Shown: one piece after another, positions 1 through 64,000 of the stretch
How the letters are laid out: every line of letters begins with the position of its first letter
How positions within the stretch are numbered: position 1 is the first letter of the stretch
Source: Flavobacteriaceae bacterium
Lineage (GTDB): Bacteria > Bacteroidota > Bacteroidia > Flavobacteriales > Flavobacteriaceae
DNA length: 64,000 bases
Reading direction: 5' to 3'
NCBI GenBank assembly: GCA_013373385.1
Contig: JABXHX010000017.1
Location: forward strand, 1-64,000
The notes under the pieces: generated by a model
Seen by the model: only the letters and a program-made list of their open reading frames with translations
The model's database searches: none
What the model was told of the DNA's origin: nothing
Translations under genes and position numbers: made by a program

Positions 1-118
1 AAGTAATTGCTTGTTCTCGCCTACTTCTGAAAATCCTCACGGATTTTCAGTTTGGTGTGTACTTGCTAAATTAAGTGCAAACCCACGCAACTACTCATAG
101 CCGAGACCGTTGTAACCA
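1..118 (+). repeat. attC-like site A (5' end cut by window edge)
   Basis: Core TTGCTTGTTCTCGCCTACTT, perfect 10-bp hairpin CTGAAAATCC-TCAC-GGATTTTCAG (27-50), GCTAAATTAAGT, CGCAAC, then GTTGTAACCA (109-118). Confidence 0.65.
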
Positions 119-203
119 ATTGACGCAAAGATGACGTTAACTTGACGTAACAAGTAATTATGTTTCCGATATACATTTGCTGAAACAATAAATAACATTC
201 AAA

Positions 204-869
204 ATGGAAACAAAAGATTTAGCAAAAAACTTAAAGAAATTAAGAGCAACTCGTGGAATGTCTCAAGAATATTTAGCAGACGAATCAAGAGTTAGCTTAA
301 GAACTATTCAAAGAATTGAAAATAATGAATCGGAACCAACAGGCGAAACGATTAAAAGAATAGCAATTGCGTTAGATGTAGAATTGACCGAGTTGATTGG
401 TTCAAATTCTGTGACAGAAACGAGCGATTTAAAAGCAACTATTATTTTTCTAAAAAAACAGCTTTCTAAAACAAATGAAAAATCGGAAATAAAAACATTT
501 GAAAGATTTATAGGAATTTTACAAAAACTAAAAGAAAAAGATTTAAGTATTGAACAGAGAGAAGGAATTGAAAGTTACATACAATATTTAGAACTTGAAA
601 AAATACCATCTTTTAGTAATGAAATGTTCAAAGTTAAACTGACAAAATTTAGAAAGTACTTAAAAAATAAATTACGTTTTGTACCAAAAAATTATTACAC
701 GACTTGGGCAGCAAGTTTTGGACTTTCATTTGCAGTTGGTTTTTCTGTTCAAAGTAATATAGATAATAACATTAAAATTGGAGTGATTTCAGTTGCTTCA
801 GTAATAATCGGAATTGGAATCATTATGGATATGAGAATGAAAAGACAGAAACGAACATTTAGTTTCTGA
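204..869 (+). CDS. XRE-family helix-turn-helix transcriptional regulator with C-terminal membrane segments
   Basis: N-terminal HTH_3 (LKKLRATRGMSQEYLADESRVSLRTIQRIENNESEPTGETIKRIA); two hydrophobic C-terminal segments. Confidence 0.85.
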   Translation: METKDLAKNLKKLRATRGMSQEYLADESRVSLRTIQRIENNESEPTGETIKRIAIALDVELTELIGSNSVTETSDLKATIIFLKKQLSKTNEKSEIKTFERFIGILQKLKEKDLSIEQREGIESYIQYLELEKIPSFSNEMFKVKLTKFRKYLKNKLRFVPKNYYTTWAASFGLSFAVGFSVQSNIDNNIKIGVISVASVIIGIGIIMDMRMKRQKRTFSF

Positions 870-876
870 AAACAAC

Positions 877-956
877 TGGTTACAACACCGTGTATAAAAA
901 ATTGCTAAATTAGCTACTTAAACACACCACTAATCATATACAATCACGTTAGCCAC
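877..956 (+). repeat. attC-like site B (short variant without the central hairpin)
   Basis: TGGTTACAACaccGTGTATA ... TATACaatcacGTTAGCCAC. Confidence 0.6.
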
Positions 957-967
957 AAACAAAAAAA

Positions 968-2335
968 ATGAGAAAACTTATAATCATATTACTTACCACT
1001 CTTCTATTTTCTTGTTCAAAACAAGGTCAATTTGATAAAAAGAAAGAAACAGAAGAAATTTTGAAGTTACACAACTTGCAACGAGATTATCATTTTAATA
1101 AAGATTCAATCTCTTTTGTAAATCAACTTTCTGAAAATTTTATCTCTGTCAATAAAGGTGTTATAACGCGGCCTGAAAGAAGTGAAATTTTGAATAGATA
1201 CAACAGTTACTTTTCTTCGGTTGAGTTTCTGAAGTGGGATGATGTCACCAAGCCTATAATCAAATTTTCTGAAGATGGTACGTTAGCATATTCAATTGTA
1301 GATAAAATAGTGAAGGTAATTTATAAAAATGAAATTGGAGAAAACGTATATGGAGAAACCCATTTCGCCTGGACTGCCATTTACAAAAAGTATGATGATA
1401 AGTGGAGAATTGAATGTGTCACTTCAACAGAGAAACCTAATAGTATAGGCGAAAAAGATTTTATCATTACTGAAAAAGACATAATACCTGAAGGTACAGC
1501 CTATAATTCCAAAACAAGCACTATATATATCGGTAGTATATACAAACAGAAAGTTATTGCAATATCGCCAAATGGAAATATAAACGACATCATCACCCAA
1601 GAAGTTTTTGAAAACTTGAGCCCTATTGGAATGGAAGTCGACAATAAGAACAATATACTTTGGACAAATGTTGCATTGGCACCGATAGTTAATAAAACAG
1701 GAAAGAACAAATGGAAAACAACAATTATGTCTTTCGACTTAACAACCAATAAACTAATTAAGAAGTATGATTTTATTGAGGGCAATCAAGTCTTTCTAAA
1801 TGATTTAACTATTGACAAAAATGGTGATGTATATGCAACTGAAAGTGTTAATAGTAATATATATAAACTAAATACACGTACAGATAAACTTGCAATATAT
1901 CTTGATTTGAAGAAATTTGGCTTTCCTAACGGCATTGTCTATAACCAACCACAACATTGTTTGTTTATTGCAACTAATGAAGGGATAGTGAAAATTGATA
2001 TTGAAACAAAAAAAGCGAAATTACTGGAGGTTGAAGAAAATATTAACGTCAAAGTTATTGATGGATTAGCAATTAACAATGATTATTTTATAGGTCATCA
2101 AAGTTCTAAAATATCAAAATTTTACTTTGATGAAAATATGGAAAGAATAATACGCTCAGAAATTTTTGATTCTGGAGATGAATTTGATTCAAGTACAACT
2201 GGAGAAGTAGGAAATGGTTTTTATCACTACATTGTCAACTCTCAAATAAGAAGTGGAATAAATAGAAAAAAAAACCAACTAAAACCGTTAGATAGTTTAG
2301 AAAATGTGATAATTAGAACAAGAATATTGAAATAG
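968..2335 (+). CDS. Lipoprotein with SnoaL/NTF2-like N-terminal region and SMP-30/gluconolactonase-like beta-propeller region
   Basis: Lipobox LLFSCSK; repeated propeller-like motifs (LNDLTIDKNGDVYATESVNSNIYKLN, FPNGIVYNQPQHCLFIA). Confidence 0.6.
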   Translation: MRKLIIILLTTLLFSCSKQGQFDKKKETEEILKLHNLQRDYHFNKDSISFVNQLSENFISVNKGVITRPERSEILNRYNSYFSSVEFLKWDDVTKPIIKFSEDGTLAYSIVDKIVKVIYKNEIGENVYGETHFAWTAIYKKYDDKWRIECVTSTEKPNSIGEKDFIITEKDIIPEGTAYNSKTSTIYIGSIYKQKVIAISPNGNINDIITQEVFENLSPIGMEVDNKNNILWTNVALAPIVNKTGKNKWKTTIMSFDLTTNKLIKKYDFIEGNQVFLNDLTIDKNGDVYATESVNSNIYKLNTRTDKLAIYLDLKKFGFPNGIVYNQPQHCLFIATNEGIVKIDIETKKAKLLEVEENINVKVIDGLAINNDYFIGHQSSKISKFYFDENMERIIRSEIFDSGDEFDSSTTGEVGNGFYHYIVNSQIRSGINRKKNQLKPLDSLENVIIRTRILK

Positions 2336-2338
2336 CCA

Positions 2339-2472
2339 GTGGCTAACAACTTGTATAATTCATTGCTAGTAATAGCCTACTTACGAAAGTCCTCGCAGAC
2401 TTTCTATCTGTGATTTACTTGCTGACTTGTCCCTAAACCACGCAACGAAATCATACACAAACACGTTATGTG
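2339..2472 (+). repeat. attC-like site C
   Basis: GTGGCTAACaactTGTATAATTCATTGCTAG ... GAAAGTC-ctcgca-GACTTTC ... CGCAACGAAATCATACACAAACACGTTATGTG. Confidence 0.65.
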
Positions 2473-3393
2473 CAAGTTGAATTAGAAACAAAAAGGAAAC
2501 AACTCAATCAAAGTTTTGAGAAAACAAGTAAGAGGATTAACATGTTGCAATTTGAATATATAGTACTTGCTCTCATGTACACAACTCTGTCGATATCACT
2601 ATTTCTACAGTGGTTATGTTTTAAGAAAAATATGGAAAATTGGGAAACGATTTCACTAACTATTTCTCTCTTATTATTGGTAATTTCGATGGGACTTTCC
2701 TCTTTCTTCTCAGAAAAAGAAACCACTACAATCACTACTTTACTATGTATGATTCTGGTAGGAGTGACTACCTTTATGGAATCCTTAAGTCAACAAAAAC
2801 ATTCTATTCCACCAACATATAAAATAGTTCAAATTGGTACTTCAATAGCCTTGACTATATGCGTTATCCTTGTCTATTTTTTTGAAAAAATGGCTTTTGT
2901 CCAATATGTTGTAGTTGGTTTCTTGGTTATTTCTGTTATAACCTCAATGCTAATTACCCGACAAACAAAACCAGTAAAACAATATAAACATCTTGAAAAG
3001 TCGAACAGAGTTTTCGCCTTCACATTTTTAACTTTAGTCCCAATTTATCTTGCTTTCCATTATGCTTTTGAAGAAGCTTATCAACAATTTCAAATGGGAT
3101 TTTTGCTTTACTTTGCTTTTATTGCACTTGCAATACGAAAAATATTTGACGATTTACATCGATTATCGCTCGTTAACAATACCTTAAAACCAATCGAACA
3201 GCATTTTAAAAACTATGGATTGACAAAAAGGGAACAAGAAATTGCTATTCTTCTCTTTGAAGGTTTAACCTATCAAAGCATAGCTGACCAGCTATTTATT
3301 TCACTCCCTACCATTAAGACTCATGCTAGCAATATCTATAAAAAATGCAAAGTAAAATCTCGTAATGAATTAACAAAGATTCTTGCCTCATAG
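2470..3393 (+). CDS. Membrane-bound LuxR-type transcriptional regulator (about 7 TM segments + C-terminal LuxR HTH)
   Basis: C-terminal LTKREQEIAILLFEGLTYQSIADQLFISLPTIKTHASNIYKKCKVKSRNEL; seven hydrophobic segments upstream. The real start may be the internal ATG at 2541 (MLQFEYIVL), matching the start of the paralogue at 4542 (MLVIEYLIL). Confidence 0.8.
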   Translation: MQVELETKRKQLNQSFEKTSKRINMLQFEYIVLALMYTTLSISLFLQWLCFKKNMENWETISLTISLLLLVISMGLSSFFSEKETTTITTLLCMILVGVTTFMESLSQQKHSIPPTYKIVQIGTSIALTICVILVYFFEKMAFVQYVVVGFLVISVITSMLITRQTKPVKQYKHLEKSNRVFAFTFLTLVPIYLAFHYAFEEAYQQFQMGFLLYFAFIALAIRKIFDDLHRLSLVNNTLKPIEQHFKNYGLTKREQEIAILLFEGLTYQSIADQLFISLPTIKTHASNIYKKCKVKSRNELTKILAS

Positions 3394-3540
3394 CGAATTC
3401 TATTTACTAAACATTATAACCTACTAATTATCAGTACTCATACTTTTGTATGATATTTTTATTTTCACTAAAAATCATCCTATTATTCGATTGTCTACCT
3501 TTATCTGGATAGTAGTTTTGCTTCAAATTAAAAAACTATA

Positions 3541-4221
3541 ATGAAGTATAAACTATTATTCATCGCATTTTACGGAATTACCCTCCTTAATTTGAATGCT
3601 CAAGATTTAGCATTCAATAACAAAAATCTCATTACACAATTTGAAATCAAGGATTATTATTATTCAATTGCAAATGATCATTCTAAAAAGGATTCTATCA
3701 AAACTAGAAAAACCCAATTCTTTATCGGTTATGATTTTGGAGAGGCGGCTTTCAATAAATTTCAATCCCTCGGTGGAGAGATTGGAGTTAAATTTAAAAA
3801 CAATCATCAAGTAAGGCTATCCCACACGAGCATTCGTTTTACAGAAGCACACCTATCGTCAAGTTTTGCTGGTGCTGTAGATGGCAAAAATGTAAAAGGG
3901 AAACAATTTGGATTTGAATTATTTTATGATTTTCCAGTATTTTTTAATGGGTTTTATATTAGTCCTTCTTTGGGATATTACGATAATGAATACACACATA
4001 CAAATTTGAATGAAAAGCTCGAAAAGGCATCTTTCACCGTTGGTTCGGCAATCAGTTTTACTGAGGTAGATATATTTAAAGTAAAAGGGCTTTATTATAG
4101 AGTTTCTCTGCCATATCGATATACTTTTAATCCTCACAAGAAAACAAAATTGGGAGAAACCACCATCAAGAGCAATACTTTTGACAGTCATCTTTGGTTC
4201 TTTGTAGGATATCAATTTTAA
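3541..4221 (+). CDS. Putative outer-membrane beta-barrel protein
   Basis: Signal peptide (MKYKLLFIAFYGITLLNLNAQ); alternating aromatic/hydrophobic strands; terminal aromatic residue (..WFFVGYQF). Confidence 0.6.
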   Translation: MKYKLLFIAFYGITLLNLNAQDLAFNNKNLITQFEIKDYYYSIANDHSKKDSIKTRKTQFFIGYDFGEAAFNKFQSLGGEIGVKFKNNHQVRLSHTSIRFTEAHLSSSFAGAVDGKNVKGKQFGFELFYDFPVFFNGFYISPSLGYYDNEYTHTNLNEKLEKASFTVGSAISFTEVDIFKVKGLYYRVSLPYRYTFNPHKKTKLGETTIKSNTFDSHLWFFVGYQF

Positions 4222-4359
4222 GCATAATTTTGCAAAAGCAACCAACAGAGTACTGCTAGACGAGGTAAATTAAATTCCAAAATAATTCAGTTTTAGTCAA
4301 TTTAGAATTTAAACTTATGAAAGTGGCTTTTCATCAAGAAGGAATAAACAAAAACCTAC

Positions 4360-4496
4360 ACACAACACCGTGTATAATTCATTGTTGCTAGTACTAGCCT
4401 ACTTACAAAAATCCTCGCGGATTTTCTATTTCATTTGTATTTGCTAATTTAGTTGCTGAAATACGCAACGAAATCATACACAAAAACGTTGTATGA
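4360..4496 (+). repeat. attC-like site D
   Basis: CACACAACaccGTGTATaattcattGTTGCtag ... AAAATCC-TCGC-GGATTTT (4409-4426) ... acGCAACgaaatcATACACaaaaacGTTGTATG; three nested stem segments. Confidence 0.68.
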
Positions 4497-4541
4497 AAGC
4501 TGATAATCGCTTTAATGAAATGATAAATATTAGAAAATAAA

Positions 4542-5393
4542 ATGCTGGTAATAGAATATTTAATTCTTGGCCTTGTATACACATCACTAGTAGTTTCCTT
4601 GTTTCTACAATGGTTCTGTTATAAGAAGAAAATGGAAAATTGGGAAACGATAGTCTTTACAACATCACTTTTACTCTTGGTGATTTCAATTGGTCTATCT
4701 CCTATACTAGAAGAAGGAAACACAACCAGCACACTAACCTTAATTTGTATGGTTTTGGTTGCAATCACTACGGTTTTAGAGACATTAAGGCAACAAACAC
4801 ATAATATTCCCAGCCAATACAAGAAGATACATTTTGTAGTTGGGGTATTTTTAATCATATCTGTACTTATTGCTCGATTCTTTGATATGATGTTTTTCGT
4901 TCAATCAATAATCGTTGGGTTTCTTGTGATTTCTATTATTGTATCTATGTTGATTGTTCGAAAAACTAAATCCGTAAAACAATTTCAACACCTTGAAAAA
5001 TCAAACAGAATTTTCGGCATTGTATTTTTAATTATAGTTCCCATTTTTCTAATACATCACTATGGTTTTGAACAAGAAAGCTACTCGTTTCCAACAATTT
5101 TTCTACTCTATTTTGCCTTTATTGCCCTGGCAGCAAGAAAGATCCATGACGATCTGCAACGACTATCTATTACCAGCAAACAATTAGATCCAAATAAACA
5201 ACAATTCAAAAACTATGGATTAACGCAAAGGGAACAAGAAATAGCAACATTTCTATTTGATGGCTTAACCTATCAAGAGATAACTAACAAATTGCACATT
5301 TCACTTCCTACTGTAAAAACACACGCAAGTAACATTTACAAGAAATGTAGTGTGAAGAACCGTAATGAACTTAGCAGGTTACTAATGATCTAA
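4542..5393 (+). CDS. Membrane-bound LuxR-type transcriptional regulator, paralogue of 2470-3393
   Basis: C-terminal LTQREQEIATFLFDGLTYQEITNKLHISLPTVKTHASNIYKKCSVKNRNEL; same multi-TM N-terminus. Confidence 0.82.
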   Translation: MLVIEYLILGLVYTSLVVSLFLQWFCYKKKMENWETIVFTTSLLLLVISIGLSPILEEGNTTSTLTLICMVLVAITTVLETLRQQTHNIPSQYKKIHFVVGVFLIISVLIARFFDMMFFVQSIIVGFLVISIIVSMLIVRKTKSVKQFQHLEKSNRIFGIVFLIIVPIFLIHHYGFEQESYSFPTIFLLYFAFIALAARKIHDDLQRLSITSKQLDPNKQQFKNYGLTQREQEIATFLFDGLTYQEITNKLHISLPTVKTHASNIYKKCSVKNRNELSRLLMI

Positions 5394-5507
5394 TTATCAA
5401 TACTCATACTTATATATGATATTCATTTTATAGGCATAAATCAACCTATTACCTGATTGTCTATTCTTGGAAGTACAAATAATTTTGCTTCATAAAGAAA
5501 AGTATAA

Positions 5508-6791
5508 ATGAAGCATAAACTATTATCCATTGCCTTTGGTCTATTGATTAACTCTTTTGTTCTAGCCCAAAAAGACTCATCAAAAAAAGAAAGACTTGAT
5601 TTCGCAAAAATGTACTTTGAAATCGGAGGAACTTACCTTCCATCTTTTACAGGAAAGCAACTAGAAAATAATACAATAACTGCTTTTGATCATTCTGCAA
5701 CTCTTAATCCATATCTAACATGGGGTGGTTTTCACTTTTGGGGACATACCGAATTCTATGTCACTTTTCCTTTAAGTCAGTTAAGGTTAAATGAAGACAA
5801 TGGAACAAGTCACGAACTAAATCACTCGGTAGCCACAGGTGTAAGAATATATCCTTGGGCAATGGAAGAAAGAAAAATACGACCTTATATTGGAGCCAAT
5901 TGGGGAGCGCTAGACTTTAGGCAGATATTAGAGCCTGATAAAAATAAAAGTAAACTCTCCAAGGACTTTATGCTCAACTACGATGCAGGTGTTATGTATA
6001 ATTATAAAAAATTAGCCCTAAGGCTGGGTATTAATTTTTTTACAGATAATAAATGGTATTATCCTGTGAGCAAAACCCAGCTGTCAGAAATTAGAACTCC
6101 TAGAATGTCTTTTCAAATGGGACTGCTCTATTCCTTTGACTCAACAAAAGACACCAAAGAAGAAAATATTGATAAATGGAATAGTTATCCTACTGTTTCA
6201 AAATTATCTTATGATGCCAATAAATTTGGAGACCTATTTATAGGTATAGGGCCGTCGACTTCATTTTCACTTTCAGATTCTGACTATAACGCCATTCAGT
6301 TTCCTTATTTACAACAAAAACTAACTTCTACAAACTATTTTGATATAGCATTGGGTTATCATTTTAATCGAGCTAATCTGTTCACAGCTATATCTTATAG
6401 AAATCCAACTTTTGAAACCGAAGGTTTTGGGTCAAAACAAACCATTAAAAAGACTTCTTTAGCTGTAGAAGTTAATAAATTTCTGACTGACTATTCTGGC
6501 TTTGCACCGTATATTGGATTAAATATAGCCTATGATAGGTTTAACTATGAACAAAATGTTGATGGAGTTAAAACACAGCAAACTTTTACAAATGAAATTG
6601 AACCAGGTTTTACCTTCGGTTGGGATATTGTACCTGGTAAAACTAACGAAGCTTTGATATTAAGAACCAATTTGAGGTGGTATCCGTTTTCTAAATTTGA
6701 AATAGATGGCACAAAATTTAATTTTAGTCAATTGGAATACAACTTGATTCAAGTCGTTTTTTATCCTGAAAGACTTAAAAAAAGGAAATAA
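5508..6791 (+). CDS. Putative outer-membrane beta-barrel protein
   Basis: Signal peptide (MKHKLLSIAFGLLINSFVLAQ); barrel-like strands; same position relative to its LuxR gene as 3541-4221. Confidence 0.6.
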   Translation: MKHKLLSIAFGLLINSFVLAQKDSSKKERLDFAKMYFEIGGTYLPSFTGKQLENNTITAFDHSATLNPYLTWGGFHFWGHTEFYVTFPLSQLRLNEDNGTSHELNHSVATGVRIYPWAMEERKIRPYIGANWGALDFRQILEPDKNKSKLSKDFMLNYDAGVMYNYKKLALRLGINFFTDNKWYYPVSKTQLSEIRTPRMSFQMGLLYSFDSTKDTKEENIDKWNSYPTVSKLSYDANKFGDLFIGIGPSTSFSLSDSDYNAIQFPYLQQKLTSTNYFDIALGYHFNRANLFTAISYRNPTFETEGFGSKQTIKKTSLAVEVNKFLTDYSGFAPYIGLNIAYDRFNYEQNVDGVKTQQTFTNEIEPGFTFGWDIVPGKTNEALILRTNLRWYPFSKFEIDGTKFNFSQLEYNLIQVVFYPERLKKRK

Positions 6792-6796
6792 AAGCC

Positions 6797-7221
6797 AGCA
6801 CACAATTATTGGTTTTGTACCTAGACCAAGACCACTTTATAAATGGCATTTTGGAGCTTACGGATTAGGGTGGGTGATTTCTCATATTCACGATTATTCT
6901 ATTATCTCTCATACAGGTAGCCTATCAGGAATGTTGTCTTCAGTAATAATTGTACCAGAAATAAATTCTGCTGTAATAGTTCTTACAAACAGTTCTCAAG
7001 GAGGAAATAGCTACAACACTATAAGTTCTGCAATTCGTGATGAATGGATTGGTCGAAAAAGGTAGGATTATTTAACCAACACTAAAGAACAACTTGAATT
7101 TGCAGAATCTTGGAATAATTCAAAAACTCAAGAAGTATGGAAGACAGTAACAATTTCAAATACCAGAAAAATAAACGTTATACAACATTTAGAAACTACT
7201 AGATTTTCTTTTATAAAGTAA
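6797..7221 (+). pseudogene. C-terminal remnant of a beta-lactamase-family serine hydrolase
   Basis: Frame reads FVPRPRPLYKWHFGAYGLGWVISHIHDYSIISHTGSLSGMLSSVIIVPEINSAVIVLTNS...RDEWIGRKR*DYLTNTKEQLEFAESW...; N-terminal catalytic half missing; in-frame TAG at 7063-7065. Confidence 0.7.
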
Positions 7222-7269
7222 CATTTTAACCCATTATTCGTCTATATCAAACAGCCAAAAAATTATTAA

Positions 7270-8391
7270 ATGAAATTTAAAATATCCCTGTTAGTTTGCC
7301 TCGTTGTATTTTCAAATTGTAAAAATTTAGAAAAAAAACCTAAAGTTGAAACTATAGACCCAATTCAAATTTCGATGGACAAAAACGCAGATTCACTTCT
7401 CTTGGATTCGAAAATAAATGCTGTTTCAATCGGAATTTATAAAAATGGCAAAAAGTATATTTCTCACTATGGCGAATTAGATAAAGGAAAAAGCAACAAA
7501 CCAAACGATAATACTATTTATGAAATAGCATCTGTAAGTAAAACTTTTACTGGAATTCTTGTTGCAAATGCTGTGCTCGAAGGAAAATTAAACCTTGACG
7601 ATGATATTCGAAAGTACTTAAAAGAAGATTTCAAAAATTTTGAATACAATAAACAACCTATAAAAATAAAGCATTTACTCACGCACACAAGTGAAATGAG
7701 AAAATTTTTACCTGAAAGTATTAATGAATTATTTTCCGATTTTAATGAAGATTTACCGTTTAAGGTTTATGAAATTCAAAAGAATTATACCAAAAAGGAT
7801 TTCTTTTCTGACTTACAGAAAATTAAGTTAGATACTATTCCTGGCTCACGATATGGTTATTCAAATGTAGATACAGAGATTATGGCTCAAATATTAGAAT
7901 ATATATATGACAGATCATTTAATGATATTTTAAAAGACTATTTCCAGATAAATGCAAATATGCAAAATACTCAGATTGACCTTCCAAAAAACAAACAACA
8001 ATATCTAGCAAATGGTTACGGAATGACAGGAAAGCTTGTTCCTCATGAAATTGTATTGTATGGAGCAGATGGCGGTGTAAAAACTACAATGCCAGATTTA
8101 GTAAATTATATGGCGTTTCAGTTAGATAAAACCAAACCTACTATTATAGAATCTCACAGAATTCTCTATGAAAATGGAAATCGAAAAATGGCTTATTATT
8201 TGCCAATAAAAAGCAACGAAGAATATGGTGTTTATTATAATATGCACGGAGGAGGTTTTGGAACTCAAAATTGGTTTTTTATTATCCCAAAATATGATTT
8301 AGGAATCTCTGTAATCACAAATCAAAGTGATTTAGATACTGCAAATAAATTAGTAAAAACTGTTAAAGGGCTGATTATTGATTTGAAATAA
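7270..8391 (+). CDS. Serine hydrolase, beta-lactamase/penicillin-binding-protein-like, lipoprotein
   Basis: SVSK (SxxK) motif, YSN motif (GYSNVDTE), lipobox-like FSNCKN. Confidence 0.82.
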   Translation: MKFKISLLVCLVVFSNCKNLEKKPKVETIDPIQISMDKNADSLLLDSKINAVSIGIYKNGKKYISHYGELDKGKSNKPNDNTIYEIASVSKTFTGILVANAVLEGKLNLDDDIRKYLKEDFKNFEYNKQPIKIKHLLTHTSEMRKFLPESINELFSDFNEDLPFKVYEIQKNYTKKDFFSDLQKIKLDTIPGSRYGYSNVDTEIMAQILEYIYDRSFNDILKDYFQINANMQNTQIDLPKNKQQYLANGYGMTGKLVPHEIVLYGADGGVKTTMPDLVNYMAFQLDKTKPTIIESHRILYENGNRKMAYYLPIKSNEEYGVYYNMHGGGFGTQNWFFIIPKYDLGISVITNQSDLDTANKLVKTVKGLIIDLK

Positions 8392-8396
8392 AAACG

Positions 8397-8531
8397 TTTT
8401 ACAACACCGCATAAAATTAATTGCTAGTACAGCGTTTACTTACGAAAATCCTCGCGGTTTTTCTATTCGGTTTGTATGTGCTAAATTAAGTACTCAAACA
8501 ACGCAACTAACCAAACACAAGACCTTTGTGA
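8397..8531 (+). repeat. attC-like site E (degenerate 3' end)
   Basis: TTTTACAACaccGCATAAaattaattgctagtacagcg...GAAAATCC-TCGC-GGTTTTTC...gctaaattaagt...cgcaac; the 3' arm has drifted to CCTTTGTGACA. Confidence 0.55.
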
Positions 8532-8591
8532 CACATTCAACTAACGTTCAACTTTTGTTGCTCCGTGCTTCGCACTCCCACCCCAAAAGAT

Positions 8592-8802
8592 TGTGTTCTA
8601 ACAGACCTGCAAACCTAATCTGATCCTGTAACTTTTATTCCTCATCAGCCAGAATTTGGCAAATAATAATTACTTCCTAATCTATTTGATAAACTTTTAT
8701 TAGAATTTTTAGCAAAAGTCCCTTTTCTAATAATAGTTAATCAAATTATTTATATTTACTCAAAAAATGCAGAACTACGTTTTCTAGGTCTGTTAGCACA
8801 TA
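8592..8802. repeat. Large nested palindrome (~211 bp)
   Basis: Outer arms TGTGTTCTAACAGACCT (8592-8608) / AGGTCTGTTAGCACATA (8786-8802); inner arms ATTTGATAAACTTTTATTAGAA (8684-8705) / TTCTAATAATAGTTAATCAAAT (8725-8746), 20 of 22 paired. Confidence 0.65.
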
Positions 8803-8840
8803 TAAAAATCACATTTTAAGAAATAGCTAAAACACAAACA

Positions 8841-11090
8841 ATGATAAGCAAATCGATAAATACTTATATAAGCCTCTTTTTATTGTTAATAATTTTCATT
8901 TGCTCCTGCAAAACAGAACAAAAATCAGCTGTTGTTAAATCCTCAGAGCAGTTAATTGAAAGGTTGTTGCCTGAATATAGTAATCAATTTATTATTCAGG
9001 AGAAGCCTAGTTTGAATGGGAATGATTTTTTTGAAATTGAAAATGGGAAGAATCAGAAAATAATTATCAGAGGAAATAATCCCATATCAATAGCTTCTGG
9101 ATTTAATTATTATTTGAAACATGTTGCAAATTGTCACATCTCATGGAACGGCGATCAACTGAACCTCCCTTCTAAATTGCCTCCAATAATTCAAAAAATC
9201 AGAAAAGAAAGTCTGTACAAATCTAATTTTAATTTTAATTACTGCACATTTAATTACACTATGCTATGGTGGGATTGGAATCGTTGGGAAAGAGAAATTG
9301 ACTTTATGGCACTAAACGGCGTTAATATGCCACTTGCAATTGTTGGCATGGAAGCCGTATGGTATAATTTTTTGAAACGATACAATTATTCTGATAAGGA
9401 TGCAAAAGAATTTATTTCGGGACCAGGCTACACAGCATGGTGGTTAATGGGAAATTTAGAAGGACGAGGTGGTCCTATGACCTCAGAATGGATAGAAGGG
9501 CGAATTGTATTGCAAAAGAAAATATTAAAGAGAATGCGTAAACTAGGTATGCGTCCTGTATTACCTGGTTTTGTAGGGCTTGTACCAACATCATTAGATA
9601 AAGTTGTTCCATCTGCGAAGCTTTTAGATCAAGGAAAATGGTTAAATGATACACGGCCTGCTGTTTTAAACCCAGAAACACCTTTATTTGATGAAATGGC
9701 AAAAGCATGGTATGAAGAACTAGACAACCTTTATGGTTCTGTTGATGCTTTTTCAGGAGACTTATTTCATGAAGGAGGCAAAACGCATGGATTAGATATA
9801 GGTAATATTGCCGCTAAAGTTCAAAAACATATGATTGAATATAATCCGAATTCAATATGGTGTATACAAGGTTGGGGTGGCAATCCAAAGAAAACACTTT
9901 TAGAAGGGCTTAAAGATGAAAACACTTTAATTATAGAACTCTGTGGAGAGTATTTTAAAAACTGGAGAAAAACTGATGGTTTTAATGGTAAGCCTTGGGT
10001 ATTTAGCACAATAATTCAATATGGTGGTAATGTTGGCTTACATGGACGTCTGAAAGATTTAGCAAATAATCTAATTGATGCGCAGTCAATAAAAAATGAG
10101 CCTATAGGAATAGGAACAACATGGGAAAGTATAGAAATAAACCCTATTATTAATGATTTTTTAAGCGATATGAGATGGGAATCAAATGTTCCTGATATCG
10201 AAGAATGGTGTGAAAATTATGCAGTACGAAGATATGGTTTTGATTCTGAAAACATTCGAAAAGGATGGAATATCATTCTCAAAACAGCTTATGGAACTTA
10301 TAAAAATCATAGGAGACCAACTGAGTCAATTTTTTGTGCTCCGCCATCTTTAAAAGTGAAAAAAGCGTCTCCATTTGCTGCTTCTATTAAAGTACATTAT
10401 GACCAAAGGGATTTTCGTGATGCCATTAATTTAATGCTTTTAGATGCCGAAATCGGAGCTGATCAAGCTACTTATAAATATGATATTGTTGATTTTACAA
10501 GGCAATTTATGGCTAATGCAGCTCAAATTCCATATAATTTGATGGTAAAAGCTTTTCAAGAGAAAAACATTTCTGCTTTTGAAGAATCTGCTGGTCAATT
10601 TTTAGAAATGATTGATGATCAAGACCGGTTGTTAGCTACAGAAACGTCATTTTTACTTGGAAAATGGATTAACGACGCAAGGAAAAGCACTACTACACCT
10701 AAACAAATAGCTCAAAATGAGAGTAATGCTCGCGTTTTAATTACTACTTGGACAAAAGAAAAATCAGGTTTGGACAACTATGCTTGGCGTGAGTGGAATG
10801 GCTTGTTAAGTACCTATTATAAACCTCGTTGGGAGCTGTTTATTAATAATTTAAGAAATCAATTAAACGGAGCTTCTGCTCAAAAAACTGACTTTTATTC
10901 ATTTCAAAGTAAATGGTCAAACCAAAAATGGGAAGATCAGAATTATCTTATAAATCCTATTGGAAACCCACTAAAAATTGCAAAAGAGTTAATAAAAAAA
11001 TGGAGCTTTTTAATTGATAATCCTGAAAAATATATGGGCCCGAAAACAAAAAAAACAGATAAAATTGAAACTTCAAAAGAAGCACGATAA
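8841..11090 (+). CDS. Alpha-N-acetylglucosaminidase (NAGLU-like, GH89), lipoprotein
   Basis: NAGLU-type motifs: NYCTFNYTMLWWDWNRWEREIDFMALNGVNMPLAIVGMEAVW, GDLFHEGGKTHG, GGNVGLHGRL; lipobox FICSCK. Confidence 0.9.
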   Translation: MISKSINTYISLFLLLIIFICSCKTEQKSAVVKSSEQLIERLLPEYSNQFIIQEKPSLNGNDFFEIENGKNQKIIIRGNNPISIASGFNYYLKHVANCHISWNGDQLNLPSKLPPIIQKIRKESLYKSNFNFNYCTFNYTMLWWDWNRWEREIDFMALNGVNMPLAIVGMEAVWYNFLKRYNYSDKDAKEFISGPGYTAWWLMGNLEGRGGPMTSEWIEGRIVLQKKILKRMRKLGMRPVLPGFVGLVPTSLDKVVPSAKLLDQGKWLNDTRPAVLNPETPLFDEMAKAWYEELDNLYGSVDAFSGDLFHEGGKTHGLDIGNIAAKVQKHMIEYNPNSIWCIQGWGGNPKKTLLEGLKDENTLIIELCGEYFKNWRKTDGFNGKPWVFSTIIQYGGNVGLHGRLKDLANNLIDAQSIKNEPIGIGTTWESIEINPIINDFLSDMRWESNVPDIEEWCENYAVRRYGFDSENIRKGWNIILKTAYGTYKNHRRPTESIFCAPPSLKVKKASPFAASIKVHYDQRDFRDAINLMLLDAEIGADQATYKYDIVDFTRQFMANAAQIPYNLMVKAFQEKNISAFEESAGQFLEMIDDQDRLLATETSFLLGKWINDARKSTTTPKQIAQNESNARVLITTWTKEKSGLDNYAWREWNGLLSTYYKPRWELFINNLRNQLNGASAQKTDFYSFQSKWSNQKWEDQNYLINPIGNPLKIAKELIKKWSFLIDNPEKYMGPKTKKTDKIETSKEAR

Positions 11091-11107
11091 GCTAATAAAA
11101 ATTTATG

Positions 11108-11142
11108 TAATAATGGGTGGCTCCACTATACCATCATTATTA
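11108..11142. terminator. Candidate hairpin downstream of the GH89 gene
   Basis: TAATAATGgGTGGctCCACtatacCATTATTA-type nested palindrome; no clear U-tract. Confidence 0.35.
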
Positions 11143-11255
11143 AATAAATCGATTATACTCTCTACATTACCATTTTCGAGATTCTTTAAATACTATTTTG
11201 CTATTTCAGTTTTGTTTATATAGATGTATTTTTAATTTGAACATGATTAATTAAA

Positions 11256-11840
11256 CTATTTCACTCTTGGTTCTAGTTGATAACCTGCTTCTCCTTCAAC
11301 CAATTGATAGTTGTATTTTTTAGTGATTCCGTTTTCTTTAAATTCTCTTGTTATTTCATTTTCAGTTATGGTAAGTTTATCTGAGTTAATTTCTTTTTGA
11401 GCATCTATTTTTCTTACAAATATTTGAGAAATGCTTTTTCCTTTATTAGAAGCGTATCCAATTAGCTCAAGGTTTCCCGAATCATCTGTAGGAAGAATCT
11501 TAATGAAAAATTCTTTGAATCCGTCTTTATTTATATCAGTCATAAAACTACTTAAAACCACACCTTCAATTTCTATTGATTCATTAAAATTAGTTGCTCC
11601 GCCTTTGGTAAATAAGTTAATTGTAGAAGTTTCTCCATTTTTCGACTCAACAAAAAAAGAATAACCAGTAGCTTTATGTTCTGATTTATAATATTTTGTG
11701 AATGTTTTAGAGCTTTCCGTTTCTTGAGTTTTTATAGCTTTTTTAATTTCTTTTTGTGTGTTAGTGCTAGTCTTTTCATTTTTACACCCTATTATAAAAA
11801 GAGAACAAGTAATGGAAATGGTTAATGTTAATTTTCTCAT
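11256..11840 (-). CDS. Hypothetical lipoprotein
   Basis: Signal peptide with lipobox (ITCSLFIIGCKNEK). Confidence 0.65.
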   Translation of the reverse strand: MRKLTLTISITCSLFIIGCKNEKTSTNTQKEIKKAIKTQETESSKTFTKYYKSEHKATGYSFFVESKNGETSTINLFTKGGATNFNESIEIEGVVLSSFMTDINKDGFKEFFIKILPTDDSGNLELIGYASNKGKSISQIFVRKIDAQKEINSDKLTITENEITREFKENGITKKYNYQLVEGEAGYQLEPRVK

Positions 11841-12109
11841 ATTATATTCTGTTTTTTTTAAATTCCTACGAAGTTATTTATATCTTCAAAAGTATTATAA
11901 AAATTTAATGATATTCTCAACTTGCTCTTGTAGCTTTTTACAAAAATACGATGTTTCATTAATTGTTATTCTATCTCTGAGCTATTTTCAGCTGGAATTA
12001 GTATAAAATGAACGTAGTTCTTTTGAAACAGGCGAGTTTATAGCTATATTATTTTTCATCAATTCAGCAATTAAATAGTCAATAGGTTCTTCTATTTTAA
12101 TTTGGATGG

Positions 12110-12351
12110 TTTTTATAATTAAACTTTCTAGTAAAACTAAAAGGGAATTGGTAGTAATAAGTCAACAATTATTTGCTTATACTGTCGAAAAAATGAAAAA
12201 TAATCAAAATGAGAATCTAGATTTACATTTAATGAATTTAATTACTACACCACATAGAACTTAAAACAGATTATTCAATAATTAGTTTGTTATTTCATAT
12301 CCTACCTTGGAAAAAAGCAATTGAATTGACTGAAAAAATTATCGCTAATTA
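12110..12351 (+). pseudogene. Frameshifted gene remnant, possibly C-terminal part of a TetR-like regulator
   Basis: KLSSKTKRELVVISQQLFAYTVEKMKNNQNENLDLHLMNLITTPHRT* in one frame, followed in the next frame by KTDYSIISLLFHILPWKKAIELTEKIIAN*. Family guess is weak. Confidence 0.25.
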
Positions 12352-12516
12352 AAAATATAGAATATACTAGAATTGACACACTTTTGGTCCTGTTATTAAG
12401 ATTTATAAAATAACGAAACACAACGATTAAAAACAAAAATAAGCCGACAATACTGGAAAACTTGATTAAACACAACTTTTATAAAGTATATTTGCACTTT
12501 AGTTACTTTAGTTTTT

Positions 12517-14190
12517 GTGTCTAAACATTTTCAACATTTCGCAACTTCTATAAACGGAATTAATCTTCCTACAAGATTTACGTTTCCGTTTTATTACGAA
12601 CCACATCCTTTGTGCAAGATTGCCGCAAAAGAAGTACAAGAGTATTTACAAAATCAAACTGATTTTCAACATAATTTTGGTTTAAATAAAAATCAAAAAG
12701 GTTTAGTAATTGGCAAAATGTTTGGCGTGCTTGTCGTAAAAAATCAACAAGAAGAAATTGGATACATTACTGCTGTTTCAGGTAAGCTAGCCGAAACAAA
12801 TACACATCAAAAATTTGTTCCACCTGTGTATGATATGCTAACTAAAGACTCTTTTTTTACTAAAGAAGAACAGTTTCTTAACAACATTAACAAAGAGATA
12901 GAACAGCTAGAAAACCATATTGAATATAACGATTTACAACAACAATACACTTTAAAAAACAAAGAAGCAAAAGCTGATATCAAGCAAAGAAGACAAGCAT
13001 TGAAAACAGCAAAAAAGCAACGTAAGCAAAAAAGAGAAAAGGCTATTTTGGCATTATCTGAAAAAGAATATACTACCTTAGAAAAACAGCTCGCTAAACA
13101 AAGTTTAGAAGACAAGTATTTTTTTAATAATGTAAACAGATTTTGGGAGTTCACCTTAGCAGACATCAAAAAAAAGTTAGCTACTTATACAAACAAAATT
13201 GAAGCTTTGAAAAAAGAAAGAAAACAAAAATCTGCCGCTTTACAGCAGCATTTATTTGAAAAATACCAATTTCTAAACAGCGAAAAAAAAGCAAAAAACT
13301 TAGCTGAATTGTTTAAAAAAACCAATCAGGTTCCGCCTGCTGGTTCAGGAGAATGTGCTGCTCCGAAATTATTACAATACGCTTTTTTACACAATCTTAC
13401 TCCAGTTGCTATGGCTGAATTTTGGTGGGGGCAATCCCCCAATAAAGAGATTCGAAAGCACAAGCATTTTTATCCGGCCTGTCAAGGAAAATGCAAACCA
13501 ATTCTAACACATATGTTAGACGGAATTGAACTAGACACCAATCCAATGTTACAAAATCCTGCTATTGGAAAAGAACTTGAAATAGTTTTTGAAGATACAG
13601 ATTTGATTGTCGTAAATAAACCAGCTGAGTTTTTATCTGTTCCTGGAATTCACATACAAGATTCTGTTTATACAAGAATCAAGCAGCAAATAAAACATAT
13701 TTCAGGACCAATTATTGTTCACAGACTAGATATGTCTACTTCTGGATTGTTGGTTGTTGCCAAAAACAAAAATGCTCATAAAGAATTACAACGACAGTTT
13801 ATTAACAAAACTATTACTAAAAGGTATACTGCTTTGTTAGACGGCACTATTAAAAAAGATAAAGGCACAATTGATTTACCTTTACGAGTAGATCTTGATG
13901 ATAGGCCAAGACAATTGGTGTGTTTTGAATATGGAAAACAAGCAATAACAAATTGGAGAGTTATTGAGCGCACCAATGGTAAAACTAGAATTCATTTATT
14001 TCCTGTAAGCGGAAGAACACATCAGCTTCGTGTACACTGTTCGCATCATTTGGGATTAAACACGCCTATTATTGGAGATGATTTATACGGCACAAAGGAT
14101 AGCAGATTGCATTTACATGCAGATACCTTAGCGTTTATGCACCCAACTACGCAGCAAAAAATGCATTTTCATAAAAAAGCCGAGTTTTAA
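12517..14190 (+). CDS. RluA-family pseudouridine synthase with long N-terminal coiled-coil extension
   Basis: Catalytic HRLDMSTSGLLVVAKN; C-terminal SGRTHQLRVHCSHHLGLNTPIIGDDLYG; GTG start. Confidence 0.88.
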   Translation: MSKHFQHFATSINGINLPTRFTFPFYYEPHPLCKIAAKEVQEYLQNQTDFQHNFGLNKNQKGLVIGKMFGVLVVKNQQEEIGYITAVSGKLAETNTHQKFVPPVYDMLTKDSFFTKEEQFLNNINKEIEQLENHIEYNDLQQQYTLKNKEAKADIKQRRQALKTAKKQRKQKREKAILALSEKEYTTLEKQLAKQSLEDKYFFNNVNRFWEFTLADIKKKLATYTNKIEALKKERKQKSAALQQHLFEKYQFLNSEKKAKNLAELFKKTNQVPPAGSGECAAPKLLQYAFLHNLTPVAMAEFWWGQSPNKEIRKHKHFYPACQGKCKPILTHMLDGIELDTNPMLQNPAIGKELEIVFEDTDLIVVNKPAEFLSVPGIHIQDSVYTRIKQQIKHISGPIIVHRLDMSTSGLLVVAKNKNAHKELQRQFINKTITKRYTALLDGTIKKDKGTIDLPLRVDLDDRPRQLVCFEYGKQAITNWRVIERTNGKTRIHLFPVSGRTHQLRVHCSHHLGLNTPIIGDDLYGTKDSRLHLHADTLAFMHPTTQQKMHFHKKAEF

Positions 14191-14204
14191 AACTCGGCTT
14201 TTTT
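14173..14204. terminator. Perfect palindromic terminator overlapping the RluA-family stop codon
   Basis: AAAAAAGCCGAGTTTTAAAACTCGGCTTTTTT. Confidence 0.8.
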
Positions 14205-14231
14205 ATGTTGAGCTCCTTAACTTTATCTGAA

Positions 14232-16880
14232 TTACAGCATAAATCTGTAAGTTGCTTTAACTAAGAAAATATTATGCGCCGTTTGTCCAAAAATATTATC
14301 TCCTAAGCTCCGTAATAAATCGTCCATTGGGTTTCCAGCACGTGTCAATCCTTTAGACCAAACCAAGAATACTTCTGATCCAGGAATATATTCCCATCTT
14401 GCCACTAAGTTCGATTGAAATTGTATGAACGAGAAATTTGGGTTTGCAAAAGAATAATCTGTTGTTGTATCTGTATTTTCATCAACCAAATAGCTATTAG
14501 AATTTGCATCGTAGTTAATTTGATTGTTTGTGTAAGACTGATACCTATCAGAAATATTTGTTGCTAACGAATTTGTAATATATTTAAAGTTGGTATAACG
14601 TCCTCTAGAAATAAAAGGCGAACCATAATACTGAATGGATAAGTTAGGTTTAATCGTATAGTTTAAACGCAGCGACAAGTTAAATGTATCTTGGTCTAAG
14701 CTTGCGTTGATATATCTGGTATTTCCATTAAACGCATTTGTTGTAACATACTGTAATTCTTGGTTGTTAGAATTAATTCTAGCATCAACAGAAATATTTA
14801 GTGAGTTAATAGGGACAAAAGTAATTGTGGTCGAAGCATAGGTTCTTTTAAAACCATTATCTGCTCCATTAGTCTTTCCTCCACGTACTCTAAATTGCAC
14901 TTTTTTACTTTGATCGCTATTGATGTACATATTGTAATCTAAAGAGCTGGGTAAACGTAGCATAGGTCCACCACGTAAAGCTGCATCGGAATAATCTACT
15001 GCTGCATAATGAATATTAAATCCGGTTCTCCAATTGTTATGAAATGTTGCATGAGAGTTGGTATTGACCCCTAAATACGTATGATCGCCTTCAAAGTTCC
15101 AAGACGCATAGTGATTGTAGTTTATTTGCAATCTTCTAAAAACTGAAAATGGTTTTAAAGAGCGATATGCCATCCAATTATAATGCGTAATGTCATCTGC
15201 ATTTCGTTGAAAACCAATATCATTTAACTCTAATTCAGGAGAACGCCAAGTTATCCCAGTATCAAACATAAAATTTCCGCCACCAGATTTTCCAATTTTT
15301 ATATTTCCACCAGTACCTGTTAACGAAGTCCTATTAGGATCTACATTAACATGCTCTGCATCTACTCGCTGAAAATTATGACGTAAACTGGTTTGTGTAT
15401 TATAAATAGCTTCTTTGCTTCCTAGCACTTTGCTCATCACCATATTACCAGCAACATACCAAGTTCTATTATTCCATTGATGCCTAAAGTCTACTCCACT
15501 TGTATAGGCTGCATTATGAATTCCGTTGATATTGGTATCTGATAAATTTCTGTTCGTAGCTGTAAAAATTCCGCCAATTAGCGTATTACTATTGTTGTAT
15601 TCTTTTTGCAATCTGGTTAAAAAGAAGTTGGTAAGCGGTTCAATGGCTTCTTTTCTACGAGTACCATTATTATCTATTTCTGCAAATTCTTTTTGTGTAA
15701 CTGCTTCTAAAATTCCGATTGACAAACCTGATTTTGTTTTTCCAGAAAATTTAGCCGCTCCTAAAATGGTTGTATTTCCAGGTCTGTTAACATACTCACC
15801 AGTACCAGCTGTTGTTCCTCCTTGTGGTTTACGCCCTATTCTTCTTGAATAAAACACATTGTCTCTTGTAAAAGGACCACCTGCTTGAGCTTGCGTAACT
15901 TGATAATCAAAAATGTTCTTGTTCTCAACAAAAAACGGACGCTGTTCTCTTTGGAATATTTGAAATCCGTCTAAGGCAATTGCAGATGGGTCTGCCTCTA
16001 CTTGACCAAAATCTGGATTTACCGTAAAATCTAAAGTCAAATTATTTGTAACACCAATTTTACCATCAATCCCTGCATTTACACTACTTCTTTTTCCTGT
16101 TGCAAAAGGGTTACCGGGTACTTTCTCAAATTTTTCTGTTTGTCCAACTACATAAGGTTGAATTTCTAATTGTTTTTGAGGTTTGATATTTTTAATTCCA
16201 TGCAACTCACCTAAGTTACTTACCCAACCTGGTAAATCTCTTGGAATTCTTTGCCAAATAGAACGCTCGTTTTCTCTAAAATTATTTCTGTGCATTTGCA
16301 AACCCCAAACTTGTTCTTCTTTGTCTGAAAAACGTACTTGTGTAAACGGAATTTTCATTTCTGCGGTCCAACCTTCTTCATCTATCTTAGTCTTTGCGTA
16401 CCAAATTGGGTTCCAGCTATTATCCCAATTGTTTCCATTTTGCGATATAGCCTCCTCTCCTTTTACTCCTGCTGCTGTAATGGTAAAAGCAAAACCAGTT
16501 CTTAAATCGTGGTAACTATCAAAATTTACTTCAACCCAATCTCCTGCATTACCATCTCTACGCGACAATCTATTTACAATTTTATCTGGCTCAGTATCAT
16601 AACAACGTACGGCTATATATATGTTCTTTTCGTCATAAATAATTTTGAATTTTGTTTTCTGTGCTGGTTCTTTCCCTTCATCGGGCATCCATTGTTTAAA
16701 ATCGCCAGCCCATGCAACAGCATTCCATGTTTCATCGTTAATATTACCATCAATAATGGGTGCAGTAGTGACTTTTTTTGTGTTGTAGATTCTTTTCGGA
16801 ACTTTTGTTATTGTAGATTCTTGACCAAATGCAACAGTACATATACATAAAGAAAGAATCAATGAGAATTGTCTAATCAT
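14232..16880 (-). CDS. CBM9-like + DUF5916 outer-membrane protein
   Basis: N-terminal APIIDGNINDETWNAVAW...; DFTVNPDFGQVEADPSAIALDGFQIFQREQRPFFVENKNIF motif. Confidence 0.82.
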   Translation of the reverse strand: MIRQFSLILSLCICTVAFGQESTITKVPKRIYNTKKVTTAPIIDGNINDETWNAVAWAGDFKQWMPDEGKEPAQKTKFKIIYDEKNIYIAVRCYDTEPDKIVNRLSRRDGNAGDWVEVNFDSYHDLRTGFAFTITAAGVKGEEAISQNGNNWDNSWNPIWYAKTKIDEEGWTAEMKIPFTQVRFSDKEEQVWGLQMHRNNFRENERSIWQRIPRDLPGWVSNLGELHGIKNIKPQKQLEIQPYVVGQTEKFEKVPGNPFATGKRSSVNAGIDGKIGVTNNLTLDFTVNPDFGQVEADPSAIALDGFQIFQREQRPFFVENKNIFDYQVTQAQAGGPFTRDNVFYSRRIGRKPQGGTTAGTGEYVNRPGNTTILGAAKFSGKTKSGLSIGILEAVTQKEFAEIDNNGTRRKEAIEPLTNFFLTRLQKEYNNSNTLIGGIFTATNRNLSDTNINGIHNAAYTSGVDFRHQWNNRTWYVAGNMVMSKVLGSKEAIYNTQTSLRHNFQRVDAEHVNVDPNRTSLTGTGGNIKIGKSGGGNFMFDTGITWRSPELELNDIGFQRNADDITHYNWMAYRSLKPFSVFRRLQINYNHYASWNFEGDHTYLGVNTNSHATFHNNWRTGFNIHYAAVDYSDAALRGGPMLRLPSSLDYNMYINSDQSKKVQFRVRGGKTNGADNGFKRTYASTTITFVPINSLNISVDARINSNNQELQYVTTNAFNGNTRYINASLDQDTFNLSLRLNYTIKPNLSIQYYGSPFISRGRYTNFKYITNSLATNISDRYQSYTNNQINYDANSNSYLVDENTDTTTDYSFANPNFSFIQFQSNLVARWEYIPGSEVFLVWSKGLTRAGNPMDDLLRSLGDNIFGQTAHNIFLVKATYRFML

Positions 16881-17042
16881 TTTAATAGTTGAATTGATTG
16901 CTTGTAAAAAGTATTTTTTACAAAGACTTCATGATTAACAGAAGTGTTACAAATTAAACTCTCTACAGTCCTTATTCTGTCTTAATGTTATGTTAATAAT
17001 TTAATAAAAAAAGTTAAAGCTAGGCCAAGCTAAAGGTAAATA

Positions 17043-19658
17043 TTACCTTAAAAACCTATAGGTTAGCTTAAATAAAAAGGTATTATCTGCTCTTTTATTA
17101 AAGATTAAATTATCTACTGTACTTGTTAAAGATTCTGAACCATCACCAAACTTTGTTGCTCCATTAGACCAAACCAAGAACATTTCTGAGCCAGGGATAT
17201 ATTCCCATCTTACAACTAAATTAGATCTAAATTGCGCAAAAGTAAAGTTTGGGTTTTTAAATCTATAATCTTCTACATTGTCGCCATTTTCATCTACAGA
17301 AAACTCTTTACCAATTGCTGTAATTTGATTGGGTGTATACCATTGTACTCTATCGTTTAAATTTTCTGCAGTTGCATTTGTTACATAATTAAAATTGGTA
17401 TAAGTACCTCTTGTAATAAATGGCGAACCATAAAACTGAACCGACAGATTAGGATTGATACTATAATTAATTCGTAAAGATGTATCCCAAGTTTTTTGAT
17501 CTATTTCTCCTAAAATATATCTAGAAGTACTACCAAAACTCTTTTGACTTACATATTGAGTTCTGTTAGGATTCAAATTATAAGTGGTTTGAAAAGCAAA
17601 ACTTAACGAATTGATCGGTTGATAATTAAACCTAAAGACTCTTCTCTTAAATGCAAAGTTTTGTTGTTTTGACCTGCTTTCAATCAAACCAATTGTAAAG
17701 TTTACTTTTTTACTTTGATCTGATCCAAAAAACAAAAACATAAAGTTTTCTTCAGAAAATCTCCATCTTGGTCCGCCACGTAAAAACGTATTGTTAAAAA
17801 TTCTTGGTTTATGCCCCAAACCAAATTCAGTCCACCAATTATTTTTCCAGTTTACATTGGTCTGTAGCTCTAACTGAAAACTATTGTAATTCCCTTCAAA
17901 ATCATACGTAGAAGATTGCTCTAGTTTTACCATAGCTCTCCTAAACGTTTTGGTAGGCTTTAATGTTTGATAGCTCACATCTGCATACTGAAATATTTCG
18001 TCTGCTTGTCTTAAAAACCCAATATCATTAAGTTCTAATTCTGGCGATCTCCATGTTAACGCACCTGCATAACGCCAATTACCTCCACCAGATTTTCCTG
18101 CCACAAATTTACCTCCTGTTCCCGTCAGTGAAGTTCTTGTAGGGTCTACATTTACATGACTTGCGTCTACTCGCTGAAAAAGATGTGTTAACGAACGTTG
18201 TGTTACCTCTATAGCTGTTGTGCTTCCTGAAACTTTACTCATGATTATATTTCCATCAATAAAGTAATTTCTATTTTTCCATTGATGCTTAAAATCAATT
18301 CCAGCTGTGTATGCAGATGTATGCAAGTAATCAAATTTACCTTCTAAATTTCTATTAGTTGCAGTAAAAATTCCTCCTAAATACGAATTGTTATTATTAA
18401 AATCTTTTTGTGCTCTTAGTACCAAATAATTTGTGAGTGGTTCTACAAGTTCTTCCTTTCTACTTCCATTAGTATCTATTGTTGCGTACTCTTTAGCTGT
18501 AACAGTTTCTAAGACTCCAATAGACCAACCATTTTGGGTTTTCCCAGAAAACTTTGCAGCACCTAGAATTGTTGTATTTTTTGGAGTTTTTGCGTATTCT
18601 CCAGAATTTAAACTTGGTCTGCCGTGTGGGTTTCTACCAATTCGTCTACTATAAAATAAGTTATCTTGACCATTGGCAAATTCATAATCAAAAATATTTT
18701 TGTTTTCTACGAAAAATGGACGCTGCTCTTTTAAAAATATTTGAAATCCGTCTAAAGAAAATGCTCCAGGGTCAGCTTCTACCTGACCAAAATCTGGGTT
18801 GATAGTTAGGTCTAGTGTCAAATCATTGGTTACACCAATTTTGGCATCTATACCGCCATTTAATTTAAAATCGCTACCATCTCTAAATGGGTTTCCTGCT
18901 TCTGCTTGATAAGAATCAAACTGCAATACAGTAAATGGTTGAATTTCTAATTGCCTTTGCGGTATCAAATCTTTTAAACCGTGTAACTCTCCAGATTCAC
19001 TGATAAATCCTGCCGAACCTGCCGGAATTCGGTTCCAAACCGAACGTTCGTTTTTTCTAAAAAATTGTCTGATTAGGTTTAAACCCCAAACTTGTTCTTT
19101 TGCATTTCCAAAACGCAATTGGCTAAATGGAATTTTCATTTCTGCGCTCCAACCATCTTTATTTATTTTTGCTTTAGTATACCAAACGGGGTTCCAACTA
19201 TCATCCCAGTTATTTCCATTCTGAGTTACAATCTCATCCCCTTTTACTCCTGCAGCAGTAGTTGTAAAAACAAATGCTGTTCGTTTATCGTGGTAACTAT
19301 CAATCAATACATTTACTCTATCTCCTTGAAAACTATCTCTTCTAGCCAGTCTTTTTTCAATCTTATTTGGTTCTTTGTCAAACGCTTGTATTGCTATATA
19401 CAAAAACTTGGTATCGTACAAAATTTTAAATCTCGTTTGCGATGTTGGCGGAGTATTTTCGTCTGGATCATTTTCTATAAAATCATTACCCCATGGTACA
19501 TTATTCCAGCAAGCATCATCTAAAACACCATCTATTTTAGGGGCTTTAGAGTTATTATTAAACTTTGTAATGTATTTTTTCTTAGTGGTTTCTTGACTAA
19601 TGGTAAGTTGAACGCTAAAAAAAGTTAGTAAGAGTAAGATGGATTGTAATCCTTTCAT
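17043..19658 (-). CDS. CBM9-like + DUF5916 outer-membrane protein, paralogue of 14232-16880
   Basis: Same motifs (DLTINPDFGQVEADPGAFSLDGFQIFLKEQRPFFVENKNIF). Start moved to MKGLQSILLLLTFFSVQ (signal peptide) from the ORF-track start at 19712. Confidence 0.82.
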   Translation of the reverse strand: MKGLQSILLLLTFFSVQLTISQETTKKKYITKFNNNSKAPKIDGVLDDACWNNVPWGNDFIENDPDENTPPTSQTRFKILYDTKFLYIAIQAFDKEPNKIEKRLARRDSFQGDRVNVLIDSYHDKRTAFVFTTTAAGVKGDEIVTQNGNNWDDSWNPVWYTKAKINKDGWSAEMKIPFSQLRFGNAKEQVWGLNLIRQFFRKNERSVWNRIPAGSAGFISESGELHGLKDLIPQRQLEIQPFTVLQFDSYQAEAGNPFRDGSDFKLNGGIDAKIGVTNDLTLDLTINPDFGQVEADPGAFSLDGFQIFLKEQRPFFVENKNIFDYEFANGQDNLFYSRRIGRNPHGRPSLNSGEYAKTPKNTTILGAAKFSGKTQNGWSIGVLETVTAKEYATIDTNGSRKEELVEPLTNYLVLRAQKDFNNNNSYLGGIFTATNRNLEGKFDYLHTSAYTAGIDFKHQWKNRNYFIDGNIIMSKVSGSTTAIEVTQRSLTHLFQRVDASHVNVDPTRTSLTGTGGKFVAGKSGGGNWRYAGALTWRSPELELNDIGFLRQADEIFQYADVSYQTLKPTKTFRRAMVKLEQSSTYDFEGNYNSFQLELQTNVNWKNNWWTEFGLGHKPRIFNNTFLRGGPRWRFSEENFMFLFFGSDQSKKVNFTIGLIESRSKQQNFAFKRRVFRFNYQPINSLSFAFQTTYNLNPNRTQYVSQKSFGSTSRYILGEIDQKTWDTSLRINYSINPNLSVQFYGSPFITRGTYTNFNYVTNATAENLNDRVQWYTPNQITAIGKEFSVDENGDNVEDYRFKNPNFTFAQFRSNLVVRWEYIPGSEMFLVWSNGATKFGDGSESLTSTVDNLIFNKRADNTFLFKLTYRFLR

Positions 19659-19780
19659 TCGTATATTTTTTTGGTGATTGATTTTACGACGCCACAAAAT
19701 TACAAAACCCACGTCTTAATAATTTGTTAATTGTTTTGTAAGCCTTTAAAAATCAACAACAAATTAAATTACAACTATGT

Positions 19781-19810
19781 TTGTTGTTTTGCTTTTTAGT
19801 TGTACCTTTG
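19781..19810 (+). promoter_or_regulatory. Flavobacterial-type promoter upstream of rplM
   Basis: TTGTTG upstream of TACCTTTG (19803-19810), matching -33 TTG / -7 TAnnTTTG. Confidence 0.55.
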
Positions 19811-19866
19811 CAGACCTTTTTTAAGGGAAAATTTTTATTTATTAATTGACAAAAACTAAAAGTGTA

Positions 19867-20322
19867 ATGAACACATTAAGTTACAAAACAGTATCAGCAA
19901 ACAAAGAGACTGCTAATAAAGAGTGGTTGGTTGTTGATGCGGACGGGCAAACATTGGGTCGTCTTGCTTCTAAAGTAGCAATGCTAATTAGAGGAAAATA
20001 CAAAACCAACTTTACGCCGCATGTAGATTGTGGTGATAACGTTGTAGTAATCAACGCAGACAAAATTAACCTCACTGGTAATAAATGGTCTGACAAATCG
20101 TACATCCGTCACACAGGATATCCTGGTGGACAGAGATCGTTAACTGCTAAAGAAATGTTTGACAAAGACCCTGCAAGGTTAGTTGAAAAAGCAGTAAAAG
20201 GAATGTTACCTAAAAATAAATTAGGTAGTGCATTGTTTAGAAATTTATATGTATATGCCGGCGCTGAGCACAACCAAACAGCTCAAAACCCAAAAGCAAT
20301 TAACCTTAACGATCTTAAATAA
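19867..20322 (+). CDS. rplM: 50S ribosomal protein L13
   Basis: [47 protein letters not shown] at 19867 preferred to the upstream TTG. Confidence 0.97.
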
Positions 20323-20708
20323 TGGAAACAGTACACAAAATAGGTAGAAGAAAAACAGCTGTTGCACGTGTATATCTTTCTGAAGGAAAAGGAAATATCA
20401 CAATCAACAAAAGAGAGTTTACAAATTATTTTACAACTCCAACGTTGCAATACAAAGTACAACAACCTTTACAATTAACAGACACTTTAGTATCTTACGA
20501 TATTAAAGTAAATGTTTTTGGAGGTGGTGTAACTGGTCAAGCAGAAGCAATTCGTTTAGCAATTACTAGAGCATTAGTTGCAATAAATGAAGAGCACAAA
20601 GCAATCTTAAAACCAGAAGGATTATTGACAAGAGATCCAAGAATGGTAGAAAGAAAAAAATACGGTCAGAAAAAAGCAAGAAAAAAATTCCAATTCTCGA
20701 AACGTTAA
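20322..20708 (+). CDS. rpsI: 30S ribosomal protein S9
   Basis: [12 protein letters not shown]...; C-terminal [29 protein letters not shown]. Confidence 0.97.
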
Positions 20709-20854
20709 TAGTTTTTTTGAAATTATTTCAGAATATCTATACAAACGTAGTAGCGAATTGTTCATTTATTATTAAATAAACAGTTTAGCATCTAAATATC
20801 TAAGACTCAAAAAAAAGACTACTTAGATATTGCTACATTAAAAGAAAGTAAACA

Positions 20855-21622
20855 ATGGCAAACGTAAACATTAAAGAATTACTAGATAGTGGAGTGCATT
20901 TTGGGCACTTAACTAGAAAATGGGATCCGAACATGGCTCCTTACATTTATACAGAGCGTAATGGTGTGCACATCATCGACTTGTATAAAACAGCTGCAAA
21001 AATTGAAGAAACTGCTGCTGCGTTAGAAAAAATTGCTAACTCAGGTAGAAAAATTTTATTTGTTGCAACTAAAAAACAAGCAAAAGATATCGTTGCTGAA
21101 AAAGCAAAAGCTGTAAACATGCCTTACATCACAGAAAGATGGCCAGGTGGAATGTTAACTAACTTTGTAACTATCAGAAAGGCAGTTAAAAAAATGTCTT
21201 CTATTGATAGAATGAAACAAGACGGTTCTTTTGACGCTTTATCTAAAAGAGAAAAATTACAGATTAACCGTCAACGTGAAAAATTAGAAAAGAACTTAGG
21301 TTCTATTTCTGATATGACGCGTTTACCAGGAGCATTATTTGTAGTTGATGTTAAAAAAGAGCACATTGCAATTGCAGAAGCTCAAAAATTAAACATACCA
21401 ATCTTTGCAATGGTTGATACCAACTCAGATCCAAGACCAATTGATTTTGTAATTCCATCTAACGATGACGCTTCTAAATCTATTGATAAAGTATTGAGCT
21501 ATATCACTGATGCCGTTGCAAACGGATTAGCTGAAAGAAAAGCAGGAAAAGAAAAGGCAAAAGCTGAAAAAGAAGCTCCAGCTGCAGAGGCTAAAGAAGC
21601 AACTACAGAAGAAGCTAAATAA
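20855..21622 (+). CDS. rpsB: 30S ribosomal protein S2
   Basis: LLDSGVHFGHLTRKWDPNMAPYIYTERNGVHIIDL. Confidence 0.97.
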   Translation: MANVNIKELLDSGVHFGHLTRKWDPNMAPYIYTERNGVHIIDLYKTAAKIEETAAALEKIANSGRKILFVATKKQAKDIVAEKAKAVNMPYITERWPGGMLTNFVTIRKAVKKMSSIDRMKQDGSFDALSKREKLQINRQREKLEKNLGSISDMTRLPGALFVVDVKKEHIAIAEAQKLNIPIFAMVDTNSDPRPIDFVIPSNDDASKSIDKVLSYITDAVANGLAERKAGKEKAKAEKEAPAAEAKEATTEEAK

Positions 21623-21643
21623 TTAAAAGAATTCATAAATCTT

Positions 21644-21677
21644 AAAACCTTTCTAACCAAAAATTAGAAAGGTTTTT
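21644..21677 (+). terminator. Hairpin with U-tract between rpsB and tsf
   Basis: AAAACCTTTCTAA ccaaaaa TTAGAAAGGTTTTT. Confidence 0.65.
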
Positions 21678-21695
21678 ACAAAATAAAAAAGTGAC

Positions 21696-22661
21696 ATGGC
21701 AAATATAAGTGCTGCAGACGTAAAAAAATTAAGAGAAGCTACTGGTGCTGGAATGATGGATTGTAAAAAAGCATTGGTTGAAGCTGAAGGTGATTTTGAT
21801 AAAGCAATTGAAGTATTACGTAAAAAAGGTCAGAAAGTAGCTGCAAAAAGAGCTGACAGAGAGTCTTCTGAAGGTGTTGCAATTACAAAAATTAACGATG
21901 AGAATACTATTGGTGTTGCAATCGTATTGGCTTGTGAGACTGACTTCGTTGCTAAAAATGATTCATTTAAAGAACTAGCTAGTCAATTTGTAAACATCGC
22001 ATTTAATCACACTAGCAAAGAAGATTTTTTAGCTGCTGATTTTGGAGGAATGACAGTTGCTGAAAAATTAATTGAGCAAACAGGAGTTATCGGTGAAAAA
22101 ATTGATATCACTGCATTTGAAAGAGTTGAAGCTCCTTTTGTAGGATCTTATACACACGGTGGTAAAATTGCAGCTATTGTTGGTTTAACTGCTGCTGTTG
22201 ATAATGCAGATGTGTTGACTAAAGATTTAGCAATGCAAATTGCCTCTATGGGTGCAACTACTTTATCTTACAAAGATTTTGACCCTGCATATGTAGCTGC
22301 TGAAACTGAAGCTAGAATTGCTGTTATCGAAAAAGAAAATATTGAGCTAGGAAGATTAGGTAAAACATTAAAGAATGTACCTCAGTACATTTCTATGTCT
22401 CAATTAACTGATGAGGTTTTAGCTAAAGCTGAAGAAGATGCGAAATCAGAATTAAAAGCTGAAGGAAAACCAGAGCAAATTTGGGACAGAATCTTGCCTG
22501 GAAAAATGGAAAGATTTATTTCTGATAACACTACATTAGATCAAGAACAATGTTTATTAGATCAAAACTTCATCAAAGATGAAAAGAAAAGTGTTGCTGA
22601 TTATATCAAAGCATATGGAGATGTTGCTGTAAGTACTTTTAAAAGAGTTACTTTAGGGTAA
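21696..22661 (+). CDS. tsf: Elongation factor Ts
   Basis: [37 protein letters not shown]. Confidence 0.97.
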
Positions 22662-22685
22662 TAACATTTCTTTATTTACCATATT

Positions 22686-22715
22686 AAAAACCAACCTTTT
22701 TAGGTTGGTTTTTTT
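22686..22715 (+). terminator. Intrinsic terminator after tsf
   Basis: AAACCAACC-ttttta-GGTTGGTTTTTTT. Confidence 0.8.
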
Positions 22716-22790
22716 ATTTCTAAAATCCTAAGAAGCATCCTGTATTGCTTTAACGGAAATTCTTATATTTGCAGAACTTTCAATAAAACT

Positions 22791-23501
22791 ATGCAATACA
22801 AAAGAATCCTTTTAAAATTAAGCGGTGAAGCTTTGATGGGTGATAAACAATACGGAATTGACCCACAACGCCTATCAGAATATGCAAAAGAAATAAAACA
22901 AGTAGTAGATAAAGGTATTGAAGTAGCCATCGTTATCGGTGGAGGAAATATTTTTAGAGGCTTGGCAGGTGCAAGTAACGGTATGGATCGCGTACAGGGA
23001 GATCATATGGGAATGTTAGCTACTTGCATCAATGGTTTAGCTTTGCAAAGTGCACTAGAAGATGAAGGTATTTATACGCGACTGCAAACTGCCATTGAAA
23101 TTAAAGAAATAGCAGAACCGTATATTAGAAGAAGAGCAAATCGTCATTTAGAAAAAGGGAGAGTTGTTATTTTTGGAGGTGGTACTGGAAACCCTTATTT
23201 TACAACTGATACAGCAGCAGTACTTAGAGCTATTGAAATTAATGCAGATGCTATCTTAAAAGGAACACGTGTTGACGGTATTTACACCTCTGATCCAGAA
23301 AAAAATAAAGACGCAAGAAAATTCGAAAACATTACCTTTAAAGAAGTAATGGAAAAAGGCTTAAAAGTAATGGACATGACGGCATTTACTTTAAGCGAAG
23401 AAAATAAATTACCTATTATTGTTTTTGATATGAATACAAACGGAAACTTATTAAAATTAGTTTCCGGAGAAAAAATAGGTACAGTTGTTGATAACCAATA
23501 A
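22791..23501 (+). CDS. pyrH: UMP kinase
   Basis: [21 protein letters not shown]...[10 protein letters not shown]. Confidence 0.97.
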
Positions 23502-23516
23502 GCAAATTTTTTAACA

Positions 23517-24071
23517 ATGAACGAAGAAATAGAATTCATTTTAGACTCAGCAAAAGAACTAATGCAAAATGCTGTAGACCATTTAGTTAAAGAACTTAGA
23601 GCAATTAGAGCAGGAAAAGCTACACCAGCAATGTTAACAACCGTTACTGTTGATTATTATGGATCACAAACTCCATTAGGTCAGGTTGCAAATGTTAACA
23701 CTCCAGATGCAAGAACAATTAGCATCCAACCATGGGAGAAAAACATGTTACAAGAAATTGAAAAAGCAATTATGGTTGCCAATTTAGGTTTTAACCCAAT
23801 GAATAACGGAGAAACCATTATTATTAATGTTCCGCCTTTAACAGAAGAAAGACGTAAAGATTTAGCAAAACAAGCAAAATCTGAAGCAGAACATGCAAAA
23901 GTGGGTGTTAGAAATGCAAGAAAAGAAGCAAATAATGAAATCAAAAAATTAGACATTTCAGACGATATGAAAAAGAATACTGAAATGGATGTACAAATAC
24001 TAACAGATAATTTTGTTGCAAAAGTTGATGAGTTATTTGCTGTAAAAGAAAAAGAAATCATGACAGTATAA
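23517..24071 (+). CDS. frr: Ribosome recycling factor
   Basis: LRAIRAGKATPAMLTTVTVDYYGSQTPLGQVANVNTPDARTISIQPW. Confidence 0.97.
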   Translation: MNEEIEFILDSAKELMQNAVDHLVKELRAIRAGKATPAMLTTVTVDYYGSQTPLGQVANVNTPDARTISIQPWEKNMLQEIEKAIMVANLGFNPMNNGETIIINVPPLTEERRKDLAKQAKSEAEHAKVGVRNARKEANNEIKKLDISDDMKKNTEMDVQILTDNFVAKVDELFAVKEKEIMTV

Positions 24072-24100
24072 CTTACTGTTGATTTAATAAAACATTAAGA

Positions 24101-24128
24101 AAAGAGTGTAACAATACACTCTTTTTTT
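24101..24128 (+). terminator. Intrinsic terminator after frr
   Basis: AAAGAGTGTA-acaa-TACACTCTTTTTTT. Confidence 0.8.
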
Positions 24129-24176
24129 ATACCTGTTGTTCTGAAACATTTGCTACCTTTGCATAAATTTTTTTAG

Positions 24177-26552
24177 ATGAATTTTTGGACAAAAATTGCA
24201 GGAGTCATCTTACGAAACAGGTATATTGTTTTGTTAGTGATTGCGGCAATTACAGCTTTTTTAGCAACGCAAATGAAGTATATGAAATTTTCATATACAG
24301 AAGCAAACCTACTACCAGAAAATCATGAAGTAAATGTACAATACAATCAGTTCTTAGATATTTTTGGTGAAGAGGGGAACCTAATTATTTTAGCTGTTAA
24401 TGATTCTACTATTTTTACTCCAAAAAAATTCAATGCTTGGAACCAGTTAACAGAAAAGTTCAAAGCATTAAAAGAAGTAGACTTTTCGGTTTCTGTTTCA
24501 GATGTGCAAAAATTAAAAGCAGATAGAAAGAATAGAAAATTTGTTTTAGAACCTCTTTTAAAAAATGAAATTAGTAATCAAAAACAAATTTCTGAAGTAA
24601 AAAAGCAGCTATTTGAAAAGCTTCCTTTTTACGAAAACTTACTTTATAATAAAGAAACCCAAACCATACAAACGGCTATTTACATCAAAAAAGAGATAGT
24701 AAATACACCCATTAGAAAAGATTTTATCTTTGATAAGCTTATACCAACCATTAAAGCATTTGAAAAACAACACAATATTAAAGTACGTGTTTCGGGTATG
24801 CCATACATCAGAACGTTAAATGCACAAAACATACAAGACGAAATTTTACTATTTGTTCTTGGCGCTTTATTAATTACTGCTATCATTTTTTACTTTTTCT
24901 TCAGATCGTATAGAGCTACTTTTATTACCCTTTTAGTGGTGCTGATTGGAGTAACTTGGGCTTTTGGTTTTATCGGTTTATTTGGGTATGAAATTACTGT
25001 GTTAACAGCTTTAATTCCACCTTTAATTATCGTAATCGGTGTGCCTAATGCTGTGTTTTTAATCAACAAATATCAACAAGAAGTAAAGAAACACGGTAAC
25101 CAAGCAAAATCATTACAACGTGTTATTTCTAAAATTGGAAATGCAACATTAATGACCAACATTACCACTGCTTCTGGGTTTGCAACCTTTATTTTTGTAA
25201 AGAGTCAGCTTTTAAGAGAATTTGGTATTCTAGCATCAGTAAACATCATAAGCATTTTTATTTTAGCGTTGCTAATCATTCCAATTATATACAGTTTTAT
25301 GGCGCTTCCTAAGAAGAAGCACTTAAATCATTTAGAAAAAAAATGGATTGATACCATTGTAAAATGGATGGAGCGCATGGTTCGTCATAACAGAATTGCC
25401 ATATACATTACCACTGTTATTGTTATTGCCCTAGGAATTATTGGCGTATATCAAATTAGAGTTTCTGGTAGTTTAATTGAAGATATGCCTAAAGGAAAGC
25501 AGTTTTATAAAGACATTAAGTTTTTTGAAAAGGAGTTTGGAGGTATTATGCCTTTAGAAATTTTGATTGATACCAAAAAGAAAAAAGGGGTGATGAAACT
25601 TTCTACCTTAAAAAGGATGGAAAAAATCAATGAAACCATTGAGCAGTTTCCAGAGCTTTCTAAACCATTATCAATTACTAATTTAGTAAAATACTCTAAG
25701 CAAGCTTATTACAGTGGTTTGCCAAAGTATTATCAATTACCAACCACACAAGAGCAAGCAACGATATTTTCTTATACTAAAAACTCAAAAGGAAATTCAA
25801 ACATGTTGAACAATTTTATTGATTCAACTGGTAGGTATGCAAGAATAACAACTTTTATGAAAGATATTGGCACAGATAAAATGACCGATATTCAAGACAG
25901 ATTAAATGCCGTTATTGCAAAAAATTTCCCTACCGAAAGATATGAAGTTTCGCTAACTGGTAAAGCGTTAGTCTTTTTAAAAGGCACCAACTATTTAATA
26001 AAAAACTTAATTTTCTCACTGTCTTTAGCCATTGTTTTAATTGCATTGTTTATGGCATGGATGTTTCGATCTTATCAAATGATTTTAATCTCACTGATTC
26101 CTAATATTCTTCCATTATTAATCACAGCTGGACTTATGGGCTTTTTAGGCATCCCAATAAAACCTTCAACTATTCTAGTTTTTAGCATTGCATTTGGTAT
26201 TTCTGTAGATGATACCATACATTTTTTAGCAAAATACAGGCAAGAACTTCAAGCTAACAATTGGCGTATAAAAAAATCTGTTTACAGTGCTTTAAGAGAA
26301 ACAGGAGTTAGTATGTTTTACACTTCTATTGTGTTATTTTTTGGATTCTTAGTATTTACAGTTTCTAGCTTTGGCGGTACTATTGCTCTGGGTGGACTGG
26401 TTTCTATTACCCTTTTGTTTGCAATGGTTTCTAACCTACTGTTACTTCCATCTTTATTATTATCTTTTGAAAAGAAAATATCTAACAAAAAAATATTCAA
26501 AGAGCCATCAATTAGAATTTTACCACAAGAAGACGAAAAAGAAAACGCCTAA
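24177..26552 (+). CDS. RND/MMPL-family transporter
   Basis: 12-TM RND architecture with two duplicated halves; FGISVDDTIHFLAKYR motif. Confidence 0.85.
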   Translation: MNFWTKIAGVILRNRYIVLLVIAAITAFLATQMKYMKFSYTEANLLPENHEVNVQYNQFLDIFGEEGNLIILAVNDSTIFTPKKFNAWNQLTEKFKALKEVDFSVSVSDVQKLKADRKNRKFVLEPLLKNEISNQKQISEVKKQLFEKLPFYENLLYNKETQTIQTAIYIKKEIVNTPIRKDFIFDKLIPTIKAFEKQHNIKVRVSGMPYIRTLNAQNIQDEILLFVLGALLITAIIFYFFFRSYRATFITLLVVLIGVTWAFGFIGLFGYEITVLTALIPPLIIVIGVPNAVFLINKYQQEVKKHGNQAKSLQRVISKIGNATLMTNITTASGFATFIFVKSQLLREFGILASVNIISIFILALLIIPIIYSFMALPKKKHLNHLEKKWIDTIVKWMERMVRHNRIAIYITTVIVIALGIIGVYQIRVSGSLIEDMPKGKQFYKDIKFFEKEFGGIMPLEILIDTKKKKGVMKLSTLKRMEKINETIEQFPELSKPLSITNLVKYSKQAYYSGLPKYYQLPTTQEQATIFSYTKNSKGNSNMLNNFIDSTGRYARITTFMKDIGTDKMTDIQDRLNAVIAKNFPTERYEVSLTGKALVFLKGTNYLIKNLIFSLSLAIVLIALFMAWMFRSYQMILISLIPNILPLLITAGLMGFLGIPIKPSTILVFSIAFGISVDDTIHFLAKYRQELQANNWRIKKSVYSALRETGVSMFYTSIVLFFGFLVFTVSSFGGTIALGGLVSITLLFAMVSNLLLLPSLLLSFEKKISNKKIFKEPSIRILPQEDEKENA

Positions 26553-26659
26553 AATAATTACAACTTATTCATAATAGTTTCGTTGCTAATTTTAAGCTAA
26601 ACAAGTATCTTTGTTATTTGATAACATTGTTGTGTTATTGTAAATTTTAATTTAAGAAG

Positions 26660-28093
26660 ATGACTAGAAGTAGCGTATTAGAATTATTACAATCAGATAG
26701 ATTTTTACAAGAAGTAACTGTAAAAGGATGGGTAAGAACATTTAGAAGTAACAGATTTATTGCTTTAAATGATGGCTCAACCATAAACAATATTCAATGT
26801 GTTATTGATTTTGAAAGCACAACACAAGAAACTTTAAAAAGAATAAATACAGGGGCAGCTATTGCTGTAAAAGGAACTTTAGTAGAAAGTCAAGGAAAAG
26901 GGCAGTCAGTTGAAATTCAGGTTACTGAGTTAGAAATTTTAGGAGATTCTAATCCAGATGAATACCCTATTCAGCCTAAAAAACACAGCTTAGAATTTCT
27001 GAGAGAAAATGCACACCTAAGAGTAAGAACCAATACTTTTAGTGCTGTAATGAGAGTGCGCTCTGCACTATCGTTTGCTGTACATCGATACTTCCAAGAA
27101 AATGGGTTTTACTATGTAAACACACCCATTATTACTGGATCTGATGCAGAAGGAGCTGGTGAAATGTTTAAAGTAACTTCTTTTGAAGCAAACAAAGCAC
27201 CTATAGATGAAGCAGGTAAAATTGATTACAAACAAGATTTTTTTGGTAAAGAAACCAACTTAACCGTATCTGGTCAGTTAGAAGCAGAAACCTACGCCAT
27301 GGCATTGGGTAAAGTGTATACTTTTGGACCAACGTTTAGAGCAGAAAACTCGAATACTACACGTCACTTAGCAGAATTTTGGATGATAGAACCCGAAGTA
27401 GCTTTTAACGATTTAGATGCAAACATGGATTTGTCTGAAGACTTTATTCGCTATGTTTTAAACTATGTTTTAGTAAACTGTAAAGAAGATTTAGACTTTT
27501 TAGATCAGAGATTAACACAAGAAGAAAAATCAAAACCACAGGCACAAAGAAGCGAAATGTCTTTGCTAGAAAAATTAAACTTTGTGGTAAACAACAACTT
27601 TAAAAGGGTTAGTTACACAGAGGCAATTGATATTTTACGCAACTCTAAACCTAATAAAAAGAAAAAATTTCAATTCCCAATTAATGAATGGGGAGCAGAT
27701 TTACAATCTGAACATGAACGCTATTTGGTAGAAAAGCACTTTAAATGTCCGGTGATTCTATTTGATTACCCTGCAACTATTAAAGCATTTTATATGCGTT
27801 TAAATGAAGATGGTAAAACTGTAAGAGCCATGGATGTTTTATTTCCAGGTATTGGGGAAATTGTTGGTGGGTCTCAAAGAGAAGAACGCTTAGATGTGTT
27901 AAAAGAAAAGATGGCCGCTTTAGATATTGACGAAAAAGAGCTTTGGTGGTATTTAGACACACGTAAATTTGGTACTGCCGTACATGCTGGATTTGGGTTA
28001 GGCTTTGAGCGTTTGGTACAATTTACAACCGGAATGGGAAATATTAGAGATGTAATTCCGTTTCCAAGAACACCACAAAATGCAGAATTTTAA
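26660..28093 (+). CDS. asnS: Asparagine-tRNA ligase
   Basis: OB fold [20 protein letters not shown]; class II motifs ([51 protein letters not shown]). Confidence 0.95.
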
Positions 28094-28106
28094 ACTAAAA
28101 TATACT

Positions 28107-29645
28107 ATGAAATTAAAAATTATTATCTCAACATTATTTGTTAATTTTGTTTTAAGCTACACAAATTGCTTTTCTCAAGAAATAGAAGAAGTCGAAGAAA
28201 CTGTAATAGAATCTACAGAAAGTTCTTATAACAAGTCACAACAGAAAAAAGTTAGTTCTATTTATCAGAATAAACAGCATTACTTGACTGGAGATATTGA
28301 TAAAAAAGTTTTCATTATTAAAAATTCAGATACAGGTTTATTTGGATTACAAGACATTAATGGAAATTTGTTAGTAAAACCTATTTTTGAAAGTATTAGT
28401 AAATATAACTCTTCTTCAAGCAGAATTGTGGTTTCTTTAGGCTACGGTAAAAAGGGAGTTATTACTGCCAAAGGAACATATATTATTCCTCCTACATATA
28501 GATCTATTTACACCTACAACGAAAAAACAATCTTCGTAACCACCAATACTGAAAGGAAAAATAATATTTTCAATTATTTTGGAACAGCTATTTTAAAAAA
28601 AAGTTATGATAGAATTTCTATTCTAAACAATGCCATTTTAGCTAAGGAAAACGGTCTTTATGGGTTATTTGATGCTAATGGAAAGGAACTATTTCCTTTA
28701 GAATATGAAGCTATAGAATACAATAGATCGTACAATTTCTACTTACTAAAACAAAATAGTGTTACCAAAATTGTAAAACCTGATAGGAGTAATTTTTTCT
28801 CAAATGAGTATACAGATGTTAAAAAAATAGGTTATAATCCTCTTTTTTTAGTAACCAAAAACAACAAAAAAGGAATAATTTCTTTAGATGAAAAAATTAT
28901 TGTCCCAATTAAATTTGAAGATATTAAAGAAAGAAATAAAAATCAATTGTACATTGTAAAACAAAATGGTTTCTGGGGAGTATATGACATTTATTTCAAT
29001 CAATTTTTAATTCAACCTGTTTATACTTCTATTGATAGATTATCTGACAATTATTACGCTATAGTTTCTAAAAAGGGAGAGAAATTCATAAAAAATTTAA
29101 TGACTAAAAAAACAATTGATATTTCTAATTATGGTTTCTCTAACTACATAAAAAGTAACCGCTTTTTAACTTTAAAAAGCAACAATAAAAAAGGTCTTTT
29201 AGATTTAGAAAATGATAAAATTATTGTACCTATACAATATGAGTACCTTTATATTTATGATGGCTTTATTTCTGCAAAAATCAATTCAAACCTATATACA
29301 ACCTATACTAAAAACGGAGCTACGCTTCTAGAAAACGGAAACAGTATAGAAAAAATATATACAAACGTCTATAAAATCACTAAAAATGGAAAAGCGGGGT
29401 TGATTATTGGTGATAAAAAAGCATTAGATGTAACTTATGATATCATTATTCCATTTAGAAAACTCAATCTTGTTCTTTTAAAGAAAAACGAGAAGTATTC
29501 ATTATTAAATACAAAAGATTCAAAAATATTGATAAAACCTAGTAAGTATAAAATTACTGTTAATGAGGATAGCAGTATAATATCTCAAAAAAATAAAACT
29601 TATTTTTTCTCACTAAATAAATTAATTCCTATTAGAAAAAAATAA
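28107..29645 (+). CDS. WG-repeat-containing secreted protein
   Basis: Signal peptide; repeated G(L/V)(F/Y/I)..GN.L..P.F/YE units (NGLYGLFDANGKELFPLEYEAIE, NGFWGVYDIYFNQFLIQPVYTSID). Confidence 0.7.
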   Translation: MKLKIIISTLFVNFVLSYTNCFSQEIEEVEETVIESTESSYNKSQQKKVSSIYQNKQHYLTGDIDKKVFIIKNSDTGLFGLQDINGNLLVKPIFESISKYNSSSSRIVVSLGYGKKGVITAKGTYIIPPTYRSIYTYNEKTIFVTTNTERKNNIFNYFGTAILKKSYDRISILNNAILAKENGLYGLFDANGKELFPLEYEAIEYNRSYNFYLLKQNSVTKIVKPDRSNFFSNEYTDVKKIGYNPLFLVTKNNKKGIISLDEKIIVPIKFEDIKERNKNQLYIVKQNGFWGVYDIYFNQFLIQPVYTSIDRLSDNYYAIVSKKGEKFIKNLMTKKTIDISNYGFSNYIKSNRFLTLKSNNKKGLLDLENDKIIVPIQYEYLYIYDGFISAKINSNLYTTYTKNGATLLENGNSIEKIYTNVYKITKNGKAGLIIGDKKALDVTYDIIIPFRKLNLVLLKKNEKYSLLNTKDSKILIKPSKYKITVNEDSSIISQKNKTYFFSLNKLIPIRKK

Positions 29646-31102
29646 TGCTAAAACAAGGTTTAAATTTTAAACTATTACAAAAATTATCTCCTCAACAAAT
29701 ACAGTTGATGAAGTTAATTCAATTGCCTACACAAGCATTTGAAGAGCGGCTAAAACAAGAAATTGAAGAAAATCCTGCATTAGACACAGGCAAAGAAGAA
29801 ACAGATAATTTTGAAGATTCTTTAGCCAATGAATATGAAGATGATGGGAATGAAAGAATTGATGCAGAAGATATTAATATTGACGAGTATTTGAGTGATG
29901 ATGAAATACCTAGTTATAAAACGCAAACTAACAATTATTCCTCAGACGATGAAGAAAAAAATATTCCGTATGCAGCAGGAACCACCTTTCATCAATCATT
30001 AAAAAACCAATTAAATACGTTTAGAATTAACGATGAAGAACGTGTTATTGCAGAATTTTTAGTTGGTAGTATTGATGATAGTGGCTATATACGTCGAAGT
30101 GTTTTAGACTTGGTAGACGATTTAGCTTTTACTCAAAATGTGTTTACAACAGAAGAGAAAGTACTTGAACTCTTAAAAAGAGTTGTACAAAAGTTAGACC
30201 CTATTGGTGTTGGTGGTAGAGATTTAAAAGAATGTTTAATCATTCAATTAAAAGCAAAATCAGAGAGTAAAATCAGGACGTTAGCTATTCGCATTTTAGA
30301 AAATTCTTTTGATCATTTTGTAAAAAAGCACTACAAAAAATTGATGGAAAAGTTTGCTATTACTGAAGAAGAGCTAAAAGAGGTTATTCAAGAAATCAGC
30401 AAATTAAATCCTAAACCAGGTAGTTCTTATGCAGGAAATAACAAAATTGCAGAGCAAATTGTACCAGATTTTAGCATTAAAATTGTTGACGGTAATTTAG
30501 ACTTAACCCTAAATGCAAGAAATGCTCCAGAATTACACGTGTCTAAAGAGTATAACAATATGCTTAAAGGATACCAAGAATCTAAAGAAAAAAGCAAGTC
30601 TCAGAAAGATGCAGTGCTGTTTATCAAACAAAAATTAGATGCCGCAAAATGGTTTATTGATGCCATAAGACAACGTCAACAAACCTTGTTAATTACCATG
30701 AATTCCATTATGCAGTATCAATACGAGTATTTTTTAACTGGTGATGAACGCAAGCTTAAGCCGATGATTTTAAAAGATATTGCAGATCAAATTGGCATGG
30801 ACATCTCAACAGTTTCTAGAGTTGCTAACAGCAAGTACGTTTCTACCCCTTATGGCACAAAGCTGATTAAAGATTTCTTTTCTGAATCTATGAAAAATGA
30901 TCAAGGCGAAGATGTATCGACCAAAGAAATCAAAAAAATACTAGAAACTGTTATTAGCGAAGAAGACAAGCGCAAACCTTTAACAGATGATAAGTTATCT
31001 GCTGTTTTAAAAGAAAAAGGATATCCAATTGCTAGAAGAACAGTAGCTAAATACCGAGAACAGTTAGACATCCCTGTGGCTAGATTACGAAAAGAGATTT
31101 AA
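29645..31102 (+). CDS. rpoN: RNA polymerase sigma-54 factor
   Basis: N-terminal LSPQQIQLMKLIQLPTQAFEERLKQEIEENPAL; RpoN box ARRTVAKYREQLDIPVARLR. Confidence 0.96.
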   Translation: MLKQGLNFKLLQKLSPQQIQLMKLIQLPTQAFEERLKQEIEENPALDTGKEETDNFEDSLANEYEDDGNERIDAEDINIDEYLSDDEIPSYKTQTNNYSSDDEEKNIPYAAGTTFHQSLKNQLNTFRINDEERVIAEFLVGSIDDSGYIRRSVLDLVDDLAFTQNVFTTEEKVLELLKRVVQKLDPIGVGGRDLKECLIIQLKAKSESKIRTLAIRILENSFDHFVKKHYKKLMEKFAITEEELKEVIQEISKLNPKPGSSYAGNNKIAEQIVPDFSIKIVDGNLDLTLNARNAPELHVSKEYNNMLKGYQESKEKSKSQKDAVLFIKQKLDAAKWFIDAIRQRQQTLLITMNSIMQYQYEYFLTGDERKLKPMILKDIADQIGMDISTVSRVANSKYVSTPYGTKLIKDFFSESMKNDQGEDVSTKEIKKILETVISEEDKRKPLTDDKLSAVLKEKGYPIARRTVAKYREQLDIPVARLRKEI

Positions 31103-31106
31103 TTTT

Positions 31107-31706
31107 TTGAACTTTCACAAACTAATATCTGTCATTTTACACCCAATAGTTATTCCAACTATTGGAGTTATATTATTTCTCTCAATATCACCTCTAGAGG
31201 TTAGAAAAGAGCGACAATACTTGTTAATTAGTATTGTCTTTTTTGCAACCTATATAATTCCGTTAATTTCTTTAATTATCTTAAAGGCTTTGGGTTATAT
31301 CAATAGTTTTCAGGTTACCACAATAAAAGAACGGAAAACACCAATTTACCTTATGCTACTTATTTTTTATGTGCTAGGTAAATTACTCTATAATATTGTT
31401 GCCTTTAAAGAGTTAGGTATTTTATTTTTTGGAACCATTACTGCCTTGGTTATTGTATACTTTTTATTTTTCTTAAAAATAAAAACAAGCTTACATGTAT
31501 TATCATTAAGTAGTATGCTAGGCTTTTTTCTTTTGTACGCTACTTTACATAGTATTTCAATACTACCCATTGCTATTGTACTAGTTTTATTAACAGGTAT
31601 ACTTGCTAGTGCTCGTTTACATTTAAAAGCACATACACCTAAAGAGATTTATATTGGTTTTTTCTTAGGATTTACATCTCAATTTATCACTTTCTTATTT
31701 TTATAA
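31107..31706 (+). CDS. Conserved hypothetical multi-pass membrane protein
   Basis: Six hydrophobic segments; non-ATG start (TTG). Confidence 0.6.
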   Translation: MNFHKLISVILHPIVIPTIGVILFLSISPLEVRKERQYLLISIVFFATYIIPLISLIILKALGYINSFQVTTIKERKTPIYLMLLIFYVLGKLLYNIVAFKELGILFFGTITALVIVYFLFFLKIKTSLHVLSLSSMLGFFLLYATLHSISILPIAIVLVLLTGILASARLHLKAHTPKEIYIGFFLGFTSQFITFLFL

Positions 31707-32378
31707 AATATAAAAAATAAGCCCCATTTTAATTGTTTTTGTTCCAATTGGACTTGTGCCTATGGATGCGTCTTTAAAAAAAGGTGTTAAGCCATAATAA
31801 AAGTTAAAGTTAAATGCAGAATAACCTGCTGCAATTGTAAGTCCATATTGCAGTTTATTAAATCTATCAATATTAGTGTATTGACGAGTAATATTATTCT
31901 CAGTAAACGTTATGGTATGTTTTAAATTGTAGGTTACTTTAAAACCAGTGTACACTCTCCAAAACCTATATTTGTTAGGCGATGAAGTTCTCCATCTAAA
32001 CTCAAAAGGAAACTCAATAGCATGTATGGTAAGAGGATGAGTTGCTGTTAAGGTTGGGTCTACAGCAACACTAATAGTATTAGCAGCTAGTTGCGTAATT
32101 CTAAAACCATGTTTAAAAGAATCAAAAGCATATCCAAGCCCAATACCAAGAGCTAATCTACCACTTTTTACTAATGATATATCTCTGATATAGCCAGCGT
32201 TGAATCCGTAAGAAAATCCACTTCCAGTAACATTATTCGGTTGATTATAGAGCTGGTTGTACGTAACTCCAACGTAAAGCTGATCTTCTAAATATGCATC
32301 TCCAACCCGCAACGAATCTTTCTGTGCGAAGAGAGACAAACCATGCAATGTCACTAAAATAAAAAGTATTTTTTTCAT
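31701..32378 (-). CDS. PorT-family beta-barrel protein
   Basis: Signal peptide; glycine/aromatic-rich barrel (YVGVTYNQLYNQPNNVTGSGFSYGFNAGYIRDISL); next to ExbD genes as in other flavobacteria. Confidence 0.7.
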   Translation of the reverse strand: MKKILFILVTLHGLSLFAQKDSLRVGDAYLEDQLYVGVTYNQLYNQPNNVTGSGFSYGFNAGYIRDISLVKSGRLALGIGLGYAFDSFKHGFRITQLAANTISVAVDPTLTATHPLTIHAIEFPFEFRWRTSSPNKYRFWRVYTGFKVTYNLKHTITFTENNITRQYTNIDRFNKLQYGLTIAAGYSAFNFNFYYGLTPFFKDASIGTSPIGTKTIKMGLIFYIL

Positions 32379-32424
32379 TAAAAATGTATACTACTAACGT
32401 TAAAGATACTGTTTTTTGTATAAA

Positions 32425-32454
32425 AAAAGAGCAATCAAATTTGATTGCTCTTTT
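32425..32454. terminator. Perfect 30-nt palindromic terminator
   Basis: AAAAGAGCAATCAAA|TTTGATTGCTCTTTT. Confidence 0.8.
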
Positions 32455-32474
32455 ATATTTTAAATAATGAGATG

Positions 32475-32942
32475 TTATTGTTGAATCTCACTTACTTTTC
32501 TACTAGATAAACTTAGCTTAAGAGCATTTACATCACGTAATCTTAACTTAATATCTGTAATAGTACCAACACTTGACTCTATATCAGCTTTAATCGAAGT
32601 AGTCATAAACTTATGTTCTGCTTCAGGCCTTTGAGCTCTTTCGCTATAAATAAAATCAGCAATCATATCAGGTGAAGCAATCTTATCGTTTAGCTGAATT
32701 TTATCTCCAGTACCAAATTTCTTATCTTTTGCCTTACCAACATAAATAGTGCTCACCAAACTTTTTTTCTCCAACTTTTTTACCTCAGTAGCATTCGGCA
32801 ATCTAGGGTTTTCAATTTGTAAGTTTGTTTCTCTCATGGTTGTAGTTACCATAAAAAAGAACAATAACATAAAAACAATGTCTGGTAATGATGCTGTGTT
32901 TACAGCAGGCATTTCTTTTTTCTTTCCTCCAAATTTAGACAT
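32475..32942 (-). CDS. ExbD/TolR-family biopolymer transport protein
   Basis: VNTASLPDIVFMLLFFFMVTTTMRETNLQ, typical N-terminal TM with conserved Asp. Confidence 0.9.
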   Translation of the reverse strand: MSKFGGKKKEMPAVNTASLPDIVFMLLFFFMVTTTMRETNLQIENPRLPNATEVKKLEKKSLVSTIYVGKAKDKKFGTGDKIQLNDKIASPDMIADFIYSERAQRPEAEHKFMTTSIKADIESSVGTITDIKLRLRDVNALKLSLSSRKVSEIQQ

Positions 32943-32959
32943 AATACTTGTTTTTTATA

Positions 32960-33586
32960 TTAATTTGCTGATGTTGGTTCTGCGTCTGAAATAATTTGAG
33001 GATAACTTGTTTTAATATCTTCAACTTTTTTCTTTAGACTTGCGTTATTCATATCTTTCTTAAAGGCATCTTCAAGCTCATCATAAGTTACATTGTACTT
33101 CTCTAAAGCCAATCTATTTCTTAATTCTGTATAGGCTCTTAATAATTCGTTTTGTACTTTAATGTACATACCGTATTCTGTAAGTCTATCACTTTGCACA
33201 GAAATAATTGCTTTATTAGGGTGATCAGACGAACTTGGGTCTTTACTTCCTTTACAGTACGTACATGGTCCTGTAGATACACCATTCTCAATTTTTCCTT
33301 CACCACCGCCATTGTCAATAAACTTTTTAGCAGCTTCTTTTAAGTCTTTTAGTTCCATTTCATCACCTTCTACCAACAGTTTGTTATTTCTGTTAATATT
33401 CACTTCAAAAATGTTTCTTTCCTTAATTACAGGCGGCACGTAATCTGGAGGTGGTTTTTCTGATAGTTTTTTAGAAATACCAGAATCTACATCCATCGTA
33501 GTTGTTACTAAGAAAAAGATTAATAACAAGAAGGCGATGTCCGCCATAGACCCTGCGTTAATTTCTGGGGTGTTTCTTCTTGCCAT
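32960..33586 (-). CDS. ExbD/TolR-family biopolymer transport protein with CxxC-containing periplasmic insert
   Basis: INAGSMADIAFLLLIFFLVTTTMDVDSGI; insert GPCTYCKGSKD. Confidence 0.9.
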   Translation of the reverse strand: MARRNTPEINAGSMADIAFLLLIFFLVTTTMDVDSGISKKLSEKPPPDYVPPVIKERNIFEVNINRNNKLLVEGDEMELKDLKEAAKKFIDNGGGEGKIENGVSTGPCTYCKGSKDPSSSDHPNKAIISVQSDRLTEYGMYIKVQNELLRAYTELRNRLALEKYNVTYDELEDAFKKDMNNASLKKKVEDIKTSYPQIISDAEPTSAN

Positions 33587-33590
33587 ATTT

Positions 33591-34058
33591 TTAAGCTTTT
33601 ACTAATCCTTTTACTAAATCTAATACAAAAAATGCTCCTGCAATAATTCCTAAGAACATGCTATACCAAATCCCTGTACTTACCCATTGGTTTACAGCAG
33701 ATCCAGCCTCTCCTCCTTCTAATACTTTTCCTTGTGTATCTGTTACTACAGTACTATCTCCTGTAAAGTATGCTAGTACTAATACAACTCCTAAAACAAC
33801 AACACCAAAAATGGTTTTCTTTAAGTTTTCTGGGTTTTTTACTAGATTCACAATAGACATTAAAACTGCAATCCCTATAGCCAAATATAACAAGATAGTA
33901 GAAAAACTAATGATTGGAGAAATAACACTATTTTGTATTTCAACATCAGTTTCTATAGCTGAAGCGTCTTCCGCAAAAACTCTTACGAACAGAACAACTC
34001 CTACCACTGCTATAAGGGCTACAAAAATGTTTAATATTTTTGATAAATTACCTTTCAT
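33591..34058 (-). CDS. Conserved hypothetical membrane protein between exbB- and exbD-type genes
   Basis: Four hydrophobic segments; spaced within an ExbB-X-ExbD-ExbD operon. Confidence 0.75.
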   Translation of the reverse strand: MKGNLSKILNIFVALIAVVGVVLFVRVFAEDASAIETDVEIQNSVISPIISFSTILLYLAIGIAVLMSIVNLVKNPENLKKTIFGVVVLGVVLVLAYFTGDSTVVTDTQGKVLEGGEAGSAVNQWVSTGIWYSMFLGIIAGAFFVLDLVKGLVKA

Positions 34059-34066
34059 AACTATGA

Positions 34067-34786
34067 CTATTTTTTATATTTAACTAATAAGTCAATTAAA
34101 GTGATAGATGCATCTTCCATGCTATTTACAATACTATCTACTTTAGAAACAATATAATTATAGAAAATTTGTAAAATAATCGCTACGATAAGTCCAAATA
34201 CTGTTGTTAAAAGTGCAATCTTAATACCACCTGCTACAACTCCTGGAGAAATATCATTTGCTACAGCAATTCTATCAAAAGCTTCAATCATACCAATTAC
34301 TGTACCCATAAATCCTAACATTGGTGCTAATGCAATAAATAAAGATAACCAAGAAACATTTTTCTCTAATAATCCCATTTGAACTCCACCATAACCTACT
34401 ACTGCTTTTTCTGCTGCTTCTACTCCTTCATCCATTCTATCTAATCCTTGGTAAAAGATAGATGCAACTGGCCCTTTAGAGTTTCTACAAACTTCTTTTG
34501 CTGCTTCTACACCTCCAGAATTTAATGCTTCATCAACACTTGCTACTAATTTTTTAGTATTTGTAGTTGCCATGTTTAAATAAATGATTCTTTCAATAGC
34601 AATTGCAAGACCTAAAATTAGGGCTACTAATACGATTCCCATAAATTGAGGATCTCCTTCAATGAAACGCTTCTTTAATTCTTGGTGGAAGGTTTCTGAT
34701 TGAGCTGCATCTTGTGCAAAAGTTGATTGAATAGCTCCAAAAAACATGAATCCTGCTACTGTTAGGATATTTGTTACTTTTTTCAT
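34067..34786 (-). CDS. MotA/TolQ/ExbB proton channel family protein
   Basis: LAPMLGFMGTVIGMIEAFDRIAVANDISPGVVAGGIKIALLTTVFGLIVAI. Confidence 0.93.
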   Translation of the reverse strand: MKKVTNILTVAGFMFFGAIQSTFAQDAAQSETFHQELKKRFIEGDPQFMGIVLVALILGLAIAIERIIYLNMATTNTKKLVASVDEALNSGGVEAAKEVCRNSKGPVASIFYQGLDRMDEGVEAAEKAVVGYGGVQMGLLEKNVSWLSLFIALAPMLGFMGTVIGMIEAFDRIAVANDISPGVVAGGIKIALLTTVFGLIVAIILQIFYNYIVSKVDSIVNSMEDASITLIDLLVKYKK

Positions 34787-35057
34787 CTTTGTTATAAATT
34801 AATTTTAATAGTTAACGGTTTAAAGATATTGATTCCATCTCAAAATCAATAAATATACATTTCAAAATTTAGTAAAAAATCTTTAAAATTTAAACTTTAC
34901 TGTTTTGAGAGTGCCAATTAACAAAAAAATGTTGAGTCTCTAAAAAAATAATAAAGATTTTTATGCTTAAACAGTAAAATTTAACTCAAATATCTATGAA
35001 TTTAATAATGCTATGGTTTTTACAATACAATAATTGCATTGTTTTTTCTTTTTTGTT

Positions 35058-36086
35058 TTAAAAATCTAATTCTCCACGCAAAGGTGTCTCAAAAATTTCT
35101 TTAAAATCTTTATCAGGTATTTTTATCCCTAATAAATACATTAGTTTGGCAACTGCTGACTCTGTAGTTATATCTTTACCATCTATCACTCCTATTCTTT
35201 TTAAATCAACACTTGTTTCATAATGCCCTAGAATGATACTTCCCCCCACACATTGTGTAACATTAACAATTTGCATGCCATTTTTTATAGCTTCTTCTAA
35301 CAAATTAATAAACCAAGGATACGTTGGCGCATTACCAGAACCATATGTTTCAAGCACAAGCCCTTTTAAACTATTAATTGACAATATACTTTTAACTACC
35401 TCTTCTGTAATTCCAGGAAAAAGCTTTAATACAACTATATTATTGCTTAACGATTTACGAACAATTAAATCTTGTTTGCTTTCTTGTTTTAAAAGTAAGT
35501 CATTATTAAAATGCAAATGCACGCCACTTTCTGCCAAAGGTGGATAATTTAAAGATGCAAATGCTTCAAATTGCTCTGCATTAATCTTTGTTGTTCTGTT
35601 TGCTCTATAGAGCTTATATTCAAAATACAAACAAACTTCTTGAATTACTGGTAATCCTTCTTTTTTTGCACAAGCAATTTCTATTGAAGTGATTAAATTT
35701 TCTTTTGCATCTGTTCTTAAATGACCAATTGGTAACTGCGAGCCTGTAAATATTACAGGTTTTGCTAAATTCTCTAACATAAAGCTTACAGCTGATGAAG
35801 TATAAGACATCGTGTCTGAACCAGTTAAAATAACAAACCCATCAAAGGTATTGTAGTTCTTTTCAATTACTTCTGCAATGGTTACATAGTAAGCTGTATT
35901 CATATTTGATGAATCAATTGGCTCATCAAATGAATAGGTATCTATAGAACAATTCAGTTGTACCAACTCAGGAATTCTATCCAATAACTTTTCGAAATTA
36001 AATGCTTTTAACGCATCTGTTTCATAATCTTTTATCATTCCGATTGTACCTCCTGTGTAAACAAGTAAAATCTTTGGTTTTGTCAT
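35058..36086 (-). CDS. ansA: Type I L-asparaginase
   Basis: ILLVYTGGTIGM; GFVILTGSDTMSYTSSAVSFML; PVIFTGSQLPIG. Confidence 0.92.
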   Translation of the reverse strand: MTKPKILLVYTGGTIGMIKDYETDALKAFNFEKLLDRIPELVQLNCSIDTYSFDEPIDSSNMNTAYYVTIAEVIEKNYNTFDGFVILTGSDTMSYTSSAVSFMLENLAKPVIFTGSQLPIGHLRTDAKENLITSIEIACAKKEGLPVIQEVCLYFEYKLYRANRTTKINAEQFEAFASLNYPPLAESGVHLHFNNDLLLKQESKQDLIVRKSLSNNIVVLKLFPGITEEVVKSILSINSLKGLVLETYGSGNAPTYPWFINLLEEAIKNGMQIVNVTQCVGGSIILGHYETSVDLKRIGVIDGKDITTESAVAKLMYLLGIKIPDKDFKEIFETPLRGELDF

Positions 36087-36224
36087 TTTTATGGTAATTG
36101 GTTTGGTAAAAGTATAGTAATTGGCGAATATTAAAAAATACTACTTGATAAAAATATTCTTTATCTCTTCAGAAAACCATTTGGCATTTTGTAGCGTCTC
36201 AAATATATGGTCAATCAATATCTG

Positions 36225-36256
36225 TTCATCGGAAATTTATCCCATTTCATCAGAAA
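36225..36256 (+). promoter_or_regulatory. Candidate LytTR-regulator operator (direct repeat with 21-bp period)
   Basis: TTCATCGGAAA (36225-36235) and TTCATCAGAAA (36246-36256), start-to-start 21 bp, about 60-90 bp upstream of the TonB-dependent receptor start. Confidence 0.4.
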
Positions 36257-36314
36257 CTGATTTCAGCCACAATCATATAATCACACATTTGCAGTGTCAA
36301 TTAAAAAACAGCAC

Positions 36315-38687
36315 ATGAAACTTTTTAACATTACATTTTTATTTTTCTTGAGCATTACCGTTGGATTTGCTCAAAACAGTATTAACGGGAAAGTTGTAGA
36401 TAGTCAAAATGAACCATTACCTTTTGCTAATATCATCTTATATAAAATTGGTGATGAAGCTAATCCTAAAGGAACAACTTCTGACGACAACGGAAATTTT
36501 AAATTTCAAAATATAGGGAATAGCAAGTATAAAATAACAGTTTCAATGCTTGGGTTTGAAACTAAAAACATAAAGGAATTTCTTTTAAACGGAGACAAAA
36601 CAATTAATATAACTTTAAAAGAAGAAAGTCAAACTTTGGATGAAGTTGTAGTTACAGCCAAAAGACCAGTTATAAAACAAACAGCAGAAAAATTAATAGT
36701 AGACTTAGAAAAATCAGAAATGATTAATACTAGTTTGCAAGATGTTATGAGAAAAGTTCCGGGAGTTTTAGTAACCAATAACGGAATTTCAATTGCTGGT
36801 AATAGAGGCGTTCGTATTCTTATTAATGGAAAAACTACCCGATATATGGATGTAGAAACTTTATTGCGAGATTTTCCTGCTGATAATATTGCTAAAATAG
36901 AAGTAGTTGAACAACCTGGTGCTGAATATGAAGCATCTGGCTCTGGAGCAATTATTAATATTATTTTAAAGAAGAATGTAAGATTAGGAACTCATGGTAC
37001 TGTAAATAGTTGGATTGGAGAAGATAATGGATTTGAATACGGAACTGGAATTTCTTTAGCTAGCTACAAAAACAAATTAAATTGGCAAACTAGCCTTAGA
37101 CACTCAAAACCGACTTGGAGAGATGATCTTTCCTTAGTGAGAACTGTTGGTAATGAAACCTATAATCAGGTAACTAGAGAACCATACAACCCTAATAACT
37201 TAACATTTAGTGCTAATGTTGATTATTATTTAAGTGATAAGCATTCTATAGGAATTGGTGGTCAATGGAATCGTAGAAAATCAGATAGAATTGCTACAAG
37301 TAAAACTGTTGTTAGTGATACAAACTCTTCTAATGTTTTATTCTCAGAAAATACTTTTGATAGAGATCGTAAAAACTTTAACATTAATCCATACTACGAA
37401 TACAAATCTGACACAGAAAGACTAATCGTAGATTTTAATTATATCGATTATGTAAATGATAGTAAGAATACATTATCTGATGTAAGTGGTAGTACTATTT
37501 CTTTTACAGATAGAAGGTATATTCAAGATGGAAAATACAATATTAAAACATACAAGGCTGATTATTCTAAGTCGTATTCAGATAACTTTAAATTAAGTTT
37601 TGGAAGTAAGTATGCAAAGGTAAAAACAGATAGTGATTTACAATCTTTTACAGAAAACTTAACGAATGGGTTTGATTTAGATGTTGATGAAAGTAGTCGA
37701 TTTGTAGTAGATGAATCAATTTTTGCAGTTTATTCAAAAATAAATGCAACCTTCGGAAAATGGTCTTTTTCTGGTGGATTACGTTATGAAAATAGTAACA
37801 CAGATGGAACTTCTTATTTTACAAAAAATGGGCAACCCACTGTAGAAATAAAAAAGAGACCAATTAAGAAAATATTTCCAAGTGCCTCTATTAGTAGAAA
37901 ATTAAATGATGTATTAGGGGCTAGTTTATCTTATAGTTATAGAATTCAAAGACCATCATACAATAGTTTAAATTCTTTTGCTACTTATTTAGACCCTTAT
38001 TCGGCAGGTGAAGGAAACCCAAATCTAAAACCTTCTTTCACTAATAACTATCAATTTAATTTAACCTATGAAGGACAGCCATTTTTTACAATTGGATATA
38101 GTAAAACAGATGATGTCATCTTTGAATTAATTAAACAAGACAATACAACTGCTCAAATCAGACAACAAGAAGTAAACGTTGAAAATAACTCGAACTGGAA
38201 TTTTAGATTATTTGCTCCGTTAAGTTTTGTAAAAGGACTGGAAGGTTATACCGGAATTATTGTTACCAATACAGATTATCAGTCTTCTACATTTGGAGTT
38301 GACTTAAATAAATGGAATTTATTTTGGTTTGTACAAGCCAACTATAAATTACCTTGGGATATCAACTTTGAATTAAGCGGTAATTACGGAACTGGAGCTT
38401 TAGAGGGACAAATTGAAGTTGATTGGTTGGCAAACTTAGATGTTTCTTTAGGGAAAAAGTTTTTAGGTGATAAGCTAAAAGTAAATCTTGGAATCAATAA
38501 AGTATTAAATAGAGGTTTTGTAGGAACCATTGATTATGGTAATGGTATTGCAAGTGTAGAAAGTAATGGCTCTCGCCAGAATGTACAATTACGATTGACT
38601 TATAGTTTTGGATCCAAATTCGGAAAAAAGAAAACACGAAGAAATTCTGCTAAAGAAGAAGAAAACAGAATTGACAGTAATAATTAA
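36315..38687 (+). CDS. TonB-dependent outer-membrane receptor (carboxypeptidase-regulatory-like domain + plug + barrel)
   Basis: GKVVDSQNEPLPFANIILYK...; TLDEVVVTAKRPVIKQTAEKLIVDLEKS; start at MKLFNITFLFFLSITVGFAQ. Confidence 0.88.
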   Translation: MKLFNITFLFFLSITVGFAQNSINGKVVDSQNEPLPFANIILYKIGDEANPKGTTSDDNGNFKFQNIGNSKYKITVSMLGFETKNIKEFLLNGDKTINITLKEESQTLDEVVVTAKRPVIKQTAEKLIVDLEKSEMINTSLQDVMRKVPGVLVTNNGISIAGNRGVRILINGKTTRYMDVETLLRDFPADNIAKIEVVEQPGAEYEASGSGAIINIILKKNVRLGTHGTVNSWIGEDNGFEYGTGISLASYKNKLNWQTSLRHSKPTWRDDLSLVRTVGNETYNQVTREPYNPNNLTFSANVDYYLSDKHSIGIGGQWNRRKSDRIATSKTVVSDTNSSNVLFSENTFDRDRKNFNINPYYEYKSDTERLIVDFNYIDYVNDSKNTLSDVSGSTISFTDRRYIQDGKYNIKTYKADYSKSYSDNFKLSFGSKYAKVKTDSDLQSFTENLTNGFDLDVDESSRFVVDESIFAVYSKINATFGKWSFSGGLRYENSNTDGTSYFTKNGQPTVEIKKRPIKKIFPSASISRKLNDVLGASLSYSYRIQRPSYNSLNSFATYLDPYSAGEGNPNLKPSFTNNYQFNLTYEGQPFFTIGYSKTDDVIFELIKQDNTTAQIRQQEVNVENNSNWNFRLFAPLSFVKGLEGYTGIIVTNTDYQSSTFGVDLNKWNLFWFVQANYKLPWDINFELSGNYGTGALEGQIEVDWLANLDVSLGKKFLGDKLKVNLGINKVLNRGFVGTIDYGNGIASVESNGSRQNVQLRLTYSFGSKFGKKKTRRNSAKEEENRIDSNN

Positions 38688-38757
38688 TTTCTTATACATT
38701 TGTTTTCAATACAAATTCACAGGTTGTGAAAATGGTGAAGCCTATTTTTAAATCAAC

Positions 38758-39765
38758 ATGAATACAAAACTTAACAAATCTGATTATATAATTCTCAGCA
38801 TTTTTTATGCCTTGAGTGCTCTATTAAATTTTTTTGATTATTACGATCAAAACGAAACACTAATAGAATACCTTGTAGATATTCCTATGTTTATTATTAC
38901 ATCGTATCTAGGAGTTATTGTGTTTTTGTATTTTATCATTCCAAACTTTTTGGTTCAGAAAAAAAAGTACTTTGTTTTTGCTTTTTGGGGTTTGGTTACA
39001 ATACTAGCTATCGGAATTATAGAACGTGTTACAGGCTTTTTAACCAATGGTAGTAGCTGGGACAAATTCCCTACTATTTACAATTTGTTACTGTACTCTA
39101 CATTTAATGGAGCAGATTCTGTTGGCTTACCATTAGGGGTTATTTTAACAAAAAAGTTTTATGAGTCTCAAATAAAAATTTCAAAAATTGAAAAACAGCA
39201 AAAAGAAAATGAGTTAAAATTATTGCGCTCACAAATAGACCCTCATTTTTTATTCAACAACCTAAACACTCTAGACAGTTTAATTGATTCTGATTCTCAA
39301 AAAGCCAAAGAGTACATCAACCGACTTTCGCTTATGTATCGTTATCTAATTCAGTCAAAAGATGCAGAAGTTATGGAGTTATCTGATGAGTTAGAATTTG
39401 CAGAAAACTATATTTTTTTAATAGAAACGCGCTTTGGCAATGATTATCATTTTAATATTGAAAAAGAAACAGATGTATCCGATAAGTTTATCCCAACCGG
39501 TGCTTTACAAGCTTTATTAGAAAATGTAGTAAAACATAATAAAGCAAATAAAGAATCAATACAAACAACTATTACCATAAAGGAAGATTGGTTAACTGTT
39601 AGCAACACAAAATCAACACATCCAAATAAAGAAAGTTTAGGAACTGGTTTAAAAAATTTACAATCACGTTACAAGCTTTTATCAGATAAAAAAGTAGATG
39701 TTAAAAACGCCAATAGTCGTTTTATAATCTCTATTCCTATTATTAAGTTGAGTGAAGAAAATTAG
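38758..39765 (+). CDS. LytS-like sensor histidine kinase
   Basis: His_kinase motif LRSQIDPHFLFNNLNTLDSLIDSD; four TM segments. Confidence 0.9.
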   Translation: MNTKLNKSDYIILSIFYALSALLNFFDYYDQNETLIEYLVDIPMFIITSYLGVIVFLYFIIPNFLVQKKKYFVFAFWGLVTILAIGIIERVTGFLTNGSSWDKFPTIYNLLLYSTFNGADSVGLPLGVILTKKFYESQIKISKIEKQQKENELKLLRSQIDPHFLFNNLNTLDSLIDSDSQKAKEYINRLSLMYRYLIQSKDAEVMELSDELEFAENYIFLIETRFGNDYHFNIEKETDVSDKFIPTGALQALLENVVKHNKANKESIQTTITIKEDWLTVSNTKSTHPNKESLGTGLKNLQSRYKLLSDKKVDVKNANSRFIISIPIIKLSEEN

Positions 39766-39769
39766 ACGT

Positions 39770-40534
39770 ATGAACATCTTAATCTTAGAAGACGAAATAC
39801 CAGCATACAAAAAACTGATAAATTATCTATCAGACACTTTTGGTGAAGAATATACACATGACTTAGCTCGTACTAACTCTGATGGAAAAGAATTCCTTTC
39901 TAAAAACAAGTATGATTTTATTCTTTCTGACATTCAATTATTAGACGGGATTTCTTTTGATTTATTTGATGAAGTTGATATTAATTGCCCTATTATTTTT
40001 TGCTCTGCTCATAACGAATATTTGTTTAAAGCATTTAACACTAACGGAATTGCTTACATACTAAAACCCTATACAAAATCTGATTTTATTAAGGCTATAG
40101 AAAAATACCAGTCACTGTTTAAGCAAGGAAATTATAACGAATTAAACTCTGATACATTGTCGAATTTAAAATCTGCCTTACAAGAAGAAAACACTCCTTA
40201 TAAAAAGCGATTTGTCATTAAAAAAACTAAAGGAATTCAATTATTAAATGTTACAGATATTAGTTTAATAGTTGCCTCTGGGGATTTTTGCATTGCTACA
40301 GATTTTAAAGGAAAAAGACACAATATATCTCAAACACTAGGTAACATTTTTCAACAATTAAACCCTACAAAATTCTTTAAAATTAACAGAAGTGAAATTA
40401 TTAATATCGAATCTATAGAAAACATCGAAAGTCATTTTAAAAATCGATTGCTGATTACCTTAAAAGGAGTTAAAGAGAAACCAATGACAAGTTCATCTAC
40501 CACATCTGACTTTAGAAAGTGGTTGGAAAGTTAG
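39770..40534 (+). CDS. LytTR-family response regulator
   Basis: Receiver MNILILEDEIPAYKKLINYL..FILSDIQLLDGIS; C-terminal LytTR (KFFKINRSEIINIESIENIE). Confidence 0.9.
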   Translation: MNILILEDEIPAYKKLINYLSDTFGEEYTHDLARTNSDGKEFLSKNKYDFILSDIQLLDGISFDLFDEVDINCPIIFCSAHNEYLFKAFNTNGIAYILKPYTKSDFIKAIEKYQSLFKQGNYNELNSDTLSNLKSALQEENTPYKKRFVIKKTKGIQLLNVTDISLIVASGDFCIATDFKGKRHNISQTLGNIFQQLNPTKFFKINRSEIINIESIENIESHFKNRLLITLKGVKEKPMTSSSTTSDFRKWLES

Positions 40535-40823
40535 TTTATCAATAAATAATTTAATTTTTATTTTTCCTTATTAATAGTTGTATTAAATAATTAAAGCATA
40601 CCTTTGTCTCGTTCAATAAGAACACCTTTCAATTTTATAGGGTAGTATTTAGTAATTAGTTTTTTTGAGTTTATCTCGTCTTTCCTTTTTTATTTCTTCA
40701 TTACTTTTATTGTTATAAGTGTTTGCTAAAGCTATTTTAGTTTAAAAAACTAATTGGTATAATAAATATTTAGTTCGGTTTTTTTAGGACAAAAAATATT
40801 TAATAATTTAAAATTTATAAAAG

Positions 40824-41015
40824 ATGCAAGAAGGCACAGTAAAATTTTTCAACAACTCAAAAGGATTTGGGTTTATTACATCATCAGAATCAGGAGAAGA
40901 TATTTTCGTTCACAATTCTGGATTGATTGACGACATAAGTGAGAATGACAAAGTTCAATATAACACTGAACCTGGTAAAAAAGGGTTAAACGCAATTAAC
41001 GTTGAAATCATGTAG
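40824..41015 (+). CDS. Cold-shock domain protein
   Basis: GTVKFFNNSKGFGFITSSESGEDIFVHNSGL. Confidence 0.93.
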   Translation: MQEGTVKFFNNSKGFGFITSSESGEDIFVHNSGLIDDISENDKVQYNTEPGKKGLNAINVEIM

Positions 41016-41044
41016 TTTACTATATTGATTGTCAATTATAGTAA

Positions 41045-41075
41045 AAAAAGATTGTCTTAACAGACAATCTTTTTT
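41045..41075. terminator. Intrinsic terminator between csp-like gene and lepA (convergent)
   Basis: AAAAAGATTGTCT-taac-AGACAATCTTTTTT. Confidence 0.8.
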
Positions 41076-41108
41076 GATTTATAAAACTCTTTAAAAAATA
41101 TAAACACA

Positions 41109-42905
41109 CTAATCATTTAGCTTTAGAACCGCCATAAATGCTTGTTGTGGTATTTCTACATTACCCACTTGACGCATTCTTTTCTTCCCTTTTTTCTGCT
41201 TTTCTAATAGCTTACGCTTACGAGAAATATCTCCACCATAACATTTAGCAGTTACATCTTTACGTAAGGCTTTTACCGTTTCACGCGCTATAATTTTTGC
41301 TCCGATGGCTGCTTGAATTGGGATATCAAATTGTTGACGCGGAATTAATTCTTTCAATTTCTCACAAATTCGCTTCCCGATAGAATAGGCATTGTCTGCA
41401 TGCAATAAAGCAGAAAGTGCATCTACCGGCTGTCCGTTTAATAACATATCTACTCTTACCAATTTAGAAGTTCGCATTCCAATAGGATGATAATCAAACG
41501 AAGCATATCCTTTAGAAACTGTTTTTAATCGATCGTAAAAATCGAATACAATTTCTGCTAATGGCATATCAAAAATCAATTCGACACGTTGTGGTGTTAA
41601 ATAGGTTTGATTTACAATTTCTCCACGTTTATCAATACACAAACTCATTACCTGTCCCACAAAATCTGATTTTGTAATAATAGAAGCTTTGATATAAGGC
41701 TCTTCTACCCTATCTAATTTAGATGGATCCGGTAAATCTGATGGGTTATTTACAATAATAACTTCATCTGGAAGCTTTTTTGTAAATGCATGATACGATA
41801 CGTTTGGCACCGTAGTAATTACCGTCATGTTAAACTCACGTTCTAAACGTTCTTGAATAATTTCCATGTGTAACATTCCTAAGAACCCACATCGAAAACC
41901 AAAACCTAATGCAGCAGAACTTTCTGGTTGAAACACCAAAGAAGCATCGTTTAACTGTAATTTCTCCATAGAGTTACGCAGCTCTTCATAATCTTCTGTA
42001 TCTACAGGATAAATTCCTGCAAAGACCATTGGCTTTACATCTTCAAACCCTTCAATTCTACTAGTTGTTGCTTCTTTTGCATCTGTAATAGTATCACCAA
42101 CTTTTACTTCTTTTGCCGTTTTAATTCCAGTAATTAAATAGCCAACATCACCTGTTTTAATGGATTGTTTTACAACCTGATTTAGCTTTAAGGTTCCTAC
42201 CTCATCCGCAAAATACTCTTTGTTGGTTGCCATAAATTTGATACGTTGCCCTTTTTTAATCTCTCCGTCTATCACTCTAAAATAGGTTTCAATTCCGCGG
42301 TACGAATTAAATACCGAATCAAATATCAACGCTTTTAAAGGAGCTTCTGGGTTTCCTTTTGGAGCAGGAATCCTTTCAATAATCGCTTCTAAAATTTTGT
42401 CTACACCAAAACCTGTTTTTCCACTAGCCGGAATCACATCTTCGGCATCACAACCTAATAGGTCTACTATATCATCTGTAACTTCTTCTGGATTTGCACT
42501 TGGTAAGTCTACCTTATTCAGTACAGGAATAATCTCCAAATCATTCTCTAATGCCAAATACAAATTAGAAATGGTTTGCGCTTGTATACTTTGTGCAGCA
42601 TCAACAATTAACAAGGCTCCTTCACAAGCTGCAATAGAACGAGAAACTTCGTACGAAAAATCTACGTGACCTGGCGTGTCAATTAAGTTTAAAATATACT
42701 CTTCTCCTTTATAAGTATATTCCATTTGAATAGCGTGCGATTTAATGGTAATACCACGTTCACGCTCTAAATCCATATTATCTAACAACTGGTCTTGCTT
42801 TTCTCTTTCGGTTACAGCCCCTGTGTAATCTAACAATCTATCTGCCAACGTACTTTTACCGTGATCGATATGTGCGATGATGCAAAAGTTTCTAATGTTC
42901 TTCAT
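41109..42905 (-). CDS. lepA: Elongation factor 4
   Basis: [22 protein letters not shown]; full LepA C-terminus ([26 protein letters not shown]). Confidence 0.97.
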
Positions 42906-43081
42906 TATATTATTCTAACTACCTTGAAACCCGCAAAGATAACTTATTTAGTATGATTAATAAAAACAAAGATTTGAATTTAATAATTTGTAGTTTACGA
43001 GTAAAAAATGCAGTTTATCAGAAAAATGTTTAACAACTACAACTTATATAGTTCTTTTGCTGTATGAACAAATAAATTTTT

Positions 43082-45034
43082 ATGATGAGAAAAATTATAT
43101 CCATTGCTCTTATATCTCTTTTTTTTGTTATTACTCCTTTTGTAGTAATATCAAAATTTAATGTAAAACCACTTAACATTCAAGTGGCAATTGAAAACTT
43201 AAATAATAATAAAGATATAAAGTGGGAGTATATAAAAGACAGGCTGTTTGATGGTAAATCTATAAATGTTTATAAAGTTTCTGGTCCAATACTCATATTA
43301 TTGGAAGGCGCTAACAAAGAAGATAGCATTGCTGTAAAAACGACAATCCTGCAATTAAAAAAAATACTACCAAATAAAATCATTGATTATTTTGAAAACT
43401 ATACTAAAGTTAACTTCAACAATGAAAAAGAAAAAAACAAAAAAATAAATGGAACTCCTATTTACGAATTTTATAACTCAGTAATAGTTTTTAACTTTAA
43501 AAAGCCACACCAATACAAAAAAGATTTTTTAATTTCTTCTACGCTTAGCGATCAATCAATAATAAAAAGAGAACAAAAAAATCTAAAAAATTTTGATTCA
43601 AAAAGCATAAGATTTAGTCCAGAAAACATTTACTTTTCTTTTTCTAAAAAAATTAGCTTAGAAAAAAAGTCAGAATATATACAGTATGAATTCTTTAGAT
43701 GGCTTTGTTATATCAATCCAGAAAAAAACTACTCTATAACTTACAAAAATCAAATGGGCATTTTCAATGCTCCAGAATATTTGCCTGAGAAAGGTAAATT
43801 AAATCAATTAGATAAATTCTTATTAAAAAAATTGTATTCTGATACGTTTATTGATGAGTTTAAGGTTTACCTGTATAGCAATTATCCTTGGAGATATGCA
43901 AACATGTTTCTCAACAAAAAGAAAACAATAATGTATACTTATACAGTTCTTTTTATATTAGCAATACTCTTAATATTAGCTTCGTTTGCTGTTTTTCAAA
44001 ATTTTAAATTTAAGCATCCTTTTTTCTCTTATTTTTTCCCAATACTTATTCTTAACATGAGCTTAGTTTATTTCGCAAATATCTATACTTTTTTAGTAGA
44101 ACTAAACACTACTGTAACTTGGGATAATAATTTTAAAATGGGGTTTTTATTTTCAATTGGACTCACATTCATTATGTCGTTTTTTTTATGGAGTATAGAA
44201 AAATTATGCATTAAAAAAAGACATAAGTTCAAATATAAAATAACACTACATTTTCTTTTTACTCTTTTAACTCTAAGCGTTTTACCTTCTGTTATTATAA
44301 GTAAAAAAGGTATAGAAAACACATTAGAAGCAACTGTTCCTTTAACATTAACTCTTATACTATTATCTTGTTTAAGAAGCGCATATATTTATTTTAATCA
44401 TTATTCAGAAAACATTATCAAACAAAAAGATGTAGAACTTAGCAAATTAAAAGAGCTACAAGCAACAACTGAACTTAATTCTTTACATGCGCAAATCAAC
44501 CCTCATTTTTTATACAACTCGTTAAATTCTCTAGCCAGTTTAGCACATATCAATCCAGATAAAACCGAAAAAATGGCATTGTTTTTATCTGATTTATTTA
44601 AATATTCGACAAATAGAAAAGGCGAAAAAATGAGTACAATACAGGATGAAGTAGAAATGGTTACCAATTACTTGCAAATTGAAAAAATACGTTTTGAAGA
44701 CCGCTTACAGTTTTCAATTGAGGTACATGACGATTTATTACAAACTCAAATTCCTCGTTTTCTATTACAACCATTAATAGAAAATGCTATAAAACACGGT
44801 ATTTCTAAAATTGAAGAACAAGGAGTTGTTCAATTACTTATTACAAAAAATAACAATAATTTATATATTTCTGTTAGTGATAACGGTCCAAATTTTCCTG
44901 ACGGGTTAATAAGCGGCCACGGATTACAAAGTGTATATGACCTATTACGTTTAAGCTATGGTGAGCAAGCTACCATAAATTGGGAAAATTTGCCGAAAAA
45001 GAAAATTACTGTTATTATTCGCTCAAATTCTTAA
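43082..45034 (+). CDS. LytS-like sensor histidine kinase with large extracytoplasmic N-terminal domain
   Basis: LHAQINPHFLYNSLNSLASLAHINPDKTEKMALFLSDLFKYS; HATPase LLQPLIENAIKHGI; several TM segments. Confidence 0.88.
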   Translation: MMRKIISIALISLFFVITPFVVISKFNVKPLNIQVAIENLNNNKDIKWEYIKDRLFDGKSINVYKVSGPILILLEGANKEDSIAVKTTILQLKKILPNKIIDYFENYTKVNFNNEKEKNKKINGTPIYEFYNSVIVFNFKKPHQYKKDFLISSTLSDQSIIKREQKNLKNFDSKSIRFSPENIYFSFSKKISLEKKSEYIQYEFFRWLCYINPEKNYSITYKNQMGIFNAPEYLPEKGKLNQLDKFLLKKLYSDTFIDEFKVYLYSNYPWRYANMFLNKKKTIMYTYTVLFILAILLILASFAVFQNFKFKHPFFSYFFPILILNMSLVYFANIYTFLVELNTTVTWDNNFKMGFLFSIGLTFIMSFFLWSIEKLCIKKRHKFKYKITLHFLFTLLTLSVLPSVIISKKGIENTLEATVPLTLTLILLSCLRSAYIYFNHYSENIIKQKDVELSKLKELQATTELNSLHAQINPHFLYNSLNSLASLAHINPDKTEKMALFLSDLFKYSTNRKGEKMSTIQDEVEMVTNYLQIEKIRFEDRLQFSIEVHDDLLQTQIPRFLLQPLIENAIKHGISKIEEQGVVQLLITKNNNNLYISVSDNGPNFPDGLISGHGLQSVYDLLRLSYGEQATINWENLPKKKITVIIRSNS

Positions 45035-45039
45035 ACTCT

Positions 45040-45798
45040 ATGAAACCATACACTACATTGGTTATTGATGATGAACAACTGGCTAGAAAACATTTACGAA
45101 AACTACTAGCCAGTTTTCAAAACACATTTAATATTATTGGAGAAGCAAAAAATGGAATTGAGGCTGAAAAGATAATTACAGAGTTACAACCCGAACTAAT
45201 TTTTTTAGATATTGAAATGCCTAGTCAAAATGGCTTTGAATTATTATCAAAATTAACTACTGTTCCAATTGTAATTTTCTGTACAGCATATGAAGAATAC
45301 TCATTAAAAGCATTTGATACCAATAGTATTGATTATTTAGTAAAGCCTATAAAATTGGAGCGCTTACAAAAAACCGTCAACAAACTTAATTCTCTTAAAA
45401 ACAAGTTAGACCCTTCTACTTTATTAAAAGTAGTTCAATCAATTTCAGAAAAAAAAGAAGCAAAAAAAATGACTTCTATTACAGTGAAGAAAAAAGATAA
45501 AATTATTTTTCTAAAACTAGAAGATATTACATATTTCGAAGCCAAAGACAAATATGTTTTGGTACACACAACAAACAAAAAAGAATTAATTGAACAATCG
45601 CTATCTAAACTGGAAAGCAAATTACCAGAAGAATTTTTAAGAGTCCATAGAGGTTTTATTATTAACACTACATTTATTAAAAATTTTCAAAAATACTTTA
45701 ATAGTAGATATATTATTACATTAAAAAACAAGCAACAAACAAAAATAACATCAGGTAGAAGCTACAAAGAACAATTAAAAATCTGGATGGATATCTAA
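45040..45798 (+). CDS. LytTR-family response regulator
   Basis: MKPYTTLVIDDEQLARKHLRKLLASF...LIFLDIEMPSQNGFE; LytTR (LRVHRGFIINTTFIKNFQKYFNSRYIITLKN); start moved from 44980 to ATG 45040. Confidence 0.9.
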   Translation: MKPYTTLVIDDEQLARKHLRKLLASFQNTFNIIGEAKNGIEAEKIITELQPELIFLDIEMPSQNGFELLSKLTTVPIVIFCTAYEEYSLKAFDTNSIDYLVKPIKLERLQKTVNKLNSLKNKLDPSTLLKVVQSISEKKEAKKMTSITVKKKDKIIFLKLEDITYFEAKDKYVLVHTTNKKELIEQSLSKLESKLPEEFLRVHRGFIINTTFIKNFQKYFNSRYIITLKNKQQTKITSGRSYKEQLKIWMDI

Positions 45799-45891
45799 GT
45801 GCTTATTTTACTTAAAATTTCAATATCAAAAGACAAAATTCTTTCCTCAATTAATTATTACATTATCAAATTGACACATTGATTCATTAGT

Positions 45892-46998
45892 TTAGTCTTG
45901 CCATTCTGCAATAAACAAATTCGTATCATGTCCTCCTCCATTATTCCTATTTGATGAGAAGATTAATTTTTTACCATCGTTAGAAAATACTGGAAAAGCA
46001 TCAAAAGTTTCACCATGAGTGATTCTTTTTAAATTCTTTCCATCAATATCAATCATGTACAAATTAAAAGGAAAACCTCTTTCTGCTTCAAAGTTAGATG
46101 AGAATAAAATCTTCTTCCCTGAAGGATGAAAAAACGGACTCCAATTGGCATTTCCTAAATCAGTTAATTGACGCAATTCTGAACCATCGGCATTACAGAT
46201 ATAGAGCTCCATGTTGGTTGGCTGTACCAATCCTTCTTTTAATAAATCTTTGTATTCTTTGATTTCTTCTGGTGTTTTTGGGCGTGATGAACGGAAAATT
46301 AATTTTGTCCCATCTGGCGAGAAAAACGCACCACCATCATATCCTAATTGATTGGTGATTTGCTTAACATCTGTTCCATCAATGTTCATGGTAAACAATT
46401 CTAAATCACCCGTTCTCATTGATGTAAAAACGATTTTATCTCCCTTCGGAGAAACCGTAGCTTCTGCATCGTAACCAGGTTCATTTGTTAACTGTTTGGT
46501 GATATTTCCTTGTAAATCAGCTACAAAAATATCATAAGTGTCATAAATTGGCCATACGTATTTTCCTTCTCTACGTAATGGAGCTGGCGGACATTCTTTA
46601 CCTCCTAAATGGGTTGATCCATAAACGAAATGCTTATTGTCTGGCAAGAAATAAGCACAAGTAGTTCTACCCAACCCTGTACTTATCATAGGTGGAATTG
46701 AATCTTTAAATGTTTCGCCAACATTCATTAAAAACATCTGATCACAATTAACGCCCCACTTTTTATTGTTTGATTGAAAAATGATTTGTTTATCATCAAA
46801 GCTCCAATAAGCCTCTGCATTATCTCCACCAAAAGTAATCTGCTTCATCGATTTAAAGTGCTTTTCTTCTGGATAAATCAATTTATTTTCCCATTTCTTG
46901 GTTGCTCCAGATTTAGCATCTGATTTGTCTTTTTTATCACTCTTACAAGCAAGTGTAACAAGTCCCAAAAGCACTAAAGAAAGCGTTCTTAATTTCAT
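45892..46998 (-). CDS. TolB/PD40-repeat beta-propeller lipoprotein
   Basis: Repeated SPDGTKLIFRSSR / SNDGKKLIFSSNRN motifs; lipobox LVTLACKS. Confidence 0.85.
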   Translation of the reverse strand: MKLRTLSLVLLGLVTLACKSDKKDKSDAKSGATKKWENKLIYPEEKHFKSMKQITFGGDNAEAYWSFDDKQIIFQSNNKKWGVNCDQMFLMNVGETFKDSIPPMISTGLGRTTCAYFLPDNKHFVYGSTHLGGKECPPAPLRREGKYVWPIYDTYDIFVADLQGNITKQLTNEPGYDAEATVSPKGDKIVFTSMRTGDLELFTMNIDGTDVKQITNQLGYDGGAFFSPDGTKLIFRSSRPKTPEEIKEYKDLLKEGLVQPTNMELYICNADGSELRQLTDLGNANWSPFFHPSGKKILFSSNFEAERGFPFNLYMIDIDGKNLKRITHGETFDAFPVFSNDGKKLIFSSNRNNGGGHDTNLFIAEWQD

Positions 46999-47064
46999 TG
47001 TAATCTGTTTTAATATATTAACTAACTTTAATTAGCTATTTTTGACAAAAATAACATTAATACC

Positions 47065-48279
47065 ATGAAAAACTTTATAATTTTTATCTTTTTATTACTG
47101 CTAGTTTCTTGTAATCAAGAACATAAACCAGAAAACAGAATTAAAGAAGATGTTACTTTTTTAGCCGATGATACATTAGAAGGCAGACAAACAGGAACAG
47201 TAGGAGAAATTAAAGCAGCTGAATATATTAAAGGTCGATTTGAAAAATTGGGGTTAGCTCCAAAAGGTACCGATGGTTTTTTTCAGCCGTTTACATTTAA
47301 ACCAAAAACCAATCCGCATGAAGAAGTAAAATTCGATGTAAATGGCGATGGAACCATTACCGGTAGAAATGTAGTTGGATTTTTAGACAACAATGCAAAA
47401 AACACAGTAGTCATCGGTGCACATTTTGACCATCTAGGCTATGGTGGCGATGGTTCTTTACACAGAGGAAAAAAAGCAATTCATAATGGAGCAGATGATA
47501 ACGCTAGTGGCGTAGCTGTTTTATTAAATTTGGCTAGTAAACTTATAAACACAAATAAAAACAACAACTATTTGTTCATTGCTTTTTCTGGAGAAGAAAT
47601 GGGCTTACTAGGGTCTAATTATTTTGTTAAAAATCCTACAATAGATACCAAAGCCGTTTCGTATATGATTAATATGGATATGGTAGGCAGATTAAAAGAT
47701 AGTTCCTTAGCTGTATATGGAACTGGAACTTCTCCAATTTTTAAACAAACTTTAAAATCACACAACAACAATTTTAAGTTGATCCAAAAAGAATCGGGTG
47801 TTGGCCCTAGTGATCATACTAGTTTTTATTTAGCAGATATTCCTGTGTTACATTTCTTCACAGGGCAACATGCTGATTATCACAAACCAAGTGATGATGT
47901 AGAAACGTTAAATTATGAAGGAATGGAATTAGTTTCTAACTATATTTACAACATCATTTCTGATCTAAATGATAATGGAAAACTAGCATTTAGAAAAACC
48001 AAAAGCGAAAGAGAACAAGTGCGTTTCAAGGTTGGTTTAGGTGTAATTCCTGATTATATGTATGACGGAAAAGGAATGCGTGTAGATGGAGTTTCTGAAG
48101 ATAAGCCTGCTATTAAAGCTGGAATTAAAAAAGGAGATATCGTAATTAAATTAGGAGACAAAGATGTAACCGACATGATGAGTTATATGAAAGCATTATC
48201 TGTATTTAAAAAAGGGGATAAAACTACTGTAGTTGTTAAAAGAAAAGGCAAAGAAGTTAAAGCTGATATTCAGTTTTAA
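47065..48279 (+). CDS. M28-family peptidase with C-terminal PDZ domain, lipoprotein
   Basis: VVIGAHFDHLGYGG...GADDNASGVAVLLNLA...FSGEEMGLLGS; PDZ KPAIKAGIKKGDIVIKLGDKDV. Confidence 0.9.
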   Translation: MKNFIIFIFLLLLVSCNQEHKPENRIKEDVTFLADDTLEGRQTGTVGEIKAAEYIKGRFEKLGLAPKGTDGFFQPFTFKPKTNPHEEVKFDVNGDGTITGRNVVGFLDNNAKNTVVIGAHFDHLGYGGDGSLHRGKKAIHNGADDNASGVAVLLNLASKLINTNKNNNYLFIAFSGEEMGLLGSNYFVKNPTIDTKAVSYMINMDMVGRLKDSSLAVYGTGTSPIFKQTLKSHNNNFKLIQKESGVGPSDHTSFYLADIPVLHFFTGQHADYHKPSDDVETLNYEGMELVSNYIYNIISDLNDNGKLAFRKTKSEREQVRFKVGLGVIPDYMYDGKGMRVDGVSEDKPAIKAGIKKGDIVIKLGDKDVTDMMSYMKALSVFKKGDKTTVVVKRKGKEVKADIQF

Positions 48280-48300
48280 CTAACACTAAATTTATAGAAC

Positions 48301-48332
48301 AACCCGTTGAGTTTATCCTTAACGGGTTTTTT
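48301..48332 (+). terminator. Intrinsic terminator after the M28 peptidase gene
   Basis: AACCCGTT-gagtttatcctt-AACGGGTTTTTT. Confidence 0.7.
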
Positions 48333-48350
48333 CTTTCTTAGAAAAAGGAG

Positions 48351-48358
48351 TATTTTTG
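48351..48358 (+). promoter_or_regulatory. -7 box TATTTTTG immediately upstream of the dusB start
   Basis: TATTTTTGcggcATGG; no clear -33 TTG. Confidence 0.45.
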
Positions 48359-48362
48359 CGGC

Positions 48363-49361
48363 ATGGTAAAAATCGGAAATATTGAACTTCCAGAGTTCCC
48401 GCTATTGTTAGCACCAATGGAAGATGTAAGCGATCCACCTTTTAGAGCTTTGTGCAAAGAACAAGGTGCAGATGTAGTGTACACAGAATTTATTTCTTCT
48501 GAAGGATTGATTCGTGATGCTGCAAAAAGCGTGATGAAGCTCGATATTTACGAAAAAGAACGCCCAGTTGGAATCCAAATTTTTGGCGCTAATTTAGATT
48601 CGATGTTAAAAACTGTTGAGATTGTAGAAAAATCTAATCCAGATATTATTGACATCAATTTTGGTTGTCCAGTTAAAAAGGTGGTTTCTAAAGGTGCTGG
48701 CGCGGGTATTTTAAAAGACATCGATTTAATGGTAAAGTTGACCAAAGAAATGGTCAAGCATACCCATTTACCAGTAACGGTAAAAACACGATTAGGTTGG
48801 GATCACGATTCGATAAAAATTGTTGAAGTTGCAGAACGTTTGCAAGATGTTGGTTGTGCGGCCATTTCTATACATGGTAGAACGCGTGCGCAGATGTATA
48901 AAGGTGATGCCGATTGGAAACCGATTGCTGCCGTAAAAAACAATCCAAGAATGCACATTCCTGTTTTTGGGAATGGCGATGTAAATACCCCTGAAAGAGC
49001 TGTTGAAATGCGTGATGTCTATGGACTTGATGGGGCTATGATAGGAAGAGCTTCTATCGGAGCACCTTGGTTCTTTAATCAAGTAAAACACTTTATAAAA
49101 ACAGGTAAACACTTGCCTGCGCCAAGCATTTCTGAACGTGTAGAAATTGCACGTCGTCATTTACAAATGGCTATTGATTGGAAAGGAGAAGCTTTGGGAG
49201 TATTAGAAACCAGAAGACACTACACAAACTATTTTAAAGGGATACCACACTTTAAAGAATATCGTTTAAAAATGGTTACTTCAGACGACCCAAGAGATGT
49301 CTTTGCTGCTTTTGATGAGGTGCAAGAAAAGTTTGGAGATACTGTTGTCGATTTTAATTAG
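48363..49361 (+). CDS. dusB: tRNA-dihydrouridine synthase
   Basis: LAPMEDVSDPPFRALCKEQGADVVYTEFIS; INFGCPVKKVVSKGAGAGIL; ISIHGRTRAQMYKGDADW. Confidence 0.93.
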   Translation: MVKIGNIELPEFPLLLAPMEDVSDPPFRALCKEQGADVVYTEFISSEGLIRDAAKSVMKLDIYEKERPVGIQIFGANLDSMLKTVEIVEKSNPDIIDINFGCPVKKVVSKGAGAGILKDIDLMVKLTKEMVKHTHLPVTVKTRLGWDHDSIKIVEVAERLQDVGCAAISIHGRTRAQMYKGDADWKPIAAVKNNPRMHIPVFGNGDVNTPERAVEMRDVYGLDGAMIGRASIGAPWFFNQVKHFIKTGKHLPAPSISERVEIARRHLQMAIDWKGEALGVLETRRHYTNYFKGIPHFKEYRLKMVTSDDPRDVFAAFDEVQEKFGDTVVDFN

Positions 49362-49935
49362 TTTCTTTAATTGTAAAAGAATTAATTATTGATGCTACAT
49401 CTTTGATAAACTCATCATAATACTTATTCTCAGAATTGTACCGAAGTATAAAGTTTCGGTTGTTATAATGATACAAAACGTCTACATTGGTAAATAGCTT
49501 TTTCTTATGCCAAGAGGTGGTATACTTCATCAAATAATACACTCCATATTTTTTATGCAAAAACTTTTGAGGAACAATATTAATTCTTGGATAAAACTTT
49601 TTCATTCTTTTAGTATAAAATGCTAACAACTCTTTTCTGCTTTTAGCATTGCAAACTTTGGTAGAGTATTCGGTTACATAGAAATTATTCTCATAAAAAT
49701 TATGCCCTCTTTTTCGCATTACTTTTGGCGAATGCATGATATGGCCATGAACATCTCTATATGAGTACCAAGTTTCTGGTATTTGCAACGAATAGGTTTT
49801 ATATGCTTTTTGCAAAGCTTCTCCTTGTAACAATTCTTGTTGATCTGGTGAAATGTTTTTAATTGCTTTTACGTTTTTTAAGGTACTGCAACTATATATA
49901 ATTACTAAAAATAAAAAAGCTATAAAATTTTTCAC
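49354..49935 (-). CDS. Hypothetical lipoprotein (paralogue of the next gene)
   Basis: Lipobox IYSCST; shared pattern with 49938-50519 (IPETWYSYRD..HIMHSPK; KKYGVYYLMKYT; YYDEFIKDVASIINSF). Confidence 0.65.
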   Translation of the reverse strand: MKNFIAFLFLVIIYSCSTLKNVKAIKNISPDQQELLQGEALQKAYKTYSLQIPETWYSYRDVHGHIMHSPKVMRKRGHNFYENNFYVTEYSTKVCNAKSRKELLAFYTKRMKKFYPRINIVPQKFLHKKYGVYYLMKYTTSWHKKKLFTNVDVLYHYNNRNFILRYNSENKYYDEFIKDVASIINSFTIKETN

Positions 49936-49937
49936 AA

Positions 49938-50489
49938 CTACCTAACTTTAAATGAATTAATCATCCTAACAGCATCATCTAAGTATTTCTCATAGTATTT
50001 CTCCAAACTAGTATAAAAGTGAATATAGGTATTGTTTTTCCAATGAATTACTGCTGCAAATACAATTTCTTTTCCTCTATTTTTATTTTTAGCAAATTTT
50101 AATGTGTAGAATTTGCCATATCTTTTATGTTCAAATTCCTTTAATTCATATTTAAAATTTGGAAAAATACTTTTATAAAACTTAATCATCGATTTCATGC
50201 TTTTTTTTGCCGTTTTTCTTTTATATATGTTTTTTCTTACTATAAAAGAAACTGCCGTTATTTCTGGTGAAATCTCATTTTTAAATTCATTTGGTGAATG
50301 AGCAACTAATCCGGGATCAGTGCTATAAGAAAACCAATTATTTGGAATTTTAATTTCATATTCTGAATAGTACTTTTTAACTAGACCATTATCTATCTCT
50401 TTATAAAACTCCTTACTTTCTTGTGAAAAGCAACTTTGCAATGTTACCAAAAGAACAACTAGAGTTACTATTTTTTTAACAACCTGCAT
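49938..50489 (-). CDS. Hypothetical lipoprotein (paralogue of 49354-49935)
   Basis: Start set at MQVVKKIVTLVVLLVTLQSCFSQ; IPNNWFSYSTDPGLVAHSP; KRYGKFYTLKFA; YYEKYLDDAVRMINSF. Confidence 0.65.
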   Translation of the reverse strand: MQVVKKIVTLVVLLVTLQSCFSQESKEFYKEIDNGLVKKYYSEYEIKIPNNWFSYSTDPGLVAHSPNEFKNEISPEITAVSFIVRKNIYKRKTAKKSMKSMIKFYKSIFPNFKYELKEFEHKRYGKFYTLKFAKNKNRGKEIVFAAVIHWKNNTYIHFYTSLEKYYEKYLDDAVRMINSFKVR

Positions 50490-50565
50490 CTTCTCCCTTT
50501 TGTGTTTTAGTGTTTCCATTCATGTTTTTTTTAGTTAATAGTTAAACATATAATTACAATATAGT

Positions 50566-50595
50566 AAAAAGCCCAAGTAAAAACTTGGGCTTTTT
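50566..50595 (-). terminator. Intrinsic terminator downstream of 50600-51136
   Basis: AAAAAGCCCAAGT-aaaa-ACTTGGGCTTTTT. Confidence 0.75.
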
Positions 50596-50599
50596 TTAG

Positions 50600-51115
50600 T
50601 TATTCAATCCAAACAGTATTTGAACAGATATGTTCCCATTTATTATTTCTCTTTTGTAGCAAATTAAATCCTCCACCATTCGCTGTATAAGAATAATATA
50701 TTGCCATAGAATTATTTCTAAACACAATTGGTAGAGTTATAAAGGAAGTTTTGGATTTACCTTTTGTCTTAGTTAGATTTTCAAGTTTTGGGTTTAATCT
50801 ATCAAGTCTTACAATATTCTGATTCTTAAATTTTGACTTTAAAAATGTTATTTCTTCCTTTGAAATTTTTCTAGAATTTGAATCTATATCCTTGCTACAA
50901 AGTTCAAACTTAAGTAAGTAATTTTTAAGATAAGATTCTATTGGTTTTTTTAAATCTTGGACTATTGTTTTATAATAAACCATATTATAATTGGTAATAG
51001 TAACCAAAATTTTTCTTACTTCATCAGTTTTCTCACTACTCTTTTTTATCGTTGAGCAGCTTATTAAAATTAAAGAAAAGAATAAAGCTTTAATTACATT
51101 TCTCACCTTTTGCAT
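50600..51115 (-). CDS. Hypothetical lipoprotein
   Basis: MQKVRNVIKALFFSLILISCSTIKK signal; overlaps the end of the upstream gene. Confidence 0.6.
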   Translation of the reverse strand: MQKVRNVIKALFFSLILISCSTIKKSSEKTDEVRKILVTITNYNMVYYKTIVQDLKKPIESYLKNYLLKFELCSKDIDSNSRKISKEEITFLKSKFKNQNIVRLDRLNPKLENLTKTKGKSKTSFITLPIVFRNNSMAIYYSYTANGGGFNLLQKRNNKWEHICSNTVWIE

Positions 51116-52430
51116 TTGATTTTCCATCTCTCTCATTTATTATTGCGTTTTGTATTTCTGTTTTCTTAGAACTTGATAATGCTTGATAAGCAGATGAAGT
51201 TTCTAAGCCTCCCCAAGATAGCATTTTATAATATTCTAACGAATGATTATTATCATCATATATTGCTAAACTAGAAGCCAAAGCATCAACATATTCTCCC
51301 ATAAATTCATGATGGGTAAGACTAAAAGAATTATTCTGAGATTTAAACTTTTGATATATAGAATTTAAATCCGTCACTAAATCTGATGTTGCGTTTGTTT
51401 TCAAATTAAAATTAATGTATGCATGCATAGTTTCATGAATCATCGTTTTAGCAATAAACAGCTTAGTTCCTTTTTCAACTAAATCTGTATCTATAGTTAT
51501 TTGCCATCCATTATTAACAGGCTCAGTACGACCATTAACCCTATTACCATTACTAAACCCTAATTGATCTATTCTAAAGGTTAGATTATGTGTTGTTGAA
51601 CTACTAAATAAGTCCAATATTGTTTGAGATAAATGATTAACATTTGTTAATTTAGGGACAACTGAGTAATCACTTCCTTTCTCTTTAAGCTTTTTCAAAA
51701 TATTTTCCGCACATACATTGTTTAGTGAATCAATAATTTGTACTTCAAGCTCTTCTCTAACTACAGTTTCCCCAGTATATCCACCTGTTCCATCACATGA
51801 GGTATACTCTTTTGTAAAATAGTCATAAAAGCAATTTATTATCTCTATACTTCCATCTGAATAATTCCAAAAATAACAAGTTTCTGTAACCCATTCCTCT
51901 GTAATGGTTTCACATGTTTCTTCATCTGTTGGCATTTTTGGATAAAGCTTGTTAATATCTTTCTCTACTTCTTTTACCTTGTACTTTTTTATAGATTCTT
52001 TTCCGTTTATGTATCTTTTTACATCCAATACGTTATTTTTTAAATCATAAAAACTCACAAAAACATCTGTTGTTTCTATACTTTCTAATGACAGCGTGTT
52101 CGAAGTAAAACTATTAATCTTTGGCACAAAAAAATGTATTACATTTAATTCAATGATATTATTGTCATTTTTAAATGCCACTATCTTATCTAAAGATACA
52201 GAGGTACTTTTTGTGCGATCAATTTTTTGAATATCATAAAAAGGAATTTCATAATACTTCTTTCCTTGATAAATAGATATTTCTACTTTATCCCAAAGTG
52301 GTTCCTTTTTAAGATAAGGAAAAAACTTGGTTTCAAATTCTTGATTAAATTGCTTTTTAATTTGCTCTATAGGAATTGAAGAATTTATATTTTTCTCTAA
52401 ACCTTCTTCTTTTTCACAGTTCCATAGCAA
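51090..52430 (-). CDS. Putative SprT/HExxH metallopeptidase-like surface protein
   Basis: LFIAKTMIHETMHAYINFNLKT (HExxH); Cys-rich linker; only a TTG start available, with a signal-peptide-like sequence in frame upstream. Confidence 0.6.
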   Translation of the reverse strand: MLWNCEKEEGLEKNINSSIPIEQIKKQFNQEFETKFFPYLKKEPLWDKVEISIYQGKKYYEIPFYDIQKIDRTKSTSVSLDKIVAFKNDNNIIELNVIHFFVPKINSFTSNTLSLESIETTDVFVSFYDLKNNVLDVKRYINGKESIKKYKVKEVEKDINKLYPKMPTDEETCETITEEWVTETCYFWNYSDGSIEIINCFYDYFTKEYTSCDGTGGYTGETVVREELEVQIIDSLNNVCAENILKKLKEKGSDYSVVPKLTNVNHLSQTILDLFSSSTTHNLTFRIDQLGFSNGNRVNGRTEPVNNGWQITIDTDLVEKGTKLFIAKTMIHETMHAYINFNLKTNATSDLVTDLNSIYQKFKSQNNSFSLTHHEFMGEYVDALASSLAIYDDNNHSLEYYKMLSWGGLETSSAYQALSSSKKTEIQNAIINERDGKSNAKGEKCN

Positions 52431-52598
52431 TAAGCAAATTCCTAAGAATAGGAATAAGACTTTTAAATTTTATTAATTAATACTGGTAAAAATATGTTAT
52501 AGCACTTTACAAGTCAATCACTGAAAATGGGGTTTTTAACATCACTGTTTTCGGTGATAGAAAAGCTCAAAAAAGAGTTAGGTGTTTATACCTAAAAG

Positions 52599-53804
52599 TT
52601 ATTTCTCTATAAAAGTAACAGAAATTCTACTACTAGCAATTTTCGCCGCTAAAAAACCCAATATAGAAATGGTAAGCACAACACTTAATACATTTAGAAT
52701 TCTAAATTCTACGGGATAAGGAATGGTCTGCGTTATCATAAAAAAAGCAAACTGCTTCTGTAAAAACACCAAAACAACACCAATAATAAGTCCAATTGCA
52801 AGTCCGCATAAAGTCAACAAAAAACCTTGCAACACAAATATTTTCTTTATTTCTTTTATGGTTACACCAAGGTTAAACAAGGTTCGTAAGTTTTGCTTTT
52901 TATCAATAATCATCATAATTATAGCACCGATAACATTAAACAATGCAATAATAATAATGAGTGTAAATATAAGATAAGACACCAATCGTTCTGTATTTAA
53001 TACCTTAAAAGTAATGGCGTTAAACTGTGTTTTTGTTTGCACTTGCAAACCGTTTCCTAACTGTTCTTGTAACGACTTCGCAAAACTAGGTGCAGCTACA
53101 TTTTCTTTTAGTCTAAGTTCTATTGAGGTAACTTGATTGTTTTTATAATTCAATAATTGTTGTGCCAACGGTAAGTTTACAAATACATATTTATTGGCAA
53201 ATTCTTCCAACCCCGTATATACCCCCACAACCTGAATATTTGCAGTATTAAAAGCAGATGATTCACTAAAAATCAATCCTTTTCCTGGTTTCGGGACCCT
53301 TACCTGTAATGGCTCCCCAAAATTTAAAATTCCGAGTGACAATTTATCTGCAATGCCAAAACCAACAACTCCTGTATTTACAAAATCATAATCTAACCAT
53401 GTACCCACATTTAGCGTAGAGTCTATACGGGTAATAGACAAATAATTATCGCTGACACCTTTGATGTATGCAATATGATCTTTTTGTTTGTATTGCAAAA
53501 ATGCGCGTTCTTCTATCACTTTTGCATACGCCGAAATATCAGTCTTCTTTTTTAGTATAGTTTCAATAGAATCTGTAACAATAAACGATTTTCCTTTAGC
53601 AGCAGTAATTTTAATATCCGGATCAGAATAACTCAACATAGAATTTGTAAAGGTAACAAAGCCAGAAAAACCCGATAAAATAATGAACAATGCCAAAGAA
53701 CCAACGACAACACCGATAGAGGCAATTATTGTAATGATATTAATTGTATTATTTCCGCTCTTGGCGAACAGGTATCTCTTTGCTATGTATAAAGGAAAAT
53801 TCAC
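52599..53804 (-). CDS. LolC/E-like (FtsX/MacB-type) ABC permease
   Basis: FPLYIAKRYLFAKSGNNTINIITIIASIGVVVGSLALFIILSGFSGF; three C-terminal TMs. Confidence 0.88.
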   Translation of the reverse strand: MNFPLYIAKRYLFAKSGNNTINIITIIASIGVVVGSLALFIILSGFSGFVTFTNSMLSYSDPDIKITAAKGKSFIVTDSIETILKKKTDISAYAKVIEERAFLQYKQKDHIAYIKGVSDNYLSITRIDSTLNVGTWLDYDFVNTGVVGFGIADKLSLGILNFGEPLQVRVPKPGKGLIFSESSAFNTANIQVVGVYTGLEEFANKYVFVNLPLAQQLLNYKNNQVTSIELRLKENVAAPSFAKSLQEQLGNGLQVQTKTQFNAITFKVLNTERLVSYLIFTLIIIIALFNVIGAIIMMIIDKKQNLRTLFNLGVTIKEIKKIFVLQGFLLTLCGLAIGLIIGVVLVFLQKQFAFFMITQTIPYPVEFRILNVLSVVLTISILGFLAAKIASSRISVTFIEK

Positions 53805-53861
53805 AAGTGTTGTATCAACTCAATACAAACTAACTGTAAAAAAATTGGAGACACAAGTAAA

Positions 53862-54257
53862 TTAACGTTTTTGACGCTTTGGTAACACATCTGGATTCTC
53901 AATAGGATTTACATCTTCTCCTCGTAAAGATTTATCTATATTCTCAATATAATCTAAAGAATCATCACCATAAAAAGTGAGTTCGGGCATTCTACGCAAT
54001 TGATTTTTTGTACGCTTAGCCAGCTCGTGTCTAATTAGTGAGGTATTAGATTGTATGCCTTGAATCAATTCGTCTCTTTTTTCTGAAGGGAAAATACTCA
54101 AATACACCTTTGCAATACTCAAATCTGTAGTTACAGTAACTTTAGAAACAGAAATAATAGTTCCTTGCATACCATCTTGAGCAGCTTTTTGTAATACATC
54201 TACCAAATCTCTTTGTATGACTCTTGCAATTTTTTTCTGTCTGTTTGTTTGCTCCAT
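53862..54257 (-). CDS. rbfA: Ribosome-binding factor A
   Basis: RQKKIARVIQRDLVDVLQKAAQ...VSKVTVTTDLSIAKVYLSIF...RRMPELTFYGDDSLDYIENIDKSL. Confidence 0.92.
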   Translation of the reverse strand: MEQTNRQKKIARVIQRDLVDVLQKAAQDGMQGTIISVSKVTVTTDLSIAKVYLSIFPSEKRDELIQGIQSNTSLIRHELAKRTKNQLRRMPELTFYGDDSLDYIENIDKSLRGEDVNPIENPDVLPKRQKR

Positions 54258-54319
54258 GCTGCAAATTTACATATAATTCGCAAAAGAATATGTATTTTTG
54301 ATTGCTAGAAAACAATCGT

Positions 54320-54721
54320 ATGGAAAAAATAGAACATATAGGAATTGCCGTAAAAGATTTAGAAAAATCTAACGCTCTTTTTGCTGCACTTTTTGGGAAA
54401 CCACATTACAAAATTGAAGAAGTAGAAAGCGAAGGAGTCAAAACTTCTTTTTTTGATATTGGTCCTAATAAAATTGAATTGCTAGAGGCAACAAAACCAG
54501 AGAGTGCTATTGCAAAATTTATTGACAAAAAAGGAGAAGGGATACATCATATTGCTTTTGCAGTAAACGATATCAATACTGAAATTACTCGTTTAAAGAA
54601 TGAAGGTTTTATCGTGTTAAACGAAACTCCTAAATTGGGAGCAGACAATAAATTAGTTGCTTTTTTACACCCAAAATCTACCAACGGAGTGTTAATTGAG
54701 CTCTGCCAAGAAAGAGAATAG
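54320..54721 (+). CDS. mce: Methylmalonyl-CoA epimerase
   Basis: MEKIEHIGIAVKDLEKSNALFAALFGKPHYK...GEGIHHIAFAVNDI; ATG at 54320. Confidence 0.92.
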   Translation: MEKIEHIGIAVKDLEKSNALFAALFGKPHYKIEEVESEGVKTSFFDIGPNKIELLEATKPESAIAKFIDKKGEGIHHIAFAVNDINTEITRLKNEGFIVLNETPKLGADNKLVAFLHPKSTNGVLIELCQERE

Positions 54722-54794
54722 TTAAAATACTGCTAACAGTAATGAACAACTGTGTACGAATTAGTATCTTGCAACCATAAAATAACCAATATAC

Positions 54795-55673
54795 ATGTCT
54801 AAATCATTTGATAAATTTCAAAAACGAAGATTGCGTTCATCCTACTTTTCTGTAGTGATTAGCATTTCTTTAGTGTTATTTATGGTAGGTATTTTGGGTT
54901 TGGTTTTATTAAAATCTACCAATGTTGCCAATCATTTTAAAGAAAAAGCGGCTATGACATTGTTTTTAAAAGACAATGTTTCTAAAAAGAACATCGATAA
55001 CCTTAGAGCTTCTTTACTCAAAGAAAAGTTTGTAAAAGAAATTGTTTTTATATCTAAAGAAGAGGCAGCAAAATTTTACAGCAAAGATTTAGGAGAAGAT
55101 TTTATTGCTTTTTTAGGTACAAACCCGTTAAAAAATGGAATAGACATCTATTTAAAAGCTGAATATGTTACGCCAGAAAAAATGACTGAAATTGAAAAAG
55201 AGTTTAAAAAAAATGCTTTTGTTTTTGAAGTTTCTTACGATAAACCTCTAATTACATTTTTAACAAAAAATATTCAGACCATTAGCTTTTGGTTACTTGT
55301 AGTAAGTGCTTTTTTTAGCTTAATCTCAATCCTACTAATTAACAGTTCGCTTAGGCTCGCTGTGTATTCTAAAAGATTTAATATCAAAACCATGCAAATG
55401 GTTGGGGCTACCAAAGGATTTATAAGAAAACCTTTTATTATACAAGGAATTAAATTAGGAATGATCGGGTCTATTATTGCCTTAATTGGTTTAGCGGCTG
55501 TCATTTATTACACCAACAAACACATCCCTGCTCTACAATTGGTCAATAATTATGCATTGCTAAGCGAGTTGTTTGGTGGCGTATTAATCATTGCTTTTTT
55601 AATTACTTGGCTTAGTACTTATTTTGCTACACAACGCTATTTAAATTTACAAACAGACGAATTATACTATTAA
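54795..55673 (+). CDS. ftsX: Cell-division permease FtsX
   Basis: FtsX topology; VSYDKPLITFLTKNIQTISFWLL...KTMQMVGATKGFIRKPFIIQGIKLGMIGS. Confidence 0.9.
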   Translation: MSKSFDKFQKRRLRSSYFSVVISISLVLFMVGILGLVLLKSTNVANHFKEKAAMTLFLKDNVSKKNIDNLRASLLKEKFVKEIVFISKEEAAKFYSKDLGEDFIAFLGTNPLKNGIDIYLKAEYVTPEKMTEIEKEFKKNAFVFEVSYDKPLITFLTKNIQTISFWLLVVSAFFSLISILLINSSLRLAVYSKRFNIKTMQMVGATKGFIRKPFIIQGIKLGMIGSIIALIGLAAVIYYTNKHIPALQLVNNYALLSELFGGVLIIAFLITWLSTYFATQRYLNLQTDELYY

Positions 55674-55679
55674 ATTTGA

Positions 55680-55712
55680 TTGTCATTCTGAGCTAGTCGA
55701 AGAATCTTTCTA
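55680..55712. repeat. Half-copy of a dispersed flavobacterial intergenic repeat
   Basis: TTGTCATTCTGAGCTAGTCGAAGAATCTTTC; same family as 58548-58630. Confidence 0.5.
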
Positions 55713-55724
55713 AACTATTAAAAA

Positions 55725-55970
55725 ATGAAAAAAGAGAATAACAGTTCAAAACCAGAATTTCTTTTTAGCAAAAGAAACTATATCATTATGCTTGTTGGCT
55801 TAGTTGTCATTGCCCTAGGATTTATCTTAATGGCAGGTGGCGGAAGCGAAGACCCAAATGTATTTAACCAAGAAATTTACAATTGGCAAAGAATCCGTTT
55901 GGCGCCAACATTAGTTATTATCGGGTTGGGTATAGAAATTTATGCAATTTTAGCAACTCCTAAAAAATAA
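55725..55970 (+). CDS. DUF3098 membrane protein
   Basis: FSKRNYIIMLVGLVVIALGFILMAGGGSEDPNVFN..IFNWQRIRLAPTLVIIG-type sequence; between ftsX and uppP. Confidence 0.85.
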   Translation: MKKENNSSKPEFLFSKRNYIIMLVGLVVIALGFILMAGGGSEDPNVFNQEIYNWQRIRLAPTLVIIGLGIEIYAILATPKK

Positions 55971-55972
55971 AC

Positions 55973-56767
55973 ATGGATTTTATCGAAGCAATTGTTCTTG
56001 GAGTTATTCAAGGACTGACTGAGTTCTTACCTGTATCATCCAGTGGTCATTTAGAATTGGCAAAAGCTATTTTAGGCGACACTTCTGTGCCCGAAGAAAG
56101 TTTAACTTTTACTGTGGTATTACACTTTGCAACTGCCTTAAGTACTGTGGTTATTTTTAGAAAAGAAGTTACAGAAATTTTTAAAGGATTGTTCCAATTT
56201 AAATGGAATGAAGAAATGCAATTCTCATTAAAAATTATACTGTCTATGATTCCTGCTGTTTTTGTAGGCCTTTTATTTGAAGAACAGCTAGAAGCTTTTT
56301 TTGGAGGAAAAATTTTATTAGTAGGCGTCATGTTATTAGTTACTGCTTTATTACTATTATTTGCAGATAAAGCTAAAAACACTCATAAGAAAGTATCTTT
56401 TACAAATGCTATAGTTATCGGAATCTCTCAGGCCATTGCCATGTTACCAGGTATTTCGCGCTCTGGTGCAACCATCTCTACTTCTGTTTTATTAGGAGTA
56501 GACAGAACCAAAGCTGCACGTTTTTCTTTTTTAATGGTAGTGCCTTTAATTTTCGGGAAAATCGCCAAAGATGTATTAAGCGGAGATATTAATTTTTCTA
56601 GTTCAGAAATAGTCCCGCTTTCTGTTGGTTTCCTTGCAGCCTTTATTGCGGGACTTTTAGCATGTACTTGGATGATTGCCTTAGTAAAAAGAAGCAAGCT
56701 ATCTTACTTTGCCATCTATTGTGCACTTGTTGGTTTCATAGCAATCGGTTACTCTTTACTGAATTAA
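55973..56767 (+). CDS. uppP: Undecaprenyl-diphosphatase
   Basis: AIVLGVIQGLTEFLPVSSSGHLELAKAILG; PGISRSGATISTSVLLGVDRTKAARFSFLM. Confidence 0.95.
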   Translation: MDFIEAIVLGVIQGLTEFLPVSSSGHLELAKAILGDTSVPEESLTFTVVLHFATALSTVVIFRKEVTEIFKGLFQFKWNEEMQFSLKIILSMIPAVFVGLLFEEQLEAFFGGKILLVGVMLLVTALLLLFADKAKNTHKKVSFTNAIVIGISQAIAMLPGISRSGATISTSVLLGVDRTKAARFSFLMVVPLIFGKIAKDVLSGDINFSSSEIVPLSVGFLAAFIAGLLACTWMIALVKRSKLSYFAIYCALVGFIAIGYSLLN

Positions 56768-57460
56768 ATGACTCTAGAAGATTACAAAAACGGACAAGTA
56801 TTGCTGATTGACAAACCGCTTGAATGGACCTCATTCCAAGCAGTTAACAAAATTAGATGGCATATTAAAAAGCACTTTCATATCAAAAAAATTAAAGTAG
56901 GGCATGCTGGTACTTTAGACCCGTTAGCTTCTGGTTTGTTAATTCTCTGCACAGGTAAGCAGACCAAAAATATTAGCGAATATCAAGGCATGGTAAAAGA
57001 GTATACAGGCACTTTCACCATTGGGTCAACTACTCCGAGTTACGATTTAGAAACTGAAATAAATCAAACGTTTCCTGTCAATCATATTACAGAAGAACAA
57101 ATACATTCAGCTACACAACAGTTTATTGGAAACATACAACAGCAACCGCCTCTTTTTTCTGCAATAAAGAAAGACGGTAAACGGCTGTACGAATTGGCAA
57201 GAAAAGGCGAAACAACAGAAATACCTACAAGAGAAGTTTGCATATCTGAGTTTGAAATTACCCAAATAAATGGATTAAATGTTGATTTTAGAGTGATGTG
57301 TAGCAAAGGAACCTACATACGTTCGCTGGCAAACGATTTTGGAGAAGCATTGCAATCTGGAGCCCACTTAGCTGCTTTGCGAAGAACCAAAATTGGTCAT
57401 TTTTCTGTTAACAATGCAGAAAGCATCGAAAAATTTATTGAACGTCTTGCAATGGAATAG
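56768..57460 (+). CDS. truB: tRNA pseudouridine(55) synthase
   Basis: VLLIDKPLEWTSFQAVNKIRW; KVGHAGTLDPLASGLLILCTGK. Confidence 0.95.
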   Translation: MTLEDYKNGQVLLIDKPLEWTSFQAVNKIRWHIKKHFHIKKIKVGHAGTLDPLASGLLILCTGKQTKNISEYQGMVKEYTGTFTIGSTTPSYDLETEINQTFPVNHITEEQIHSATQQFIGNIQQQPPLFSAIKKDGKRLYELARKGETTEIPTREVCISEFEITQINGLNVDFRVMCSKGTYIRSLANDFGEALQSGAHLAALRRTKIGHFSVNNAESIEKFIERLAME

Positions 57461-57495
57461 TTTTTGATTTTCTGAACAGCATTAAAATACTGTTT

Positions 57496-58032
57496 ATGAA
57501 ACGAACATTACTCATTCTATTGCTATGTATTTCACAAGCTACTTTTGCACAAGAGCGCACAAAAAAACCTTTTTATGTTGCTTCTTTAAGCACCACTTTT
57601 GCTCTTAACCCCAATTACACCTTATTTGATCCAGATGACGGAGAAACGCTTTTAGAACCCGCTTCAATTTTACTACGATTAGGTTTTGGTTACCAAATAA
57701 ACAGACGCTGGCTAGTAAGTGTACATGCTGGTTATGACCATCATTTAAAATTTGATATTAACGCCATACCAACTTTTGGTAAAATTACCTACAATATTGT
57801 AGAAGATGCAGACGATACTTTTTTTGTTGCAGCTAGTTACGGTAAAATGTGGCGCCCTTCTTCTACTTACGAAGATGGGAAGTATTACGGTTTGGGAGTT
57901 GGCTGGCAGCTGGCTGGAGACGGAAGATGGAATACTATTTTTAAAATAGATTTTCACCGTAAAAAAATTGCCAACTTTAAAAAAGGGAACTTAGATAGTA
58001 TTTCTTTAGGGCTTGGTTTTAGTTTATTTTAA
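57496..58032 (+). CDS. Putative outer-membrane beta-barrel protein
   Basis: Signal peptide; aromatic-ended strands; C-terminal ..SLGLGFSLF. Confidence 0.6.
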   Translation: MKRTLLILLLCISQATFAQERTKKPFYVASLSTTFALNPNYTLFDPDDGETLLEPASILLRLGFGYQINRRWLVSVHAGYDHHLKFDINAIPTFGKITYNIVEDADDTFFVAASYGKMWRPSSTYEDGKYYGLGVGWQLAGDGRWNTIFKIDFHRKKIANFKKGNLDSISLGLGFSLF

Positions 58033-58509
58033 AAACCGCCCATACCAACTCTCTGAAATAGGTACTTCCCAATAGTTTTCAAATTCTTCTTTGGTAGTTA
58101 CCAAATTATCAAATACAATGCTTTTACCTGTTAATGCTTTGTCTTTTAACAGCTTTTTAAAGTCTTTTAACTCTTTATACTGTACGTATTTCCCTTGTTT
58201 AAAACAGACATTCATTTTATCTAGCAACTCAACATTGTATTCATTTTGTAGTTGGATGATGAATGCCACCAATTCATCAATTTCTTGGTTTGTCAACGCT
58301 GTATTAGAATCATCCGTAAAAAAAACAATAAACCGATTGTATACCAATTTATAAGCCACTAAAAAATTAGGGTCATTTGCTTTCCAAGCAGTTAAAAAAG
58401 CAGTTATTTTTTCTTGTAGATCATCAATTTCTGTGTCATAAAATTTTCTACTTGAAGGATAGATCCAAGTTTTAGCAGTACCTGGAATTAAAGTGTAATC
58501 TACAATCAT
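58024..58509 (-). CDS. Conserved hypothetical protein
   Basis: Complete 161-aa ORF, LIPGTAKTWIYPSSRKFYDTEIDDLQEKITAFLTAWKAN. Confidence 0.7.
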   Translation of the reverse strand: MIVDYTLIPGTAKTWIYPSSRKFYDTEIDDLQEKITAFLTAWKANDPNFLVAYKLVYNRFIVFFTDDSNTALTNQEIDELVAFIIQLQNEYNVELLDKMNVCFKQGKYVQYKELKDFKKLLKDKALTGKSIVFDNLVTTKEEFENYWEVPISESWYGRFLK

Positions 58510-58547
58510 ACGTGTATTTTATACTTGCAAATATACAGCATAAAAAA

Positions 58548-58630
58548 TGTCATTCTAAATGAAATGAAAAATCTAACAAAGAGGCTTCTCGATACAATTC
58601 CGATTTGCATCGAAATCACTCGAAGTGACA
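58548..58630. repeat. Dispersed intergenic inverted repeat
   Basis: TGTCATTCTAAATGAAATGAAAAATCTaacaaagAGGCTTCTCGA...TCACTCGAAGTGACA; ends TGTCATTC/GAAGTGACA are inverted. Confidence 0.55.
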
Positions 58631-58661
58631 GGTTTAATAGATTGTACAATGAATGTTTTTA

Positions 58662-59255
58662 TTAATTTTCTAAAAAAGCAATCAAATCTTCTTGAATACT
58701 TTGTCCTTTGTCTTTATTATACCAAACTTGTAAGTCGCGTTTAAAATCGGCATCCAACCCTCCGTGCTGCTCTTTGTAATCATTTACCATTTTGGTAGCT
58801 ACAGAAGGTCTTGGTCCCCAAGAAGAAATTACCTCTTCTTGTTCGTTTAACACCACAAGTTTGGGAATTGATTTACTTCCATTGGTCAAAAACTCATTCA
58901 TCAAAGCTTCGTTTTCATCTCTTAACACAATCTTTAAATCTACTGTGTCACTTACTTCGCTCATTTTATGTATCACTGGAGTAATTTGAGCTGCGTCACC
59001 ACACCATCCTTCAGTAATTAATAACCATGTTTGTTGCTTGCTTGCACGCTTTAAAGCGTTTATAGTTGTTTCTGTAAGTGTTACTTTTTTATCTAAACGA
59101 TTCATTCTTGCATCGTTCAACGTACTGTAATTTAACAAATCTTCTGACTGAACTGGACCAGTAGATTTTCCTTCTGCCAATAAATCACTTACTTTTTTTC
59201 TGTAGGCTGTATACGAAATGCTTTTTGCTAAGCTATCTTTAATAATGTTATTCAT
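58662..59255 (-). CDS. Thioredoxin-family protein
   Basis: QTWLLITEGWCGDAAQITPVIHKMSE...SIPKLVVLNEQEEVISSWGPRP. Confidence 0.82.
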   Translation of the reverse strand: MNNIIKDSLAKSISYTAYRKKVSDLLAEGKSTGPVQSEDLLNYSTLNDARMNRLDKKVTLTETTINALKRASKQQTWLLITEGWCGDAAQITPVIHKMSEVSDTVDLKIVLRDENEALMNEFLTNGSKSIPKLVVLNEQEEVISSWGPRPSVATKMVNDYKEQHGGLDADFKRDLQVWYNKDKGQSIQEDLIAFLEN

Positions 59256-59365
59256 TTTTATGCTTTTGTTACTCTTTAGACGTGCAAAAATAATTTTCTT
59301 ACAAGGTTATTTTAGTAACAAAAGTAACACAGATACTTGTGGTAAATACTGATAATTATCAGCAA

Positions 59366-60304
59366 CTAACTCAAATTTTTCAACATTTCTTCGGTCATTA
59401 ATTCTAGATCGAATTTATGATTCCAATTCCAATCTTTTCTTGCAGCTTCATCATCAATTACCTGCGGCCAACTATCTGCGATGGGCTGTCTAAAATCTGG
59501 CTTGTAAGTGATGTTAAAATTTGGAATGTGCTTCTCAATTTCTTTTGCAATCTCTTTCGGAGTAAAACTAATGGCTGCTAAATTATACGAGGTTCTAGTC
59601 TTAATAGCATCGGGTGCAGCTTGCATTATTTGGATGGTGGCGTTAACAGCATCTTCCATATACATCATTGGCAAACGTGTGTTTTCTGATAAAAAACATT
59701 CATACGATTGATTTTCTACTGCTTTAAAATAAATATCAACGGCATAATCTGTAGTACCTCCTCCTGGCTTTGTTTTCCAACTAATAATTCCTGGATAACG
59801 AATACTCCTAACATCTACACCATACCTATTATGGTAATAATTACACCAATGCTCGCCTGCCAATTTACTAATTCCGTACACCGTCGTTGGCTCCATAATA
59901 GTTTGTTGAGGTGTGTTTACTTTTGGTGATGTTGGTCCAAACGAAGCAATAGAACTTGGCCAATACACTTGTTGGATGTGTTTTTCTTTAGCCAACTCTA
60001 ACACCCCAAGTAAAGAAGTCATATTTAATTGCCATGCTTTGTGCGGAAATTTTTCGGCAGTTGCAGACAGCATTGCTGCCATTAAATACACTTGATTAAC
60101 CTTGTACTTCTGAACTATTTCTAAAATGGCGGCTGAGTCTGTTGCATCTAAAATTTCAAAAGGTCCAGCTTGCATCATTTCTTCATTCCCTTCTCTAATA
60201 TCTGAAGCAATGACCTGATTGTTTCCGTAAATTTCTCTAAGTTTCTGTGTTAATTCTGTACCTATTTGCCCACAGGCTCCAATAATTAAAAGGGTGTCTT
60301 TCAT
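59366..60304 (-). CDS. NAD-dependent epimerase/dehydratase family protein, probable SDR-type L-threonine 3-dehydrogenase
   Basis: LLIIGACGQIGTELTQKLR; YGISKLAGEHWCNYYHNRYGVDVRSIRYPGIISWKTKPGGGTTDYAVDIY; start at MKDTLLIIG. Confidence 0.85.
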   Translation of the reverse strand: MKDTLLIIGACGQIGTELTQKLREIYGNNQVIASDIREGNEEMMQAGPFEILDATDSAAILEIVQKYKVNQVYLMAAMLSATAEKFPHKAWQLNMTSLLGVLELAKEKHIQQVYWPSSIASFGPTSPKVNTPQQTIMEPTTVYGISKLAGEHWCNYYHNRYGVDVRSIRYPGIISWKTKPGGGTTDYAVDIYFKAVENQSYECFLSENTRLPMMYMEDAVNATIQIMQAAPDAIKTRTSYNLAAISFTPKEIAKEIEKHIPNFNITYKPDFRQPIADSWPQVIDDEAARKDWNWNHKFDLELMTEEMLKNLS

Positions 60305-60445
60305 TTTTATCTGTTCAAAAAACAATTGAAACAAATGTACATAATTTCGTTTTTCCTAACAGCAATTCTCTAAAATAAATATTTGCTATAAACCACTTAT
60401 AAGTGTAAAAGGAATTGTGAATTGTTTAAAAAGCTACTTTGTATT

Positions 60446-61663
60446 TTACTTATGTGTAAATTCAAAATGTGTGTTAACCAAATCACGTATTTTTTTAGTT
60501 AAACTACCCATAGCTCTATAACTTGTGTGTTCTAAAATAATGATAACTAGGTCTTCTGGATACAATGAAATACCTGTGCTAAAGCCATTCCATTTTCCAA
60601 AATGGTACACAATTTTTTCATCATTTTTGTTTTTTATTCTAAAGCCAAATCCATACGGTACTTTTCTTCCATACTTTGTTTTACCTTCGGTAAACATATC
60701 TGTTACAGATTCTTTTGATAGTAGTTTTCCGCTTTGCAAACCTGTGATCCATTTGAACATATCTTTTTGAGTAACATATATGTTTTTGTCTCCTACAATT
60801 CCATCATTAATTGTATTAGGAATAGTTCTATGCCTCCATCCTCTATACAATCTGTACCCTATTAACTGATTAGTCCTCACCGTATCTTTGGTGTGGCTAA
60901 ATACAAAAGAGTTATTCATTTGTAAGGGGTTAAAAATGTTTTCTTTTAAGAAGCTCGCATAACTGGTGTTTGCTATTTTTTCTATGATAGAAGCTAGCAC
61001 AAAATATCCAGTATTGGAATAGTCAAAATTTCTACCAGGTCTAAAAAATTTAGATACGCTAGTACTTTCAAAAAAATCCATCATTTCTGCATTGGTAGGT
61101 ACGGCATTTTTATCCCATTCATTTTCTGCAATCCAAAAGTAATTTGGTAAACCAGAGGTATGATTTAACAAATGTTTTATCGTAATATTTTTAAAAGGAA
61201 ATTTCGGAAAGTATTGATTAATTGTATCTGTAAGTTTTAATTTGTTTTGCTCTTTTAAAAGCATAATTGCAGCTGCAGTAAATTGCTTGCTAACCGATGC
61301 TAATTGGTAAATGGAGTTATTGGTTAATCGTTTCTTTTTTCTAAAATCTGCATAACCAATCTGATTATTATAAACGATTTTATTTTTGTGTGCCACTAAT
61401 ATAGAGCCATGAAAATCGTGTCTTTTATGAATTCTTTTTAACAAGGAATCTAATTTGTTGCGAACCAGCTTGGTTCTAGTATTTGAATAAGTAGCTATTG
61501 TATCTACAGACCCCTTTACAGTTGTAGCGTCTTTAACTAAAGTTGTAGGTGTATTTATGGTTGCGCCAACCACATCAGCAGATAGAGAATCTGTTGTACT
61601 TAAAAGAAAATTACTCAGTACAACAATACAAATACCAATAGAATATTTAATATAGTTTTTCAA
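60446..61663 (-). CDS. Serine hydrolase (beta-lactamase family)
   Basis: SVSKQFTAAAIML (SxxK), YSNTGYFVLA, HFGKWNGFSTG. Confidence 0.85.
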   Translation of the reverse strand: MKNYIKYSIGICIVVLSNFLLSTTDSLSADVVGATINTPTTLVKDATTVKGSVDTIATYSNTRTKLVRNKLDSLLKRIHKRHDFHGSILVAHKNKIVYNNQIGYADFRKKKRLTNNSIYQLASVSKQFTAAAIMLLKEQNKLKLTDTINQYFPKFPFKNITIKHLLNHTSGLPNYFWIAENEWDKNAVPTNAEMMDFFESTSVSKFFRPGRNFDYSNTGYFVLASIIEKIANTSYASFLKENIFNPLQMNNSFVFSHTKDTVRTNQLIGYRLYRGWRHRTIPNTINDGIVGDKNIYVTQKDMFKWITGLQSGKLLSKESVTDMFTEGKTKYGRKVPYGFGFRIKNKNDEKIVYHFGKWNGFSTGISLYPEDLVIIILEHTSYRAMGSLTKKIRDLVNTHFEFTHK

Positions 61664-61771
61664 CCAAAAAAAAATTTGGCATTAAAAATACTAAGCTAAA
61701 TCATTGTTTCAAAACATTTTTAGCTTTTTAACGATTCGTTATAAATACATGGATTTTTTTAAATCAAAATG

Positions 61772-61779
61772 TATCTTTG
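61772..61779 (+). promoter_or_regulatory. -7 box TATCTTTG upstream of tsaB
   Basis: Exact TAnnTTTG match overlapping the ORF-track start codon at 61777. Confidence 0.5.
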
Positions 61780-61794
61780 CAAAAAAACAATTTC

Positions 61795-62469
61795 TTGGGT
61801 TATATTTTAAACATAGAAACAGCCACTAAAAATTGCTCTGTTAGCATTGCTAAAGATGGAGAAATGCTTGCATTAAAAGAACTGAATAATGGGAATTATT
61901 CTCATGCAGAAGTACTGCATACTTTTATTAATGATATAGTAAATCAAGCTAATATTTCTCTTAACCAACTCAATGCAATTGCTGTAAGCAAAGGTCCGGG
62001 ATCTTACACTGGGTTAAGAATAGGAGTGTCTGCAGCAAAAGGATTGTGTTTTTCATTAAATATTCCTTTAATATCAATAAACACATTACAATCTTTAGCA
62101 AGTGTGGCTAAGGTAGATGCTGGCTTTATTGTACCGATGATAGATGCTAGAAGAATGGAAGTGTATGCTGCTGTTTTTAATAAAAGCACTACGCAAGTAA
62201 GAGCAATTAAAGCAGAAATTATTGAGGCAAACTCATTTGCTGAATTCTTACAAGAGCAAAAGGTTTATTTTTTAGGCGATGGAGCTACGAAATGTAAAGA
62301 AGTACTTACACATGCAAATGCTATTTTTATAGAAAATGCTTATCCTTCTGCCAAAGAAATGTGTACCTTATCTTTTGAAAAGTACAAAAAAAACGACATC
62401 GAAGATGTCGCTTATTTTGAACCTTTTTATTTAAAAGATTTTATTGCTGTTCCGCAGAAAAAACATTAA
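61795..62469 (+). CDS. tsaB: tRNA threonylcarbamoyladenosine biosynthesis protein TsaB
   Basis: ILNIETATKNCSVSIAKDGE...VSKGPGSYTGLRIGVSAAKGLCF; TTG at 61795 preferred. Confidence 0.92.
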   Translation: MGYILNIETATKNCSVSIAKDGEMLALKELNNGNYSHAEVLHTFINDIVNQANISLNQLNAIAVSKGPGSYTGLRIGVSAAKGLCFSLNIPLISINTLQSLASVAKVDAGFIVPMIDARRMEVYAAVFNKSTTQVRAIKAEIIEANSFAEFLQEQKVYFLGDGATKCKEVLTHANAIFIENAYPSAKEMCTLSFEKYKKNDIEDVAYFEPFYLKDFIAVPQKKH

Positions 62470-63272
62470 GCATTCTTTTTAATTTCTACTACATGTGGGT
62501 ACGGAATTTCAATACCTGCTGTATCTAACGCTTCTTTTGTTTGCTCTAACACCTCGGTATAGACCGTCCAATAATCAGCAGAATTCACCCAAGATCTAAC
62601 TGCAAAGTTGATTGAACTATCTGCTAATTCTGTTAATAAAACTGCCGGAGCAGGATCTTTTAAAACTAACGGATGATTTGTTACAATAGCGGTAAGTACG
62701 TTTTTAGTTTCTTTAATATCTGCATCATAAGAAACACCAAAAGTTAAATCTACTCTACGTGTTTTTTCTGCAGAAAAATTCACAATATTACTATTAGACA
62801 ACGCTCCGTTTGGAATGATAATCTCTTTGTTGTCTACCGTGTTTAACTTTGTGGTAAAAATTTCAATGCTTTTTACAACGCCTTGCTCACCTTGAGCTTT
62901 TATAAAATCGCCTACTTTAAATGGTTTAAAAATCATAATTAAGGCTCCCCCTGCAAAATTAGCTAAAGACCCTTGTAAGGCTAAACCAACTGCCAAACCA
63001 GCAGCACCAATAATTGCAGTGAACGATGCTGTTGGCACACCTAATTTTGATATTACTGTAACAACTAGTAGTGCTTTTAATGCCCATCCAAGTAAATCAC
63101 CAAAGAATTTTTGTAAGGTAGTATCTATTTTAGATTTCTTCATTACCTTTTTTGTTAACTTAATTATTAGGTTAATTACAAATAACCCAACTAATAATAT
63201 TAGTAATGCTGTAACAATTTTTGGGGCGTATATTACAAATAACTCTTCTGCTTTTTCTAAGTATTTTTCCAT
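62466..63272 (-). CDS. Small-conductance mechanosensitive channel (MscS family)
   Basis: AAGLAVGLALQGSLANFAGGALIMIFKPFKVGDFIKAQGEQGVVKSIEIFTTKL. Confidence 0.93.
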   Translation of the reverse strand: MEKYLEKAEELFVIYAPKIVTALLILLVGLFVINLIIKLTKKVMKKSKIDTTLQKFFGDLLGWALKALLVVTVISKLGVPTASFTAIIGAAGLAVGLALQGSLANFAGGALIMIFKPFKVGDFIKAQGEQGVVKSIEIFTTKLNTVDNKEIIIPNGALSNSNIVNFSAEKTRRVDLTFGVSYDADIKETKNVLTAIVTNHPLVLKDPAPAVLLTELADSSINFAVRSWVNSADYWTVYTEVLEQTKEALDTAGIEIPYPHVVEIKKNA

Positions 63273-63277
63273 GTGTT

Positions 63278-63634
63278 TTATATAAATAAATGACTAGTAA
63301 GTGCAAAAATAGCAGGAATTGACTGAATATAAAAGATTCTCGTCTTTTTTGTTGAATAGGCTCCATAGATACCTGCTATAATTACGCAAACTAAAAAAAA
63401 GGTGATTGCTTGGGTAGTATTGGTAAGTATTGCCCAAATAATTCCTGCGGATAAAAATCCATTATACAAGCCTTGGTTGGCTGCCAGAGCTTTTGTTGCT
63501 TCAGCAAAGTCTTTTGATTTTAATCCAAATGTTTTTATTCCTTTAGGACTTGTCCATAAAAACATCTCTAAAACTAAAAAGTAAAGATGCTCTATTGCTA
63601 CGAGGAGTATTAGAATGATTGTGAGTGTTGTCAT
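63278..63634 (-). CDS. DUF1304 membrane protein
   Basis: IILILLVAIEHLYFLVLEMFLWTSPKGIKTFGL...ALAANQGLYNGFLSAGIIWA; start at MTTLTIILIL. Confidence 0.85.
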   Translation of the reverse strand: MTTLTIILILLVAIEHLYFLVLEMFLWTSPKGIKTFGLKSKDFAEATKALAANQGLYNGFLSAGIIWAILTNTTQAITFFLVCVIIAGIYGAYSTKKTRIFYIQSIPAIFALTSHLFI

Positions 63635-64000
63635 TTTTCTATTTTTTTTAGTTGATTGATGGCTACTTCTATACTTTCTGTAGGTAATAAACAAGTGTTA
63701 TCAATACAGATATAGATGAATGTTTTGTTTTCTACATACCTGTTTTTTAATAAAGGTAAATTGCTTTTTGTGGTGCTTGCACAGATTAGTTTGTTTGGAA
63801 TATAGACTTTTTGTAGCTCTTTTACTATTTCTTTGGCATTTTGTCCGCAAACAGCTATTTCAAAAAAATCATCTGTAAAATTGCTATACAAATCTAACCA
63901 ATTAGAATATGCCGCTCCATAGTTTTGTATACTGGTTACAATGTTACTCAACATTTGGGTGCTGGTTTTATAGTAATATTGGTTGTTAAAATAACGACTT
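63631..64000 (-). CDS. C-terminal part of a thioredoxin-domain (YyaL/DUF255-type) protein, truncated by window end
   Basis: DDFFEIAVCGQNAKEIVKELQKVYIPNKLICAST...YVENKTFIYICIDNTCLLPTESIEVAINQL. Confidence 0.65.
   Translation of the reverse strand, partial: SRYFNNQYYYKTSTQMLSNIVTSIQNYGAAYSNWLDLYSNFTDDFFEIAVCGQNAKEIVKELQKVYIPNKLICASTTKSNLPLLKNRYVENKTFIYICIDNTCLLPTESIEVAINQLKKIEK

Follow-up and report, generated by a model that had tools for sequence, protein, structure and literature searches.

Two predicted regulator–target units within cassettes

The window, a stretch of 64,000 nt from contig JABXHX010000017.1 of a Flavobacteriaceae bacterium, contains two successive units on its forward strand, in each of which a gene for a LuxR-type regulator with seven predicted transmembrane segments (7TM-LuxR) is followed by a gene for an outer-membrane-type protein (OMP). 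The features of the region are:

2340–2477, plus strand: attC-like site, left border of cassette 2 (covariance model, 155 bits with the site itself included in the model; end complementarity)
2542–3393, plus strand: 7TM-LuxR regulator 1, 283 aa (PF00196, alignment, hydropathy)
3438–3453, no strand: distal predicted operator TCATACTTTTGTATGA, a perfect 6-4-6 palindrome (comparative evidence)
3475–3490, plus strand: proximal degenerate predicted operator TCATCCTATTATTCGA, ending right before the −33 TTG (fixed 37-bp offset from the distal copy)
3491–3520, plus strand: putative Bacteroidota-type promoter 1, TTG at 3491–3493, 19 bp, TAGTTTTG at 3513–3520
3541–4221, plus strand: short OMP, 226 aa (its homologues in G239, locus L017, and Flammeovirga, locus L022, lie between the regulator and the long OMP)
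4359–4500, plus strand: attC-like site separating cassette 2 from cassette 3, with the cut following G4488 (covariance model, end complementarity)
4542–5393, plus strand: 7TM-LuxR regulator 2, 283 aa (PF00196, alignment)
5404–5419, no strand: distal predicted operator TCATACTTATATATGA, one half-site mismatch (comparative evidence)
5441–5456, plus strand: proximal degenerate predicted operator TCAACCTATTACCTGA
5457–5487, plus strand: putative promoter 2, TTG at 5457–5459, 20 bp, TAATTTTG at 5480–5487
5508–6791, plus strand: long OMP, 427 aa (C-terminal half resembling OmpA/OmpX/NspA-type 8-strand barrels)
6850–7065, plus strand: C-terminal remnant of a beta-lactamase-family protein, cassette 3 (PF00144, 28.9 bits, cut-off 27)
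7270–8391, plus strand: beta-lactamase-family, lipoprotein-like gene, cassette 3 (PF00144)
8398–8537, plus strand: attC-like site, right border of cassette 3 (covariance model)

The LuxR/GerE HTH domain PF00196 was matched at the C-terminus of both regulators (about 55.5 bits for regulator 1 and 50.0 bits for regulator 2; gathering cut-off 23.5 bits) and in 12 of the 12 family members scanned; the two window proteins are 60% identical. In an alignment of 13 sequences the family-mean hydropathy peaks at about residues 15, 45, 72, 106, 128, 166 and 191 (283-aa form), placing the transmembrane segments and the DNA-binding domain in one chain, as the original prediction had proposed for both reading frames. 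A structure model built from four sequences has seven long helices at low confidence (mean pLDDT 52.7), so that the seven-helix fold and its topology rest on hydropathy. Within the regulator, the HTH is the better-conserved part and the membrane half the faster-changing one. The start of regulator 1, formerly placed at GTG 2470, was corrected to ATG 2542, because the GTG falls within the recombination site and the starts of the homologues correspond to this methionine (M25 of the longer frame).

Both OMPs are secreted and beta-rich. The C-terminal half of the 427-aa model resembles NspA, OmpA and OmpX with TMt values of 0.68–0.78 (Foldseek), at a whole-model mean pLDDT of only 53. Pfam and NCBIfam gave no family name for either OMP, and an OmpW match in the Pfam search stayed below the cut-off. 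An outer-membrane-type protein does follow each regulator; the model, with its tentative barrel match, concerns the 427-aa protein only. Nor do the two proteins represent copies of one barrel that diverged far more than the regulators, as their lengths had suggested; they belong to separate gene families, and G239 and Flammeovirga each have a member of both as neighbours within a single operon. Their joint occurrence there identifies the window OMPs as two components of a wider unit.

Carriage of the units in cassette-like elements was upheld by site-model matches at the borders and by cassette-specific end complementarity. The border sites are about 140 bp long, and cassette 2 starts with TT at 2466. 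The second module, initially delimited as 4542–6791, is part of a longer cassette 3 that runs on to about 8524 and includes the beta-lactamase-family remnant and gene. Only two near-operators were found in the region, and there was no operator copy before the gene at 7270–8391.

A shared operator–promoter arrangement and its association with the regulator

The regulator was searched for in 400 genomes of the family (five carriers), in a genome-contig scan, in plasmids, in 396 genomes of the phylum and in two further orders. The contig scan yielded regulators in a Saprospiraceae MAG and in Salegentibacter, the plasmid search one in Flammeovirga kamogawensis, and the number of full-length regulators across Bacteroidota came to 13. 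An OMP gene adjoins the regulator at 10 of these 13 loci and occurs in the same genome in 11. The long OMP lies beside the regulator in window unit 2 (W2), L009, L010, G018, G608, G641 and G795, and the short OMP in window unit 1 (W1), while the order regulator–short OMP–long OMP is found in G239 and Flammeovirga. Behind the predicted operator, G279 has genes for a small membrane protein and then a secreted protein, and G741 a gene for a beta-lactamase-fold protein.

The palindrome TCATAC-N4-GTATGA precedes the target gene in all 13 systems, exactly in 11 and with one mismatch in a half-site in L009 and W2, and in 12 systems it is located directly 3′ of the regulator gene. Given the weaker symmetry in the second window unit, affinity or cross-talk may not be the same for the two window regulators. 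In 12 systems, 35 bp separate the end of the palindrome from the sequence GATTG (GATGG in G608), and in the remaining system 34 bp. A second, degenerate copy, offset from the first by 37 bp, reaches up to the TTG of the −33 element, which is followed after 19–21 bp by a TAnTTTTG sequence (−7 box) in eight systems; by the regular expression used, a clear −7 match was absent from G018, G641, G795, G279 and G608. Conservation per column amounts to 1.93 bits in the half-sites, a value conditioned on the anchoring of the alignment on the palindrome, and to 1.49 bits in the GATTG region, which is free of that condition; it falls to 0.54–0.56 bits in the upstream and intervening DNA and to 0.26 bits downstream. 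The genome-neighbourhood comparison returned adjoining pairs at most regulator loci and an operator–promoter arrangement common to all of them, which strongly supports the proposed pairing of a one-component, membrane-tethered regulator with an OMP.

The motif was read from the first loci and then met in five more systems, of which G608, G641, G741 and G795 were located by regulator sequence alone and G128 by the motif. Of the 400 family genomes, four contain the exact 16-mer, and all four belong to the five regulator carriers (hypergeometric about 5e-9); the fifth carrier has the palindrome with a variant spacer. A single TCATACN4GTATGA per genome, located at the target gene, was found in G239, G018, G128, G279, G401, G608, G641 and G741. 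The window genome has one extra instance on contig C10, outside any such unit and with an unrelated spacer. Divergent relatives of the long OMP in the regulator-less genomes G035, G329 and G178 had no site within 400 bp upstream at up to three mismatches. A search of 115 phylum genomes with the composite pattern returned two regulator carriers and one match whose sequence reads as coding and which was taken to be a chance occurrence.

G128 provides the strongest case for the association, since the site goes with the OMP and not with the regulator gene: the long OMP is encoded on a different contig from the regulator, and the only palindrome of the genome precedes that OMP. The regulator of G128 shares only 42% identity with window regulator 2; we infer that it is tied to the unlinked operator.

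Mobility and descent of the units

The site model matched in 11 of the 12 genomes of the genus searched (the window genome included) and gave no match in eight other relatives searched. In 58 neighbouring site pairs from same-genus arrays, the first bases of a cassette are the complement of the outer end of the next site at a mean of 4.29 of 5 positions, versus 1.84 when shuffled, with a maximum of 2.60 in 5000 shuffles; such complementarity is a hallmark of integron cassettes. A tyrosine recombinase of 385–387 aa heads the arrays in G938 and G946 and is found beside sites in other members of the genus as well; the window genome has one such gene, at the end of contig C93. These recombinases reached 206–210 bits against the IntI model TIGR02249, below its cut-off of 265, leaving the model stretch of about 177–238 unmatched, and no match above this cut-off was obtained in 20 genomes. 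The Salegentibacter copy of the unit sits amid conjugation-type genes, as judged by eye from translations, and the Flammeovirga copy is located on a 640-kb plasmid with a transposase gene adjacent. Integron-like cassettes, conjugation-gene surroundings and a plasmid location together indicate that the unit moves horizontally.

It had been assumed that the window holds a duplicated module. In the trees, regulator 2 and the Saprospiraceae gene form a sister pair with a support of 100 that excludes regulator 1; the placement of regulator 1 itself has little support. As regulator 2 groups with the Saprospiraceae gene and not with regulator 1, separate arrival of the two units appears more likely from the sequences than duplication in place, and the trees speak against a simple in-place duplication even with W1 poorly placed. 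Nor did the comparisons support the picture of a conserved sensor in control of a variable surface protein: between the same genome pairs, the long OMPs are 48–74% identical, compared with 36–73% for the regulators, so that the long OMP is the better conserved of the two. The two sets of identities correlate across genomes (r = 0.75), and third-position differences predominate in both genes. From sequence comparison, the variable part is the gene behind the predicted operator, that is the short OMP, the long OMP, both, a beta-lactamase-fold protein, or membrane and secreted proteins.

A predicted membrane-bound switch and its alternatives

We consider it probable that each unit is a mobile, membrane-integrated one-component switch dedicated to one promoter. 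The gene architecture, the conserved and evenly spaced operator–promoter, its near-uniqueness per genome and its association with the regulator, also where the two are unlinked, are observed; DNA binding, the direction of regulation, the signal and the function of the OMP are predictions. The seven-helix inner-membrane domain would sense an envelope or membrane signal, and the cytoplasmic LuxR-type HTH would bind one dedicated operator per genome, consisting of the perfect distal TCATAC-N4-GTATGA and, offset by 37 bp on the downstream side, the degenerate copy adjoining the −33 element. Bound regulator would then activate, rather than repress, the adjacent TTG-N19..21-TAnTTTTG promoter of the OMP gene. 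If transcription starts at the usual place for such promoters, the centre of the proximal copy would fall near −42, which is where LuxR-type activators contact RNA polymerase.

The same operator and regulator could act in the opposite sense, with proximal binding blocking RNA polymerase until a membrane signal releases the repressor. The direct abutment of the proximal site on the −33 TTG would suit such a mode, but the better-conserved copy is found about 43 bp upstream of the −33 element, a typical location for an activator and an atypical one for a simple repressor, and LuxR/NarL-type HTH proteins are mostly activators; we therefore regard repression as improbable. Much less probable still is a palindrome unconnected with the regulator, which would either serve a different protein or function in the regulator transcript as an RNA or terminator element. 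The position of the inverted repeat just 3′ of the regulator gene in nearly all systems could be read in this way, but the sole copy in G128 precedes the unlinked OMP instead of lying behind the regulator, and the occurrence of the palindrome follows the presence of the regulator. Moreover, A+T-rich 6-bp arms around a 4-base loop, lacking a G+C-rich stem, make a poor terminator; together with G128 this led us to reject the terminator reading. We give the least credence to a passive pairing, in which neighbours are co-inherited on mobile DNA and regulated independently. The sparse distribution, the mobile surroundings and the correlated regulator and OMP identities would all be expected from co-inheritance; yet a fixed-spacing operator was kept while the flanking non-coding DNA was randomised, targets were exchanged behind a kept operator in G279 and G741, and the regulator and OMP are unlinked in G128.

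Known systems share individual traits with the predicted switch. 7TMR-DISM proteins (PF07695) likewise have a seven-helix membrane receptor module, and in Bacteroidota this module is sometimes linked to a LuxR HTH. Of 12 regulator members, only one scored against PF07695, at 20.9 bits (cut-off 29), and no 7TMR-DISMED extracellular domain was found in the regulators, so that an assignment to 7TMR-DISM was rejected. The GerE HTH in 12 of 12 members and a proximal site near the lux box position are reminiscent of LuxR/NarL factors; unlike these, the window regulators have neither a receiver nor an autoinducer domain, and their input domain is integral to the membrane. CadC and ToxR combine a winged-helix, OmpR-type DNA-binding domain with one transmembrane helix and a periplasmic domain. 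The likeness to them is that the membrane protein itself binds DNA (predicted here) at very few dedicated target sites. The difference is that the window regulators have a LuxR/GerE HTH, seven transmembrane helices and no sizeable periplasmic domain, and that they matched GerE and gave no match to Trans_reg_C (OmpR-type winged helix). For CadC/ToxR-type proteins, a single transmembrane helix is described (PMC6320335). CadC is the functional parallel: anchored in the membrane, it locates its site through diffusion and capture, and relocating the site on the chromosome hardly matters (PMC7888679); this insensitivity fits the unlinked G128 case.

Neither a 7TM-LuxR regulator of this type nor the 16-mer turned up in the open-access literature searched. 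We lean, if only slightly, towards an undescribed class of seven-helix LuxR membrane regulators with one operator per genome, which would form a portable sensor–operator–promoter module with exchangeable output, held in integron cassettes with a non-canonical integrase in the genus of the window. If this is right, a full predicted circuit of regulator, 16-bp operator, second site, promoter and target becomes readable from sequence for organisms with sparsely charted signalling, with one site per genome to test. It would also add a second case besides CadC, with another architecture, of a DNA-binding protein that reaches its site from the membrane.

The cassettes resemble those of integrons in having site arrays with cassette-specific complementary outer ends and, in same-genus arrays, a tyrosine recombinase at the head; they differ in a recombinase below the TIGR02249 cut-off and in holding regulator, internal promoter and target. 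If the predicted circuit is right, integron-type cassettes carry a whole regulated unit instead of one promoterless gene. The beta-lactamase-fold protein of G741 shows a relation to a PF00144 protein of the window.

Integron-like arrays of the genus

Window 1-8537; contig C93 of the same genome (locus L095, 158-1315); loci L096, L098, L099 and L110-L115: integron-like arrays/recombinase
Window 879-957: short attC-like site
Window 204-869: cassette-borne Cro/C1-type HTH regulator (PF01381, 59.5 bits)

Across the genus of the window, attC-like sites of about 140 bp occur in arrays of an integron-like system, with complementary ends that are particular to each cassette. These arrays are headed by a tyrosine recombinase of 385–387 aa, which scored 206–210 bits against TIGR02249, below the cut-off of 265 bits, with the model stretch of about 177–238 remaining without a match. 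The site at 879-957 comprises about 79 bp versus the usual 140 and lacks the central hairpin region; its cassette end is still perfectly complementary (TTAGCCAC at 949, GTGGCTAA at about 2339–2346). Since the first bases of the window contig fall within an attC-like site, the assembly probably broke at these repeats. The Cro/C1-type product also possesses two hydrophobic segments close to its C-terminus.

Composition of cassette 3 and outputs of the predicted switch

Window 6850-8391: beta-lactamase-family remnant and full beta-lactamase-family gene, inside cassette 3
L020:5111-5450 (genome G279): predicted operator-promoter and output genes

Because it also contains this remnant and full gene, cassette 3 has a composite make-up and spans about 4 kb. 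In genome G741, a related protein directly follows the same predicted operator. The output in G279 differs behind the same predicted switch: there, the predicted operator-promoter precedes genes for a secreted protein and for a small protein that has hydrophobic segments.

An attC-like trace outside the genus

L017:4997-5115, minus strand (genome G239): weak attC-model match (23 bits, E 0.07)

This match coincides exactly with the end of the G239 long outer-membrane-type protein (427-aa-type family) and is possibly a cassette remnant beyond the genus.
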